Assembly (NCBI GenBank): GCA_015066065.1
Contig: SVPB01000003.1
Coordinates: 1-50,154, forward strand
Direction of reading: 5' to 3'
Source: Oscillospiraceae bacterium
GTDB taxonomy: Bacteria; Bacillota; Clostridia; Oscillospirales; Acutalibacteraceae
Length of the DNA: 50,154 nt
Made by a program: the position numbers and the translations under genes. This document shows, piece after piece, positions 1-50,154 of this stretch (position 1 is its first letter; each line of letters starts with the position of its first letter). The notes beneath the pieces were generated by a model. The model was not told the DNA's origin. It saw only the letters and a list, made by a program, of their open reading frames with translations, and made no database searches.

Positions 1-770
1 ACCCCTCATTTCAAAATGACAGTCATAAAGCATTTCAAAATGTAAATAGGAACGCTTTGCTCATTTCGAAATGAAAGTCATATATCATTTCAAAACGAAG
101 GGCATAAAAAATTGCTTTCAGAGATTGCGCTGACCCAAACTCGAAATGAAAGTACTCTCGAACGGATGGTCAGCACAATCCTTTTTTGAGGGAATGAAAG
201 TAATTTCAAAATATCATTTCAAAACTATTGTCATAGAGCATATCGAAAAGTAAATCATCAATCATACAAGAGCCATATTTAAGGGAAAGTAATAATAAAA
301 TGTTATCTTTAATTAATCTATAATTACTCTATATGGCTCTTAAAAGGAAAGTTCCGCAGGGCATAATACACCCACTGTCAATGGTGTGCACGAACCTTCA
401 TTTCTTACTGATTCTTTATTGACGCGGGGTATTATGCCCTGCTCATCTCGGCTCTCCGACTGCGTCTCCGAGCCGTTTCTATCTGACTTCGTCCAATAGA
501 AACGGCTCGGCTCCCAAAAAGAGAGTCATAAATCATTTCTAAAGGACAATCATCTATCATCATAGAAATGATAGTCATAGCACCTGCTTTGTAGTTTGTG
601 TGTTATCTTCTTCGGCTTCCTGCAGCTTGTCATTCATAATACGAATGACAACTTGCAGAAAGCCGAAAAGCTTTAATCTTGTCCAAGTTTATACTTGGCG
701 CAGGTGCAACTTTCTCTCGAAGAGACAGTCATAAATCATCCCGAAGCGAAAGTTCTTGTGCGATATTCTG
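1..770 (-). repeat. Array of hairpins joined by a recurring imperfect linker
   Basis: No credible coding region is present. A linker close to TCATTTCGAAATGAAAGTCA followed by TATATCATTTC recurs, complete or partial, near 6-42, 61-97, 141-155, 187-250, 516-545, 548-580 and 713-752. Between the copies lie separate inverted repeats: 123-135/168-180, 269-278/331-340, 356-369/429-442 (14 bp, GCAGGGCATAATAC), 469-482/496-509 (14 bp), and a composite module closed by 580-587/700-707 that contains a 25-base imperfect hairpin (611-635/643-667) and a small one (683-698). The arms differ between modules while the linker is shared. A minus-strand transcript from the promoter at 1,938-1,966 would run through it. 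The function is unknown; the strand is inferred from that promoter, and the array may continue left of the window. Confidence 0.6.
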
Positions 771-1760
771 CTGTAAAATAAGGTTAGTACTTGGCTTAAT
801 CTATTTTGCTTTCATCGCAAGATTAATAGATTTTCCGTGCGTGTTCTCTTGAAATCCAAGAGTGTAAATAACCTTGTATTATTTACTGACGCTACGCCGA
901 GTGCAAGGCATTTCAGCCCAGCCGAGACTAAACAACTCGTTCGGCGGGGATTTTCATTTTGTATTTAAACTACGATTAAATCCCGGAAACTTCGTATGCA
1001 ATTCCCATAAGAGACGGAGATTCCCTTAATGGACGGTAGCACCACCGCTTGAGCAGTTTTATTTACCGACGAAACTCTCAAACGTCGTGGATTCCATAAT
1101 TTTCGTCAATAACTTAAGGCTGAATCCAAGCCGTCGTTACGCACTTATTTTCGTTCACAGATTGCCATAAGTGAAAGCAGATCTGTATATTGCACTTTGC
1201 ATCTTCGCCCATTGTGCACAAGTGGTTTTGTCACACTGCACCATCCGGTCTGCCGTGTGCGCAGGTTCGCAGTCGAACATCCTTGTTTCATAACGGCTCT
1301 GCTATCCGCACATTTTAGTTCACATTGCCTTTGTGAAGGGCTTGTATATCACAGCTTTTCCTATTCCTTTGGACCACCGCGTGAAAGTGGGTTCTGATTT
1401 ATTGCGGGAAATCATAAAACCGAGCAACGTAATAGGTCGATTAAAAATGTTTCGCCTATCTTCCATATATCACCCTGTCCGCTGCCGTAACAGTGACAGC
1501 TCTTTAATTCCGTATTTCCAGTTCTTCGGTCCTACGGATAATCAGCCTTAGAGCATCGACTGATGAAGTTATACCTTAACTTCAAAGGGTTCTCTGCTAG
1601 TGATTTACAGCCTGCCGCAGAACTCAGACTGCTGTACTCGGCACCAATGCTTTGGCGCAACTAACTTCCCACGTCACATACAATCATTTTGAACCACCTT
1701 CCTTTATGCGTTTATCTTGTTCCCGTCACTTACCGGAGAACAAGACATAAAAAGAAGGCA
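771..1760 (-). ncRNA. Candidate large structured noncoding RNA
   Basis: About 1 kb with no convincing ORF on either strand but dense local complementarity. Examples are the closing repeat 780-786/869-875, the hairpin TCTTGTTCCCG/CGGAGAACAAGA (1715-1745), and, read on the minus strand, TGAAGTTA-loop-TAACTTCA, GCGCCAA-loop-TTGGTGC and TTCAC-loop-GTGAA. It lies directly downstream of a near-consensus minus-strand promoter. One tiny ORF with a good Shine-Dalgarno (AAGGAAGGTGG; MIVCDVGS, 1687-1661) is the only plausible translated part. Size and ornate folding recall the ROOL/GOLLD type of giant RNA found in mobile elements of Firmicutes, but I cannot confirm membership from the sequence alone. 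I saw no group II intron domain V and no rRNA motif. Confidence 0.4.
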
Positions 1761-1908
1761 AAAAGATAACAAAAAAGCACCTACCCCGAAAGGTAAGTGC
1801 TAACTTGCAGTCCTTTTGCCTTTGCCCTATACGCAGGAACCAAGCATAACAAACAAGCGCAACTAATCCTTTGGGAACATTGCAATTTTCGTTATCTTTT
1901 AAAAACAC
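1761..1908 (-). terminator. Intrinsic terminator in an attenuator-like short leader
   Basis: On the minus strand the hairpin GCACTTACC-loop-GGTAGGTGC (1777-1800) is followed by six T residues (1771-1776). A second, perfect 10-bp pairing (AAAAGATAAC at 1761-1770 with GTTATCTTTT at 1891-1900) encloses the whole leader and overlaps the region just after the T tract. A 60-codon ORF (GTG at 1908 to 1726) runs through the terminator, but its Shine-Dalgarno abuts the start codon, so translation is doubtful. The layout (strong promoter, short leader, terminator, competing long-range stem) suggests either a short RNA of about 160 nt or an attenuator controlling read-through into the structured region. 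Confidence 0.55.
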
Positions 1909-1937
1909 TCCTGCTTTATTTTAAATAGGTCATTATT

Positions 1938-1966
1938 AGTTTAACACCTATATTTAAATATGTCAA
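1938..1966 (-). promoter_or_regulatory. Strong sigma-A type promoter facing the structured region
   Basis: On the minus strand TTGACA (1966-1961), a 17-base spacer and TAAACT (1943-1938) form a near-consensus promoter. It lies between the XRE gene that ends at 2006 and the ORF-poor region, so its product must be the leader and the structured RNA. Confidence 0.75.
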
Positions 1967-2005
1967 CAGGGTTGACAGTGAAATGACCTGACAGGTGACC
2001 GGAAT

Positions 2006-2227
2006 TTAAAATAGGTCTCTTGGGTCTATTCCAAGAGCCTCGGCAATATAGAATATCATACTAAACGATGGCTCTATTTTGCCCGACATAACGCGGCTGA
2101 TGTACCCGGGATTTTTACCTAAGTCGGTGCTTAGATCCTTGTACGTCTTATTTTTCTTCTCCATTGCAGCATACAGTTTGGAGTAAAAATTGTGTTTAAA
2201 CTCATACAATGTTTTTACTTCTTTCAT
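2006..2227 (-). CDS. Small XRE-family helix-turn-helix regulator
   Basis: A 73-residue protein that is essentially one Cro/CI-type helix-turn-helix domain. The stretch KTYKDLSTDLGKNPGYISRV (roughly residues 27-46) has the helix-turn-recognition-helix pattern, and the C-terminus DPRDLF is typical of single-domain XRE proteins. The start ATG at 2227 has AAAGAGG upstream. It probably binds DNA as a dimer and represses promoters on the mobile element, the nearest being the strong promoter at 1,938-1,966 just downstream or its own. A short hairpin followed by a T run lies between its likely promoter and the start codon. The target is inferred from position only. Confidence 0.75.
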   Translation of the reverse strand: MKEVKTLYEFKHNFYSKLYAAMEKKNKTYKDLSTDLGKNPGYISRVMSGKIEPSFSMIFYIAEALGIDPRDLF

Positions 2228-2242
2228 ATTTTTAACCTCTTT

Positions 2243-2277
2243 TAAAAAAATTTAAGAGCCACGAACCCGCGACTCTT
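2243..2277 (-). terminator. Terminator-like hairpin in the leader of the XRE gene
   Basis: Minus strand AAGAGTCGCG-GGTT-CGTGGCTCTT (2277-2254, G-U pairs allowed) followed by AAATTTTTTT. It sits about 27 bases upstream of the XRE start codon, so it either ends a short upstream transcript or attenuates the regulator. The candidate upstream promoter (TTGAAA near 2,315) is weak. Confidence 0.5.
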
Positions 2278-2392
2278 TGGTTAAAAATATGATAAATGTT
2301 ATATACGACTTTCAAGAAAACATTAACTGAAGGGTAAAAAACACAAAAAACAGCGAATATTTGCTCATACAACACACTTTTTTGAGCGAATA

Positions 2393-2433
2393 TAGAAAAA
2401 ACACAGCCCTTTTTAAATAAAAGAACTGTGTTT
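2393..2433 (-). terminator. Rho-independent terminator after the toxin gene
   Basis: Minus strand AAACACAG...CTGTGTTT followed by TTT, starting six bases beyond the stop codon of the toxin gene. It ends the antitoxin-toxin transcript. Confidence 0.65.
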
Positions 2434-2438
2434 GATTT

Positions 2439-2717
2439 TTATCGGAACAAATCTGAATGACTGCCAACTCTGTATAGCATTAAGACAAGAACATCGTCAA
2501 TAACTTCATATACCAGCAACCAATCAGGTTCTATATGGCATTCTCGGCAACCTTTGTAATTACCGCTTAAATCGTGATCGCGATATTTTTCTTCCAAAGG
2601 TTCGCCATTGGCCAACTTTTCAATTACTGCAAAAAGTTTTTCCGTATCCTTACCTTGCTTTTTGGCGAGTTTTAAATCCTTTTTGAACTGTGTTGTAAAT
2701 CTAACTTCGTACTTCAT
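2439..2717 (-). CDS. yafQ: YafQ/RelE-family mRNA interferase toxin
   Basis: A 92-residue toxin of the RelE/ParE superfamily, closest by pattern to YafQ: the N-terminus MKYEVRFTTQFKKDLKLAKK, the middle block EEKYRDHDLSGNYKGCRECHIEPDWLLVY, and the C-terminus LMLYRVGSHSDLF. The conserved basic and histidine residues expected of the YafQ active site (His in CHIEPDW and in the GSHSDLF tail) are visible. Family knowledge says YafQ cleaves mRNA on the ribosome and is neutralised by DinJ/RelB. The start overlaps the end of the antitoxin gene by four bases (ATGA-type coupling), as expected for translational coupling. It probably stabilises the surrounding island. Confidence 0.88.
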   Translation of the reverse strand: MKYEVRFTTQFKKDLKLAKKQGKDTEKLFAVIEKLANGEPLEEKYRDHDLSGNYKGCRECHIEPDWLLVYEVIDDVLVLMLYRVGSHSDLFR

Positions 2718-2986
2718 ACTTCAAGTGCCGCCCTTAAATCTGCCATATTACCATAACCGGTTGCGGTTTTATCATAGGCAATAGTTCTGCCTTCACGGAT
2801 AGCAGCGGCGGTAGTCTCGTTAGGAACATTTAGTTTTACTTCAAAAGGAATACCATTCTCTCTGATAGCCTGTCTTAAAAAGATATTAACAGCAGTAGTC
2901 ATATTAAGCCCTAAAGCGTCAAAAATCTTTTCAGCCTGTGCTTTAATTTCCTTATCCGTCCGAATATTTAAATTAGTAGACTCCAT
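2714..2986 (-). CDS. dinJ: RelB/DinJ-family antitoxin
   Basis: A 90-residue antitoxin with an N-terminal ribbon-helix-helix DNA-binding region (NLNIRTDKEIKAQAEKIFDALGLNMTTAVNIFLRQ), which is the RelB/DinJ signature, followed by a toxin-wrapping tail. The ORF-track start is upstream, but ATG at 2986 has a good GGAGGTG seven bases before it and gives the family's usual N-terminus, so I use it. It is transcribed with the toxin from a near-consensus promoter whose spacer holds short inverted repeats; autorepression there is expected for this family but is inferred. Confidence 0.88.
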   Translation of the reverse strand: MESTNLNIRTDKEIKAQAEKIFDALGLNMTTAVNIFLRQAIRENGIPFEVKLNVPNETTAAAIREGRTIAYDKTATGYGNMADLRAALEV

Positions 2987-3016
2987 ATAATACACCTCCG
3001 TTATTATTCTATGCAT

Positions 3017-3045
3017 ATTGTAACACATAATGCACACAATGTCAA
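3017..3045 (-). promoter_or_regulatory. Promoter of the toxin-antitoxin operon
   Basis: Minus strand TTGACA (3045-3040), 17-base spacer, TACAAT (3022-3017). The spacer and flanks contain TTGT/ACAA inverted repeats that could be the antitoxin operator. Confidence 0.75.
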
Positions 3046-3146
3046 CACAAAATGTTGGTGTTATAACGAATTATACCAATCTTAAAACTAACTAATATTA
3101 CATTTTATCACTGAATGAAAAAATTGACTAATCATACATTTTCTTA

Positions 3147-3178
3147 ATCTTGCTTACTATCTTGCTTACTATCTTGCT
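3147..3178. repeat. Short tandem repeat in an otherwise empty intergenic stretch
   Basis: ATCTTGCTTACT occurs twice in tandem with a third partial copy. The surrounding 3,046-3,227 stretch is AT-rich and holds no ORF or other signal I can support. Confidence 0.7.
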
Positions 3179-3227
3179 AAAAATCAATAAACATATCAAA
3201 ATATATTGATTTTTCTTTAAGCAGATA

Positions 3228-3265
3228 AAAACAGACCATATTTTAGAATATGCCCTAAAATATGG
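3228..3265 (-). terminator. Terminator after the cohesin gene
   Basis: Perfect 11-base arms CCATATTTTAG (3236-3246) and CTAAAATATGG (3255-3265). On the minus strand they are followed by TCTGTTTTTATC. They lie 12 bases past the stop codon of the cohesin-domain gene. Confidence 0.7.
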
Positions 3266-3276
3266 CCTATTAGATG

Positions 3277-4491
3277 TTATTGTTTTTTCTTAATCAAAGC
3301 ATTTCCAAAATATCCACCGACCACACCAATAGCAAGTGCACCAACACCAACTATGAGTAGCCACCACCAAGCAATACCGCCTTCGGTTTTTGGAGTAGCG
3401 TCGGTATCGGGTTGAGTGTCAACCGGTTCGTCTGTAGAGGGTTCATCAGGAAGTTCTTCTACAGAACCGTCATGGGCTGCTGCACGTTTTACGATTACGG
3501 TGTACGTTTTCTTATCGCCATTTTCAGCTGTGCAAATTACCTTAACAGGATTATCTTGACCTGCAGCAAGGTTGTCGCCGCCTTCTACTGCAACAGAAGC
3601 TTTACCATCTACCGCTGAACCACCAATTTTAATACTGGTTGTTTCATAAGGCAACCAAACCACATATTGAGTGGTATCGGTATTAAATGCAGGAGAAAGT
3701 AAGAATCCGTCTACAGAAATGCCCGAAAGTTTATTGTTGTCACTTGCCTTATAATTCGGATCCTGCGCTCTTTTTACAGAAATGGTATAGGTTTTCTTAG
3801 CACCGTTTTCTGCTGTTACAGTAACCGTCACCTTGGTTGTTCCGTTAGCAGTAAGATTAGGGCTATTAACTGAAACCTTTGCCTTAGAATCTGCGGCAGT
3901 AGCACTAACATTAAGCTTAGACACCTCAAACGGAACGTTAGCGGTATAGTTTGTTGTGCCTGCTGAGAATGCAGGAGATATCGTAGCATTACTTACGGTA
4001 AGACTTGCAAGATTGTTATCGGTTGCGAGAGGTGCGGCGACTGTAGTCGAATATGTAACAGTACCAACATTGGCATCTGCACTACCGTCAGAAGCTTTAA
4101 CACCGGTATAAGAGATTTTGATATTTGTGCCTGCCGCAACAGATTTTACCTTAAATGTAGCAGTAAATAAAGTTTTGTTGCCGTTTATAGGATTGCTTAA
4201 ATTGTTATCATATGCAACAAAATTATTACCGTTAAATTCAACCGCCCAAGGGGAACCAATCTTTTGAGTTGTTCCAGACAGGGTGACCTGATTGCTATCA
4301 TAAGACAGTGTGCCTGAGGCGCCGAAAATTCCGCTACCATTCAGATTAAAACTTAATGTTATGGTATCGCCTGCACGAACTGTGCCAGGACCGGTTAAAC
4401 TTGCACTTGCGCTTGCTGCCGAAACAGTGATCGGCAACATTAACGCAAGGGTTAAAACCAAAACTGTTAAAATTGAAATTACTTTTTTCAT
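3277..4491 (-). CDS. Cohesin-domain, membrane-anchored surface protein
   Basis: A 404-residue exported protein. Residues 1-25 form a signal peptide ending ...LPITVSAASA. Residues of about 28-150 (GPGTVRAGDTITLSFNLNG...LSYDSNQVTL) read as a cohesin domain, the receptor module that binds dockerins. Two cadherin-like beta-sandwich repeats follow (about 155-240 and 250-335), each ending in a TAENGxKKTYTxxVKRA motif. Then come a Pro/Asp/Thr-rich spacer and a C-terminal transmembrane helix (WWWLLIVGVGALAIGVVGGYFG) with a KKKQ tail. No LPXTG motif is present, so anchoring should be in the membrane. The gene starts 11 bases after a dockerin-bearing gene, with AAGGAG before the ATG, so the two are co-transcribed and probably bind each other. 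Confidence 0.8.
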   Translation of the reverse strand: MKKVISILTVLVLTLALMLPITVSAASASASLTGPGTVRAGDTITLSFNLNGSGIFGASGTLSYDSNQVTLSGTTQKIGSPWAVEFNGNNFVAYDNNLSNPINGNKTLFTATFKVKSVAAGTNIKISYTGVKASDGSADANVGTVTYSTTVAAPLATDNNLASLTVSNATISPAFSAGTTNYTANVPFEVSKLNVSATAADSKAKVSVNSPNLTANGTTKVTVTVTAENGAKKTYTISVKRAQDPNYKASDNNKLSGISVDGFLLSPAFNTDTTQYVVWLPYETTSIKIGGSAVDGKASVAVEGGDNLAAGQDNPVKVICTAENGDKKTYTVIVKRAAAHDGSVEELPDEPSTDEPVDTQPDTDATPKTEGGIAWWWLLIVGVGALAIGVVGGYFGNALIKKKQ

Positions 4492-4502
4492 ATTCTTTCT
4501 CC

Positions 4503-7500
4503 TTATCTTGCGGTGATACTGCCTTTACCAAGAATCTTGGCTTTAACCTGAATAAAGTCTGTAATAGAAATTCCACTATCACCATTTGTGTTGGCTGCAG
4601 TAGCATACACACCCGTTAAAGTTGACTTGTTCAGTATATGTGCCTTTATAGCTATCATATCTGTAACTGAAATGGAACCATCTCCGTTGGTATCACCCGT
4701 AACAATAACTGTGTAAGATGTTTTTACAGTATTTCCATCCATAATCTTAACGACCATTCCGGTACCAACCGCAGTGTTGCCACTAACCTCAGAGCTGCCT
4801 TTATAAACCTTGCAGTAAGAACCTTCGTTAAGTCCGGACAACAACGAAGAAACCGTTGTGCCTGCAGTTATCTTGCTAATATTGTTACCACTTATGGTGT
4901 GTTTTGAAGACGTAATTGCGGAAGGAACTTTTGCTTTTACTGAAATTGTGAAGGTGTCAACTTTACCACAATGCTCAACAGTTACAGTTTGTGTTCCGGC
5001 GTTCATACCATACGAGGCTGACCAATTTGATGATATTATTGCTGTTGTGTTATTATCATAATAAGCTGTTATAACCATTCCCGAAAAATCCATATCATCG
5101 TGTTCAACATAGGATAATTTTGTGGGCTTTGAAGTAACTTTTATTGATAAAAGATTTTTGCTGTAGGTTGCTTCACAGGTATCACATTCATAATAAATGT
5201 TTCCATTTTTGTCAGTCTTGCCTTTGTCCCAAATATGTATGCCAGTCGCTTCAATGATGTTTTGTTTTACTAGTACCTCTTCGCAAACAGAACAATGCTT
5301 TCCATCAGTTAGGCCTGTTTTGGTACAAGTCGGCTCAACACGATTATCTAAAACCTCTGTGTGACCTAGTGCATCTGGGAAACGCTCTTCTTGATAATCA
5401 CAAAACTTACATTTGTAAATTTCATGTCCTGTTTCAGTACAATTAGGCTTTTTTACGGTTTCTAACAATTCCAGTTGATGTTTGCCTTCTTCAATAAGCA
5501 GTAATGATTTAGAAAGCACATTTCCTGTTTTATCTATTGCGCGCAAAATCACATAACCGGGTTTTAACGGAGAAATGGTAGCTGCAGAAGTCTTTTTAAT
5601 CGAGGAACCCCAAGTAATAGTACTAGAGGAAACATTAGTTATTTTGGCAGTTGTTTCATCGGATATGATAAAATCAAAGTCCTTGTTCGCTTCATACTCT
5701 AATGTGATAGTTTCATCAGTTGTTAGTTTGTAATCATATACCAAACTTAGATTCGTAACATCAAAAGTTAGGCTTCCTCCATTATAAGTAACCGTAATAG
5801 TTTGTTCTCCAGCTTTAGTCTTATCGTATCCCGACACCATGGAAGGAATCACATCTATTTCTTCAACAGTTCCGTCGTTATAAATTTCAGCAATTTTAGC
5901 ACCTGATATATCAAAATCTTCTAACCCAACATAATACTCCGTTTTATATGGTAAGGATACTATACTTATACCTTGTACCTTTTGGATAAAGTTTATGCTG
6001 TTTGTAATTAACTCAGGATATGTATAATCTGATCCTGTTGGCATTCTCCAAACATTTTCAAAATCAAAACCGCTAAATGTAGTTTGTGATTGCAAGTGTT
6101 CAGATGTACATTTAATCGCACCTTCATCGCCGTATTCCTCGCCAGAACTAACGTTATTTAAATAATAACAATTTATAAATTTTGCATCCGGATTGCTTAG
6201 ATCAACAAGTAGTCCCGAAATTGCACCGCCTGCTCGTTCGGATGTAATATAGCCAACATTGTAACACGACTGAATTATATTATGATTTGTTCCGGCTATT
6301 CCACCGGCATACGAATATGAGTCATCACCATTTATCGCTCGAATATATCCTGTGTTAAAACAATCTTGTATTAATCCTGAGTTTGTACCGGCTATTCCAC
6401 CGGCATCATCTGTCGAATATATATATCCTGTGTTATAACAATTTTTAACAGTTCCACTATACACTACACCAACAATGCCGCCCAATGTGGTTGAACCGGT
6501 TTCATCTTCAATTTTTATATCGCAAGTATTAAAACAATTCTCAATAATTCCATTATCATTACGCCCAGACACACCGCCCGCACTTCCATACTTAATCGAA
6601 ATGTGTCCGTCTTCTATGCCTAAATTTTTAATGGTTCCACTATTGGTGTTAAATAAACCTGCGAAAACTGTCTGTTCGGATTGAATGTTTATAATAATGT
6701 TTTTTACACTATATCCATTTCCATCAAATACACCTGTGAAAGATTTATTCGTGGTTCCTGAACCGATCGGCTTCCAACCAGTTCCATTGTTATAAAATTT
6801 ACCATTTACTTCAAAATCAGACTCTAAGAATTCTATGTTTTTTACTAATTTAAAATGAGAAGATAAATAATTTCTTGTGTTATTCAAATGAGATGCACAA
6901 GCAATATAATAAGGAGATGCTTCCGTTCCATTTCCACCATTAAATGTTGCGTTTTCATTTACAATAAAACAGTCGACACCCTTTATTGTGGGATATTTGT
7001 AGTAATTACCCTCTGCAAATTCCCAAATAGATTCAAAATCAAAATTTATGTATGTGGATTGGTTCTTCAAATTTGAAAGGGAACGTTCTGATGTCCCAGT
7101 AATAGTTTTTCCACCTTCAATAGCAGGATAAAAGCAATCTTTTGCTGTAACTCCACTAGCATATGCAATAATTCCGCCTTTTTCAGCAGAACTAATTGTG
7201 CCCACGTTATAACAATTACTGATTTTAAGTCCGTTAGAGTATCCGACTATACCACCAACTCTACCATAAGTTCCATCTGCCGATAATTCTCCTGCATTAA
7301 AACAGTCTTTAATAACATCTTTAGAATTGGTGAGCGCAACGATACCGCCAACTTCGCTATCATAAGAAGCGTAGGAATTTCCAGGAAGTTGTTCAGAAAA
7401 CGATATGCCATTTAGTTTGCCAAAATTAGCGCAGCTAGTTATTTCGGTTTCAACTATATCTCCTGCTATTCCACCAATATTGTGAGTTCCAGTAAGTTCC

Positions 7501-8240
7501 CCATAATTAACAGATTCGCTTATGCTACCTTCTTGAACTGCACCACATATTCCACCGACTCGGTCAAAGGCGCCATCACATGTAATTTTTACATCACTTT
7601 GGCAGTCGATTATATCTGCCCAAGCTGTTCTTCCACAAATACCTCCAACATATACACTTTCATAATTGGGTGCTGTATCAATTACAATAGTTCCATTTGT
7701 TTTACAATTCTTTATGGCTGTGCTTGAAGCGGAACCGGAAACGCATCCCACATCAGCCCGTTTTGATAATTTAAGCGAAATATTGACAGAGCGCATTTCT
7801 AGATCTCTTACTTCGCCAGATACATCACCAAAGAGACCTATATATCCCAAATTAGAAGAATCACCATATATCGTAAGACCTTCTATGTAGTGACCGTTTC
7901 CATCAAAGGTTCCTGTAAAAGACCAAAAATAAGAACCGCTCGTCGTAATTATGGCTTCCCAACCATTTCCATTATTATAAAAATCTCCCCCTACGGCAAA
8001 ATCCGTAGCAGAAAATTCAATATCATCAATCAATTTATAATGTGCATCAAGTTCATTACGAACATTATTTAAGTGTTCCTTTGTTTCGATCAAGTAAGGA
8101 TCAGCTTGTGTACCACTACCACCAGCAAATTGTGTTGTTACTGCATTTGCCGTTATTGCCCCCAATGGCAAAGTAGTAATAATCATAGCAACGGAAAGCA
8201 ACACCGCAAATAGTTGTTTCCCTTTCTTTTTAATCTTCAT
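4503..8240 (-). CDS. Large secreted protein with GLUG repeats, Ig-like domains and a C-terminal dockerin
   Basis: A 1,245-residue exported protein; ATG 8240 is chosen because GGAGGAGG precedes it and a signal peptide (MKIKKKGKQLF...AITANA) follows at once. Two blocks of about 300 residues start with a GSGTQADPYLI/GNGTEASPYYI module and contain GLUG-type repeats (GGICG, GGIAG, NCYN patterns) that suggest a beta-helical fold. Next come a bacterial Ig-like (group 3) domain, a Cys-pair region (CTETGHEIYKCKFC, CTKTG...CSVC, CDTC), a second Ig-like domain, and a C-terminal type I dockerin with two calcium loops (DTNGDGSISVTD and NTNGDSGISITD). I see no enzyme domain. It is the first gene of an operon with the cohesin protein and is preceded by a structured leader. 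Confidence 0.82.
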   Translation of the reverse strand: MKIKKKGKQLFAVLLSVAMIITTLPLGAITANAVTTQFAGGSGTQADPYLIETKEHLNNVRNELDAHYKLIDDIEFSATDFAVGGDFYNNGNGWEAIITTSGSYFWSFTGTFDGNGHYIEGLTIYGDSSNLGYIGLFGDVSGEVRDLEMRSVNISLKLSKRADVGCVSGSASSTAIKNCKTNGTIVIDTAPNYESVYVGGICGRTAWADIIDCQSDVKITCDGAFDRVGGICGAVQEGSISESVNYGELTGTHNIGGIAGDIVETEITSCANFGKLNGISFSEQLPGNSYASYDSEVGGIVALTNSKDVIKDCFNAGELSADGTYGRVGGIVGYSNGLKISNCYNVGTISSAEKGGIIAYASGVTAKDCFYPAIEGGKTITGTSERSLSNLKNQSTYINFDFESIWEFAEGNYYKYPTIKGVDCFIVNENATFNGGNGTEASPYYIACASHLNNTRNYLSSHFKLVKNIEFLESDFEVNGKFYNNGTGWKPIGSGTTNKSFTGVFDGNGYSVKNIIINIQSEQTVFAGLFNTNSGTIKNLGIEDGHISIKYGSAGGVSGRNDNGIIENCFNTCDIKIEDETGSTTLGGIVGVVYSGTVKNCYNTGYIYSTDDAGGIAGTNSGLIQDCFNTGYIRAINGDDSYSYAGGIAGTNHNIIQSCYNVGYITSERAGGAISGLLVDLSNPDAKFINCYYLNNVSSGEEYGDEGAIKCTSEHLQSQTTFSGFDFENVWRMPTGSDYTYPELITNSINFIQKVQGISIVSLPYKTEYYVGLEDFDISGAKIAEIYNDGTVEEIDVIPSMVSGYDKTKAGEQTITVTYNGGSLTFDVTNLSLVYDYKLTTDETITLEYEANKDFDFIISDETTAKITNVSSSTITWGSSIKKTSAATISPLKPGYVILRAIDKTGNVLSKSLLLIEEGKHQLELLETVKKPNCTETGHEIYKCKFCDYQEERFPDALGHTEVLDNRVEPTCTKTGLTDGKHCSVCEEVLVKQNIIEATGIHIWDKGKTDKNGNIYYECDTCEATYSKNLLSIKVTSKPTKLSYVEHDDMDFSGMVITAYYDNNTTAIISSNWSASYGMNAGTQTVTVEHCGKVDTFTISVKAKVPSAITSSKHTISGNNISKITAGTTVSSLLSGLNEGSYCKVYKGSSEVSGNTAVGTGMVVKIMDGNTVKTSYTVIVTGDTNGDGSISVTDMIAIKAHILNKSTLTGVYATAANTNGDSGISITDFIQVKAKILGKGSITAR

Positions 8241-8486
8241 AATGATGAGCCTCCTCCAAGGATTTCTAGTATTAAAAAAGTGCGCCAACCGAAGCCGACG
8301 CACCGAAAAACGCAAACCCCGATTGTCGCCAAACAAATTTCAAGTATGAGAGGTTTCCCTACACAATAACCTGATGGAATTTGCGTTTTTACCAAATTCA
8401 CATGATTATTGTGCGCAAAAAGGGTATACTTACCCCTTTGCAAGGAAATCAACCATCATACTTTTATAAAATTTGTTTGGCATTTA
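8241..8486 (-). promoter_or_regulatory. Riboswitch-like 5' leader with terminator, upstream of the dockerin gene
   Basis: About 240 nt between the probable start site (near 8,484) and the ATG. A perfect 13-bp stem (GCCAAACAAATTT, 8469-8481 with 8328-8340) closes a domain. Inside are an 8-bp stem (8342-8349/8457-8464), a hairpin AAAGGGTA/TACCCCTTT (8419-8439), an 8-bp stem (8362-8369/8406-8413) and a hairpin GAATTT/AAATTC (8377-8399). The last hairpin carries TTTGCGTTTTT (8380-8390), which matches perfectly 11 bases just 3' of the closing stem in the RNA (8306-8316), a possible pseudoknot. A terminator (8273-8303) follows at once. I recognise no known riboswitch class. Confidence 0.6.
8273..8303 (-). 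terminator. Leader terminator of the dockerin/cohesin operon
   Basis: Minus strand GTGCGTCGG-CTTC-GGTTGGCGCAC followed by six T residues (8274-8279). It lies about 33 bases upstream of the start codon, so it must be bypassed for expression. Confidence 0.7.
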
Positions 8487-8489
8487 TTA

Positions 8490-8496
8490 TTATATC
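8490..8496 (-). promoter_or_regulatory. Probable extended -10 promoter of the dockerin/cohesin operon
   Basis: Minus strand reads GTGATATAATAAT, a consensus TATAAT preceded by TGA (extended -10). No good -35 element is visible at 17 bases. Transcription would begin almost exactly at the closing stem of the leader. Confidence 0.5.
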
Positions 8497-8582
8497 ACAC
8501 TTACTAACAAAAGAAAAGTAGTTTTCAAAAATTATCAATTTTTACGGCTAGACTATAAAAGATTATACAAATCAAAGTATTC

Positions 8583-8756
8583 TCATTGTGATTTCTTTCT
8601 CTCCAAACCGCCATCACAAGCGACAAATAGTGTTATCCCAAAGCATATAAGGAAAGCTCCGGTTGCTGTATTGGCTTTATATAATAAAGCAAAATATGCA
8701 GTTTGAATTGTAGTTAAAGTCAAGATACTTACTACTATAAATTTAAATACTTTCAT
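8583..8756 (-). CDS. Small two-helix membrane protein next to the SLOG gene
   Basis: A 57-residue peptide with two predicted membrane helices (FIVVSILTLTTIQTAYFALLY and TGAFLICFGITLFVAC) and a basic tail GGLERKKSQ. The ATG at 8756 has AAGGAG eight bases before it, so I prefer it over the longer ORF-track start. It begins 14 bases after the SLOG gene stop and is almost certainly co-transcribed with it. I do not recognise a family. Pairing of a SLOG nucleotide-binding protein with a small membrane protein resembles SLOG-linked conflict modules with membrane effectors, but this is an analogy and not a match. Confidence 0.6.
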   Translation of the reverse strand: MKVFKFIVVSILTLTTIQTAYFALLYKANTATGAFLICFGITLFVACDGGLERKKSQ

Positions 8757-8770
8757 TTTTCTTCTCCTTT

Positions 8771-9250
8771 TCAATTGTCAACACAGTCGGCAAGATTGAT
8801 TATGGGTTTATTTTGCTCGGAAGCATATTTTACGGTTTTATAAGCACCGCCCTCGTTATGCTCGATATAGCAAATAACCAAATCAGCTCTATCCGCCATC
8901 TCGCGATTGCGAATTTGTATAGCTGATTTCGGATGTGCTTTTGAAGCTGCATACGAAATTTCAATATCACTATAATAATCTTCAAAATAATTTTGGTTAT
9001 TAATGTATTCCGCGGTTGGGTACGGTAGCATCAAAACAAGAGAACTATTATCATCCCTATAATTTTTTCGTACACGAAGCACAGTTGATGAAACGCACTG
9101 GTCGAATTCACCGTTACGACCCACCAAAAAATCCACATACTCTTTTTCGTTAATAATCTTTCTTATCTGCTCTTCGAGCAGTTCTTCAACCTTAAACGGA
9201 TTATCTATATACCTGTGACCGAAAAAGGCGACGGTAAAAATCTCTAACAC
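8771..9250 (-). CDS. SLOG-fold (YpsA/DUF1273-like) nucleotide-binding protein
   Basis: A 159-residue single-domain protein. The N-terminus IFTVAFFGHRYID matches the first strand and glycine loop of YpsA-like SLOG proteins. DFLVGRNGEFDQCVSSTVL and the late block MADRADLVICYIEHNEGGAYKTVKYA are the other conserved elements of this family, whose known or proposed role is binding nucleotides or nucleotide-derived ligands. The ATG at 9259 has its Shine-Dalgarno too close; GTG at 9250 has AAGGA eight bases upstream and starts right at the domain, so I choose it. The gene is divergent from an XRE regulator, with palindromic sites between them, and is followed by a two-TM peptide. Confidence 0.72.
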   Translation of the reverse strand: MLEIFTVAFFGHRYIDNPFKVEELLEEQIRKIINEKEYVDFLVGRNGEFDQCVSSTVLRVRKNYRDDNSSLVLMLPYPTAEYINNQNYFEDYYSDIEISYAASKAHPKSAIQIRNREMADRADLVICYIEHNEGGAYKTVKYASEQNKPIINLADCVDN

Positions 9251-9305
9251 GTTATACATCCTTATCACACATTACTAATTTTAGTTTTAACATCTACTAC
9301 TATTA

Positions 9306-9366
9306 TACCGCTTTTAGCGGTAATTATCAACTATAATCGGTAGTTTTATCGTGAATATTACCGCTT
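9306..9366. promoter_or_regulatory. Operator sites between the SLOG gene and the XRE regulator
   Basis: A perfect palindrome TACCGCT-TTT-AGCGGTA (9306-9322), a half site CGGTA (9338-9342) and another half site TTACCGCTTA (9358-9366) lie in the divergent intergenic region. The spacing suggests cooperative binding by the adjacent XRE protein to control both directions. Confidence 0.6.
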
Positions 9367-9403
9367 AAATTATTATACAATAATAAAAAGCGAGGTGTTG
9401 ACG

Positions 9404-9715
9404 ATGGATTTGCAATTCATTAGAGATAGGATTTCTGTTTTAAGAACGAAAAAGAATGTTTCTGAATATAGAATGAGCACAGATTTAGGGCACAGCAAAA
9501 GTTACATGCAGAGTATTTCATCTGGCAGATCAATGCCGTCCTTAGGAGAGTTCCTTTATATATGTGAATATCTCGGTGTTACTCCTAGAGAGTTCTTCGA
9601 TGAAGATATAAAAGAACCACAGCTCGTTCAGAAATTATATGAGTTGACTCGTAATATGTCCCAGGAAGATCTTGATGTGCTTATTAGCACCGCAGAACGA
9701 TTAAATAACAAATAA
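9404..9715 (+). CDS. XRE-family transcriptional regulator
   Basis: A 103-residue regulator with an N-terminal helix-turn-helix (RDRISVLRTKKNVSEYRMSTDLGHSKSYMQSISSGRSMPSLGEFLYICEYL, about residues 6-57) and a short C-terminal extension (QKLYELTRNMSQEDLDVLISTAERL) that may mediate dimerisation. ATG 9404 has AGGTG eight bases upstream. The gene diverges from the SLOG cassette, and ACCGCT-type palindromes lie between them, so it probably represses the cassette and itself. Its own terminator follows immediately, which separates it from the recombinase gene. Confidence 0.8.
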   Translation: MDLQFIRDRISVLRTKKNVSEYRMSTDLGHSKSYMQSISSGRSMPSLGEFLYICEYLGVTPREFFDEDIKEPQLVQKLYELTRNMSQEDLDVLISTAERLNNK

Positions 9716-9718
9716 ACG

Positions 9719-9760
9719 AAAGGCAGCCTCACTATCAAAAGTGAGACTGCCTTTTCTTTT
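9719..9760 (+). terminator. Terminator after the XRE gene
   Basis: AAAGGCAGCCTCACT-loop-AGTGAGACTGCCTTTTCTTTT: a long stem followed by a T-rich run, directly after the stop codon. Confidence 0.85.
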
Positions 9761-9839
9761 GTAAAATTGGATATTAAGATAATATATAAAGTAAAAGTAT
9801 TGATTTTTATAGTTGGTTGTGGTAATATAATATCATAAT

Positions 9840-9868
9840 TTGACAATGAACAACGAATGGTTTATTGA
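9840..9868 (+). promoter_or_regulatory. Possible recombinase promoter
   Basis: TTGACA, 17-base spacer, TATTGA, ending 28 bases upstream of the recombinase start. The -10 matches four of six positions; an alternative TATAAT lies at about 9826. Confidence 0.4.
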
Positions 9869-9896
9869 CGAAAAGTTTGAGAGGAGATTTTAGTTT

Positions 9897-11645
9897 ATGG
9901 ATGTACATTCTGTCCGTCAGATGATGAGGACTAAAAGTATATACGAAATACCTATGCGCGTTACATTCTACGCCCGTGTATCTTCCGAAAAGGACGAGCA
10001 GTTAAACTCTCTTGACAACCAGATATCCTATTATCGTAACTTTATAAAGAAAAACGCTAACTGGGAGTTTGTTGAGGGATATATAGACGAAGGTCTTTCG
10101 GGTATGAGCACCAAAAAGCGCGAGAATTTTCACAATATGATTAGTGATGCAAAGGCAGGACTATTTGACCTTGTTATCACAAAGGAAATTACTCGTTTTG
10201 CCCGTAATACTCTTGACAGTATTCAATACACTCGTGACCTACTTTCCTACGGTGTAGGTGTATTCTTTCAGAACGATAACATCAATACTCTTGATGAAGA
10301 TAGTGAGCTTCGACTTACTATTATGTCAGGTATTGCTCAGGACGAATTACGCAAGTTGTCTTCCCGTATCAAATTTGGTCATCAAGAGGCCATAAAGAAA
10401 AATGTTGTCCTTGGTAACAGCCGTATTTTCGGCTACCGTAAGGACAACAAAAGGTTAGTTATTGACGAAAAAGAAGCAGAAATGGTTCGCGAATTATTTG
10501 AACTTTACGCAACAGACCAATACAGTATGAAGCAGATTGAGGAAATCTTTTGGAACAAGGGTTACCGCAACAACAATGGTAAACGTATTTGCCACAGTAC
10601 AATGTCTAATACCATTTCAAACCCAAAGTACAAGGGCTATTATGTAGGCAACAAGGTAAAGATAATTGATATGTTTACCAAAAAGCAAAAGTTTTTACCG
10701 CCTGAGGAATGGGTTATGTTTAAGGACGAAACCGGCGAAATTGTCCCTGCCATTGTCAGCGAAGACCTTTGGGAAAAAGCCAACGCTGTTCTTAGAAGGC
10801 GTAGCCATGATGTAAAGAACAGACAGAATCTTTGCAACCACCCGAATCTGCTAACTGGTAAAATGTATTGCACCCATTGTGGAAAGCTCTACTACCGCAA
10901 GGATAGCAAAGACCGCAAAGGCAATGTGTTGTCACGTTGGATATGTAGTGGCAAAATCAACAACGGCACTGATTCTTGTCCCTCGTTCACTATTTACGAA
11001 GAAGAAATCAAAGAAGTTCTTACTGAGGTTTTTAAAGACACTGCCGAGGATGCAAGATTGATTATTGAGGAATATTCAAATATGTATGCAGAAGTTTTAG
11101 CAAAAGACACTTCATCTGGGGAACTGCAAAAGCTCAAAGACCGACTTGATTTTTTATCAAAGAAAAAATCAAAGTTGCTTGAGTATAATATTGCGGGTCA
11201 AATCAACGACCGAGATTTTGTTGAGATGAACAAACAAATTTCGGACGAGTCTGCTGAGGTTTACTCTACTATTCAGGAAATTGAATATGAAATCAATTCA
11301 CGAACTGAATATAAGCAAAGAATAGAAGAGATACGAAATATTTTGCTTAAAGCCGAAAATGAAGCGAGCCAGAATATGATTGACTCGGCATTCATAAACA
11401 GGTATATTGATAAAATTTACGTTACACCTATTGAAGAAGGCACTGTCGAAATTTCGGTAAAGATATTCTCCGGACAGACGGTTGAGAAACATTTGTCCAA
11501 CCTACGAAAACGCCATAAATCTATTAAAAATGCCGAAAAAACCGATGAAAACGAGTCCTCTGATGACGGTATTGTAGATATTGGCAGTACGGGACACACT
11601 TTTAAGAAGATGATCAAGGCTTACGAGGAGAACAACCTGAAGTAA
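9897..11645 (+). CDS. Large serine recombinase (site-specific integrase)
   Basis: A 582-residue recombinase. The resolvase catalytic domain begins with VTFYARVSSEKDEQLNSLDNQ, the nucleophilic serine being in YARVS near residue 29, and continues through FDLVITKEITRFARN and IMSGIAQDELRKLSSRIKFG. The Recombinase domain (GNSRIFGYRKDNKRLVIDEKEAEMVRELF...) follows. Next comes a zinc ribbon (CTHCGKLYYR...CSGKINNGTDSCPSF), then a long coiled coil and a charged C-terminus. This is the full architecture of integrases of the TnpX/phiC31 type that move conjugative or mobilizable elements. The gene reads towards the right-hand boundary of the AT-rich island, as expected for an integrase next to its attachment site. 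Confidence 0.93.
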   Translation: MDVHSVRQMMRTKSIYEIPMRVTFYARVSSEKDEQLNSLDNQISYYRNFIKKNANWEFVEGYIDEGLSGMSTKKRENFHNMISDAKAGLFDLVITKEITRFARNTLDSIQYTRDLLSYGVGVFFQNDNINTLDEDSELRLTIMSGIAQDELRKLSSRIKFGHQEAIKKNVVLGNSRIFGYRKDNKRLVIDEKEAEMVRELFELYATDQYSMKQIEEIFWNKGYRNNNGKRICHSTMSNTISNPKYKGYYVGNKVKIIDMFTKKQKFLPPEEWVMFKDETGEIVPAIVSEDLWEKANAVLRRRSHDVKNRQNLCNHPNLLTGKMYCTHCGKLYYRKDSKDRKGNVLSRWICSGKINNGTDSCPSFTIYEEEIKEVLTEVFKDTAEDARLIIEEYSNMYAEVLAKDTSSGELQKLKDRLDFLSKKKSKLLEYNIAGQINDRDFVEMNKQISDESAEVYSTIQEIEYEINSRTEYKQRIEEIRNILLKAENEASQNMIDSAFINRYIDKIYVTPIEEGTVEISVKIFSGQTVEKHLSNLRKRHKSIKNAEKTDENESSDDGIVDIGSTGHTFKKMIKAYEENNLK

Positions 11646-11665
11646 GTCCTCTAGCACCGTCAAAA

Positions 11666-11702
11666 AAGGAAGCCGGGAGATATCTCCCGGCTTCCTTTTT
11701 TT
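11666..11702 (+). terminator. Perfect-palindrome terminator at the island edge
   Basis: AAGGAAGCCGGGAGAT and its exact reverse complement abut (11666-11697) and end in a T run. This 32-base palindrome ends the recombinase transcript and lies just before the point where base composition changes. Confidence 0.85.
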
Positions 11703-11713
11703 GTCTGCTATGA

Positions 11714-12058
11714 GCAAGTGCGCCAACAAAAGAGATGCATGAAAAACGAGGGCTGGAAAAGCTGTTGCCCGATCGGGGCGGTGCGTCGTTCCATAGGCTG
11801 ATGCATTCCTCGGGTGCGCTTATCGCCGTATACCGCTGCCGTGAGAAGCCGTATGGCCTGCGTGCCATGTTCTCCTATGATGGCGGCAAAACCTGGGATA
11901 AGGACCATGTGATCTACGAGAATGCCGCCTCTGCTGATCGGGGTTACCCCTCCATGGTGGAGCTGGAAGACGGTAGCTTGCTGACCGCATTCTACGCCCG
12001 GGATCGGGTGGAGGACCCGTCGGTTATTATGCAGCTTGTATGGGCCTTTGAAGAATAA
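11714..12058 (+). pseudogene. C-terminal remnant of a BNR/sialidase-like glycosidase
   Basis: Only about 115 codons remain. The reading frame is open upstream of ATG 11735 to a stop at 11711. The visible protein has an Asp-box (SYDGGKTW) and an ending (GYPSMVELEDGSLLTAFYAR...VIMQLVWAFEE) that match the last blade of sialidase/BNR-repeat proteins, which are normally several hundred residues long. The N-terminal catalytic part (Arg triad, other Asp-boxes) is absent. The fragment starts directly after the recombinase terminator, so the simplest reading is that the mobile element inserted in the gene and the 5' part lies at its far left end, outside the window. Its composition is GC-rich like the core genome. 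Confidence 0.7.
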
Positions 12059-12127
12059 TGAGGCTTGACATCGATCATCTGGATACTTATAATGTTTCTT
12101 GATTACTGCATGGAAGGGGTATGACCC

Positions 12128-12433
12128 ATGGACGAAAAGAAGTGGCAGGAATATCAGGATAAGCTGGCTGAGGTGCGTGCGCGTTATGCCAAACAACGCT
12201 GGAAATCCCGCTTTTGGTGGGGACTGTATAATGTGGTGGTGGACGTTCTTCTGTTTGTGGTCGTAGCCGGTTACACCAGCGTGCCGCTGTGTCTGGCTTT
12301 GTGTCTGGCCAGCACCATTCTCTCCACCATGGAGCTGCACATGGTTAACAAAAAATGGGTTGCCTTGCAGTTAAAACAGGAGCAGGAAATCATGGAAAAG
12401 GCGCCGGTGGGCCGCATCCGCTTGTATGAGTAA
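12128..12433 (+). CDS. Small hypothetical membrane protein
   Basis: A 101-residue protein of no recognised family. A basic, amphipathic N-terminus (EEKKWQEYQDKLAEVRARYAKQRWK-like) is followed by two closely spaced hydrophobic helices (residues about 35-55 and 58-75: GLYNVVVDVLLFVVVAGYTSVPLCLALCLAST), then a charged C-terminal tail. The ATG is preceded by GGAAGGGG. It stands alone between the sialidase remnant and a convergent gene, with a strong terminator behind it. No function can be proposed. Confidence 0.65.
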   Translation: MDEKKWQEYQDKLAEVRARYAKQRWKSRFWWGLYNVVVDVLLFVVVAGYTSVPLCLALCLASTILSTMELHMVNKKWVALQLKQEQEIMEKAPVGRIRLYE

Positions 12434-12435
12434 AC

Positions 12436-12470
12436 AAAGAAGCCGAAAGCGATATGCTTTCGGCTTCTTT
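12436..12470. terminator. Bidirectional terminator
   Basis: AAAGAAGCCGAAAGC-GATAT-GCTTTCGGCTTCTTT: a 15-bp perfect stem with A and T tracts on its two sides. It separates the plus-strand membrane protein gene from the minus-strand DUF523 gene. Confidence 0.85.
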
Positions 12471-12471
12471 A

Positions 12472-12894
12472 TTATAGGTAGTCCTTTTCGGTAAACAGCC
12501 GGATGCCGTTCTCCGCGAGCATAGCGGCGGTGACCCCCATGCCGGGGATCTTGTGGCCGGTGTGGGTGCCGTCATGGATACGGTGAACGCCACAGCTGGG
12601 ACTGCTTTCCTTGAGAATAGCAGCGGTCAACCCGTACCGACGGCAGGTTGCCAATGCCAGCCGGGCTCCCTCGGTGTAGGCGGCGGTGCAGTCGGTGCCA
12701 TCGGCGGCCAAAACCCTCTCGCCCACCCGTTCGCAGGGGATACGGGGTGTGGGCAGACCGCCGGCACACTCCGGACAGAAGGGGATGGCTTCCCCCGATT
12801 CTGCCAGCTGGCGCAGGACGGGGATGTCAAAGTGCCCCTCGTCGTAACGGCAATCTTGTCCGCACAGACAGGCGCTGATCAGATACTTGGCCAT
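12472..12894 (-). CDS. DUF523 family protein
   Basis: A 140-residue protein of the DUF523 family: N-terminus YLISACLCGQDCRYDG-like (here CRYDEGH), then FCPECAGGLPTPRIPCE, and LKESSPSCGVHRIHDGTHTGHKIPGMGVTAAML near the C-terminus. The conserved cysteines could bind metal or be catalytic; the biochemical role of the family is not established to my knowledge. ATG 12894 is chosen because the family begins at this point; the ORF-track extension overlaps lexA. It starts one base after the lexA stop codon, so it is translated from the lexA message and may be SOS-induced with it. Confidence 0.85.
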   Translation of the reverse strand: MAKYLISACLCGQDCRYDEGHFDIPVLRQLAESGEAIPFCPECAGGLPTPRIPCERVGERVLAADGTDCTAAYTEGARLALATCRRYGLTAAILKESSPSCGVHRIHDGTHTGHKIPGMGVTAAMLAENGIRLFTEKDYL

Positions 12895-12895
12895 A

Positions 12896-13483
12896 TCAGA
12901 AGTACCGCACCAGCGAGATGACCTTGCCCAGCACGGTGGCCTCCTTAACAATGATTGGCTCAAAGGCATCGTTCTCCGGCTGCAGACGGATGTGATCCTT
13001 CTCTACAAAGATCCGCTTGACGGTGGCTTCGTCACCGATGAGTGCTACAACGATATCGCCATTTTGGGCGTTGTTGGTACGGCGTACGATGACCACGTCC
13101 CGGTCAAGGATACCGGCGTTGATCATACTGGTACCGCTGACCCGCAGGGCGAATAGCTCTCCGGCCGGGTACTGACTGCCACCGGAGAAGGGGACATAGT
13201 CCTCCACCTCTTCCACCGCCAGGATGGGAAGACCGGCGGTCACCTTGCCCAGCAGCGGCACGCGGGTAACACTTTCGCCCGGCAGACGAATGGCGCGGTT
13301 GAGCCCACTGCGCCGGTCAATGTATCCCTCGTCCTCCAGCCGCTTAAGGTAAGCGTGGACGGTGGAGGTGGACTTGATACCGGTGGCTTCGCAGATCTCC
13401 CGTACCGACGGCGGAATGCCGTCCTGGAGCCGTTCCTTCACAAAGGCGAGGACCTTCTGTTGCTTCTCGTTAAGCGGTTTCAT
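12896..13483 (-). CDS. lexA: LexA SOS-response repressor
   Basis: A 195-residue repressor of the SOS response. The N-terminal winged helix (residues 1-65) contains PPSVREICEATGIKSTSTVHAYLKRLEDEGYI. The self-cleavage site is Ala83-Gly84 in KVTAGLP. The catalytic dyad is Ser119 (SGTSM) and Lys156 (ATVKRI). Cleavage is stimulated by RecA filaments. The start ATG 13483 has AGGAGGT upstream; the longer ORF-track start has none. Two Bacillus-type LexA boxes lie in its own promoter region, so it is autoregulated. DUF523 follows in the same transcript; recA carries a matching operator elsewhere in this window. Confidence 0.97.
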   Translation of the reverse strand: MKPLNEKQQKVLAFVKERLQDGIPPSVREICEATGIKSTSTVHAYLKRLEDEGYIDRRSGLNRAIRLPGESVTRVPLLGKVTAGLPILAVEEVEDYVPFSGGSQYPAGELFALRVSGTSMINAGILDRDVVIVRRTNNAQNGDIVVALIGDEATVKRIFVEKDHIRLQPENDAFEPIIVKEATVLGKVISLVRYF

Positions 13484-13512
13484 AGGCAAAACCTCCTGAA
13501 TGATTGTTGTTT

Positions 13513-13592
13513 CGAACGTTTGTGTGAGGAGAAACACCCCTCCATTTCCTATAGTATACCACATCTTTTTCAAAAAAGCAAACATTTGTTTG
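13513..13592 (-). promoter_or_regulatory. lexA promoter with two LexA operators
   Basis: CAAAC-ATTT-GTTTG (13579-13592) is a perfect inverted repeat and overlaps the -35 position. A second, weaker site CGAAC-GTTT-GTGTG lies at 13513-13526 in the leader. The -10 is TATACT (13558-13553, minus strand) preceded by TGG (extended -10). The boxes fit the Gram-positive pattern GAAC-N4-GTTC. Confidence 0.75.
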
Positions 13593-13684
13593 TTTATTTA
13601 CAAAATTTTTTGTCGTAAAAGCTTGTTCATATTTTTCTTTCGTTTTATTCATGATTTGGAAACAGAAAAATCATAATCTTCTTT

Positions 13685-13818
13685 TATAATAAAATCGTGC
13701 TCAGGAGGAACGGGAGGCCGCACTCCCTTCCATCACAAAAGAGCACTAATCCTCCTCAAAACACCCCTCTAACAGAAAGCCCCTCTGTCCGGCAAGGACA
13801 GAGGGGCTTTCTGTTATG
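13685..13818 (+). ncRNA. Candidate small RNA with pseudoknot potential
   Basis: A consensus -10 TATAAT (13685-13690) without a clear -35 precedes about 120 nt that end in a strong terminator. The RNA has GTGCTC pairing with GAGCAC around an inner GGGAG/CTCCC hairpin, while AGGAGGA inside the first loop region can pair with TCCTCCT beyond the second arm, an H-type pseudoknot. AGGAGGA looks like a Shine-Dalgarno but no start codon follows it. It does not match preQ1 or SRP RNA as I know them. It is divergent from lexA, and the gap of about 230 bases holds no gene. Confidence 0.35.
13771..13818. terminator. Long bidirectional terminator
   Basis: AACAGAAAGCCCCTCTGTCC-GGCAA-GGACAGAGGGGCTTTCTGTT, a 20-bp perfect stem. 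It overlaps the last codons of the DUF188 gene and would end both that gene and the candidate small RNA. Confidence 0.75.
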
Positions 13819-14257
13819 AACACGTCTCCAAAAGAGTGGTTAATGCCGCGCGAAAACGGTCGTTTTGCTGTGGAGTGCGCGGAGGAGGTCCCTTGGTGCG
13901 TCCACCGGAGCGTCTGATTTTTTGTCCCATATACCGGGAGTGAAGCAGGCCATCAATATTCTGCGCGGTGTACTCCATCCCGTCCTGATGCAACACGCGA
14001 GCCCCTTTCGCCAGACACATGGCGGCCAATCCGTAGTCCTGGGTGACGACCAGATCGCCGGGGATGACCAGATTGACCAGCCGAAAATCCACGCTGTCAG
14101 CCCCTTTTTCCACCACGATGGTATGCGCCCCTTCCCGGTGCATTTCGTGGGCGGTATCACATAGCAGGATCACTTCCGTCTGGTATGCGGCCGCTGCCTG
14201 AAGGGTGATATCCGCCACCGGGCAAGCATCGGCATCGATTAATATACGCAAGGTCAT
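13814..14257 (-). CDS. YaiI/YqxD-family protein (DUF188)
   Basis: A 147-residue protein of the YaiI/YqxD (DUF188) family, a PIN-like nuclease fold of unproven function. The signature ILIDADACPVADI lies at the N-terminus, GADSVDFRLVNLVIPGDLVVTQDYGLAAMCLAKGARVLHQDG in the middle with the acidic metal-site residues, and the tail R(S)GGRTKGPPPRTPQQNDRFRAAL is also typical. ATG 14257 is preceded by GGGAGG; the longer ORF-track start adds a non-conserved extension. It follows sigF on the same strand with a 32-base gap, so it may share the spoIIA transcript. Confidence 0.88.
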   Translation of the reverse strand: MTLRILIDADACPVADITLQAAAAYQTEVILLCDTAHEMHREGAHTIVVEKGADSVDFRLVNLVIPGDLVVTQDYGLAAMCLAKGARVLHQDGMEYTAQNIDGLLHSRYMGQKIRRSGGRTKGPPPRTPQQNDRFRAALTTLLETCS

Positions 14258-14289
14258 CGCCTCCCGATGCCTATTGTACCATACCCGGT

Positions 14290-14961
14290 TCAGCCGGTCA
14301 ACTCTTGCCGCATCCATTCCAGCAGTACCCGTTCCCGACGAGAAACCTGCACCTGGGACATCCCCAGCAGATCGGCGGTGGCTTGTTGCGTTTTGCCATT
14401 CATGTACCGCAGCTGGATGAGCCGGCGATCCCGTTCCTCCAGCCGGTCGATGATTTGAGATAAAGCTAATCGGTCGGTGACGGCTCCTTCATGGGAGGGG
14501 GTAGGGAGGTCCCAGCTGCGGCCCTCGTTCTCTTGATCATCCGCCGTAAGGGAGAGGGGAGGCAGTCCGGCACAGAGGGCTTGGGCCGCTTCAGCCGGTT
14601 CCACCTGCAGGACGTTAGCGATTGCCTCTACGGTAGGCTCCCGGCCCAGCTCCACCGCCAGTTGCTCTCGGGCACGTACGGCCCGTAGCGACAGCTCTTT
14701 TAGGGCGCGGCTGACCTTAACGGTACCGCCTTCCCGGAATAGTCGCCGCATTTCCCCCAGGATCAGCGGTACCGCATAGGTGGAGAACTGCAGTCCCCGT
14801 TCCGGCTCAAATCCGTCGGCGGCTTTGATAAGCCCTACACAGCCGGCCTGAAACAGATCGTCGTACTCTATGCCTCGACCTTTGAAGCGGTGGGCACAGG
14901 TGTGCACCAAACCGATATGGCGGCAGATGTATTCTTCTCTTGTTTCTTCAGCGGTGATCAT
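14290..14961 (-). CDS. sigF: RNA polymerase sporulation sigma factor SigF (SpoIIAC)
   Basis: A 223-residue sigma factor of the sigma-70 F/G group, the first forespore-specific sigma factor in endospore formers. Region 2 contains DDLFQAGCVGLIKAADGFEPERGLQFSTYAVPLILGEMRRLFRE, region 3 REQLAVELGREPTVEAIANVL, and region 4 the helix-turn-helix KTQQATADLLGMSQVQVSRRERVLLEWMRQE. The gene order spoIIAA-spoIIAB-sigF is kept, and the start overlaps the end of spoIIAB by four bases. The N-terminus is slightly shorter than in Bacillus. By family knowledge it is held inactive by SpoIIAB until SpoIIAA is dephosphorylated. Confidence 0.93.
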   Translation of the reverse strand: MITAEETREEYICRHIGLVHTCAHRFKGRGIEYDDLFQAGCVGLIKAADGFEPERGLQFSTYAVPLILGEMRRLFREGGTVKVSRALKELSLRAVRAREQLAVELGREPTVEAIANVLQVEPAEAAQALCAGLPPLSLTADDQENEGRSWDLPTPSHEGAVTDRLALSQIIDRLEERDRRLIQLRYMNGKTQQATADLLGMSQVQVSRRERVLLEWMRQELTG

Positions 14962-15407
14962 GATGCCCCCTTGATCCGGGGGACTATGTACTTTTCCATG
15001 CTGACGGTGGTGCCCTTGCCCGGCTTGGAGCGAACCTTCAGCCGGTCGGTGAAGCTTTGCATCACCGAGAATCCTAGACCGGAGCGTTCGTCACCGCCGG
15101 TCGTGTAGAGGGGCTCCATGGCCTTTTCAATGTCGGGAATACCGCACCCCTTGTCCTTTACTTGTAAGGCGATGCGCCCATTGTCATACAATCGCATGAT
15201 CAGGGTAATGGTCCCCAGCGCATCCGGATAGGCGTGAACGATGGCGTTGGTGACCGCCTCAGACACGGCGGTGCGCAGATCGGCCAGCTCATCCACGGCC
15301 GGGTCCATTTGTGCGGCAAAGGCCGCAACGGCGGCGCGGGCAAAGCCTTCGTTAGCAGAACGGCTCAGGAAGGTCAGCCGCATTTCATTGATCGGTTTCA
15401 TTGTCAT
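14958..15407 (-). CDS. spoIIAB: Anti-sigma F factor SpoIIAB (serine kinase)
   Basis: A 149-residue GHKL-type ATPase/kinase. The N box is LRTAVSEAVTNAIVHAYP (Asn that binds magnesium present), the G1 box VKDKGCGIPDIEKAMEPLYTT, and the G2 box ERSGLGFSVMQSFTDRLKV. It binds SigF or phosphorylates SpoIIAA depending on the ATP/ADP state. It overlaps spoIIAA by 23 bases and sigF by four. Two start codons are possible (ATG 15407 and 15401, MTM), both served by AAAGGA; the second gives the family's usual N-terminus. Confidence 0.94.
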   Translation of the reverse strand: MTMKPINEMRLTFLSRSANEGFARAAVAAFAAQMDPAVDELADLRTAVSEAVTNAIVHAYPDALGTITLIMRLYDNGRIALQVKDKGCGIPDIEKAMEPLYTTGGDERSGLGFSVMQSFTDRLKVRSKPGKGTTVSMEKYIVPRIKGAS

Positions 15408-15726
15408 CCATCCTTTCTTTTTCCCACAAGGGGAGGTTGTCCATGCCGGCCAAGCGTATGACCGTTTCCATCCGTGGGGAAGCTCCTCGGATACGCAGGG
15501 TACCGCCCAGCGACCGGCTCAGTCGGTAGCGTCCCATGATTAGGCCGATCCCCGAGCTGTCCATAAAGGTCAGCCCGGACAGATCCAACACCAGCAAGGG
15601 GCATCGCTCCTGCAGCAGCACCTCGTCGATCCGTGAGCGAATATCCCCGGCGCTGTGATGATCCAGCTCGCCCGAGAGATGCGCCACCAGCGCATGGGGT
15701 TGTCGCTCCAGTTCCAGTTGCATCAT
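15385..15726 (-). CDS. spoIIAA: Anti-sigma F factor antagonist SpoIIAA
   Basis: A 113-residue STAS-domain protein. The phosphorylation site is in GLTFMDSSGIGLIMGRY, with the serine equivalent to Bacillus Ser58 at the same residue number. It releases SigF by binding SpoIIAB when dephosphorylated. It is the first gene of the operon; the upstream 50 bases contain AGGAAAAAAT, which faintly resembles a sigma-H -35, but no convincing -10 follows, so regulation by sigma-H is only an expectation. Confidence 0.94.
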   Translation of the reverse strand: MMQLELERQPHALVAHLSGELDHHSAGDIRSRIDEVLLQERCPLLVLDLSGLTFMDSSGIGLIMGRYRLSRSLGGTLRIRGASPRMETVIRLAGMDNLPLWEKERMDDNETDQ

Positions 15727-15778
15727 ACCTTCATCCTCTCTTATGCTATAATTACCGATTTTTTCCTCCCTATACGTA

Positions 15779-15824
15779 AAAAAGACAAAGCCTCTACCCT
15801 ATAAGGATAAAGGCTTTGTCCTGA
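15779..15824 (-). terminator. Terminator after ispDF
   Basis: Minus strand GACAAAGCCT-TTATCCTTATAGGGTAG-AGGCTTTGTC followed by six T residues, between ispDF and spoIIAA. Confidence 0.85.
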
Positions 15825-15877
15825 TTATTTGCGCAAAAGCCGGTGTCGTATACCGACTTTGTTTGGCAAAGGGATGC

Positions 15878-17044
15878 TTATTTTGTCAGAAGGCATACCG
15901 CATGGGCGGCAATGCCCTCCATACTGCCGGTAAACCCTAACCCCTCCTCCGTGGTGGCTTTAATGCTTACAGAGGTGGCAGGCAGCTCACAGGCGGCGGC
16001 AAGGCGCGCACGCATGGAGGAGATATGCGGCTTAAGCTTGGGCTGTTGCGCCAGCACGGTGGCGTCAATGTTGGCCACCGTATACCCGGCGCGGCGGATG
16101 TGGGCTATCACCTGAGTAAGCAGGCCAATGCTGTCGGCACCGGCGTAGGCCGGGTCGTTATCCGGGAACAGTCCGCCGATGTCGCCCAGGGCGGCCGCCC
16201 CTAACAGCGCATCCATGATGGCGTGGGTGAGCACATCAGCATCGGAGTGCCCGAGCAAGCCCTTGTCGTGGGGGATGGTGACACCGCCCAATATCAAAGG
16301 ACGTCCCTCTACCAGACGGTGTACATCATAGCCGTGGCCGATACGCATGGTGTCACGCTCCTTCTTGTCCGTGGTAAGGATGGCCTGCGCCAGCAGGACG
16401 TCTTCGGGGGTGGTCAGCTTCAGGTTGGTTTCCAATCCGGGGACCAGCTGCACCGGGTGACCGGCCATCTCCATCAGCCGGCAATCATCCGTAGCATCCA
16501 ATCCAGCGTTGACGGCGGCTTCCATGGCCGCCTTGTAGGCGGTGGCGGCAAACACCTGAGGAGTCTGCACCCGCCACAGATCGGTGCGGTCGACGGTAGC
16601 GGTAATGACGCCTTTTTCGTCTGCCTTCTTTAGTGTGTCCTTGACTTGAACAGCCACGGCGGCGGCACCGGTGAGGGCGGCGGTGGCAATGACCTGCTCG
16701 ACAGTCTCCGGCGTGACCAGCGGTCGTGCACCATCGTGAATGCCCACCAACGTGGTTTCTGCAGGCAGTAGTTTCAGCCCGTTTTGCACCGATTGTTGAC
16801 GGGTGTCACCACCGGACACCACGTGGCGCAGCTTGGTGATGCCGTTGGCGGCTGCCATGAGCGCAAAATCAGCTTTGTCCTCCGGCCGGGCAATGAGCAG
16901 GATCTCATTGATGGCATCCACCTTCTGCATGGTCAGCAGGGTGCGTAACAGCACCGGTTTGCCGTCCAGGAGAATGGATTGTTTGGGTTGTCCCATCCGG
17001 GTGGAATGCCCGGCGGCGGCGATCATCATCACGGTATAGGACAT
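15878..17044 (-). CDS. ispDF: Bifunctional IspD/IspF enzyme of the MEP isoprenoid pathway
   Basis: A 388-residue fusion. Residues 1-230 are IspD (2-C-methyl-D-erythritol 4-phosphate cytidylyltransferase): [14 protein letters not shown] nucleotide-binding loop, [11 protein letters not shown], and the K/R-rich [11 protein letters not shown]...[15 protein letters not shown]. Residues 232-388 are IspF (MECDP synthase): [12 protein letters not shown] with the Asp-x-His zinc ligands, [31 protein letters not shown], and the C-terminal [13 protein letters not shown]. The fusion catalyses steps three and five of the pathway. AAAGGAGG precedes the ATG. It lies 27 bases after the GH20 gene and is probably co-transcribed, a pairing with no obvious metabolic logic. 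Confidence 0.95.
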
Positions 17045-17071
17045 AGCGGCCTCCTTTGGGTTTGGTTTATA

Positions 17072-18910
17072 CTACCGAGAAAGTACCGAGAAAGACACCA
17101 GATTTTGATAGCCGATGAAGGAAGGCGTGCGTGTGTAGATCGGCTCTTCCAGCTGGGCGATACGGTCAATGTGCCCTTCCAGATATGCTTCAATAGTGCG
17201 TTGGGCGCTGCGCAGACGTTCCTTGATACCGCCATTGCGCAGATCCACTACATCAAAGCCGAAGGGCTTGTTGTCGTGATGCCACTCGGCACGATGGGCT
17301 TCGTGATAGGCCTCCAGAGCCTCCAGCGTGGCAGGAATACGCTCTTCGGCGATGGTGCGCAGCGTGTCCCTGTCGCCCGTGTCATAGGCCTGACGGATAT
17401 CCTTGGATAAGGTAGCCTTCAGACTCAGCAGACGGCACAAAGCACGGCTGGTACGGAAAATATACTCAAACTGTCCGCCATCCGCCTGTTCCAGACGGCG
17501 TGCCTTCTCTGCGTATTCCTCGGTGTATTCCGGCAGAATGTGAGGATCCATAATGCCGTGAAGGGGATCGTTGTAAAACAGATGGAAGGATTCCAGATGA
17601 GCCTCGTACTGTAGGTTGACACCGGAGATCCGGTTTGGCTCATCCAACAGCAGGAAGGTATCAAAGGGCAGATGGAAGGTCTCTTCAAACCGTTCCTTTA
17701 CCCAATCCCGATCCTCGCCTTTAGCATAGCAGTATTCTGCGTACTGCTGCAGGGTGGTCATGACCGAGAAGTGGGAACACAAGGCGCCATGATCGCCCCA
17801 GGCGGTGGCGATGACCAGGGGGAGTCGATCCTCCCGGCACAGCGGCAGCTGCACGTCGTTAGCGCCAAGGGAGTAATAGTTGCGAGGAGCAAGGCTCGCC
17901 CACTTCCATGCGCCACCGGCAAACGCCACCGGCCTCCCCAGCTTGTGGTGACAATCCAGCATATGACGCACCATTTTTTTATCGTAATTGTAGTAATCCC
18001 AGTATACGGTGGTCACGCCCTCCGGCACCATCTCCACCACGTGCTGGGGGATCTCTCCCTCATCGGTGTAGTACCAGGGGAATCCGGAGGTGCGGAAGAA
18101 CATATCGCTCCAGATCATGGGAGCAAAGTCGTACTCCTGACACATGCCAACGACCTTGTTAAGGTGTTCTAAGAAAATCTCGGCGCTGGGGCGGTAGCCG
18201 TGCTGTGTCAGATAGGCTCCCCGACCGATGCCGTGCGCCTCGTCCATGCCGATGTGGATGCGCTTGGAACGAAAACACTCTCGACAGGTACGCAGCATGG
18301 CGTCGATCAGCTGATACGTACCGTCAGCACCCACCAGCAGGATGTGCTCGTCTTCCTTGATACCGTTAAAGTCCGGCCACTTGAGGGCGGCGGTCAGATG
18401 CCCCAGCACCTGGATGCAGGGGATGACCTCAATGCCGTAAGAGGCGGCATAGTCGTCGATCTCTTTGAGTTCAGCATGGCTGTACCGGCCGCGCATATGG
18501 CCAAAGGCCGGGTACTCCGGGATCTCGTAGGTGTCCTCGGTGTACAGCATAAAGGCGGTAAATCCCATCAACGCCAGATAACGGATCATCCGCTTGGCGG
18601 CATCCATATGCAGTACGGCATTACGGGAACAGTCACTCATCAGACACAGATCCTCGTGAGCCGGGCGCTCTGCGTAGGTGCCGTCCTTTCCCACGTGGGA
18701 GGGGAGCATGGTCAGTAAACGGAAGAATTCGGGAATTTTATGGTAGGATAACGTGATGTCATCACCGTTCACCACCAGCTCAGGGCCGTTCTCGTTCTGC
18801 CGGACGGTGACCGGAATGCCGTCCTCGCCTACGGAAAACGAGAGCAAGGGGAGTATATCCTCCAGCGGTTGCTTAAGGGCAGTCGGAAGATTAACAAAGG
18901 TGATTTTCAT
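17072..18910 (-). CDS. Glycoside hydrolase family 20-like beta-N-acetylhexosaminidase
   Basis: A 612-residue protein with no signal peptide, so probably cytoplasmic. After a divergent N-terminal domain (about 1-95), a TIM barrel reads MDAAKRMIRYLALMGFTAFMLYTEDTYEIPEYPAFGHMRGRYSHAELKEIDDYAASYGIEVIPCIQVLGHL, which is the GH20 pattern. The catalytic Asp-Glu pair is in KRIHIGMDEAHGIG, and PMIWSDMFFRT and VYWDYYNYD follow. The C-terminal part is helical. GH20 enzymes release terminal GlcNAc/GalNAc. The N-terminal domain and the intracellular location suggest use of short imported oligosaccharides. Confidence 0.82.
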   Translation of the reverse strand: MKITFVNLPTALKQPLEDILPLLSFSVGEDGIPVTVRQNENGPELVVNGDDITLSYHKIPEFFRLLTMLPSHVGKDGTYAERPAHEDLCLMSDCSRNAVLHMDAAKRMIRYLALMGFTAFMLYTEDTYEIPEYPAFGHMRGRYSHAELKEIDDYAASYGIEVIPCIQVLGHLTAALKWPDFNGIKEDEHILLVGADGTYQLIDAMLRTCRECFRSKRIHIGMDEAHGIGRGAYLTQHGYRPSAEIFLEHLNKVVGMCQEYDFAPMIWSDMFFRTSGFPWYYTDEGEIPQHVVEMVPEGVTTVYWDYYNYDKKMVRHMLDCHHKLGRPVAFAGGAWKWASLAPRNYYSLGANDVQLPLCREDRLPLVIATAWGDHGALCSHFSVMTTLQQYAEYCYAKGEDRDWVKERFEETFHLPFDTFLLLDEPNRISGVNLQYEAHLESFHLFYNDPLHGIMDPHILPEYTEEYAEKARRLEQADGGQFEYIFRTSRALCRLLSLKATLSKDIRQAYDTGDRDTLRTIAEERIPATLEALEAYHEAHRAEWHHDNKPFGFDVVDLRNGGIKERLRSAQRTIEAYLEGHIDRIAQLEEPIYTRTPSFIGYQNLVSFSVLSR

Positions 18911-18949
18911 AAGGTCATACCTCCTGACGGTGGGTGTTTTATTGCCGCC

Positions 18950-18978
18950 ATTATAGCATATCCTTTATGGTGAAACAA
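18950..18978 (-). promoter_or_regulatory. Promoter of the GH20-ispDF unit
   Basis: Minus strand TTGTTT, 17-base spacer ending TGC, TATAAT (18955-18950): consensus extended -10. Confidence 0.65.
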
Positions 18979-19040
18979 GGTACAATTGTATGAAAAAATA
19001 TTCAAAATCGTTTAATATGGCCCGTTTCCCTACTTTAAAG

Positions 19041-19070
19041 ACGAAAAGACCGCTGCGGCGGTCTTTTCGT
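19041..19070 (-). terminator. Terminator after pfkA
   Basis: ACGAAAAGACCGC-TGCG-GCGGTCTTTTCGT, 13-bp perfect stem a few bases past the pfkA stop codon. The arms themselves supply a TTTT run. Confidence 0.75.
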
Positions 19071-19075
19071 TTAGC

Positions 19076-20038
19076 TTAGATAGAAATTTCTGCAGCCATG
19101 CGGAAGGCGTCCATGTCAAAGGGCTTTTTCATCTCCAGCGCTTCGGTGATATCGTAGTCACACAGCACGCTGTTGCGGATGGCGACCACGCGCTCGCTCT
19201 TGCCCTCCTCCAGCAGATGCACCGCATAGTGCCCCATGCGGCTGGCCAGAATACGGTCGCGGGCCGAAGGAGTTCCACCGCGCTGTACGTGCCCCAGTAC
19301 GGTGGCACGGGCCTCCACACCGGTGGCCTCCTCGATCTTTTTGGCCAGCTCGTCCACGTGGCCAACACCTTCGGCCACGATAATGATGAAGTGCTGTTTG
19401 CCGGTTTTGGCAATTTCCTTCATCCGTTCCACCACATCTCGCTGGAAATCGTATTCCACCTCAGGCACCAGAATGCTGGTAGCACCAACGGCGATGCCGG
19501 CGTTCATGGCCAACCAGCCAGCGTGACGTCCCATAACCTCTACCACGCTGCAACGGTCGTGAGATTGGGAGGTATCACGCAGACGATCCACCATCTCTAC
19601 CACCGTATTGGTGGCAGTATCATAGCCGATGGTCTCGTCACAGCACCCGATATCGTTATCGATGGTACCGGGGATAGCAATACAGGGGATGCCCCGGGCG
19701 GTCAGGTCACGGGCGCCACGGAAGGAACCGTCGCCGCCAATGACGATGACCCCATCAATGCCGTGACGGCGGCAGGTGTCGACTGCCTTTTGCATGCCCT
19801 CTTCGGTACGGAACTCGGGGCTGCGGGCGGTGTACAGCACCGTGCCGCCGCGATGGATGATATCCGATACCGTGCGCAGGGTCATGGGGATAAGCTCGTC
19901 GTGAATCAGACCGTTATAGCCGCGCACCGAGCCAAACACTTCTATGCCTTCGTGCAGTGCAGAGCGTACCACAGCACGCACAGCCGCATTCATGCCCGGA
20001 GCGTCTCCGCCACTGGTCACAACAGCAATTTTTTTCAT
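19076..20038 (-). CDS. pfkA: ATP-dependent 6-phosphofructokinase
   Basis: A 320-residue enzyme converting fructose 6-phosphate to fructose 1,6-bisphosphate. Visible motifs: TSGGDAPGMNAAVR (ATP site), GSVRGYNGL, the GGDGS loop that marks ATP rather than pyrophosphate use, the catalytic PGTIDNDI, EVMGRHAGWLA, and GHVQRGGTPSARDR. The length is standard for bacterial PfkA. It is a single-gene unit with its own promoter and terminator. Confidence 0.97.
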   Translation of the reverse strand: MKKIAVVTSGGDAPGMNAAVRAVVRSALHEGIEVFGSVRGYNGLIHDELIPMTLRTVSDIIHRGGTVLYTARSPEFRTEEGMQKAVDTCRRHGIDGVIVIGGDGSFRGARDLTARGIPCIAIPGTIDNDIGCCDETIGYDTATNTVVEMVDRLRDTSQSHDRCSVVEVMGRHAGWLAMNAGIAVGATSILVPEVEYDFQRDVVERMKEIAKTGKQHFIIIVAEGVGHVDELAKKIEEATGVEARATVLGHVQRGGTPSARDRILASRMGHYAVHLLEEGKSERVVAIRNSVLCDYDITEALEMKKPFDMDAFRMAAEISI

Positions 20039-20111
20039 AGGGCAGTCTCTCCTTACTACTTGGTAACGGGTGTATAGGCTTGTTCCTATATTACCCCATT
20101 TTTACCCTTAT

Positions 20112-20140
20112 ATTTTATCCTCCAACACCCGCAATGACAA
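20112..20140 (-). promoter_or_regulatory. pfkA promoter
   Basis: Minus strand TTGTCA (20140-20135), 17-base spacer, TAAAAT (20117-20112). Confidence 0.65.
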
Positions 20141-20236
20141 TGGATTTTTTTACCTGACAGATGGATTTTTGTTGCATTCTGTCGTATCTTTGTGATAACA
20201 TTTCGAGAAAAATATGATAAAATTGTCCAAAAAATC

Positions 20237-20265
20237 TTTACAATTCATATGTTTTTTAGTATAAT
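20237..20265 (+). promoter_or_regulatory. Promoter of the cytidylate-kinase-like gene
   Basis: TTTACA, 17-base spacer, TATAAT, ending 57 bases before the start codon. The rest of the 20,039-20,322 gap is AT-rich and holds nothing else I can support. Confidence 0.75.
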
Positions 20266-20322
20266 AATATCATAAATAAGGGCGTAACGCCGTATAATAC
20301 ACCACGCAAGGAGGTTTTTTAT

Positions 20323-20946
20323 ATGAAAAAAGGGACCATCATCACCATTGGCCGGCAATGTGGCAGCGGCGGTCATGAGGTGGGTAAAAAATTGGCCGCC
20401 AAGCTGGGGGTTCCTTTCTATGATAAGGAGCTGTTGCGCCTGGCCGCTGAGCAAAGCGGTCTGGCGCCGGAAAACTTTGATATGTACGATGAGGTGCCTA
20501 CCAGCAGCTTGCTGTATTCCCTATCCCTGGGTAACTATGGTATGGCTATGGGCCAGTATGATATGCCCATCCATCAGAAGATCTTTCTGGCGCAGTTTGA
20601 CACCATCCAGAAGCTGGCAGACAAGGGGGAGAGCTGCGTGATCATCGGCCGTTGTGCGGACTATGCGCTGGCCAAACGAGAGCAGGTCATCAACGTGTTT
20701 TTGCGCGCTGATCCCAAGGCAAGGGTGGAGCGCTTGGTACAGCAGTATGCCGACCTTAATGCCAAAAAAGCGGCGGATCAGATGGTTAAAACCGACAAGC
20801 GCCGGGCGGCCTATCACAACTTCTACGCCGATACCCGGTGGGGGAGCCCGGACAGCTACGACCTGATGATCGATTGCCTTAAGACCGGCATTGACGAGAC
20901 GGTGGAGCTGTTGGCGACTTACGCCGCCTTGCGATTCCCCGATTGA
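20323..20946 (+). CDS. Cytidylate kinase-like family protein
   Basis: A 207-residue P-loop protein of the cytidylate-kinase-like family. GTIITIGRQCGSGGHEVGKKLAAKLGVPFYDKELL contains a modified Walker A loop (GRQCGSGGHEVG), and GESCVIIGRCADYAL, INVFLRADPKARVERL and DSYDLMIDCLKTGIDETVELL are the other conserved blocks. Such proteins are common in Firmicutes; the true substrate is not known and genuine Cmk is usually encoded elsewhere. AGGAGG precedes the ATG. It is monocistronic with a strong promoter and terminator. Confidence 0.85.
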   Translation: MKKGTIITIGRQCGSGGHEVGKKLAAKLGVPFYDKELLRLAAEQSGLAPENFDMYDEVPTSSLLYSLSLGNYGMAMGQYDMPIHQKIFLAQFDTIQKLADKGESCVIIGRCADYALAKREQVINVFLRADPKARVERLVQQYADLNAKKAADQMVKTDKRRAAYHNFYADTRWGSPDSYDLMIDCLKTGIDETVELLATYAALRFPD

Positions 20947-20958
20947 TAGAGAGTCATA

Positions 20959-20995
20959 AAAAGCCCTCCTGCGGCATTGCCGCAGGAGGGCTTTT
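20959..20995. terminator. Bidirectional terminator between convergent genes
   Basis: AAAAGCCCTCCTGCGGC-ATT-GCCGCAGGAGGGCTTTT, a 17-bp perfect stem. Confidence 0.9.
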
Positions 20996-21003
20996 GGTGT
21001 GCG

Positions 21004-21855
21004 TTACAGCCCGTTCTGCATCCGGGCGGCGGTGATGGTGTTTTTGAGCAGCATGGCGATGGTCATAGGGCCGACACCGCCGGGTACCGGGGTGATGGCG
21101 CCGGCAATGGGTTCCACGGCGGCGTAGTCAACGTCACCGCAGAGCTTACCGTTCTCATCTCTGTCCATTCCCACATCGATGACCACGGCGCCGGGCTTGA
21201 CCATGTCTGCTGTGACAAATTTGGGCTTGCCTACAGCGGCTACCAAAATATCCGCCCGTCGGCAGATGTCCGCCAGCCCCTTAGTACGAGAGTGGCAGAT
21301 GGTCACGGTACCGTTCTCGTGCAGCAGGAGCATGGCCATGGGCTTACCCACGATATTGCTGCGGCCGATGACCACGCATTCTTTCCCCTCCACCGTCACA
21401 CCGGCACGGTGGATAAGCTCCATCACACCGGCAGGGGTGCAGGGGAGGAACCGATGGTCACCGATCATGATATGTCCCACGTTGGCGGCATGAAACGCAT
21501 CCACATCCTTGTCAGGAGAGATGGCGGCAATGACCGCCTTGTCGTCCAGATGCCGCGGCAGAGGCAGTTGGCAAAGAATACCGTGAATATCGGTACGGGC
21601 ATTAAGCTCCTCTACCTTGGCCAGCAGTTCTTCTTGGGTGGTTGTGGCAGGCATATTGATCTGCTCTGCATACAGGCCGGCTTCGAGGCAGGCCTTTTGC
21701 TTGTTGCGCACGTAGGTGCAGGAGGCCGGATCCTCACCCACCAGGATCACCGCCAGACCGGGAGTGACCCCTTGGACGGTCAATGCCGCGGCTTCGGCGG
21801 CTACTTCAGCTCGGATGACAGCGGCAATGGCTTTGCCGTCAATGATGTTCGCCAT
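21004..21855 (-). CDS. folD: Bifunctional methylenetetrahydrofolate dehydrogenase/cyclohydrolase FolD
   Basis: A 283-residue enzyme that interconverts 5,10-methylene-, methenyl- and 10-formyl-tetrahydrofolate. Motifs: [21 protein letters not shown] with the catalytic Lys, [40 protein letters not shown], the NADP site [17 protein letters not shown], and [31 protein letters not shown]. Last gene of a four-gene minus-strand operon, three bases after lgt. Confidence 0.97.
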
Positions 21856-21858
21856 TGT

Positions 21859-22863
21859 TTATTCCTCCTTTTTGTCCTCTTGCCCGGCTTCGACGGGTTC
21901 ACTCTCATCCTCTTGGACCGATTCGGTGGTCGTCGTTTCTTCTTCGTGATCCAATCCGCTGATGATGCTCTTCTTGAGATCAGGCACCTCATCCCCCTGC
22001 TCCAGCACCAGCTCTTTGGGCAGTGCGTTTTGACGCCGCCACAGGATAAAGGGCAGTATCACACCCAGCAGAATGGCCAGGACGGCTACCAGCTGAGAGG
22101 TGCGCATGGTACCGGCCATGAGGCTGTCGGTGCGCAGGCCTTCGATGAAGAAGCGACCGGCACCGTACCATACCAAGTATCCGCAGAAGATCTGTCCTTT
22201 AAACTTATATAGCCGTTTGGACAGGATATGTAACAGCACAAATCCCAGGATGCACCACAGCGATTCGTACAGGAAGGTGGGATGCACCGGTTGCATAACG
22301 TCGTAATACTCGTGAGCGTGGGTCCCTTCCTGAATGATGTCACCGGTCATACCCCAAGGCAGGGTGGTGTTGCTGCCGAAGGCTTCCTGGTTGAAAAAGT
22401 TGCCCCAGCGCCCCACCGCTTGACCGATGAGGAAGCCCAGCGAGGCCAGGTCGGCCATGGCAAAGAAGGAGAGCTTGCACAGCTTGCACATAAGGATGCC
22501 GGTGAGGAAGGCGGCAATGATACCGCCATAGATACCCAGGCCACCCTTCCACACCTGCAGGATGGTGATGGGATTATCCAGATACATCTGCAGATCCGGA
22601 CTGAACAGAATAAAGTACAGCCGGGCACCCACAAAGCCCATAAGGGTGCAGACAAGCACGGCATCGATCATCTTATCCGGATTGACCCCGAAGTGACCGG
22701 CCCGGCGAATGCCGTAGATGACCGCCAGTAAAAAGCCGATGGCGATGAGTACTCCGTACCATTTGATTTGAAGCCCAAACAAGGAAAACCCTTCGCTGAT
22801 GTTGAATTGCCAGTCAAGGGAAGGGAAGGCGATCCAATGAGAGGCTGTTGATAAAAGTGGCAT
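21859..22863 (-). CDS. lgt: Prolipoprotein diacylglyceryl transferase
   Basis: A 334-residue polytopic membrane enzyme that attaches diacylglycerol to the lipobox cysteine of prolipoproteins. IKWYGVLIAIGFLLAV starts the first segments, and the Lgt signature GRWGNFFNQEAFG with downstream HPTFLYESLW and KGQIFCGYLVWYGAGRFFIEGLRTDSL is clear; about seven membrane helices are visible. An acidic, Glu/Thr-rich tail of about 50 residues after the last helix is longer than usual. Placed between M16 peptidase genes and folD. Confidence 0.96.
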   Translation of the reverse strand: MPLLSTASHWIAFPSLDWQFNISEGFSLFGLQIKWYGVLIAIGFLLAVIYGIRRAGHFGVNPDKMIDAVLVCTLMGFVGARLYFILFSPDLQMYLDNPITILQVWKGGLGIYGGIIAAFLTGILMCKLCKLSFFAMADLASLGFLIGQAVGRWGNFFNQEAFGSNTTLPWGMTGDIIQEGTHAHEYYDVMQPVHPTFLYESLWCILGFVLLHILSKRLYKFKGQIFCGYLVWYGAGRFFIEGLRTDSLMAGTMRTSQLVAVLAILLGVILPFILWRRQNALPKELVLEQGDEVPDLKKSIISGLDHEEETTTTESVQEDESEPVEAGQEDKKEE

Positions 22864-22891
22864 AATCTTTCGTCCTTTCTATGTACCTCGG

Positions 22892-24154
22892 TCATTGGGG
22901 GACAATGACCGATAAGGTGCGATGTTCGGTAGGGATGCGCCGACGGATCTGCTCTGTCAGCTCTTGCGCTGTCAGGGTGGCGATGGCGTCCAGCTCCCCC
23001 AGAGGGGGGATGCCGTCCAGGACGTTGCTGAGCAGCATTTCACCGCAGGTGGTAGCATCATCCAGTTCAGCCAGCAGACGGCCGTATATCGCCCGTCGTA
23101 CCTCTTCCATGCGCTGTTCGTCCACCCCGTCTGTTTGCAGACGGGTAAGCTCCGCACAGATAGCCGCCTCAACCGCATCCGGATCGGCGGATTCTCCTCC
23201 AAACAGCCAGACGCCGTAGCCCGGGCCGTTGAAATACTCGGTACCAAACTGGTCGTTAATGAGCTGTTTCTCCATTAATTCGCTGTAAAGGTCAGAGCCT
23301 TTACCAGCTACCAACTCCAGGATCAGCAAGGCACCGGCAACGGTGGCGGCGCTGGGCTGTACCACCGGCTCCTTCAAACCCAGATAGAACAGCGGTGCCG
23401 CTACCGGCATGGCTTCTTCCACCCGGGCTTTAAGCACGGTATTCGGTTCATCCACGGTGAAGGGAGCCGGGAGGATATCCGGGGCCGGCTTCAAATGACG
23501 ATCGGCGGCGGCCATTACCTCCTCGGGGGTGATCTTACCGGCGACCACCAGCACCATATTGTGCAGGTTGTAGTACTGCTCATAGCAGCGATACAGCAGG
23601 CGGTCGGTGATATGGGAGATGGATTCCACCGTACCGGCAATGTCGATGCGCACCGGATGGGTGTGGTACATCCCTTGCAGGAGGTTAAACAGCACCCCTC
23701 GTCCGGGATCGTCCTCGCACATGCGGATCTCCTGACCGATGATGCCTTGCTCCTTCTGTACCGTCTCGGGGGTAAAGTAGGGCTTTTGCACAAAGTCCAG
23801 CAGGATATCCAAGGAGGCCACCACATTGTCGGTGGCCTGGAACAGATATGCGGTGCGTTCAAAGCTGGTGTAGGCGTTGGCGGAGGCACCGGTGGCGGCA
23901 AACAGCCGGAAGGCGTCGCCTTCTTCGCTTTCAAACAGCTTGTGTTCCAGATAGTGGGCGATGCCGGCCGGTACCTCCTCGGTGCCGCCGTTGGGGGTGG
24001 GGAGGGTGTTGTACACCGACCCATACCGGGTGGCAAACACAGCGTAAGCGGAACAGGCCCCTTCTTGCGGCCATACCAGAATATCCAGGCCGGAAGGATG
24101 GGTGGTGCGGTAGATGGTATCCCCGGTCAGGGGATGGGTCATGGTTTGCATCAT
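22892..24154 (-). CDS. M16 family zinc metallopeptidase (YmfH-like)
   Basis: A 420-residue member of the insulinase-like M16 family. The inverted zinc motif HxxEH is present as AGIAHYLEHKLFES, with the third-ligand region EQGIIGQEIRMCEDDPG about 75 residues later. The C-terminal half is the usual non-catalytic M16 domain. In Firmicutes the YmfF/YmfH pair is typically encoded together, as here: this gene overlaps the upstream partner by four bases. The pair probably forms a heterodimer that degrades or processes peptides, with this subunit catalytic. Confidence 0.9.
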   Translation of the reverse strand: MMQTMTHPLTGDTIYRTTHPSGLDILVWPQEGACSAYAVFATRYGSVYNTLPTPNGGTEEVPAGIAHYLEHKLFESEEGDAFRLFAATGASANAYTSFERTAYLFQATDNVVASLDILLDFVQKPYFTPETVQKEQGIIGQEIRMCEDDPGRGVLFNLLQGMYHTHPVRIDIAGTVESISHITDRLLYRCYEQYYNLHNMVLVVAGKITPEEVMAAADRHLKPAPDILPAPFTVDEPNTVLKARVEEAMPVAAPLFYLGLKEPVVQPSAATVAGALLILELVAGKGSDLYSELMEKQLINDQFGTEYFNGPGYGVWLFGGESADPDAVEAAICAELTRLQTDGVDEQRMEEVRRAIYGRLLAELDDATTCGEMLLSNVLDGIPPLGELDAIATLTAQELTEQIRRRIPTEHRTLSVIVPQ

Positions 24155-25431
24155 ACGGTGGCCTCCTCATCCTCAGGGTGTAGCAGATAGACGCTGTCCA
24201 GATGCACCGTCCGGGCAGCACGGCAGACCTCGTCACGGGTCACGGCCGCCAGGGCAGCTACCGTATCCTTCGGGGTGGTATAGCGATCGTAGAGGGTCTG
24301 GGAAAGGTACCAAGCCTCCCGATCAGCCGGCGTTTCATCCATGGCGGCAAATCGCTGGATAAGACTGCGTCGGGCATCCTCCAGCTCGTCATCGGTAAAA
24401 ATGCCTTCCCGGATGGCCTCCAGCTGCCGCAGTATTTCATCCTTGGTACGTCCGGCATCGGCTGTCTCCACACCGCTGTCAATGAGCATAACACCGTGGA
24501 AACGGTCATAGGTGGAGGCGCAGTAGTAGCACAGGCTTTTTTCTTCCCGTACGTGCCGGAACAGCAGGGAGGAGGGGCACCCACCCAGCAGGGTGTTCAT
24601 CAGCCGGGCGGCCATGACCGGGCCATGCGGTTCGGTAGCGGCAATGCGCAGTCCCAGCACCAGCTTGGCTTGCTTTAACGGCATTTTCTCGGTCAGACGG
24701 TCCTCTTTAAAGGTAAATGCATCGGCAGGCTTCGGCTTGACCACACGCCGGGGAGGCAGGGCGGCAAACCGCTGCCGGATGGCATCCGCCAGCGCAGCGC
24801 CGTCCCCTTCGTCCTGGTAGATGAAATGAATGCGAGCAGTAGCCAGCAGGGTGTCCAGCGCTTGTACCGCATCACGGGGTGTTAGAGCAGACACGGTATC
24901 AACCGTGCCGCAGGGATTGACACTGTAGGGGTCGTTGGGGCAAAGCAAGCGTTCGCACTGATGACGGGCATACTGACGCTTATTGTTGATCTCCGCATGC
25001 AGACGCTCCAGCAGGATGCGCTTTTCCTGCGCAAAGTCCGCTTCCCGGAATGCGCCGTTTTCCTGCATGGGGTCCAACAGCAGATCCAGCAACAGCCGGG
25101 CGGCCTGCTGTGCCAGATTCTCCTTGTGCAGGGTGTACTGTTGCCGCAGATAGCTGATGGAGAGGCAGATGACCTGCCATTGCCCCAGCCGCAGGGTGTC
25201 CGCCTGAACGGTAGCGCCGTATAAGCTATCCAGCCGCCGGTTAAAGGCGGTGACGGTGGGGTATTCCCGACAGCAACGGGTCAACAGCCCCGGCAGGATG
25301 GCGTACTGGGCGGCGGTGGCTTCACGCAGAGGCACCGCCAGCACGGCGGCCAATCGCCCGGTACGGAATCCGCCGTCCGGCAGATGAAGCAGGGTGATAT
25401 CCTGCGGCAGTTGCATGACATTTGGTTGCAT
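24151..25431 (-). CDS. M16-like peptidase subunit lacking the zinc motif (YmfF-like)
   Basis: A 426-residue M16-fold protein. The N-terminal domain aligns in pattern with M16 proteins (VPLREATAAQYAILPGLLTRCCREYPTVTAFNRRLDSLYGATVQ), but no HxxEH is present, so it should be catalytically inactive. Later blocks (QEKRILLERLHAEINNKRQYARHQCERLLCPNDPYSVNPCGT and GGCPSSLLFRHVREEKSLCYYCAS) are characteristic of the family. It is first in the operon, probably the partner of the active M16 subunit encoded next, as in other YmfF/YmfH pairs. Confidence 0.87.
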   Translation of the reverse strand: MQPNVMQLPQDITLLHLPDGGFRTGRLAAVLAVPLREATAAQYAILPGLLTRCCREYPTVTAFNRRLDSLYGATVQADTLRLGQWQVICLSISYLRQQYTLHKENLAQQAARLLLDLLLDPMQENGAFREADFAQEKRILLERLHAEINNKRQYARHQCERLLCPNDPYSVNPCGTVDTVSALTPRDAVQALDTLLATARIHFIYQDEGDGAALADAIRQRFAALPPRRVVKPKPADAFTFKEDRLTEKMPLKQAKLVLGLRIAATEPHGPVMAARLMNTLLGGCPSSLLFRHVREEKSLCYYCASTYDRFHGVMLIDSGVETADAGRTKDEILRQLEAIREGIFTDDELEDARRSLIQRFAAMDETPADREAWYLSQTLYDRYTTPKDTVAALAAVTRDEVCRAARTVHLDSVYLLHPEDEEATV

Positions 25432-25482
25432 AGTTTATCTCCTTATATATGGATAGGGTTAGTTTTTACCGTGGTGGCCGAT

Positions 25483-26190
25483 TTATGCCTTCAGCATAGC
25501 CACGGTGATATCCCCGGCCAACTGTCCGGCATAGACCTCCAGCTCGTCAAAGGATACATTAGCTTGATGCTCCGCCAGATCGGAGATCACCCGCAGGATG
25601 GCAAAGGGAACGCCGTTAGCACAGGCGGTTTGAGCGATGGCGGCGCCTTCCATCTCGGTAGCGGCGGCGTCAAACTGCCGGATAATATGGGCTTTTAAAT
25701 CGCTGTCGTCCACAAAAATATCGCCGGAGGCGATGGTGCCGGTGATGGCTTTGCTGCCGGCCGGCAACACCTGCTCGGCGGCCGCCAAAGCCAGATGGCA
25801 CAAGGCCTTGTCCGCTTCAAAGACGGTGGGACGGCTGTCGTCCTCGCCGTGCATATACCCGGGTGCGTGCCCGAAGGCGGTCAGGTCAAAGTCGTGCTGT
25901 ACCGCGCCGGTGGCAACCACCAGGTCCTTGACGGCCAGCCGGGTATCCAGTCCGCCGGCCATACCGGTGTTGATGAGCGCCGTTACCCCAAAACGATCGA
26001 CGAGCATCTGGGCGGTGATGGCGGCGGCTACCTTACCGATGCCACTCTTGACCACCACGACATGTTGACCGGCCAGCTTTCCTTGCGTAAATAGTCGTCC
26101 GGCCACTTCCACCGGTCGGGTATCGGTCATACGGGCAATGAGGTTCTGCACCTCGGAATCCATGGCACCGATGATACCGTAGATCGCCAT
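25483..26190 (-). CDS. mtnN: 5'-methylthioadenosine/S-adenosylhomocysteine nucleosidase
   Basis: A 235-residue nucleosidase that removes adenine from MTA and SAH and so recycles methylation and polyamine by-products. Motifs: YGIIGAMDSEVQNLIARM, VVKSGIGKVAAAITAQMLVDRFGVTALINTGMAGGL, TGAVQHDFDLTAFGHAPGYM, and the C-terminal FDAAATEMEGAAIAQTACANGVPFAILRVISDLA with the catalytic Glu and the Asp in SDLA. The longer ORF-track start is rejected; ATG 26190 has GGAAGGTGG upstream. Divergent from the WYL regulator. Confidence 0.95.
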   Translation of the reverse strand: MAIYGIIGAMDSEVQNLIARMTDTRPVEVAGRLFTQGKLAGQHVVVVKSGIGKVAAAITAQMLVDRFGVTALINTGMAGGLDTRLAVKDLVVATGAVQHDFDLTAFGHAPGYMHGEDDSRPTVFEADKALCHLALAAAEQVLPAGSKAITGTIASGDIFVDDSDLKAHIIRQFDAAATEMEGAAIAQTACANGVPFAILRVISDLAEHQANVSFDELEVYAGQLAGDITVAMLKA

Positions 26191-26230
26191 AGAGACCACC
26201 TTCCTTCCGCATAAGTGTTGATCACCATGT

Positions 26231-26259
26231 ATCGTACCATATTTTTCAAAGAAGTGCAA
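26231..26259 (-). promoter_or_regulatory. mtnN promoter
   Basis: Minus strand TTGCAC (26259-26254), 17-base spacer, TACGAT (26236-26231). Confidence 0.7.
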
Positions 26260-26277
26260 CGGTTTTTCGCAGATGAC

Positions 26278-26306
26278 TTGCACCAAAGTACAATATGTGA
26301 TACAAT
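26278..26306 (+). promoter_or_regulatory. Promoter of the WYL regulator gene
   Basis: TTGCAC, 17-base spacer, TACAAT, followed 35 bases later by the GTG start. The two divergent -35 elements are only 18 bases apart. Confidence 0.75.
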
Positions 26307-26341
26307 AAAAAATAAGATTAACGAAGGAAGGGGAGGTTTCC

Positions 26342-27337
26342 GTGCCCAAAAAGCCACATCAGAAGCAGAAGCTACTGCATCTCTTGGATATCTTACAGCG
26401 TGAGACAGACGAAGAACATCCCTTGACTTTGGAACAGCTGCGCCAGGCATTGGCCGCCCGGGGCATTGAGGCGGAACGTAAAAGCCTCTATGACGATCTG
26501 GAACAGCTGCGGCTGTACGGCGCCGACGTGCTGACGGTACGGGATCGCACCGTGCGGTATTACATCGGCGCCCGGGATTTTGATCTGCCGGAATTACGGC
26601 TGTTGGTGGATGCGGTGCAATCCTCCCGGTTTATCACCGTGCGCAAAAGCCGCGATCTCATCGGCAAGCTGGAGACCTTGTGCAGCCGCCATCAGGCGGT
26701 GCTTTTACAGCGGCAGTTGCTGGTCACCGGCCGCATCAAGACCATGAACGAGAGCATTTACTATAACGTGGATGCTCTGCAGGAGGCGGTGGCCGCCGAT
26801 CGACAGATCACCTTTCAGTATTTTGAGTGGACGATGGGAAAGGAACGCCATCTGCGCCGGGAAGGTGCCCGTTATTTGGTCAGCCCGTGGGCGCTGACTT
26901 GGGATGATGAAAACTATTATCTCATCGGATACGAGGAGGATCGACAGATGATCCGCCATTATCGGGTAGATCGGATGCTGCATATCGAGGTGACGGATCA
27001 TCCCCGGAAAGGGGCGGAAGCCTTTGAGGCGCTGGATACGGCGGTGTACGCCCGCAAGACCTTCGGCATGTTCTCCGGACAGGAGGTGCCGGTGGCGTTG
27101 CATTGCGCCCCTTGGATGGCCGGCGTGATTATCGACCGATTTGGGCAGGATGTCATCATGTATCCCGACGGCGACGGCTTTCGCGTCCGGGTGCCGGTGA
27201 CGGTCAGTCCTTTGTTTTTTGCCTGGTTAGCCGGATTTGGCGCCGATGTAACGGTGCTGGAGCCGGCTGATGTGGCGGAGGAATACCGGAACCATTTGCG
27301 TACCATATTGGCGTCTTACGATGTGGGTGAGGTGTGA
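26342..27337 (+). CDS. WYL-domain transcriptional regulator
   Basis: A 331-residue regulator. The N-terminal winged helix (KQKLLHLLDILQRETDEEHPLTLEQLRQALAARGIEAERKSLYDDLEQL, about residues 8-55) binds DNA. The WYL domain (about 145-225: ISTFQYFEWTMGKE-like, YLVSPWALTWDDENYYLIGYEEDRQMIRHYRVDRM) is a ligand-sensing fold, known in several families to bind nucleic acid, and a C-terminal extension follows. The start is GTG at 26342 with GGAGG nearby. The next gene starts one base after its stop. Target genes are unknown; it does not sit beside obvious defence genes. Confidence 0.88.
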   Translation: MPKKPHQKQKLLHLLDILQRETDEEHPLTLEQLRQALAARGIEAERKSLYDDLEQLRLYGADVLTVRDRTVRYYIGARDFDLPELRLLVDAVQSSRFITVRKSRDLIGKLETLCSRHQAVLLQRQLLVTGRIKTMNESIYYNVDALQEAVAADRQITFQYFEWTMGKERHLRREGARYLVSPWALTWDDENYYLIGYEEDRQMIRHYRVDRMLHIEVTDHPRKGAEAFEALDTAVYARKTFGMFSGQEVPVALHCAPWMAGVIIDRFGQDVIMYPDGDGFRVRVPVTVSPLFFAWLAGFGADVTVLEPADVAEEYRNHLRTILASYDVGEV

Positions 27338-27338
27338 T

Positions 27339-27857
27339 ATGGAGTACACCCTTATCCGTTCCTCTCGTCGCACGCTATCGCTGGAAATTGCTCCGGATTT
27401 GACGGTGCTTGTGCGTGCTCCGCATCTCTGTGGAAAGGGACGTATCGACCGCTTTGTGGAGGCCCATCGGGATTGGATTGACCGGCATATGGCAGCGGCG
27501 CAACGCCGCCAAAAGGCACAGCAGGCACGTCAGGTGTCAGCGGAAGAGGAGGCTCGCCTGCGCTGCTTGGCGCAGGCGTATATTCCTCAACGGGTGGCCG
27601 TCTTTGCCCGGCAGATGGCGGTTGCCCCTGCCGGCGTGCGGATCACATCGGCGCAGAAGCGCTTTGGCAGCTGCAGCGGGAAGAATAGCCTGTGCTTTTC
27701 CTGGCGACTGATGCAGTACCCACCGGAGGCGGTGGATTATGTGGTGGTACACGAGCTGGCGCACGTGATTCACCATGATCACAGTGCCGCTTTTTGGGCG
27801 CTGGTGGAGAAGCACATGCCGGATTATCGACAGCGCCAAGACCTGTTACGGGACTAA
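27339..27857 (+). CDS. YgjP-like M48 family metallopeptidase (DUF45)
   Basis: A 172-residue protein of the YgjP/SprT-like metallopeptidase group. The zinc motif HELAHVIHHDHSAAFWALVEKHMPDY carries HExxH and a third histidine; upstream, RITSAQKRFGSCSGKNSLCFSWRLMQYPPEAVDYVVVHEL is the family block. ATG 27339 lies one base after the WYL gene's stop, so I prefer it over the overlapping ORF-track start. Biological substrates are unknown. Confidence 0.9.
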   Translation: MEYTLIRSSRRTLSLEIAPDLTVLVRAPHLCGKGRIDRFVEAHRDWIDRHMAAAQRRQKAQQARQVSAEEEARLRCLAQAYIPQRVAVFARQMAVAPAGVRITSAQKRFGSCSGKNSLCFSWRLMQYPPEAVDYVVVHELAHVIHHDHSAAFWALVEKHMPDYRQRQDLLRD

Positions 27858-27902
27858 GTATACGACGGATATGTGTTAACTGCGTGAAATGAGGTGAACG
27901 GA

Positions 27903-29201
27903 ATGAAAATTAGACTTTGGCCGTTGTTGCTGGCCATACTGCTTTGCTGTACCGGCTGTAGCTTGGATGTGGAAAATTTTCTGCAGCCTCCTTTGGCCCA
28001 GGAGGAGCAGCAGGCCATCCGTGAAGCGCTGGAGACCTATATCCGTGATACCGGCAATTCCGGCATCCGCTATACCTTGCAGTATCCCACCGAAGGGTTG
28101 TACACCTCTGCTTTTGTGGTGTGTGATGACCGGGGATATCCGGTGGAAAACGCAAAAGACGAAGCGGCTTTGGCGGTTGCCTTTTATGAGCTGAGTGCCA
28201 CCAAGGAGCCGCACATCAACCTTCTTCGACGGGAGGGGGATATGTGGATATCGGTGGGCGATGTTATCGGATCCGGCACCGATGTGCTTCAGGTATCCTT
28301 TGGTGATCTGGACGGGGACGGTACCGCTGAACTGCTGACCGGCTGGAGCACATACAACAGCCGGGATCATCGGCTGATGGTGTTGTCGGTCAACCGCGGC
28401 CTGCAGCTGTTATCGGACGACCGGCTGTATACCAGTCTGGTGGTGTGCGATACCGACCAAAGCAAACGTGACCGTCTGCTGATGCTGCGCATCGGTGATG
28501 GCCACGAGGTGACAGCGACCCTGACAGACTTCCGCAACGGAGTGCTCAGCGAAGTGGGTCGGGTACGACTGGATGATTACATTCAACAGTTTGGCGTTAC
28601 CAGTCTGTGTAAGCTGGGTGAAGACACCTACGGCGTGTACGTGGATGCCGCCAAGAGTGGCGGCACCATGGTGACCGAGCTTATTTGTTTTGATGAAACG
28701 ACGGTGTACGCTCCCTTCTACAACAGCAGCAAGGGGGTGACCACGGTCACCGCCCGGCAATCCGGTCTGTCCCTGCGTGACGTGGACGGTGATGGTAAGG
28801 TGGAAATACCTATCGGCCAGTTCCTGCCCGGCTGGGTAGAGATGGAGGATGCGCCTTCCTCAGCGTGGCTGACGGTATGGCGGCGTTGGGATCTCGGCGG
28901 CAACTGGACGGATGTGATGCACACGGTGGTCAATACCACGGATGGGTATATGCTTATCTTGGATGAAACGCAGCAGCTGGATCTGACCACACGGTATGAT
29001 GAAGGCACCCACACGCTGACGCTGGTAAACACCACCACCGGCAACGGATGGTTATCGGTGCGTCCGGTCGACGAGGAGGGGCTTCCTGCCGGATACGAGC
29101 TTCTGTCCAAGGCCACCCAGACCCGTACGGCGTATGCCGTGCGGTACGATAAGAAACGCCTGGACATGCAGAAGATACGCTATATGGTCTCGTTTGATTG
29201 A
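27903..29201 (+). CDS. Lipoprotein with FG-GAP/VCBS-like repeats upstream of a two-component system
   Basis: A 432-residue predicted lipoprotein: MKIRLWPLLLAILLCCTGC is a signal peptide ending in a lipobox with Cys19. Two Asp-rich repeats (SFGDLDGDGTAELLTGW and SLRDVDGDGKVEIPIGQF) look like calcium-binding beta-propeller (FG-GAP/VCBS-like) blades; the rest is beta-rich. ATG 27903 has GAGGTG upstream, better than the GTG used in the ORF track. The response regulator starts 14 bases after its stop, so it is co-transcribed with the sensor system and could act as an extracytoplasmic accessory sensor. No known family name. Confidence 0.75.
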   Translation: MKIRLWPLLLAILLCCTGCSLDVENFLQPPLAQEEQQAIREALETYIRDTGNSGIRYTLQYPTEGLYTSAFVVCDDRGYPVENAKDEAALAVAFYELSATKEPHINLLRREGDMWISVGDVIGSGTDVLQVSFGDLDGDGTAELLTGWSTYNSRDHRLMVLSVNRGLQLLSDDRLYTSLVVCDTDQSKRDRLLMLRIGDGHEVTATLTDFRNGVLSEVGRVRLDDYIQQFGVTSLCKLGEDTYGVYVDAAKSGGTMVTELICFDETTVYAPFYNSSKGVTTVTARQSGLSLRDVDGDGKVEIPIGQFLPGWVEMEDAPSSAWLTVWRRWDLGGNWTDVMHTVVNTTDGYMLILDETQQLDLTTRYDEGTHTLTLVNTTTGNGWLSVRPVDEEGLPAGYELLSKATQTRTAYAVRYDKKRLDMQKIRYMVSFD

Positions 29202-29215
29202 GAGGAATTAAGAAT

Positions 29216-29908
29216 ATGAAAAAAGTTTTAATTTGTGAGGATGAAGCCTCCATTCGCTCTTTTGTGGTGGTCAATCTGCAGAGAGCCGGTTACACGGTGG
29301 TGGAAGCCGCCAGCGGAGAGGAAGCGTTGCAGAAGTACGAGCAGGAGCCTGCGGTGCAAGTGGCGCTGTTAGATGTGATGCTCCCCGGCATAGATGGGTT
29401 TGAGACCTGCCGCTGTTTGCGCCGCATGAACAAGGATCTGGGCATTATCATGCTGACAGCGCTGTCGCAGGAAGCGGAAAAGGTGACCGGCTTGCAGAAT
29501 GGGGCGGACGACTACGTGACCAAGCCCTTCAGCACAGCGGAGCTTATTGCCCGGGTGGACGCCTTGTATCGACGGGTGTCGGCGGCGCAAGGCCCCTCCG
29601 CCTACCGGGAGGAGATACAGAGTGGCGACCTGATTTTGAATCGCCGCACCCGGAGCCTGCAGGTGCATGACAGAACGGTGGAGCTGACCCAGGTGGAATA
29701 CCAGCTCATGGAGTGCTTCCTGCAGCATCCCGGCGAGACCCTTGGCCGTGCCCGGTTGTTGGAGGCGGTGTGGGGCAGTGATTATTATGGCGACGACAAG
29801 ATCGTGGATGTCAATGTACGGCGTCTGCGGATGAAGCTGGAGAAGGACCCGTCCAATCCGGTTTATATTCAAACGGTGTGGGGGCAGGGATACCGATGGA
29901 ACGGTTAA
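29216..29908 (+). CDS. OmpR/PhoB-family response regulator
   Basis: A 230-residue regulator: receiver domain (KKVLICEDEASIRSF with the acidic pocket, VQVALLDVMLPGIDGFETC with the phospho-acceptor Asp, and VTKPF with the conserved Lys) and a winged-helix DNA-binding domain (VEYQLMECFLQHPGETLGRARLLEAVWGSDYYGDDKIVDVNVRRLRMKLE, ending YIQTVWGQGYRW). ATG 29216 is preceded by AGAGGAAT; the ORF-track start is an upstream TTG. The histidine kinase overlaps its 3' end by 13 bases. PhoP-like, but the ligand or signal is unknown. Confidence 0.93.
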   Translation: MKKVLICEDEASIRSFVVVNLQRAGYTVVEAASGEEALQKYEQEPAVQVALLDVMLPGIDGFETCRCLRRMNKDLGIIMLTALSQEAEKVTGLQNGADDYVTKPFSTAELIARVDALYRRVSAAQGPSAYREEIQSGDLILNRRTRSLQVHDRTVELTQVEYQLMECFLQHPGETLGRARLLEAVWGSDYYGDDKIVDVNVRRLRMKLEKDPSNPVYIQTVWGQGYRWNG

Positions 29909-31338
29909 ACTTCTTGGTGCGCCCCGGACAGCGGCGCAGTCTGACCGGACGATGGTTTCGCAACGCCTTTGGTATCATCGTTATATTTCTGTTGCTGTTG
30001 GGGCTGCTGTTTGCCGGGATGATGCGCTTTTATTATCATCAAGGAGTACAAACGGCGCTGGAAAGCCGTGCGGAATTATATCAGCGCACCCTGGAGCTGT
30101 CCGAGGATGCCCAGAGCTTGCCTTGGGCGGCTCGCAGTCGGGAGCTGATTGCTTACTTTACCGACAAGGATAAGATGGAGCTGCAGGTGCTGGATGCCGA
30201 TGGTCAGGTGTTGTTGTCCTCCACCGGCTTTGTGCCGACAGAGGACAGCCAACCGGAGGATTACCGACAGGCCCTGTCAGCGGAAAATGGACAAGGAGTC
30301 TGCGACGGCCGTAACAGCGCCGGAGAATCGGTGATGGCGCTGACGGTGCTGGAATCCGATACCAAAGGGCAGACTATCGGTGCGCTGCGCTACGTAGTAT
30401 CCCTGACTCAGGTCAACCGCCAGGTCTGGCTGATGACCTTTCTGCTGTTTGGCGTGATGCTGCTCATCGTGTTTTTTGTGGCGTTGTCCGGCTCGTACTT
30501 TATCAATTCTATTGTTAATCCTGTGGCAGATATCGGACGTACCGCCCGGCGCATCGCTATGGGAGAATACGATGCCCGGCTGGAAAAACGCTACGATGAC
30601 GAGATCGGCGATCTGTGCGATACCATCAACTTTATGGCAGGAGAGATCGGCGCCGCCGAAAAGGTGAAAAACGAGTTTATTTCCTCGGTATCTCATGAGC
30701 TGCGCACCCCCTTGACGGCTATCAAGGGCTGGAGCGAGACCCTGCAGGCATCGCCGGAGGATGCGCAGCTGACCGCACAAGGGCTGGCAGTTATCGGTAA
30801 GGAGGCCGATCGCCTGTACAGCCTGGTGGAAGAGCTGTTGGACTTTTCCCGTATGGAGAGTGGCCACATCAAGCTGCGTCGGGAACCGTTGGATGTATTG
30901 GCCGAGCTGGAGGAAGCGGTCTTCCTGTACGAAGACCGTGCCCGCCGGGCCGGCATCCGCCTGCAGTATTGTGAAGGTAAGGATCTGCCGCCGATCATCG
31001 GTGACGGTGACCGTCTCAAGCAGGTGTTTGTGAACCTGTTGGATAATGCGGTTAAATACTCCCATGAGGGGGACCGCATCCGGGTGGAAGCGGTGTCGGT
31101 GTCCCAGACGGTGCAGATCGTCATCAGCGATACCGGTATAGGAATCGCAGAGGAAGAACTGCCCCGTGTGCGGCAGAAATTCTATCAGGTGGACCCCGGC
31201 GCCTCCGGTTCAGGACTGGGTCTTGCGCTGGTAGATGAGATCGTACGTCTGCACGGCGGTACGGTGGATATTGACAGTCAATCCGGTGTGGGAACCACCG
31301 TTACGGTGACCTTGCCGGTTCTGGAAGGGGAAGAATAA
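29896..31338 (+). CDS. Sensor histidine kinase (PhoR/ResE-like)
   Basis: A 480-residue membrane kinase. One helix near the N-terminus (NAFGIIVIFLLLLGLLFAGMM) and another at about 170-190 (MTFLLFGVMLLIVFFVALSGS) bracket an extracytoplasmic sensor domain of about 130 residues. A HAMP linker (NPVADIGRTARRIAMGEYDARLEKR) follows. The HisKA motif is SSVSHELRTPLTAIKGWSETL, and the ATPase has N box QVFVNLLDNAVKYS, G1 DTGIGIAEEEL and G2 GSGLGLALVDEIV. ATG 29896 is inside the regulator's last codons, typical of coupled two-component genes. Confidence 0.93.
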   Translation: MERLNFLVRPGQRRSLTGRWFRNAFGIIVIFLLLLGLLFAGMMRFYYHQGVQTALESRAELYQRTLELSEDAQSLPWAARSRELIAYFTDKDKMELQVLDADGQVLLSSTGFVPTEDSQPEDYRQALSAENGQGVCDGRNSAGESVMALTVLESDTKGQTIGALRYVVSLTQVNRQVWLMTFLLFGVMLLIVFFVALSGSYFINSIVNPVADIGRTARRIAMGEYDARLEKRYDDEIGDLCDTINFMAGEIGAAEKVKNEFISSVSHELRTPLTAIKGWSETLQASPEDAQLTAQGLAVIGKEADRLYSLVEELLDFSRMESGHIKLRREPLDVLAELEEAVFLYEDRARRAGIRLQYCEGKDLPPIIGDGDRLKQVFVNLLDNAVKYSHEGDRIRVEAVSVSQTVQIVISDTGIGIAEEELPRVRQKFYQVDPGASGSGLGLALVDEIVRLHGGTVDIDSQSGVGTTVTVTLPVLEGEE

Positions 31339-31341
31339 GTG

Positions 31342-32289
31342 ATGAAAGACAGTAAGGCGTGTCCACTCAAAAAGACCTCCATCGGTGGTCAGGCGTTGAT
31401 CGAAGGTGTCATGATGCGTGGGCCGGAAAGGACCGCTATGGCGGTGCGTCACGTTTCCGGCGAGATGGTCACCGAGGAGTGGGATACCCCTCAGAATAAC
31501 CGTCCTCGCTGGACCAAATGGCTATTTATCCGTGGGCTGTTTAACTTCGTAGACTCCTTGAAGGTGGGGTACAAATGCCTGATGCGTTCTGCTGAGCTGT
31601 CCGGACTGGACGAGGAGGAGAGCAAGCCGGCTGATCCTAAGGAGGAAAAGAAGGAAAGCGCTCTGCTCAAGCTGGTGATGATTCTGGGAACAGTGCTGGG
31701 CCTGGCGCTGTCGCTGGTGCTGTTTATGTGGTTGCCGATACAGCTGTTTTCGTGGCTGACAGCGGCCTTCCCTGGGCTGGAAAAGCCCTATCTGCGCGGT
31801 ATTTTTGAGGGCGTCCTGCGGATCCTCATCTTCTTGTCTTACATGCTGCTGGTGTCCCGGATGAAGGATATTCGCCGTACCTTCCAGTATCATGGCGCTG
31901 AGCATAAGTCCATCTTCTGTTATGAAAAAGGCTTGCCCCTCACGGTGGAGAATGTGCGTCAACAGCGTCGGTTTCATCCCCGGTGCGGCACCTCGTTTAT
32001 GATCCTGATGTTGTTGGTGGGCATCATTATATCCATTCTTATCCCTATACAAAACACCCTGCTGCGCACGGGCGTCAAGCTGCTGCTGTTGCCGCTGTCG
32101 GTGGGGGTGGGCTACGAGCTGATTAAGCTTGCCGGTCGGCATGACAACCGGCTGACCCGGGCGATTTCCGCACCTGGCGTCTGGATGCAGCATCTGACCA
32201 CCAAGGAACCGGATGACAGCATGATCGAATGTGCCATCACCGCCCTGCAGGCGGTGGTTCCGGAGGACCCGGAGAGTGACCGGTGGTGA
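31342..32289 (+). CDS. yqhQ: DUF1385 membrane protein (YqhQ-like)
   Basis: A 315-residue DUF1385 protein. The conserved start SIGGQALIEGVMMRGPERTAMAVR, the middle block YHGAEHKSIFCYEKG, and RRFHPRCGTSFMILMLL identify the family, with several membrane helices. YqhQ is found next to prmC and prfA in many Firmicutes, as here beside prmC, but its function is unknown to me. ATG 31342 is preferred over the adjacent GTG 31339. Confidence 0.92.
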   Translation: MKDSKACPLKKTSIGGQALIEGVMMRGPERTAMAVRHVSGEMVTEEWDTPQNNRPRWTKWLFIRGLFNFVDSLKVGYKCLMRSAELSGLDEEESKPADPKEEKKESALLKLVMILGTVLGLALSLVLFMWLPIQLFSWLTAAFPGLEKPYLRGIFEGVLRILIFLSYMLLVSRMKDIRRTFQYHGAEHKSIFCYEKGLPLTVENVRQQRRFHPRCGTSFMILMLLVGIIISILIPIQNTLLRTGVKLLLLPLSVGVGYELIKLAGRHDNRLTRAISAPGVWMQHLTTKEPDDSMIECAITALQAVVPEDPESDRW

Positions 32290-33119
32290 CCCGACAGCAG
32301 TGGTGGCAGACAGCGCAGGAACGACTGCGGCAGGCTGGCTGTGAGGATGCCGCTTTTGATGCACTCTGTCTGTTGGAGGACCGAGGCGGTCTGCCTCGGG
32401 GAAGGCGCCCGGACGACACCCCTTTGGAAGAGTCTGCCTTGACCGAGCTCAATGCAGCGCTGGCAAAACGCGCGGACGGATACCCCTTACAGTATCTGCT
32501 GGGGGAATGGGACTTCTTGGACCTGACCCTGCGGGTAGGGGAAGGGGTGCTCATTCCCCGTCCGGACACCGAGGTGCTGTGCGAAGCGGTGGCCGCCCGT
32601 CTGGGGCCGTCCTCTCGGGTGTTGGACCTATGTGCCGGCAGCGGATGCGTGGGACTGGGGGTAGCGTCTCTGCGCCCGGATGTCACGGTGACAGCAGTGG
32701 AGCTGTCCGAGCAGGCTCTGGTGTATCTGCAGGAGAATGTGGCACGCTATCCCCGACTGCAGGTATCCCCTCGCCGGGGGGACGTGCTTACCGATGCCGC
32801 CGATTATCCCGTCGGCTATGAGGCGGTGGTTTCCAACCCACCGTATATCCCCACCGGTGATCTGGATGGCTTGATGCGAGAGGTACAGCATGAGCCGCGT
32901 ATGGCGCTGGATGGCGCTGAGGACGGCCTGCTGTTCTACCGGGTTATCGCAGACGAGTGGACGACCAGGCTGGTACCTGGTGGCGTGTGCGCCGTGGAAG
33001 TGGGTGCCGGTCAGGCGCCGGATGTGGCGGCGCTGTTTGCCGCGGCCGGCCTTGTTGACGTGACGGTGATTCCCGATTACGCCGGCATCGATCGGGTGGT
33101 TTTAGGGGTCAAAAAATAA
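32283..33119 (+). CDS. prmC: Peptide chain release factor N5-glutamine methyltransferase
   Basis: A 278-residue methyltransferase that methylates the GGQ glutamine of release factors. The SAM-binding motif is VLDLCAGSGCVGLGVASLRPDVTVTAVELS, and the catalytic NPPY occurs in YEAVVSNPPYIPTGDL. The N-terminal helical domain carries YPLQYLLGEWDFLDLTLRVGEGVLIPRPDTEVLCE, the family signature. GTG start, overlapping yqhQ by seven bases. prfA, its usual neighbour, is not in the window. Confidence 0.95.
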   Translation: MVTRQQWWQTAQERLRQAGCEDAAFDALCLLEDRGGLPRGRRPDDTPLEESALTELNAALAKRADGYPLQYLLGEWDFLDLTLRVGEGVLIPRPDTEVLCEAVAARLGPSSRVLDLCAGSGCVGLGVASLRPDVTVTAVELSEQALVYLQENVARYPRLQVSPRRGDVLTDAADYPVGYEAVVSNPPYIPTGDLDGLMREVQHEPRMALDGAEDGLLFYRVIADEWTTRLVPGGVCAVEVGAGQAPDVAALFAAAGLVDVTVIPDYAGIDRVVLGVKK

Positions 33120-33123
33120 AAAA

Positions 33124-33174
33124 CAAACAAATGTTCGAAAATCTATTGCATTTTTCGAAAGAATGGTGTATGAT
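33124..33174 (+). promoter_or_regulatory. recA promoter with LexA operator
   Basis: CAAACAAATGTTCG (33124-33137) is the reverse complement of CGAAC-ATTT-GTTTG, the same 14-mer pattern as at lexA. Nine bases further, TTGCAT (33146-33151), a 17-base spacer and TATGAT (33169-33174) form the promoter. Confidence 0.78.
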
Positions 33175-33230
33175 AAGAACAACACAGAGAGTTCCCGGCA
33201 GTGAACGGGGACGCGCAGGAGGTAATGACC

Positions 33231-34388
33231 ATGGCTGTCAAGGCAGAAAAGACCAAGAAATCCCCCGATAACAGCGAACAGAGCGAACGCCGCAAGGCGC
33301 TGGATATGGCGTTGGCGCAGATCGAGAAGCAGTACGGCAAAGGCACCGTTATGCGTTTGGGCGAAAACGTTAAGATGAACGTGGATGCCATTCCTACCGG
33401 CTCTATGGCGCTGGATGCTGCGCTGGGTATCGGCGGTTTGCCCAAGGGGCGTATTGTGGAGATCTACGGGCCAGAGGCCTCCGGTAAGACCACGCTGGCC
33501 TTGCATGTCGTGGCCGAAACGCAGAAAAAAGGCGGCGAAGCCGCTTATATTGACGTGGAGCATGCGTTGGATCCGGTCTACGCCCGTGCTTTGGGTGTGG
33601 ACGTGGATTCCCTGCTGGTATCCCAGCCGGATACCGGTGAACAGGCCCTGGAGATCATGGAAGCCTTGATCCGTTCCGGCGCTGTGGATGTGGTGGTGCT
33701 GGATTCGGTGGCGGCGCTGGTGCCTCGGGCGGAGATCGAGGGCGAAATGGGTGATGCTCATGTGGGCCTGCAGGCGCGCTTGATGTCCCAGGCGATGCGT
33801 AAGCTGGCGCCGGCGGTGTCCAAATCCAATTGCTTGGCGCTGTTTATCAATCAGCTGCGCATGAAGGTGGGCGTGGTGTACGGCAACCCGGAGGTGACCT
33901 CCGGCGGTAATGCGCTCAAGTATTATGCGTCGGTGCGTCTGGATGTACGCCGTACCGAGACGCTTAAGAGTGGTGCGGATGCTATCGGCTCCCATACCCG
34001 TGTTAAGGTGGTCAAGAATAAGCTGGCACCGCCCTTCAAGCAGGCGGAGTTCGACGTGCTGTACGGTATCGGCATTTCCCGTGACAGCGAGCTGGTTGAC
34101 CTGGCCGTGAAGCTGGATATCATCGAAAAATCCGGTTCTTGGTTCTCTTACAAGGGAGAGCGCCTGGCACAGGGCCGTGACAACGTCCGGGATCTGCTGC
34201 GTGGCGATGCGGCGCTGTCGGCGGAGATAGAACAGCTGGTACGTGAGAACATCGATAAGGTGGTGCCCGGCGCCCGTCCGGCGGTGTCGGTGGCGCCGGC
34301 TCCGGTGGAGATCCCTCTGGAAGCGGCACAGCAGGTGTCTGCTCCGGCGGCGAAGGCGCAGATCGATATCGTGGTTGACGAAGAATAA
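33231..34388 (+). CDS. recA: Recombinase RecA
   Basis: A 385-residue recombinase that forms filaments on single-stranded DNA and triggers LexA cleavage. Walker A is GPEASGKTT (residues 80-88), Walker [15 protein letters not shown], and the L2 loop [24 protein letters not shown] contains the DNA-binding segment. The C-terminus is Ala/Pro-rich with an acidic end. AGGAGG precedes ATG 33231; the ORF-track start is in the leader. A LexA box and sigma-A promoter lie upstream, and recX follows after an attenuating hairpin. Confidence 0.98.
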
Positions 34389-34395
34389 CAAGGCC

Positions 34396-34428
34396 AAGAG
34401 GGGCAGAGGGGACTCTGCCCCTCTTTTG
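34396..34428 (+). terminator. Terminator between recA and recX
   Basis: AAGAGGGGCAGAG-GGGA-CTCTGCCCCTCTT followed by TT. It probably leaks, so recX and the genes after it are expressed at a lower level than recA. Confidence 0.7.
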
Positions 34429-34438
34429 AGGTGATAGC

Positions 34439-35074
34439 ATGGTGATTACCGAAGCACGGCGGTTGCGCCGGCATTTATACCAGCTGGTGCTGGACGGAAC
34501 GGAGGGCCCACAGGTGGATGTGCGCACCTTCGATGAGTCCTCCTACAGGGTAGGGGGTCACATTACCCCTTCTGAGCTGGAATCGCTGGTGGCCCGGTCG
34601 CAGTATGACCGGGCACACGACAAGGCACTGTATCTGCTGGGCTTGAGGGACTACGCCTGCAAGGAGCTGGAGCGTAAGCTGTGCAGCGATGCCCCTGCGG
34701 AGGTGGCACAGGCGGTGGTCAGCCGTTTGCGTGAGGTAGGTCTGCTTAATGACGAAACTTACGCTACCCGGGCGGCGGCCAGCTTATCCGCCTATAAGCA
34801 GTATCCTCGCCGCCGGGTGGAACAGGAGCTGGTGCGGCGCGGCGTTTCCCGGGAACTGGCGCACGAGGCGGCTGCTCAGACTGAAACGGAGGATTTTCAA
34901 CAAGCACTTGCAATACTGAGGAAAAAGTATTATAATAAACTGAATGATCGCGATTCCCGGCAAAGGGCAGCGGCGGCGCTGGTGCGGCGCGGCTTTTCCT
35001 ACGGCGCCATCCGGCAGGCGATGGAAGCACTGGGAGCGCAGAATGAGCTCGAGGAGCAGGAAGCTTATGACTAA
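34439..35074 (+). CDS. recX: RecX regulatory protein
   Basis: A 211-residue RecX/OraA-type modulator of RecA filaments. The characteristic helical repeats are RAHDKALYLLGLRDYACKELERKLCSDAPAEVAQAVVSRLREVGLLNDETYATRAAAS, YPRRRVEQELVRRGVSRELA and RQRAAAALVRRGFSYGAIRQAMEAL. It overlaps rimO by eight bases. Position behind recA with a leaky terminator is the standard arrangement. Confidence 0.93.
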   Translation: MVITEARRLRRHLYQLVLDGTEGPQVDVRTFDESSYRVGGHITPSELESLVARSQYDRAHDKALYLLGLRDYACKELERKLCSDAPAEVAQAVVSRLREVGLLNDETYATRAAASLSAYKQYPRRRVEQELVRRGVSRELAHEAAAQTETEDFQQALAILRKKYYNKLNDRDSRQRAAAALVRRGFSYGAIRQAMEALGAQNELEEQEAYD

Positions 35075-36392
35075 AGTAGGGATGGTATCCCTTGGATGCC
35101 CCAAGAATCAAATGGACGCCGAATTAATGCTGGCGCGGTTAGAGAAGGCTGGTTTTCGCATCACGGCGGAAAGCGGTCTGGCCGACGTGGTTATTGTGAA
35201 CACCTGCGGCTTTATCGAGGATGCCAAGAAGGAATCCATTGAGAACATATTGGAATTTGCTCAGCTAAAAAAAGAAGGGCAGATCAAGAAGATTTTGGTC
35301 ACCGGCTGTCTGGCGGAACGGTATCAGCAGCAGCTGGTAGCCGAGATCCCCGAGTGTGATGGCGTACTGGGTCTGGGCGCCAACGCCGATATCGTAGAAG
35401 CGGTCAACAAGGCGCTGGAAGGGGAGCCCTGCTATCGGTTTCCTCCCAAGAGCGATTGGGTGCTGGACGGTGACCGTCTGTTGACCACCCCGCATTTTTT
35501 TGCCTATCTTCGTATAGCGGACGGGTGTGACAACCGGTGCACCTATTGCGCCATTCCCTCCATCCGTGGCGGCTTGCGCAGTCGCCGGATGGACACTCTG
35601 GTGGACGAAGCACGCCAGCTGGTAGCCGGTGGGGTGAAGGAGCTGGTGCTGGTAGCACAGGATACGACCGTGTACGGCCTTGATCTGTATGGGGAATATC
35701 GTCTGCCCCAGCTTCTCCGGGAACTGTGTGCCATCGACGGCCTCCACTGGATTCGTCTGCTGTACTGCTATCCGGAGCATATCACCGATGAACTGCTGGA
35801 GGTTATGGCCAGCGAGGAGAAGGTGTTGCCTTATGTGGATATGCCCATCCAGCACGCCAGCGGCGCTGTCCTGCGGCGGATGAACCGCCCGGGTGATCGG
35901 GATAGCCTGACCGCCCTGGTTGCCCACATGCGGCAGAAGGTGCCGGGGATCACCCTGCGCACCACCGTGATGACCGGTTTCCCCGGCGAGACCAAGCAGG
36001 ATTTCCGGGAGCTGTGTGAGTTTATCAAGGAAGCGAAGTTTGATCGGCTGGGTTGCTTTGCTTATTCTCCGGAGGAGGGTACACCGGCGGCAACCATGCC
36101 AGATCAAGTGTCCAATAAGCTGAAGGAACGCCGCCGCGATATGGTGATGGAGGAGCAGACCCGTCTGATGGATGCGGCTAATGCTGCCAAGGTAGGGCAG
36201 GAGCTGACCGTACTGGTGGAAAGCTTCGACAAGTACGCGGAGTGTTGGTTTGGCCGCAGTCAAGCCGACGCCCCCGACATTGACGGCAAGGTGTTCTTTA
36301 CCTGCTCCGGTCGCCGTGTGCATCCCGGCGACATGATTCGTGTACGCATTACCGATACCCTTGATTGGGATCTGATGGGAGAGATGATTTAA
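35067..36392 (+). CDS. rimO: Ribosomal protein S12 methylthiotransferase RimO
   Basis: A 441-residue radical-SAM enzyme that modifies ribosomal protein S12. N-terminal UPF0004 domain: MVSLGCPKNQMDAELM, VNTCGFIEDAKKES and VTGCLAERY supply three cysteines for the second [4Fe-4S] cluster. The radical-SAM cluster motif is CDNRCTYCAIPSIRG. The C-terminal TRAM-like domain (GQELTVLVESFDKYAECWFGRSQADAPDIDGKVFF) distinguishes RimO-type enzymes with this ending from MiaB. ATG 35067 lies within the recX 3' end; the ORF-track extension is out of family. Confidence 0.95.
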   Translation: MTKVGMVSLGCPKNQMDAELMLARLEKAGFRITAESGLADVVIVNTCGFIEDAKKESIENILEFAQLKKEGQIKKILVTGCLAERYQQQLVAEIPECDGVLGLGANADIVEAVNKALEGEPCYRFPPKSDWVLDGDRLLTTPHFFAYLRIADGCDNRCTYCAIPSIRGGLRSRRMDTLVDEARQLVAGGVKELVLVAQDTTVYGLDLYGEYRLPQLLRELCAIDGLHWIRLLYCYPEHITDELLEVMASEEKVLPYVDMPIQHASGAVLRRMNRPGDRDSLTALVAHMRQKVPGITLRTTVMTGFPGETKQDFRELCEFIKEAKFDRLGCFAYSPEEGTPAATMPDQVSNKLKERRRDMVMEEQTRLMDAANAAKVGQELTVLVESFDKYAECWFGRSQADAPDIDGKVFFTCSGRRVHPGDMIRVRITDTLDWDLMGEMI

Positions 36393-36970
36393 TGAATTTA
36401 CCCAACAAACTGACGGTAGCCCGCTGCGTGCTCACCTTTGTGTTTTTGGCGGTTCTGCTTATTGATTTTCCCTTCCATTATGGCCTTTCGTTGATCATTT
36501 TTGCGGTTGCCTCCCTGACCGATATGCTGGATGGCAAGATCGCCCGTGGCCGCAACATGGTCACCAATCTGGGCAAGTTTCTTGATCCTTTGGCCGATAA
36601 GACCCTGACTACCGCCGCCTTTCTGGGTATCGCCAACGAGCTGGGCGGCATGGACAACCTTTGCTGGGCGGTGATGATCATCCTCACCCGTGAGTTTGCG
36701 GTAACCTCGGCGCGTCTGCTGGCGGCTAAGGAGGGCGTGGTGATTGCGGCCAGTATGGCCGGCAAGCTCAAGACGGTCATGCAGATGGTTTCGGTCATGT
36801 ATATGCTGGCTGCCATGCAGGTGGGGGCGTGGCAGATCGTTTCCATTGACGTGACCCGGTGGCTTATCTATGTAGGCTTGCTGTTGGTGTGGATCTCGGT
36901 GGCATTCACTGTGGTCTCCGGGGCGCAGTATGTGTGGAATTGTCGTCAATATTTTAACGAAAACAAATAA
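36392..36970 (+). CDS. pgsA: CDP-diacylglycerol--glycerol-3-phosphate 3-phosphatidyltransferase
   Basis: A 192-residue integral membrane enzyme of phosphatidylglycerol synthesis. The CDP-alcohol phosphotransferase motif DGx2ARx8Gx3Dx3D is seen as DGKIARGRNMVTNLGKFLDPLADK. About four to five membrane helices. Its ATG overlaps the rimO stop by one base (TAATG), so translation is coupled. Confidence 0.95.
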   Translation: MNLPNKLTVARCVLTFVFLAVLLIDFPFHYGLSLIIFAVASLTDMLDGKIARGRNMVTNLGKFLDPLADKTLTTAAFLGIANELGGMDNLCWAVMIILTREFAVTSARLLAAKEGVVIAASMAGKLKTVMQMVSVMYMLAAMQVGAWQIVSIDVTRWLIYVGLLLVWISVAFTVVSGAQYVWNCRQYFNENK

Positions 36971-36975
36971 AAGGG

Positions 36976-37004
36976 TAGACAAAACCAGTTTTTTCGCTTA
37001 TAAT
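36976..37004 (+). promoter_or_regulatory. Promoter of the cysE-cysS operon
   Basis: TAGACA, 17-base spacer, TATAAT; transcription would start at about 37,011, just at the T-box leader. Confidence 0.75.
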
Positions 37005-37010
37005 GATAAT

Positions 37011-37276
37011 ACAGCGATTGATGGGAGAAGTACCCGAGGACTGGCACGGCAGAGAGAGATCGCCCTGGCTGCAAGCGATTTTGGTGTCCAGCTCGGCTAA
37101 ATGCACCCATCAGCTCCGGAGGGGAAGATGCCAAGGCATTGTGTATCCTCCGGCGGCCGCCGCCGTTATCCGGCTAGGCTCTGTTGGGAGCCGATGAGTG
37201 AATGACGGAGTGGAACCGTGGGAGCGTTGCTTTCACCTCCGTTGCCTTTTAGGCAACGGAGGTGTTTTCTTTTTTT
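37011..37276 (+). promoter_or_regulatory. Cysteine-specific T-box riboswitch
   Basis: A complete T-box leader. The AGTA box (GAAGTACC) and AGAGAG motif are in the 5' part of stem I. The 3' part has the specifier loop CTAAATGCACCCATC, whose TGC codon (37102-37104) reads cysteine and pairs with GATGGG on the 5' side. The antiterminator carries the T-box sequence GGAGTGGAACCGTGGG. The terminator CACCTCCGTTGCC-TTTTA-GGCAACGGAGGTG (37234-37264) is followed by a T-rich run. Uncharged tRNA-Cys should stabilise the antiterminator and turn on cysE and cysS, which follow. Confidence 0.92.
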
Positions 37277-37347
37277 GGTGACGAGAATGACCCGTGTCAC
37301 CTTAAATGCGCCATTCTATCGATGATTTTACTGAAGGAGTGACCGAT

Positions 37348-37968
37348 ATGTTCAAACAAATGCGCGAGGATATTGCCACCATCCGGGATCGGGATCCGGC
37401 AGCACGGTCGGGGTTTGAAGTGTGGGCGCTGTACAATGGGTATAAAGCGCTGCGCTCCCACCGTCGGGCCGGCTGGTTTTTGCGTCACGGATTCCATTTT
37501 TTGGCGCGTTGGGAATCCCAGCGCTGTGTGCGTCGCACCGGCATTGAGATCCATCCGGCGGCCACCATCGGCAAGCGGTTTTTCATCGACCACGGTACCG
37601 GCGTGGTTATTGGCGAGACCACCGAGATCGGTGACGATTGCACCATCTACCAAGGGGTGACGCTGGGAGGTACCGGTAAGGATCACGGTAAACGTCATCC
37701 CACCCTGGGCAACCACGTTATGGTGGGTGCCGGCGCCAAGGTACTGGGCCCTATTCACATCGGTAACAACGTACGCATCGCCGCCGGTGCGGTGGTGCTG
37801 ACGGATATTCCGGATAACTGCACGGCTGTGGGTATTCCGGCCAAGGTGGTACGCAAGGATGGCGAAAAGGTGCCGGAGCTGGATCAGATCCACATTCCCG
37901 ATCCGGTAGCGCAGGAGCTGCGCCGTCTGGAAGAGCGCATCACCGCTTTGGAGAATCAAAAGCAATAA
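37348..37968 (+). CDS. cysE: Serine O-acetyltransferase
   Basis: A 206-residue acetyltransferase making O-acetylserine, the carbon skeleton for cysteine. A helical N-terminus ([44 protein letters not shown]) leads into the left-handed beta-helix with hexapeptide repeats ([41 protein letters not shown]) and [21 protein letters not shown]. The active-site His is in [17 protein letters not shown] 37348 has GAAGGAG upstream. Under control of the Cys T-box and followed by cysS; cysK is not in the window. Confidence 0.95.
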
Positions 37969-37982
37969 GGAGGAAAACAACC

Positions 37983-39380
37983 ATGAAAGTATATAATACC
38001 CTTACCCGCCGCAAGGACGAACTGGTGCCCATCGAGGAGGGCAAGATCCGGCTGTACGCCTGCGGTCCCACGGTGTATAACTTTATCCACATTGGCAACG
38101 CTCGCCCTCTGTGCATATTTGACGTGCTGCGTCGCTATCTGGAATGGCGCGGCTATGAGGTGAAATTTGTGCAGAACTTCACCGACATTGACGATAAGAT
38201 CATTCGCAAGGCCAATGAGGAGGGGGTCACCTATCAGGAGATCGCCGAACGGTACATTGCGGAATTCTGGACGGATGCCAAGGGCCTTGGCGTGCGCCCC
38301 GCCACCATCCATCCCAAAGCCACCGAGAATATCGACATGATTATCGAGATCATCGAGACGTTGGTGAATAAGGGCTGTGCTTACGTGGCCTCCAATGGTG
38401 ACGTTTACTTCCGTCCCCGTCACTTTGACGGATATGGCAAGCTGTCTCACCAGCCCATTGACGAGCTGGAAAGCGGTGCCCGTATTGCGGTGGAGGAGCT
38501 TAAGGAGGATCCGCTGGACTTTGCCCTGTGGAAAGCCTCCAAGCCCGGTGAGCCCAGCTGGCCGTCTCCCTTTAGCGACGGCCGTCCCGGTTGGCACATT
38601 GAATGCTCTGCCATGGCCCGGCGGTTTTTGGGGGAGACCATCGATATTCACGGCGGTGGGCAGGATCTGATCTTCCCTCACCACGAGAATGAGATTGCCC
38701 AGAGTGAGTGCTGCAACGGGGTTCCCTTTGCTCACTATTGGATGCACAACGGCTATATCAATGTGGACAATAAGAAGATGTCCAAGTCTCTCAATAACTT
38801 CTTTACCGTCCGCGATGTAGCCAAGGAGTTCGGCTATGAGCCGATCCGTTTCTTCCTGATCTCCTCTTCCTACCGCAGTCCCATCAACTACAATACCGAG
38901 ATCATCCAGCAGGGCATTGGCGCTCTGGATCGTCTGTATAACTGTAAGAATGCCATGGCCTTCGCCTTGAGCAATGCCGCTGAGGGTGCGGCAGACGAGG
39001 CGTTCCTGCGGCAGGTGGAGGCTCGCCGTAACCAGTTTATCGAGGCCATGGACGACGATCTCAATACCGCTGATGGCATTGCGGCCTTGTTTGAGCTGGT
39101 CAAGGATATCAATGTCATGCTGGCATCCGGCACCGCTGCCAAGGAGACGATTCTAGCCGGCAAGAAGCTGTTTGACGAGCTGACCGATGTGCTGGGCTTC
39201 TGCTATGAACGCCAGTCCTCCGGAGCAGATGACGAGGAGATCGAGGCGCTGATCGCTGCTCGCACCACCGCCCGTAAGGAGAAGAACTGGGCGGAGGCGG
39301 ATCGTATCCGTGATGAGCTTAAAGCACGCAACATCGTGCTGGAGGACACCCCCCAGGGCGTCAAGTGGCACCGGGGGTAA
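37983..39380 (+). CDS. cysS: Cysteinyl-tRNA synthetase
   Basis: A 465-residue class I aminoacyl-tRNA synthetase. The first zinc cysteine lies in YACGPTVYN, followed by the HIGH-type motif HIGNARP. Further zinc ligands are in GWHIECSAMA and FPHHENEIAQSEC. The KMSKS loop is KKMSKSLNNF. The C-terminal helical domain ends in the anticodon-binding part. The RBS AAGGAGG is 14 bases after the cysE stop. Linked to cysE under one T-box, so the same signal controls cysteine synthesis and its charging to tRNA. Confidence 0.97.
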   Translation: MKVYNTLTRRKDELVPIEEGKIRLYACGPTVYNFIHIGNARPLCIFDVLRRYLEWRGYEVKFVQNFTDIDDKIIRKANEEGVTYQEIAERYIAEFWTDAKGLGVRPATIHPKATENIDMIIEIIETLVNKGCAYVASNGDVYFRPRHFDGYGKLSHQPIDELESGARIAVEELKEDPLDFALWKASKPGEPSWPSPFSDGRPGWHIECSAMARRFLGETIDIHGGGQDLIFPHHENEIAQSECCNGVPFAHYWMHNGYINVDNKKMSKSLNNFFTVRDVAKEFGYEPIRFFLISSSYRSPINYNTEIIQQGIGALDRLYNCKNAMAFALSNAAEGAADEAFLRQVEARRNQFIEAMDDDLNTADGIAALFELVKDINVMLASGTAAKETILAGKKLFDELTDVLGFCYERQSSGADDEEIEALIAARTTARKEKNWAEADRIRDELKARNIVLEDTPQGVKWHRG

Positions 39381-39383
39381 ACC

Positions 39384-39929
39384 ATGGATCGGTTTAAACG
39401 GACGCTGACTTTATCGGCGGTAACTGCCGGCTTGATTTTCCTGAGCTGGTGGCTGCAGTCACAGGTTACTGTGCAAAGCCCGGAGGGCTTTCTGCGTGCG
39501 CTGAGCTGTCTGCCCGGTGCCGGCGTGATACTGCTGGGTACAGGGATCTTCCTGCGTCGGGGTGCTACCGCCGTGTTTCTGGATGTGGTGGGTGGCGTGA
39601 CCCTGGCCGCCGGCCTTACCTTATTTGTGCTATACGGCGGCATGGACGATCCTACCGCCGTGGGGGCGGACACCGGCATCAATCTGGTGCTGTGCTTGTG
39701 GACAGCATTGCCCGTTTGCTTTGCGGTATATACTTTGGTGCTGGGGCTGGGCAGTCGTGAGGATACCCGTGTCCGTCGGCGGATTGCCGGCTGGACACCG
39801 GTAGCGCTGTTCGCTTGGATCCTTGTTTTGTTATTTTCCGGTCAGATGCTTCACCTGGTACATGCGAAACCGGTGGAGGAAGAGACGCATCACAGTGACC
39901 TGGCGTGGATTGGGTCAGAAGAGGGATAA
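39384..39929 (+). CDS. Hypothetical four-helix membrane protein
   Basis: A 181-residue protein with four hydrophobic segments (SAVTAGLIFLSWWL, GAGVILLGTGIFL, AVFLDVVGGVTLAAGLTLFVLYGG with INLVLCLWTALPVCFAVYTLVLGLG, and TPVALFAWILVLLFSG). A polar C-terminal tail (KPVEEETHHSDLAWIGSEEG) follows. No recognised family. It starts three bases after cysS and ends two bases before malic enzyme, so it belongs to the same transcript. Function unknown. Confidence 0.7.
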   Translation: MDRFKRTLTLSAVTAGLIFLSWWLQSQVTVQSPEGFLRALSCLPGAGVILLGTGIFLRRGATAVFLDVVGGVTLAAGLTLFVLYGGMDDPTAVGADTGINLVLCLWTALPVCFAVYTLVLGLGSREDTRVRRRIAGWTPVALFAWILVLLFSGQMLHLVHAKPVEEETHHSDLAWIGSEEG

Positions 39930-39931
39930 CT

Positions 39932-41104
39932 ATGACTATCAAAGAAAAAGCATTACAGCAGCACAAAGAATGGGCCGGCAAGCTGGAGATCACCGCCCGT
40001 GCCCGTGTCACCAACAGCGAGGAGCTGTCCGTGGCATACACCCCAGGTGTGGCGGAGCCTTGTCTGGCGATTCAGAAGGATTACGACCTGTCCTTTTCCC
40101 TGACCCGTCGTTGGAATACCGTGGCGGTTATCACCGACGGAACGGCGGTGTTGGGTCTGGGCGACATCGGCCCGGAAGCCGGCATGCCGGTTATGGAAGG
40201 AAAATGCGTGCTGTTTAAGGAGTTTGCCGGGGTGGATGCTTTCCCCTTGTGCTTACGCACCAAGGACGTGGACGAGCTGGTACGTACCATTTATCTGTTA
40301 TCCGGCAGCTTTGGCGGCATTAATCTGGAGGATATTTCTGCCCCCCGTTGCTTCGAGGTGGAGCAGCGCCTTAAGGAGCTGTGCGATATTCCGGTGTTCC
40401 ATGATGACCAGCATGGCACCGCCATTGTGGTGGGTGCGGCGCTGATCAATGCCCTTAAGCTGGTGGACAAGCCCATCCGGCAGGTGCGCTGTGTTATCAA
40501 TGGTGCCGGTTCGGCCGGGATAGCCATTGCCCGGCACCTGATGCGGCTGGGTGTGCAGGATCTTATTCTGTGCGATCGATCGGGCATCTTGTGCCGCAAC
40601 GAGCCATACGATAACCCGGCCCACAACACGATGGCGGCTTGTACCAATGCGGCATGCCTGACCGGTGATCTGCAGGAGGCGATGAAGGGAGCCGACGTAT
40701 TTATCGGGGTATCCGCCCCTCATGTGGTGACCTCGGATATGATCGCCGGCATGGCGGACAAGCCCATTGTGTTCCCTATGGCCAATCCGGTGCCGGAGAT
40801 CGAGCCGGAGGAGGCGAAAACGGCAGGCGCCTATGTGGTGGGCACCGGCCGTTCCGATCATCCCAATCAGATCAACAACGTGCTGGCCTTTCCCGGCATC
40901 TTCCGCGGTGCGCTGGACGTGCGTGCCCGGGATATCAACGACGCTATGAAGCTGGCCGCCAGCCTAGCCATCGCTTCGCTAGTGGGTGAGGAGGAGCTTT
41001 CGCCGGAATACATCCTGCCCAAAGCTTTTGACCCCCGTGTGGGCGAAACGGTAGCGGCGGCGGTAGCACAAGCGGCAAGGGAAAGCGGCGTGGCACGCAT
41101 ATAA
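39932..41104 (+). CDS. NAD-dependent malic enzyme
   Basis: A 390-residue malic enzyme (malate to pyruvate plus CO2), the short bacterial type without a phosphotransacetylase fusion. Motifs: ARVTNSEELSVAYTPGVAEP, VAVITDGTAVLGLGDIGPEAGMPVMEGKCVLFKEFAGVDAFPLC, NLEDISAPRCFEVEQRLKE, PVFHDDQHGTAIVV, and the dinucleotide fold VINGAGSAGIAIARHL. ATG 39932 has GAGGGA before it. The cofactor (NAD or NADP) is inferred only. Confidence 0.93.
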   Translation: MTIKEKALQQHKEWAGKLEITARARVTNSEELSVAYTPGVAEPCLAIQKDYDLSFSLTRRWNTVAVITDGTAVLGLGDIGPEAGMPVMEGKCVLFKEFAGVDAFPLCLRTKDVDELVRTIYLLSGSFGGINLEDISAPRCFEVEQRLKELCDIPVFHDDQHGTAIVVGAALINALKLVDKPIRQVRCVINGAGSAGIAIARHLMRLGVQDLILCDRSGILCRNEPYDNPAHNTMAACTNAACLTGDLQEAMKGADVFIGVSAPHVVTSDMIAGMADKPIVFPMANPVPEIEPEEAKTAGAYVVGTGRSDHPNQINNVLAFPGIFRGALDVRARDINDAMKLAASLAIASLVGEEELSPEYILPKAFDPRVGETVAAAVAQAARESGVARI

Positions 41105-41152
41105 ACCACCGATGAGGCATATCATCAATGCATAGGGGTGCATAATAAGACG

Positions 41153-41725
41153 ATGGATATTTTGGAGATTATCCTTATCGGCATCGGCTTGTCCATGGAT
41201 GCGGCGGCGGTTTCCCTTTGTAAGGGACTGTCCGCCTGTCATATTCGTGTGCGGCAGAGTCTGCTGGTAGGTGTGTATTTTGGCGGTTTTCAGGCGCTTA
41301 TGCCGGCGCTGGGATACTTTCTTGGCAGTGCGTTCGAGGTGTATATCCAGCGGTATTCCCATTGGGTGTCCTTTATCCTGCTGCTGCTCATCGGTGCCAA
41401 CATGATACGGGAATCCTTTGAAGAAGAGGAGTGCTGTGACGCCTCCTTCCGTTTCGGTTCTCTGCTCCCTCTGGCGGTGGCTACCAGCATCGATGCGCTG
41501 GTGATCGGTGTTCATTTTGAAGCGGAGAGCTACAATGTTTCTCAGCTTTTGCTTTCGGTAGCGATTATCGGGGCTATCACCTTCGCTATCTCTGCCGTGG
41601 CGGTGTGGCTGGGTACTGTGGTTGGATCCCGGTACAACCGGGCAGCCCAACGGGTAGGCGGCAGTATTCTGATCTTGATCGGCCTCAAAGTGTTGCTGGA
41701 GGGGCTTGGGATCCTTAATCTGTAA
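41153..41725 (+). CDS. mntP: Manganese efflux pump MntP
   Basis: A 190-residue, six-helix membrane protein that exports manganese. The family's paired Asp motifs are in GIGLSMDAAAVSLCKGL and LAVATSIDALVIGVHFEAE. The ORF track uses a GTG at 41138; ATG 41153 (MDILEIILIG) gives the usual N-terminus, although the Shine-Dalgarno (GGGGTG) is 12 bases away. No yybP-ykoY riboswitch fits in the 48-base upstream gap. polA follows 17 bases later. Confidence 0.9.
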   Translation: MDILEIILIGIGLSMDAAAVSLCKGLSACHIRVRQSLLVGVYFGGFQALMPALGYFLGSAFEVYIQRYSHWVSFILLLLIGANMIRESFEEEECCDASFRFGSLLPLAVATSIDALVIGVHFEAESYNVSQLLLSVAIIGAITFAISAVAVWLGTVVGSRYNRAAQRVGGSILILIGLKVLLEGLGILNL

Positions 41726-41742
41726 GTAAAGGATGACGATAT

Positions 41743-44319
41743 ATGGCACAATGGCTGGTTGTTGATGGCAACAGCATCGTAAACCGAGCGTTCTATGGAG
41801 TCAAAGCGCTGACCACCCGGGATGGACGGTACACCAACGCCATCGTGGGCTTTCTCAATATTCTGGCACGCCTGCGGGAGATGACCGAAGCGACCCATAT
41901 TGCGGTGGCCTTTGACCTGCATGCGCCTACCTTCCGCCATGAGGCGTATGATGGCTATAAGGCCGGGCGTAAGGGGATGCCGGACGAATTGCGCGAACAG
42001 ATGGAACCACTCAAGGCCATTCTGCGTGCTATGGGCATCACGCTGGTGGAACAGCCCGGCTATGAGGCGGATGATATCCTGGGCACCTTGGCTTCGGCCG
42101 CGGCGGCGGTGGGAGATACCTGCGCCATCGCTACCGGCGATCGGGATTCCCTGCAGTTGGTGGGGGAACGGGTCAATGTATTGCTGGCTACCACCAAGAT
42201 GGGACATCCGGAGACGGTGGTATATACGCCGGCTACGGTGATGGAAAAATACGGGCTGACACCGGAACAGCTCATTGATCTCAAAGCATTGCAGGGAGAC
42301 GCCAGCGACAACATCCCCGGTGTTCCCGGCGTGGGCGAAAAGACCGCTTTGGATCTGATGCAGCGTTTCGGTTCGCTGGATGCGATCTACGAGCATCTGG
42401 ACACGTTGGATATCCGTGACAGCTTGCGTGCCAAGCTAGCGGCAGGTAAGGAAAGTGCTTACATGAGCCGAATGCTGGGCACCATCTGTCGGCAGGTGCC
42501 GATGGATACTACTCCCGCTGGATACACGGTGGGGGAGATGCACCGGGCGGAGTTAGCCAGCTTGCTGCAAGGCTTAGAGCTTTACAAGTGGATGGACAAG
42601 CTGGGGCTGACCGAGGAGGTTCCCGTGGCGGTGCCGTCAATGGCAGAGACGCCGGCAATCTCGATCGGCGGCAACGAAATGGCCGCCGCCATTCTTCAAT
42701 CAGCCCGTCAGACCGGCCAGCTGGACGTGTTGGCGCAGGTGGAGGGGGAGGAAATTGTCGCCCTTTCCTTAGGCTGTGACGGCATTTTGGCCCACGTAGA
42801 CCGGATGGCCCCGGAGTTTGAAGAGCTTCTCGGCTTGTTATCCGATGCCCATGTGATCAAACGCACGCACGACGGCAAACCGCTGTATGCCGCCATGCTG
42901 TCTATGGGTGTACAGCCCGAAGCCTTTACACTGGATACGGCGCTGGCGGCCTACCTTTTGGATCCTCTCTCCTCCTCTTACGACCTGATTCGCCTGTTGC
43001 GTGACTATGGTATCGCTGTCTCGGAGGGGGATGAACAAGGCTTGTCCGGCTTTGGGATGCTGGCTGACCGCCTGTTACAGGAAGTGACGGCACAGGATAT
43101 GCTGGCGCTGCTGTCCGATGTGGAGATGCCGCTGTCCATGGTATTGGCTTCCATGGAGCTGGTGGGATGTGCGGTGGACAAGGACGGTATTGCCGCCTTT
43201 GGCCGGGAGCTGACCGCCCGTATTGCGGTGTTGCAGCAGGAGATCTTCCAGGCGGTGGGGTACGAGTTTAATCTTAACTCCCCCAAACAGCTGGGGAAGG
43301 CGCTGTTTGAGGATCTGGGCTTGCCGGCCGGCAAGAAGACCAAGTCTGGCTATTCCACCAACGCAGAGGTGCTGGAGAAGCTTAAAGGCGTGCATCCGGC
43401 GGTGGAAAAGCTGCTGGAGTACCGCACCTTATCCAAGCTCAACGGCACCTATTGTGAGGGGCTTCTCAAGGTCATTGCGCCGGATGGTCGTATCCATTCG
43501 GTGTTTAATCAGACCGAGACACGGACCGGGCGCATCTCCTCCTCTGAGCCTAATCTGCAGAACATCCCGGTACGTTCCGAGCTGGGACGGCAGATGCGCC
43601 GGTTTTTCCCGGCCCGGGAAGGGTGGGTGCTGTGTGATGCCGACTACTCTCAGATCGAACTGCGTGTACTGGCGCACATGGCGGATGAACCTACCATGCT
43701 GCAGGCCTTCAACACCGGGGAGGATATTCACCGGTCCACGGCGGCGCAGGTGTTTGGTGTGTCGGAGCAAGAAGTAACGCCTCAGATGCGTTCCTCCGCC
43801 AAGGCGGTCAATTTCGGCATCATCTATGGGATCGGCGCTCACTCTTTATCGGAGGATATCGGAGTAACCTACGGCGAGGCCAAGGCGTACATCGACCGCT
43901 ATCTCCATCACTTCGGGGCGGTATCCGCTTTCATGGACAAGCTGATTATCGATGCGGCGGACAAGGGATACGCCCAGACGTTATTTGGCCGGCGTCGCCC
44001 TCTGCCGGAGTTAAAAGCCGGGAACGCCATGACCCGTAAGTTCGGGGAGCGTGTGGCGCGCAATATGCCCATCCAAGGCACGGCCGCCGACATCATCAAG
44101 ATCGCTATGGTACGGGTGTATCGCCGTCTGCAGCAAGAAAATATGCAGGCACGCCTGATCCTGCAGATCCACGATGAGCTGATGGTGGAGGCGCCGGCAA
44201 ACGAAGCGGAACGTGCCGCTGTCATTCTCCGGGAGGAGATGGAGGCCGCCGCCACCCTTCGTGTGCGTCTGGAGGTGGACGTACACCACGGCCGCACCTG
44301 GTACGATGCCAAAGGATAA
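41743..44319 (+). CDS. polA: DNA polymerase I
   Basis: An 858-residue polymerase. The 5'-3' exonuclease domain (residues 1 to about 290) has VVDGNSIVNRAFYG, GYEADDILGTLA and GDASDNIPGVPGVGEKTALDL. The middle domain lacks the DxE exonuclease motif, as in most Gram-positive enzymes, so proofreading is unlikely. The polymerase domain shows motif A DADYSQIELR, motif B RSSAKAVNFGIIYG (with the Phe typical of dideoxynucleotide discrimination) and motif C LQIHDEL. It is the last gene of the plus-strand block, with a strong terminator 12 bases later. Confidence 0.97.
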   Translation: MAQWLVVDGNSIVNRAFYGVKALTTRDGRYTNAIVGFLNILARLREMTEATHIAVAFDLHAPTFRHEAYDGYKAGRKGMPDELREQMEPLKAILRAMGITLVEQPGYEADDILGTLASAAAAVGDTCAIATGDRDSLQLVGERVNVLLATTKMGHPETVVYTPATVMEKYGLTPEQLIDLKALQGDASDNIPGVPGVGEKTALDLMQRFGSLDAIYEHLDTLDIRDSLRAKLAAGKESAYMSRMLGTICRQVPMDTTPAGYTVGEMHRAELASLLQGLELYKWMDKLGLTEEVPVAVPSMAETPAISIGGNEMAAAILQSARQTGQLDVLAQVEGEEIVALSLGCDGILAHVDRMAPEFEELLGLLSDAHVIKRTHDGKPLYAAMLSMGVQPEAFTLDTALAAYLLDPLSSSYDLIRLLRDYGIAVSEGDEQGLSGFGMLADRLLQEVTAQDMLALLSDVEMPLSMVLASMELVGCAVDKDGIAAFGRELTARIAVLQQEIFQAVGYEFNLNSPKQLGKALFEDLGLPAGKKTKSGYSTNAEVLEKLKGVHPAVEKLLEYRTLSKLNGTYCEGLLKVIAPDGRIHSVFNQTETRTGRISSSEPNLQNIPVRSELGRQMRRFFPAREGWVLCDADYSQIELRVLAHMADEPTMLQAFNTGEDIHRSTAAQVFGVSEQEVTPQMRSSAKAVNFGIIYGIGAHSLSEDIGVTYGEAKAYIDRYLHHFGAVSAFMDKLIIDAADKGYAQTLFGRRRPLPELKAGNAMTRKFGERVARNMPIQGTAADIIKIAMVRVYRRLQQENMQARLILQIHDELMVEAPANEAERAAVILREEMEAAATLRVRLEVDVHHGRTWYDAKG

Positions 44320-44331
44320 AAGGCCAAAATC

Positions 44332-44364
44332 AAAAGCCGGGAAGCGTTGCGCTTCCCGGCTTTT
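44332..44364. terminator. Bidirectional terminator after polA
   Basis: AAAAGCCGGGAAGCG-TTG-CGCTTCCCGGCTTTT, a 15-bp perfect stem. It also ends the small minus-strand gene that follows. Confidence 0.88.
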
Positions 44365-44372
44365 ATCAATGA

Positions 44373-44579
44373 TTATTGGCGCCAGAGCCAGTGGAGGGGC
44401 TGTTCGTACACGGGCGACCAGACCAGGTAATCTTTCTCGCTGTGGAAGATACTGTAAAACACAGGGATATCCGTTGCCATCGGGAAGGCGGCACGCAGCC
44501 GGGGAAAGACCCGTTCGTGCAGAATATCCCGTTCCGCCTGCACATCCTTAAGCGTGCTGGATACAAAGAACCCTTTCAT
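44373..44579 (-). CDS. Short DUF4062-like protein
   Basis: A 68-residue protein, MKGFFVSSTLKDVQAERDILHERVFPRLR at its start, which is the N-terminal signature of DUF4062 (a TIR-like/STAND-associated domain). In other proteins this motif opens proteins of several hundred residues; here the frame ends after YEQPLHWLWRQ. The promoter TTGTCT-N17-TATACC (44630-44602) and GGGAG before the ATG look functional, so it may be an expressed stand-alone domain, or a truncated remnant of a larger gene. It does not extend the polA unit and runs against it. Confidence 0.55.
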   Translation of the reverse strand: MKGFFVSSTLKDVQAERDILHERVFPRLRAAFPMATDIPVFYSIFHSEKDYLVWSPVYEQPLHWLWRQ

Positions 44580-44601
44580 CCTTATCACTCCCATGCGCAT
44601 C

Positions 44602-44630
44602 GGTATAGCACAAACGACGCGCAAAGACAA
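44602..44630 (-). promoter_or_regulatory. Promoter of the DUF4062-like gene
   Basis: Minus strand TTGTCT (44630-44625), 17-base spacer, TATACC (44607-44602). Confidence 0.55.
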
Positions 44631-44760
44631 TTATTCTGTGTTTTTTAATTCCGCTTTTGTTCACAACCATGTTGCACAGAAAAAACCGCCAATTTTTAGT
44701 AATAATGACAAAAGAATCTATTTTTTCCAAAAAATATTGCAATAAAATACACAAAACCCC

Positions 44761-44789
44761 TTGCCATTATACCCGGTAATTGTTACAAT
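44761..44789 (+). promoter_or_regulatory. Promoter of the glycogen operon
   Basis: TTGCCA, 17-base spacer ending TGT, TACAAT (extended -10), 30 bases upstream of the first start codon. Confidence 0.75.
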
Positions 44790-44819
44790 AATAGGCAGAA
44801 AGATAGGGAGGTGTTTGCG

Positions 44820-46211
44820 GTGGATACAGGATGGGCTGCGCCGGATCTGTCGGAGCGTATACAAGCCTTTACACGAGGGGAGGACGGCCATTGTTATCAA
44901 TGGCTGGGCTGTCATCCTGCCGGCGACGGCGGGTATACCTTTCGGGTGTGGGCACCACAAGCACAGTCGGTTTCGTTGGTGGGAGATTTTTGCGGCTGGG
45001 ATGCGGATGCTCAGCCGATGGAACCGCTGAGCGAAGGGGTCTGGACCTGCACGCTGCAGGGCATCGAGGCATATTCCGCTTACGGGTATCGTATAATGGA
45101 TAAGAACGGACAGGCCGCTGTGCAGACAGATCCTTTTGCCACCCACCGCAGTGAAACGGCCGCTATGGTCAGCGGTGGGGTGATCTGCCGTGAACGGGAA
45201 CCGCTGTCGTCCGCCTGCTGTCCTCCCAATATCTATGAGGTGCAGTTAGGCGCCTGGCGGCGGTATGCGGATGGCCGGGTGTTTTCCTACGACACCTTGT
45301 GTGAAGAACTGATTCCTTACGTGACCGATATGGGCTTTACCCATATCCGGCTATTGGACTTCACCCACGATACGGCGCCGGATCCCCGGCATGGTACGAC
45401 CGAGGCGTTTGTTGCCTTGGTGGATGCCTGCCACCGAGCCGGTATCGGTGTACTGCTGGATTGGCGTCCGGCTACGGATGAATCACCTGCCGCACAGAGT
45501 ATGGCATTATCCCGGGCTTATTTTTGGCTGGAGGTCTGGCAGGTGGACGGCCTGTGGGCACAACAGCCGGATCCTCTGTGGCGATCTTTGGCTGAGGATG
45601 TGTACGACAAGCTGTTTTTAACGCCCTCTCCGGGAGAAAGCCTTCCGCCGGCCGGTCGCTCTCTGCTAGCTGGTATGCCCGGAGATGAGGATCAGGCTTT
45701 TGCCGGTGTGCGCACCCTCCTGATCTATCGGCTTCTCTCGCCCATCCCTCGTCGGCTTCTCATGGGCGACGAGATCGGTCAGCAACGCCCCTGGACAGCG
45801 GACGGAAGTCTGGATTGGCTGTTGATGGATTACGATAATCATCGGATGCTGCGTCATTATGTGCGCACCCTTAATCAGCTGTTCCGCCGGACGACCGCTT
45901 TGTGGTCAGGGGCGGTATGGATGCCTCATCACGGGGTGCTGGTGGCACGGCTGCCGGAAGATGTGGTGGCTGTATGCAACACCACCCTATTTACCATGGA
46001 GGATATTCCCATAGGGATACCGGACAATGGGGAGCGCCGGGAGCTGTTTAACACCGATCTGGCCGAGTTTGGTGGCGAGAACCGCCGGGTACCGCCCCTC
46101 TATCCTCGGCTAACCCCCGAGGGAGACTATCCCTATTCCATTTCATTGACCCTGCCGCCTTTATCGACGGTACTGATACGCAAGAAGGAGGATCTGACTT
46201 ATGTTCCGTAA
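44820..46211 (+). CDS. Catalytically degenerate glycogen branching enzyme homologue
   Basis: A 463-residue GlgB-like protein; GTG 44820 is chosen because AGGGAGG is eight bases upstream. The N-terminal CBM48 domain (about 38-107, [23 protein letters not shown]) and the C-terminal GlgB blocks ([50 protein letters not shown]) are clear. The barrel is shortened: LLDWRPA stands for the DWVPAHF motif, [11 protein letters not shown] replaces GLRVDAV so the nucleophile Asp is Gln at about position 248, the EEST region is gone, and LTPSPGES replaces LSHDE. GlgB is normally 620-730 residues. It should be inactive, perhaps a glycogen-binding or regulatory subunit. First gene of the operon. Confidence 0.8.
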
Positions 46212-47430
46212 GCAAGAATGTGTAGCAATGCTGTTAGCCGGTGGCCAAGGAAGCCGCCTGTATGCGCTGACCAAACGCATTGCCAAACCGGCGGTGCCCT
46301 TTGGCGGCAAGTACCGCATCATCGACTTTCCGCTGTCCAACTGTGTCAATTCCGGTATCGAGACGGTGGGCGTACTGACCCAGTACCAGCCGCTGGAGCT
46401 TAACGATTACATCGGTTCCGGCCAGCCGTGGGATCTGGACCGTATGGATGCAGGCGTCCATGTGCTGGCGCCCTACCAGCGCAGTAAGGGCGGCGACTGG
46501 TACAAGGGTACCGCCAACGCTATCTACCAGAATATGCAGTTTATCGAGCGATACGACCCGGAATATGTGCTGATCCTTTCCGGCGACCATATCTACAAGA
46601 TGGACTACAGTCTCATGCTGCAGGCGCACAAAGAACGGGGCGCTGACTGCACCATTGCGGTGCTGGACGTTCCCCGGGAGGAGGCCAGCCGTTTTGGCAT
46701 TCTCAATACCAACCCGGATGGCTCTATCTATGAGTTTGACGAAAAACCGGCGGTGCCCAAGAGCACCTTGGCTTCCATGGGAATTTACATATTCACATGG
46801 GAGAAACTGCGAAAATATCTCATAGCAGACGAGGAGAATGCCGCTTCACACAATGACTTTGGTAAGGATGTGCTGCCGTCCATGCTGGCGGCCGGGGAGC
46901 GTATGTTTGCCTATCGGTTTGAAGGTTACTGGAAAGACGTGGGTACCATTGACAGCTTGTGGGAGGCCAACCTGGATCTTCTCAATCCCAAGATTCCGCT
47001 GGATCTGTCCGATCCTGCCTGGAAGATCTACTCCCGTAACCCCGGGATGCCGCCCCAGCACCTGTCGGCTACTGCGCAGGTGCAGAACAGCATGATTACG
47101 GAAGGCTGTGAGATCAGCGGCCGGGTGGAATACTCGGTGATTTTTGCCGGAGTGACCATCGAGGAAGGAGCCGAGGTCGTCGACTCCATCCTAATGCCCG
47201 GCACGGTGGTGCGCAAGGGCGCCCGGGTGCAGTACGCTATTCTGGCGGAAAACACCGACATCGGCGAGGGGGCTACGGTGGGCGAACGCCCCGAACAGGC
47301 CACCGATCTGACCAAATGGGGCGTTGCCGTGGTTGCCTCCGGCATTCGGGTGGCGCCGGGCGCCGTCGTCCCGGCCAAAGCGATGGTAGAACAAGATGTA
47401 GAAGCGAAGGAGGTGAGCGCTCATGCGTAA
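46201..47430 (+). CDS. glgC: Glucose-1-phosphate adenylyltransferase, catalytic subunit
   Basis: A 409-residue enzyme making ADP-glucose from glucose 1-phosphate and ATP. The nucleotide-binding loop is [62 protein letters not shown] and the C-terminal left-handed beta-helix with hexapeptide-like repeats ([28 protein letters not shown]) follow. It overlaps the upstream glgB-like gene by 11 bases and glgD by eight, so the operon is tightly coupled. Confidence 0.96.
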
Positions 47431-48535
47431 CTATACGGCTTTGGGTTTGATTTTTCCTAATATGCACGACGATGCCATCCGGGATTGTACGGCTGTTCGC
47501 TCCTTTGGCTCTCTGCCGTTTGGCGGTCGGTATCGACTCATTGATTTTGTGCTGTCCTCCATGGTCAATGCCGGTATCATCAAGGTAGGGGTGCTGACCA
47601 AGAGCCATTACCAGTCCCTCATGGACCATCTGGGATCGGGCAAGGCGTGGGATCTGTCCCGCAAGAACGAGGGCCTATACTTTCTGCCGCCGCTGAGCAA
47701 CAGCGACGCTAAGTATCAGGGCCGTATCAGCTCTTTGGCAGACGTGATGACCTTCCTGCACCGTTCCAAGGAAAAGCTGGTGGTGCTGTCGGACTGCCAC
47801 ATGGTCAGTAGCATAGACTACAGCGCCATGATCCGCGCTCATGAGGAAAGTGGTGCGGAGATCACCATGGCGTACCGTCGGGGTGTGGTTCCGCCGCTGG
47901 CGGATATCCCCCAGATTCAGGTGGACGGCACCGGCCGTGTGACCGATATGCTATTGGGCCGTATGTCCGCAGAAGAAGCGCTGTACGGCACCGGTATTTA
48001 CGTGGTCCGCAAGGATTGGCTGATGCGTGTAGTCAACGAAGCGGTGGCACGCAACCAGTACCATTTTGAGAGGGATATTCTGCAAGGGCGGTTGCATGAG
48101 ATCGCTTTGTATGGATACGAGGTGCCGGAATGGATGATGCCAATCTATTCGCTGGAAAGCTATTATCAAGCCAATCTGCAGCTGCTGGACGCCGAGGTGC
48201 GCCGCCAGCTGTTCCCCAAATCCCGTCCGGTGTATACCAAACTGCGTGACTGCGCTCCGGCGCAGTATGGCCTGCACGCCAAGGTGGAGAACTCTCTTGT
48301 GGCGGATGGTGCGCATATCGAAGGTACGGTGCGCAACAGCATCGTTTTTCGGGGTGTCACGGTGGGACGTGATTCGGTGCTGGAGGATTGCGTGGTCATG
48401 CAGGACGTGACGGTGGACCGCCACTGTTCTCTGCGCTGTGTCATGGCGGATAAGAACGCTCTGTTCCGGGAAGGCCGTACCCTGCAAGGGTTCGACAGCT
48501 ACCCGGTGTACATCAAGAAGAATGCGGTCGTTTAA
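47423..48535 (+). CDS. glgD: GlgD, regulatory subunit of glucose-1-phosphate adenylyltransferase
   Basis: A 370-residue GlgC paralogue. The N-terminal loop is [42 protein letters not shown], which lacks the GGxGxRL nucleotide loop, so it is not an independent catalytic subunit. The C-terminal part keeps the beta-helix pattern ([40 protein letters not shown]). In Firmicutes GlgD forms a hetero-oligomer with GlgC and raises its activity; that role is inferred from family knowledge. Confidence 0.94.
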
Positions 48536-48550
48536 AGGAGGGAAGACCCA

Positions 48551-49978
48551 ATGAAGGTTCTGTACGTAGCCAGTGAGGCGTTGCCCTTTGCCGCCTCCGG
48601 CGGTTTAGCAGATGTGGCTGGTTCGTTGCCCCGGGCGTTGCGGCGGCGGCTCATCGGCTGTCGGGTGGTGATGCCGCTGTACGAGTCGGTGCCGCAGGAG
48701 ATGCGCGATTCCATGACCTTCCTGACCAGCTTGTCGGTACCGGTGGCGTGGCGCCGCCAGTACTGCGGCGTGTTTGAGGCTAAGGTGGATGGGGTCATCT
48801 ACTACCTGCTGGATAATCAGTATTATTTCAAGCGGCAGGGGATGTACGGCCACTACGATGATGCCGAACGGTTTGCCTTCTTCTCTCGGGCGGTACTGGA
48901 GATGCTCCCTTACATCGACTTTTGCCCGGATGTCATCCACGCCAACGACTGGCAGTCGGCGCTGGTGCCGTTGTATTACAGCCTTTACTATGCTGATCGT
49001 GAGGGGTATAAGGGCATCAAAACGGTGTTTACCATCCACAACATTCAGTATCAGGGTAAATACGGTATGGAACTGCTGGACGATGTCGTGGGCATTCCCC
49101 AGCAGAGCCGTTCCCTCATGGAGTTTGACGGTTGCGCCAACTATATGAAGAGCGCCATCGAGACAGCCCATTGCGTTACCACGGTTAGTCCCACGTATGC
49201 CACCGAGATCCTTGACCCCTGGTTCTCCTGGGGGCTGGATCCCATCCTGCAGGCGCGTCAGTGGAAGTTACACGGCATCCTCAACGGGATTGATACGGTG
49301 GGGTATGACCCGGCGGCGGACGACAATATCTACGCCCCCTACACCGTGGAAACGGTAGCTGAGGGTAAGGCGGCCAATAAACAGGCACTGCAGGAGCGTC
49401 TTGGTCTGCCACAGCGCAAAGACGTGCCCCTTGTCGGCATGGTGACCCGGCTGGCTTCTCATAAAGGCTTGGACCTGGTCAAGTACATTGTGGACACCTT
49501 ACTGACACGGGAACTACAGTTGGTCATTCTCGGTTCCGGGGAGTGGGTGTACGAGAGCTTTTTCCGGGAACTGCAGTCTAAATACCCGGAGAAATTCTGC
49601 TACTGCGCCGGCTTTGTGCCGGAGCTGGCCCGTAAGATTTACGCCGGAGCAGATATCTTCCTCATGCCGTCCAAGAGTGAGCCCTGCGGTCTGGCGCAGA
49701 TGGTGGCTTGCCGTTACGGAACCCTTCCGGTGGTACGACAGACCGGCGGCCTGAAGGACAGCATCCGGGATAGTGGTGATGAAGGTGGCTTTGGTTTCAC
49801 CTTCCAGAGCTATAATGCCGACGATATGCTGGCGGCCATCGACCGGGCGCTGGCAGCGTATGCCGACCCTGCCCGGCTGGCACAGCTGCGCACCCTCTGC
49901 ATGACCGAGGACTTCAGTTGGGGTCGCTCGGCCAACGAATATATTCGTCTGTATAAATCCTTGCTCAAGGATGAATAG
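48551..49978 (+). CDS. glgA: Glycogen synthase
   Basis: A 475-residue GT5 glycosyltransferase that extends alpha-1,4-glucan from ADP-glucose. Start YVASEALPFAASGGLADVAGSLPRAL, HANDWQSALVPLYYSL, KTVFTIHNIQYQGKYG, and the C-terminal donor site MVTRLASHKGLDLVKYI and PSKSEPCGLAQMVACRYGTLPVVRQTGGLKDSI. In the usual KTGGL loop the lysine is replaced by Ala (AASGGL), a variant I believe occurs in related Clostridia. AAAGGAGG precedes the ATG. Last gene of the operon; a terminator follows. Confidence 0.96.
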   Translation: MKVLYVASEALPFAASGGLADVAGSLPRALRRRLIGCRVVMPLYESVPQEMRDSMTFLTSLSVPVAWRRQYCGVFEAKVDGVIYYLLDNQYYFKRQGMYGHYDDAERFAFFSRAVLEMLPYIDFCPDVIHANDWQSALVPLYYSLYYADREGYKGIKTVFTIHNIQYQGKYGMELLDDVVGIPQQSRSLMEFDGCANYMKSAIETAHCVTTVSPTYATEILDPWFSWGLDPILQARQWKLHGILNGIDTVGYDPAADDNIYAPYTVETVAEGKAANKQALQERLGLPQRKDVPLVGMVTRLASHKGLDLVKYIVDTLLTRELQLVILGSGEWVYESFFRELQSKYPEKFCYCAGFVPELARKIYAGADIFLMPSKSEPCGLAQMVACRYGTLPVVRQTGGLKDSIRDSGDEGGFGFTFQSYNADDMLAAIDRALAAYADPARLAQLRTLCMTEDFSWGRSANEYIRLYKSLLKDE

Positions 49979-49989
49979 TCCATAAAGCA

Positions 49990-50026
49990 AAGAACGTTCC
50001 GGCAACCGTTGCCGGAACGTTCTTTT
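49990..50026 (+). terminator. Terminator of the glycogen operon
   Basis: AAGAACGTTCCGGC-AACCGTT-GCCGGAACGTTCTT followed by TT, 11 bases past the glgA stop. Confidence 0.88.
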
Positions 50027-50040
50027 GTTGGCGTCTTTAG

Positions 50041-50154
50041 GCGTGGAAATAAACCCCCAGTTCTACTGGGGGAAGATAAAAAGCTTTAGCATGAGAAAAA
50101 CCTCCATGATACAATGGTAAATGGTTTGGCGACCGCATTACCAAAAAGTATCAT
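50041..50154 (+). mobile_element. Left end of an IS200/IS605-family element, cut by the window edge
   Basis: The perfect hairpin CCCCCAG-TTCTA-CTGGGGG (50054-50072) followed by GAAGATAAAAAGCTTTAGC resembles the left-end palindrome of IS200/IS605 elements that their HUH transposase binds. Downstream GATACAATGG (50108-50117) looks like a -10 of the element promoter, and the frame ATGGTTTGGCGACCGCATTACC could open the transposase gene, but the window ends after about ten codons. The assignment rests on pattern memory, and no transposase motif is visible. Confidence 0.55.

What the first reader, a model, noticed from the sequence alone, without database searches (positions are those of the whole stretch)
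1..770. Series of unrelated hairpin modules separated by a shared linker
At least six full or partial copies of a linker (TCATTTCGAAATGAAAGTCATAAATCATTTC-like) separate hairpins whose arm sequences differ completely (14-bp, 14-bp, 25-base imperfect and others). Shared spacer plus unique structured payload resembles a cassette array, or the repeated part of a very long RNA. It is not a CRISPR: repeats are imperfect and the unique parts are self-complementary. The array runs off the left edge.
Basis: seen in the sequence. Interest (0 to 1): 0.75.

Follow-up and report, generated by a model that had tools for sequence, protein, structure and literature searches.

The report
Giant structured RNA beside an integrase
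The hairpins and their shared linkers are one end of a gene for an unusually large (about 2,000-letter), undescribed folded RNA that sits next to a DNA-recombining enzyme in mobile elements of gut bacteria, and similar pairs recur on other bacterial plasmids, so an RNA partner or controller of this enzyme family becomes testable.

Summary
Window 4-757 carries 12 copies of a 24-nt unit (TCATWTCGAAAnGAnARTCATA; shuffled mean 0.06, maximum 1) between strong hairpins (fold z = -15 on the minus strand). They are not a stand-alone cassette array. They are the promoter-distal part of a ~1.95-kb gene-free locus (window 1-1966, minus strand) that is 80-88% conserved across several families of gut Clostridia and has no Rfam match.

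Evidence for an RNA: a conserved sigma-A promoter (1966-1938), compensatory changes (43 cells against 14 shuffled, 0/500), hairpin arms that differ completely between clades yet pair, and G.U wobbles favouring the minus strand 45:11.

An unbiased scan for the linker alone found 17 loci. All 17 carry the same XerC/D-like tyrosine recombinase gene, or its start at a contig end, next to the array. In one clade the RNA ends at a terminator ~300 nt before that gene, and RNA, recombinase and repressor promoters share one operator-like motif. Distant relatives on Bacillota plasmids also have 0.5-1.6 kb of structured, wobble-biased DNA before the gene. Hairpin modules are gained and lost at linkers.

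Function is inferred: an RNA that works with, or controls, the recombinase. Expression is untested.

The parts
4..757 (-). Array: 12 copies of the 24-nt linker unit (starts 4, 28, 59, 83, 151, 212, 236, 271, 507, 531, 710, 734) between hairpin modules; promoter-distal part of the RNA
   Evidence: Profile and shuffles; fold z = -15.3
122..182 (-). Hairpin module P (GATTGCGCTGACC / GGTCAGCACAATCC)
   Evidence: Sequence; recurs in L040, L044, L047, L126, L112, L010
266..345 (-). Hairpin module Q (CAAGAGCCATAT / ATATGGCTCTT)
   Evidence: Sequence; recurs in L042, L044, L047, L050
356..442 (-). Hairpin module A, 17-bp arms with an inner helix; present in all clades with changed arms
468..510 (-). 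Hairpin module B, 20-bp arms; present in all clades with changed arms around GTTTCTWT; absent in L044
580..707 (-). Module C: outer GCACCTG/CAGGTGC helix enclosing the 28-nt arms at 611-667
764..1938 (-). Conserved core of the noncoding RNA (multi-branch structure with compensatory changes)
   Evidence: Homologues in other genera; covariation; held-out clade found by covariance model
1099..1108 (+). Copy of motif I (ATTTTCGTCA), also found next to the recombinase gene in relatives
1147..1160 (+). Copy of motif D (ATTTTCGTTCACAG); homology of L033, L034 and L051 to the window starts or stops here
1776..1801 (-). Terminator-like hairpin about 140 nt after the promoter (possible attenuator or end of a short RNA)
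   Evidence: a counterpart in L119
1938..1966 (-). Sigma-A promoter TTGACA-17-TAAACT with TG before the -10
   Evidence: perfect TTGACA-17-TATAAT at the same place in L047 and L049
2009..2227 (-). Small Cro/C1-type (HTH_3) regulator gene, putative repressor of the module
   Evidence: Pfam
2310..2328 (+). Operator-like motif M (TTTCAAGAAAACATTAACT) at the regulator promoter; in L036/L041 it is also at the RNA and recombinase promoters
   Evidence: 0 hits in 250 kb of shuffled sequence

Best explanation
The finding is the 3' part of the gene for a very large structured noncoding RNA. The RNA is transcribed on the minus strand from a sigma-A promoter at about 1966 leftward past window position 1 (about 1.2-2 kb, depending on the clade). 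It belongs to a module of integrated mobile elements: small HTH repressor, then RNA gene, then an XerC/D-like tyrosine recombinase, all read in the same direction. Shown by sequence comparison: the RNA-like evolution, the strand, the promoter and the fixed neighbourhood. Inferred: the RNA and the recombinase are expressed together under the repressor, and the RNA works with or on the recombinase. Most likely the 24-nt repeats are repeated binding motifs for a protein (the recombinase itself or a host protein), and the hairpin modules hold them in place, which would explain why modules can be lost or swapped while the repeats persist. I put about 0.85 on 'large structured RNA linked to this recombinase' and about 0.35 on 'acts with or on the recombinase protein'.
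For: Homology of the whole 1-1966 stretch, not only the array, at 80-88% in other genera. Covariation in the core: 17 pairs with double changes against 10.1 in shuffles, 43 cells against 14.2, covariation score 0.230 against 0.141, 0/500 each, and collapse when partners are slid. Modules A and B have unrelated arm letters in different clades but pair in nearly all loci. With G.U pairing forbidden in the fold, mismatches inside helices are G.T 45 against A.C 11 on the minus strand and the reverse on the plus strand; counting one locus per lineage gives 24:6 (sign test about 0.0007). Promoter in the right place and strand. Recombinase gene or its 5' end beside the array in all 17 loci found by the linker alone, with all catalytic residues invariant. 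In L036/L041 a 15-bp terminator ends the RNA about 300 nt before the recombinase, and motif M lies at the RNA, recombinase and repressor promoters. Distant relatives on nine Bacillota plasmids have 0.5-1.6 kb of structured DNA before the recombinase, with G.T:A.C of 14:3 on the sense strand against 2:5 in control spacers.
Against: No transcript was observed. In clades 1 and 2 no clear terminator separates the RNA from the recombinase gene, so there it may be a long leader. Among more distant chromosomal relatives the upstream gap ranges from 9 to 1260 nt, so the association is common but not universal. The covariance model of one core domain finds held-out gut clades but no plasmid leader, so the plasmid RNAs may be only analogous. 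Binding of the RNA by the recombinase is pure inference. G003 keeps part of the RNA locus beside a lipoprotein gene instead of the recombinase.
Confidence: 0.75

Rival explanations
1. It is a long cis-acting leader of the recombinase mRNA: transcription from 1966 must pass an early attenuator (1801-1776) and the folded region before reaching the recombinase gene, which keeps integration rare.
For: Same strand and order in all loci; terminator-like hairpin soon after the promoter in the window and L119; no clear terminator before the recombinase in clades 1 and 2.
Against: In L036, L041 and L113 a strong terminator ends the RNA about 300 nt before the recombinase, and in L036/L041 M-type promoter motifs follow it. 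A 2-kb conserved fold is far more than attenuation needs.
Confidence: 0.25
2. It is a DNA recombination platform: the recombinase acts on D/I motifs beside its gene and inside the core, and hairpin modules are exchanged as gene-less cassettes, as in an integron.
For: Recombinase reads away from the array; a 568-aa gene in L031 interrupts motif D beside the recombinase; D/I motifs lie on both sides of the array and homology breaks at the inner D in L033, L034 and L051; L038 carries the same variant motif (TGTAGATTAAAA) in both places.
Against: Wobble asymmetry favours one strand as RNA; module losses look like deletions between linker copies rather than exchanges at D; modules carry no genes; the recombinase is far below the integron integrase cut-off.
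Confidence: 0.12
3. It is a further RNA of the GOLLD/ROOL/OLE kind that assembles with itself, with the recombinase only a fellow passenger on the element.
For: Size, ornate fold, gut origin and mobile-element location resemble them (PMC12286853).
Against: No Rfam hit to any of these families. The pairing with one recombinase family is much tighter than co-residence would need, and a similar arrangement recurs on unrelated plasmids.
Confidence: 0.2
4. It is a degenerate coding or selfish repeat region with no function as RNA.
For: Copies with large deletions exist: G003, L030, L108.
Against: Conserved promoter, compensatory changes, strand-specific wobbles and conservation across families.
Confidence: 0.03

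Closest known systems
GOLLD, ROOL and OLE large ornate RNAs
   Same: Very large, elaborately folded bacterial RNAs, GOLLD and ROOL on phages and prophages, function unknown (PMC12286853)
   Different: Up to about twice as long; no covariance-model match; built around a 24-nt repeated unit; tied to one tyrosine recombinase family
STAXI motif
   Same: Tandemly repeated structured motif reported near XerDC integrases and other DNA-handling genes, possibly RNA or single-stranded DNA (PMC2864571)
   Different: STAXI is two or three pseudoknots; no Rfam match here; here the repeat separates large hairpins inside a ~2-kb RNA
IS110 recombinase with bridge RNA
   Same: A mobile-element recombinase encoded next to its own structured noncoding RNA (PMC11208158, abstract)
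   Different: IS110 is a different enzyme family and, from general knowledge, its RNA is far smaller; no guide-target pairing was shown here
Integron (integrase plus cassette array with hairpin attC sites)
   Same: Recombinase reading away from an array of hairpins with a shared element; modules gained and lost
   Different: Not an IntI-family enzyme by NCBIfam; modules carry no genes; structure is conserved as minus-strand RNA

Membership tests
GOLLD / ROOL / OLE | Match to the Rfam covariance model | tested here: not met
   cmscan of the window, eight homologues and 14 distant loci with permissive thresholds gave no such hit
GOLLD / ROOL / OLE | Homo-oligomeric RNA particle | not testable with these tools
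   Needs native gels or cryo-EM
STAXI motif | Match to the Rfam STAXI model (tandem pseudoknots) | tested here: not met
   No hit in the window at E up to 1 or in homologues at E up to 0.05
Group I / group II intron | Match to Rfam intron models | tested here: not met
   None in the window or homologues; one group II hit in a distant locus, L129
Integron | Integrase scores above the NCBIfam integron-integrase cut-off (TIGR02249, 265 bits) | tested here: not met
   At most 41.6 bits
Integron | Array elements are mobile gene cassettes recombined by the integrase | tested here: inconclusive
   Modules have no genes; one gene is inserted within motif D in L031; no excision shown
XerC/D-like tyrosine recombinases (the neighbour gene) | Phage_integrase domain with the R..H-x-x-R..Y catalytic set | tested here: met
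   Pfam PF00589; R157, H268, R271, H300, Y309 invariant in 11 sequences
IS110-type RNA-guided recombination | RNA loops base-pairing with donor and target DNA | not tested
   Copies of the D/I motifs lie both in the RNA core and beside the recombinase, but pairing was not examined systematically
CRISPR array | Near-identical repeats with non-self-complementary unique spacers | tested here: not met
   Repeats imperfect; spacers are hairpins

The most novel reading that the evidence does not exclude
A family of tyrosine recombinases across Bacillota works with a dedicated 1-2 kb structured RNA: the RNA is part of the recombination machinery (scaffold or sequence-specifying partner) and its hairpin modules are swapped during evolution to change behaviour. 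To my knowledge this would be the first RNA-dependent tyrosine recombinase.
Probability: 0.15. Interest if true: 0.95.

Novelty: new variant of a known kind. Interest (0 to 1): 0.77.

Why it matters
Only a handful of bacterial RNAs of this size and complexity are known and the role of most is unknown. This one has a consistent protein partner gene, a likely common repressor, natural deletion variants and plasmid-borne relatives in Bacillota, so its function can be tested by simple deletion and pull-down experiments. If the RNA takes part in recombination, it would extend RNA-associated DNA recombination to the tyrosine recombinases.

Tried and rejected
Rfam, three scans with permissive thresholds: nothing above curated cut-offs for this locus. 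Viral contigs: no linker, core or recombinase hit. Window DNA against plasmids: no match. Idea that motif M marks recombination ends: dropped, because it overlaps -35 boxes of the repressor and RNA promoters. Idea that the linker is a simple covarying hairpin: dropped, because most copies keep sequence rather than pairing. Short leader ORFs after the promoter: conserved only within L119/L120, not pursued. Class-wide search with the covariance model: only the window itself in 291 genomes, so the RNA is rare. An automatic alignment of module B across clades misplaced some arms and was replaced by direct arm comparison. Fold z-scores of the plasmid leaders alone: not decisive, because some control spacers on the same plasmids also reach -8.

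Full report
What is there. The window is one whole contig of a 1.7-Mb, 91-contig draft genome, so the array cannot be followed to the left. Within window 4-757 a 24-nt unit, consensus TCATWTCGAAAnGAnARTCATA, occurs 12 times. The same profile finds 223 copies in 22 loci, with a sharp spacing peak at 24 nt, against 0.06 copies on average (maximum 1) in 500 shuffles of the window stretch. Between the copies lie hairpins P, Q, A, B and C. The minus strand of 1-760 folds at -282 kcal/mol against -178.5 +/- 6.8 for dinucleotide shuffles, z = -15.3; the plus strand gives z = -11.6 and a coding control about -1.

The array is part of something larger. BLAST against related genomes shows that window 1 to about 1966 is one conserved, gene-free locus at 80-88% identity in genomes of other genera. 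A scan of 84,980 genomes with the linker pattern alone gave 17 loci, nearly all labelled as Clostridia-type genomes from ruminant or other gut samples. Full-length relatives are L040, L042, L044, L047 and L050. A second clade (L033, L119, L120) and a third (L036, L041), plus L038, L051, L052 and L113, have the same layout with diverged sequence.

It evolves as RNA, read from the minus strand. First, a sigma-A promoter stands at 1966-1938 on the minus strand (TTGACA-17-TAAACT with TG); at the same place L047 and L049 have a perfect TTGACA-17-TATAAT. Second, on an alignment of the 3' half of the core (11 sequences) the consensus structure has 17 pairs with changes on both sides and 43 such cells, against 10.1 and 14.2 in shuffles, 0 of 500 reaching it, and sliding the partners by 1-3 columns destroys the signal. 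The 5' half gives weaker support (4 of 55 pairs with double changes). Third, modules A and B are present in all clades with different arm letters but intact pairing: for B, CCGAGCCGTTTCTATCTGAC, CGGTCATCAGTTTCTTTCTGCTC, GGCAACAGTTTCTTTATGACC and CGGCAAAAGCCGTTTCTATT each pair with their own partner arm. Fourth, when folds are made with G.U forbidden, single mismatches inside helices are G.T 45 and A.C 11 when read on the minus strand, and the reverse on the plus strand; one locus per lineage (window, L033, L119, L038, L041, L051, L052, L113) gives 24:6. G.U is tolerated in RNA, so the functional strand is the minus strand. Fifth, a covariance model built from window 889-1006 of clades 1 and 2 finds the held-out clade 3 and L052 and L051 at the expected place and strand (E 9e-7, 1e-5, 0.001, 0.04).

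Gain and loss of modules. L044 lacks window 457-713 (modules B and C); G003 lacks 208-747; L050 and L126 lack the first linker block. The deletion ends fall in linker copies or in short CTCTC or AAAG stretches of them. Module E (a hairpin followed by a small ACGCC/GGCGTG hairpin) sits at different positions in L033, L119, L038 and L051. The right part of L051 (from window position 1138) is 91% identical to the window while its left part is not, so the locus is also mosaic.

Neighbourhood. In close relatives the DNA left of window position 1 is a ~100-bp block with repeated motifs D (ATTTTCGTACAGAG) and I (ATTTTCGTCA) and then a ~317-aa tyrosine recombinase reading away from the array. All 17 loci found by the linker alone have this gene, or its first codons at a contig end, beside the array; in L030 and L031 another gene lies between. 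Eleven of these enzymes share all catalytic residues. They score far below curated XerC, XerD and integron-integrase cut-offs; the nearest solved structures are XerA 4a8e and IntI4 2a3v. On the other side, in the window and several relatives, is a small HTH_3 regulator (2009-2227) with motif M (TTTCAAGAAAACATTAACT) at its promoter. In L036 and L041 motif M also lies at the RNA promoter and twice before the recombinase (promoter), which suggests one repressor for all three. In the same two loci, and in L113, a strong terminator lies about 300 nt before the recombinase, so there the RNA is a transcription unit of its own. In clades 1 and 2 no such terminator was found, so read-through is possible.

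Wider distribution. Relatives of the recombinase at about 26-36% identity occur on Bacillota plasmids. Upstream of the gene and on its strand lie gene-free stretches of 1122 (Natranaerobius), 1532 (Brevibacillus), 996 and 657 (two Alicyclobacillus), 1556 (Sutcliffiella), 1289 (Vallitalea), 546 (Sporosarcina), 1542 (Paenibacillus polymyxa) and 1306 nt (Heyndrickxia) (the plasmid gene table is incomplete). With the Avibacterium region they fold at z = -3.4 to -16.6 in the sense strand; control spacers also reach -8, so the z-scores alone are not decisive, but the wobble test points the same way as in the window: G.T 14, A.C 3 in the sense strand against 2 and 5 in the controls. Alicyclobacillus has its own repeated linker (GGAGTAGCNNAAGCNAAGAAG), Vallitalea a 108-nt tandem repeat. 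The core model does not find these leaders, and among more distant chromosomal relatives the gap ranges from 9 to 1260 nt. The safe claim is that this recombinase family is often, not always, preceded by a large structured RNA region; whether all these RNAs are one family is open.

Mechanism. Shown by comparison: RNA-type evolution, strand, promoter, neighbourhood, module turnover. Inferred: the repressor controls RNA and recombinase together; the RNA acts with or on the recombinase, perhaps through the 24-nt repeats as protein-binding motifs. The main rival is a long leader with an early attenuator; next, a self-assembling RNA of the GOLLD/ROOL kind; then a DNA platform for the recombinase, for which the gene inserted in motif D in L031, the matching variant motif in L038 and the homology breaks at the inner D are suggestive but few. 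No paper in the searched open library describes a large RNA tied to tyrosine recombinases; the nearest notices are STAXI (PMC2864571) and the ornate RNAs (PMC12286853). Subscription journals were not searched.

Verdict. A real, conserved and, as far as the searched libraries show, undescribed large structured RNA gene with a consistent recombinase neighbour. It fits the known kind 'large ornate bacterial RNA of mobile elements' in size and complexity but matches none of its families, and its repeated-linker architecture and fixed partner gene are new features.

Noticed in passing
window 2442-11645: The rest of the element in the window carries a YafQ/RelB toxin-antitoxin pair, a cohesin/cadherin-like and a dockerin/Big_3 surface protein, all reading toward the RNA, and a large serine recombinase (9897-11645) before chromosomal genes; cargo differs completely in relatives (restriction-modification, Hsp70-like, sigma factor, acetyltransferases).
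   Followed up: partly
L031/L126 between recombinase and array: A 568-aa gene is inserted inside motif D (CTGTG^TACGAAAA), with D-like sequence at both ends of the insert, as if by site-specific insertion.
   Followed up: partly
L052 about 2777-3550 (reverse orientation): A Phd/Doc toxin-antitoxin pair lies between the recombinase and the array, reading away from the recombinase, with motif M upstream.
   Followed up: no
L163:2547-3086: Vallitalea plasmid: four 108-nt tandem repeats inside the structured region upstream of the recombinase.
   Followed up: no
L148:5169-5480: Alicyclobacillus plasmid: GGAGTAGCNNAAGCNAAGAAG repeated about eight times between hairpins upstream of the recombinase, an independent case of a shared linker between variable stems.
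   Followed up: no
L042 and L120, both sides of the recombinase gene: A hairpin loop before the gene (RNA sense GUCCCU) is complementary to a conserved AGGGACA after its stop codon; possible long-range pairing around the coding region.
   Followed up: no
window 1177-1261: An 85-bp block present in the window, L044 and L051 but absent in L040, L042, L047-L050; it ends near a copy of motif D.
   Followed up: no
L030 about 7162-7192: In this genome the module stops right after the first linker copy and interrupts a chromosomal gene; a similar but intact gene stands beside a truncated module in L108, hinting at a preferred neighbourhood.
   Followed up: no
contig ends of the window, L032, L035, L037, L039, L040, L045, L048, L049, L051-L054: Assemblies break at or near this locus unusually often, suggesting multiple copies or population-level variation of the module.
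   Followed up: no
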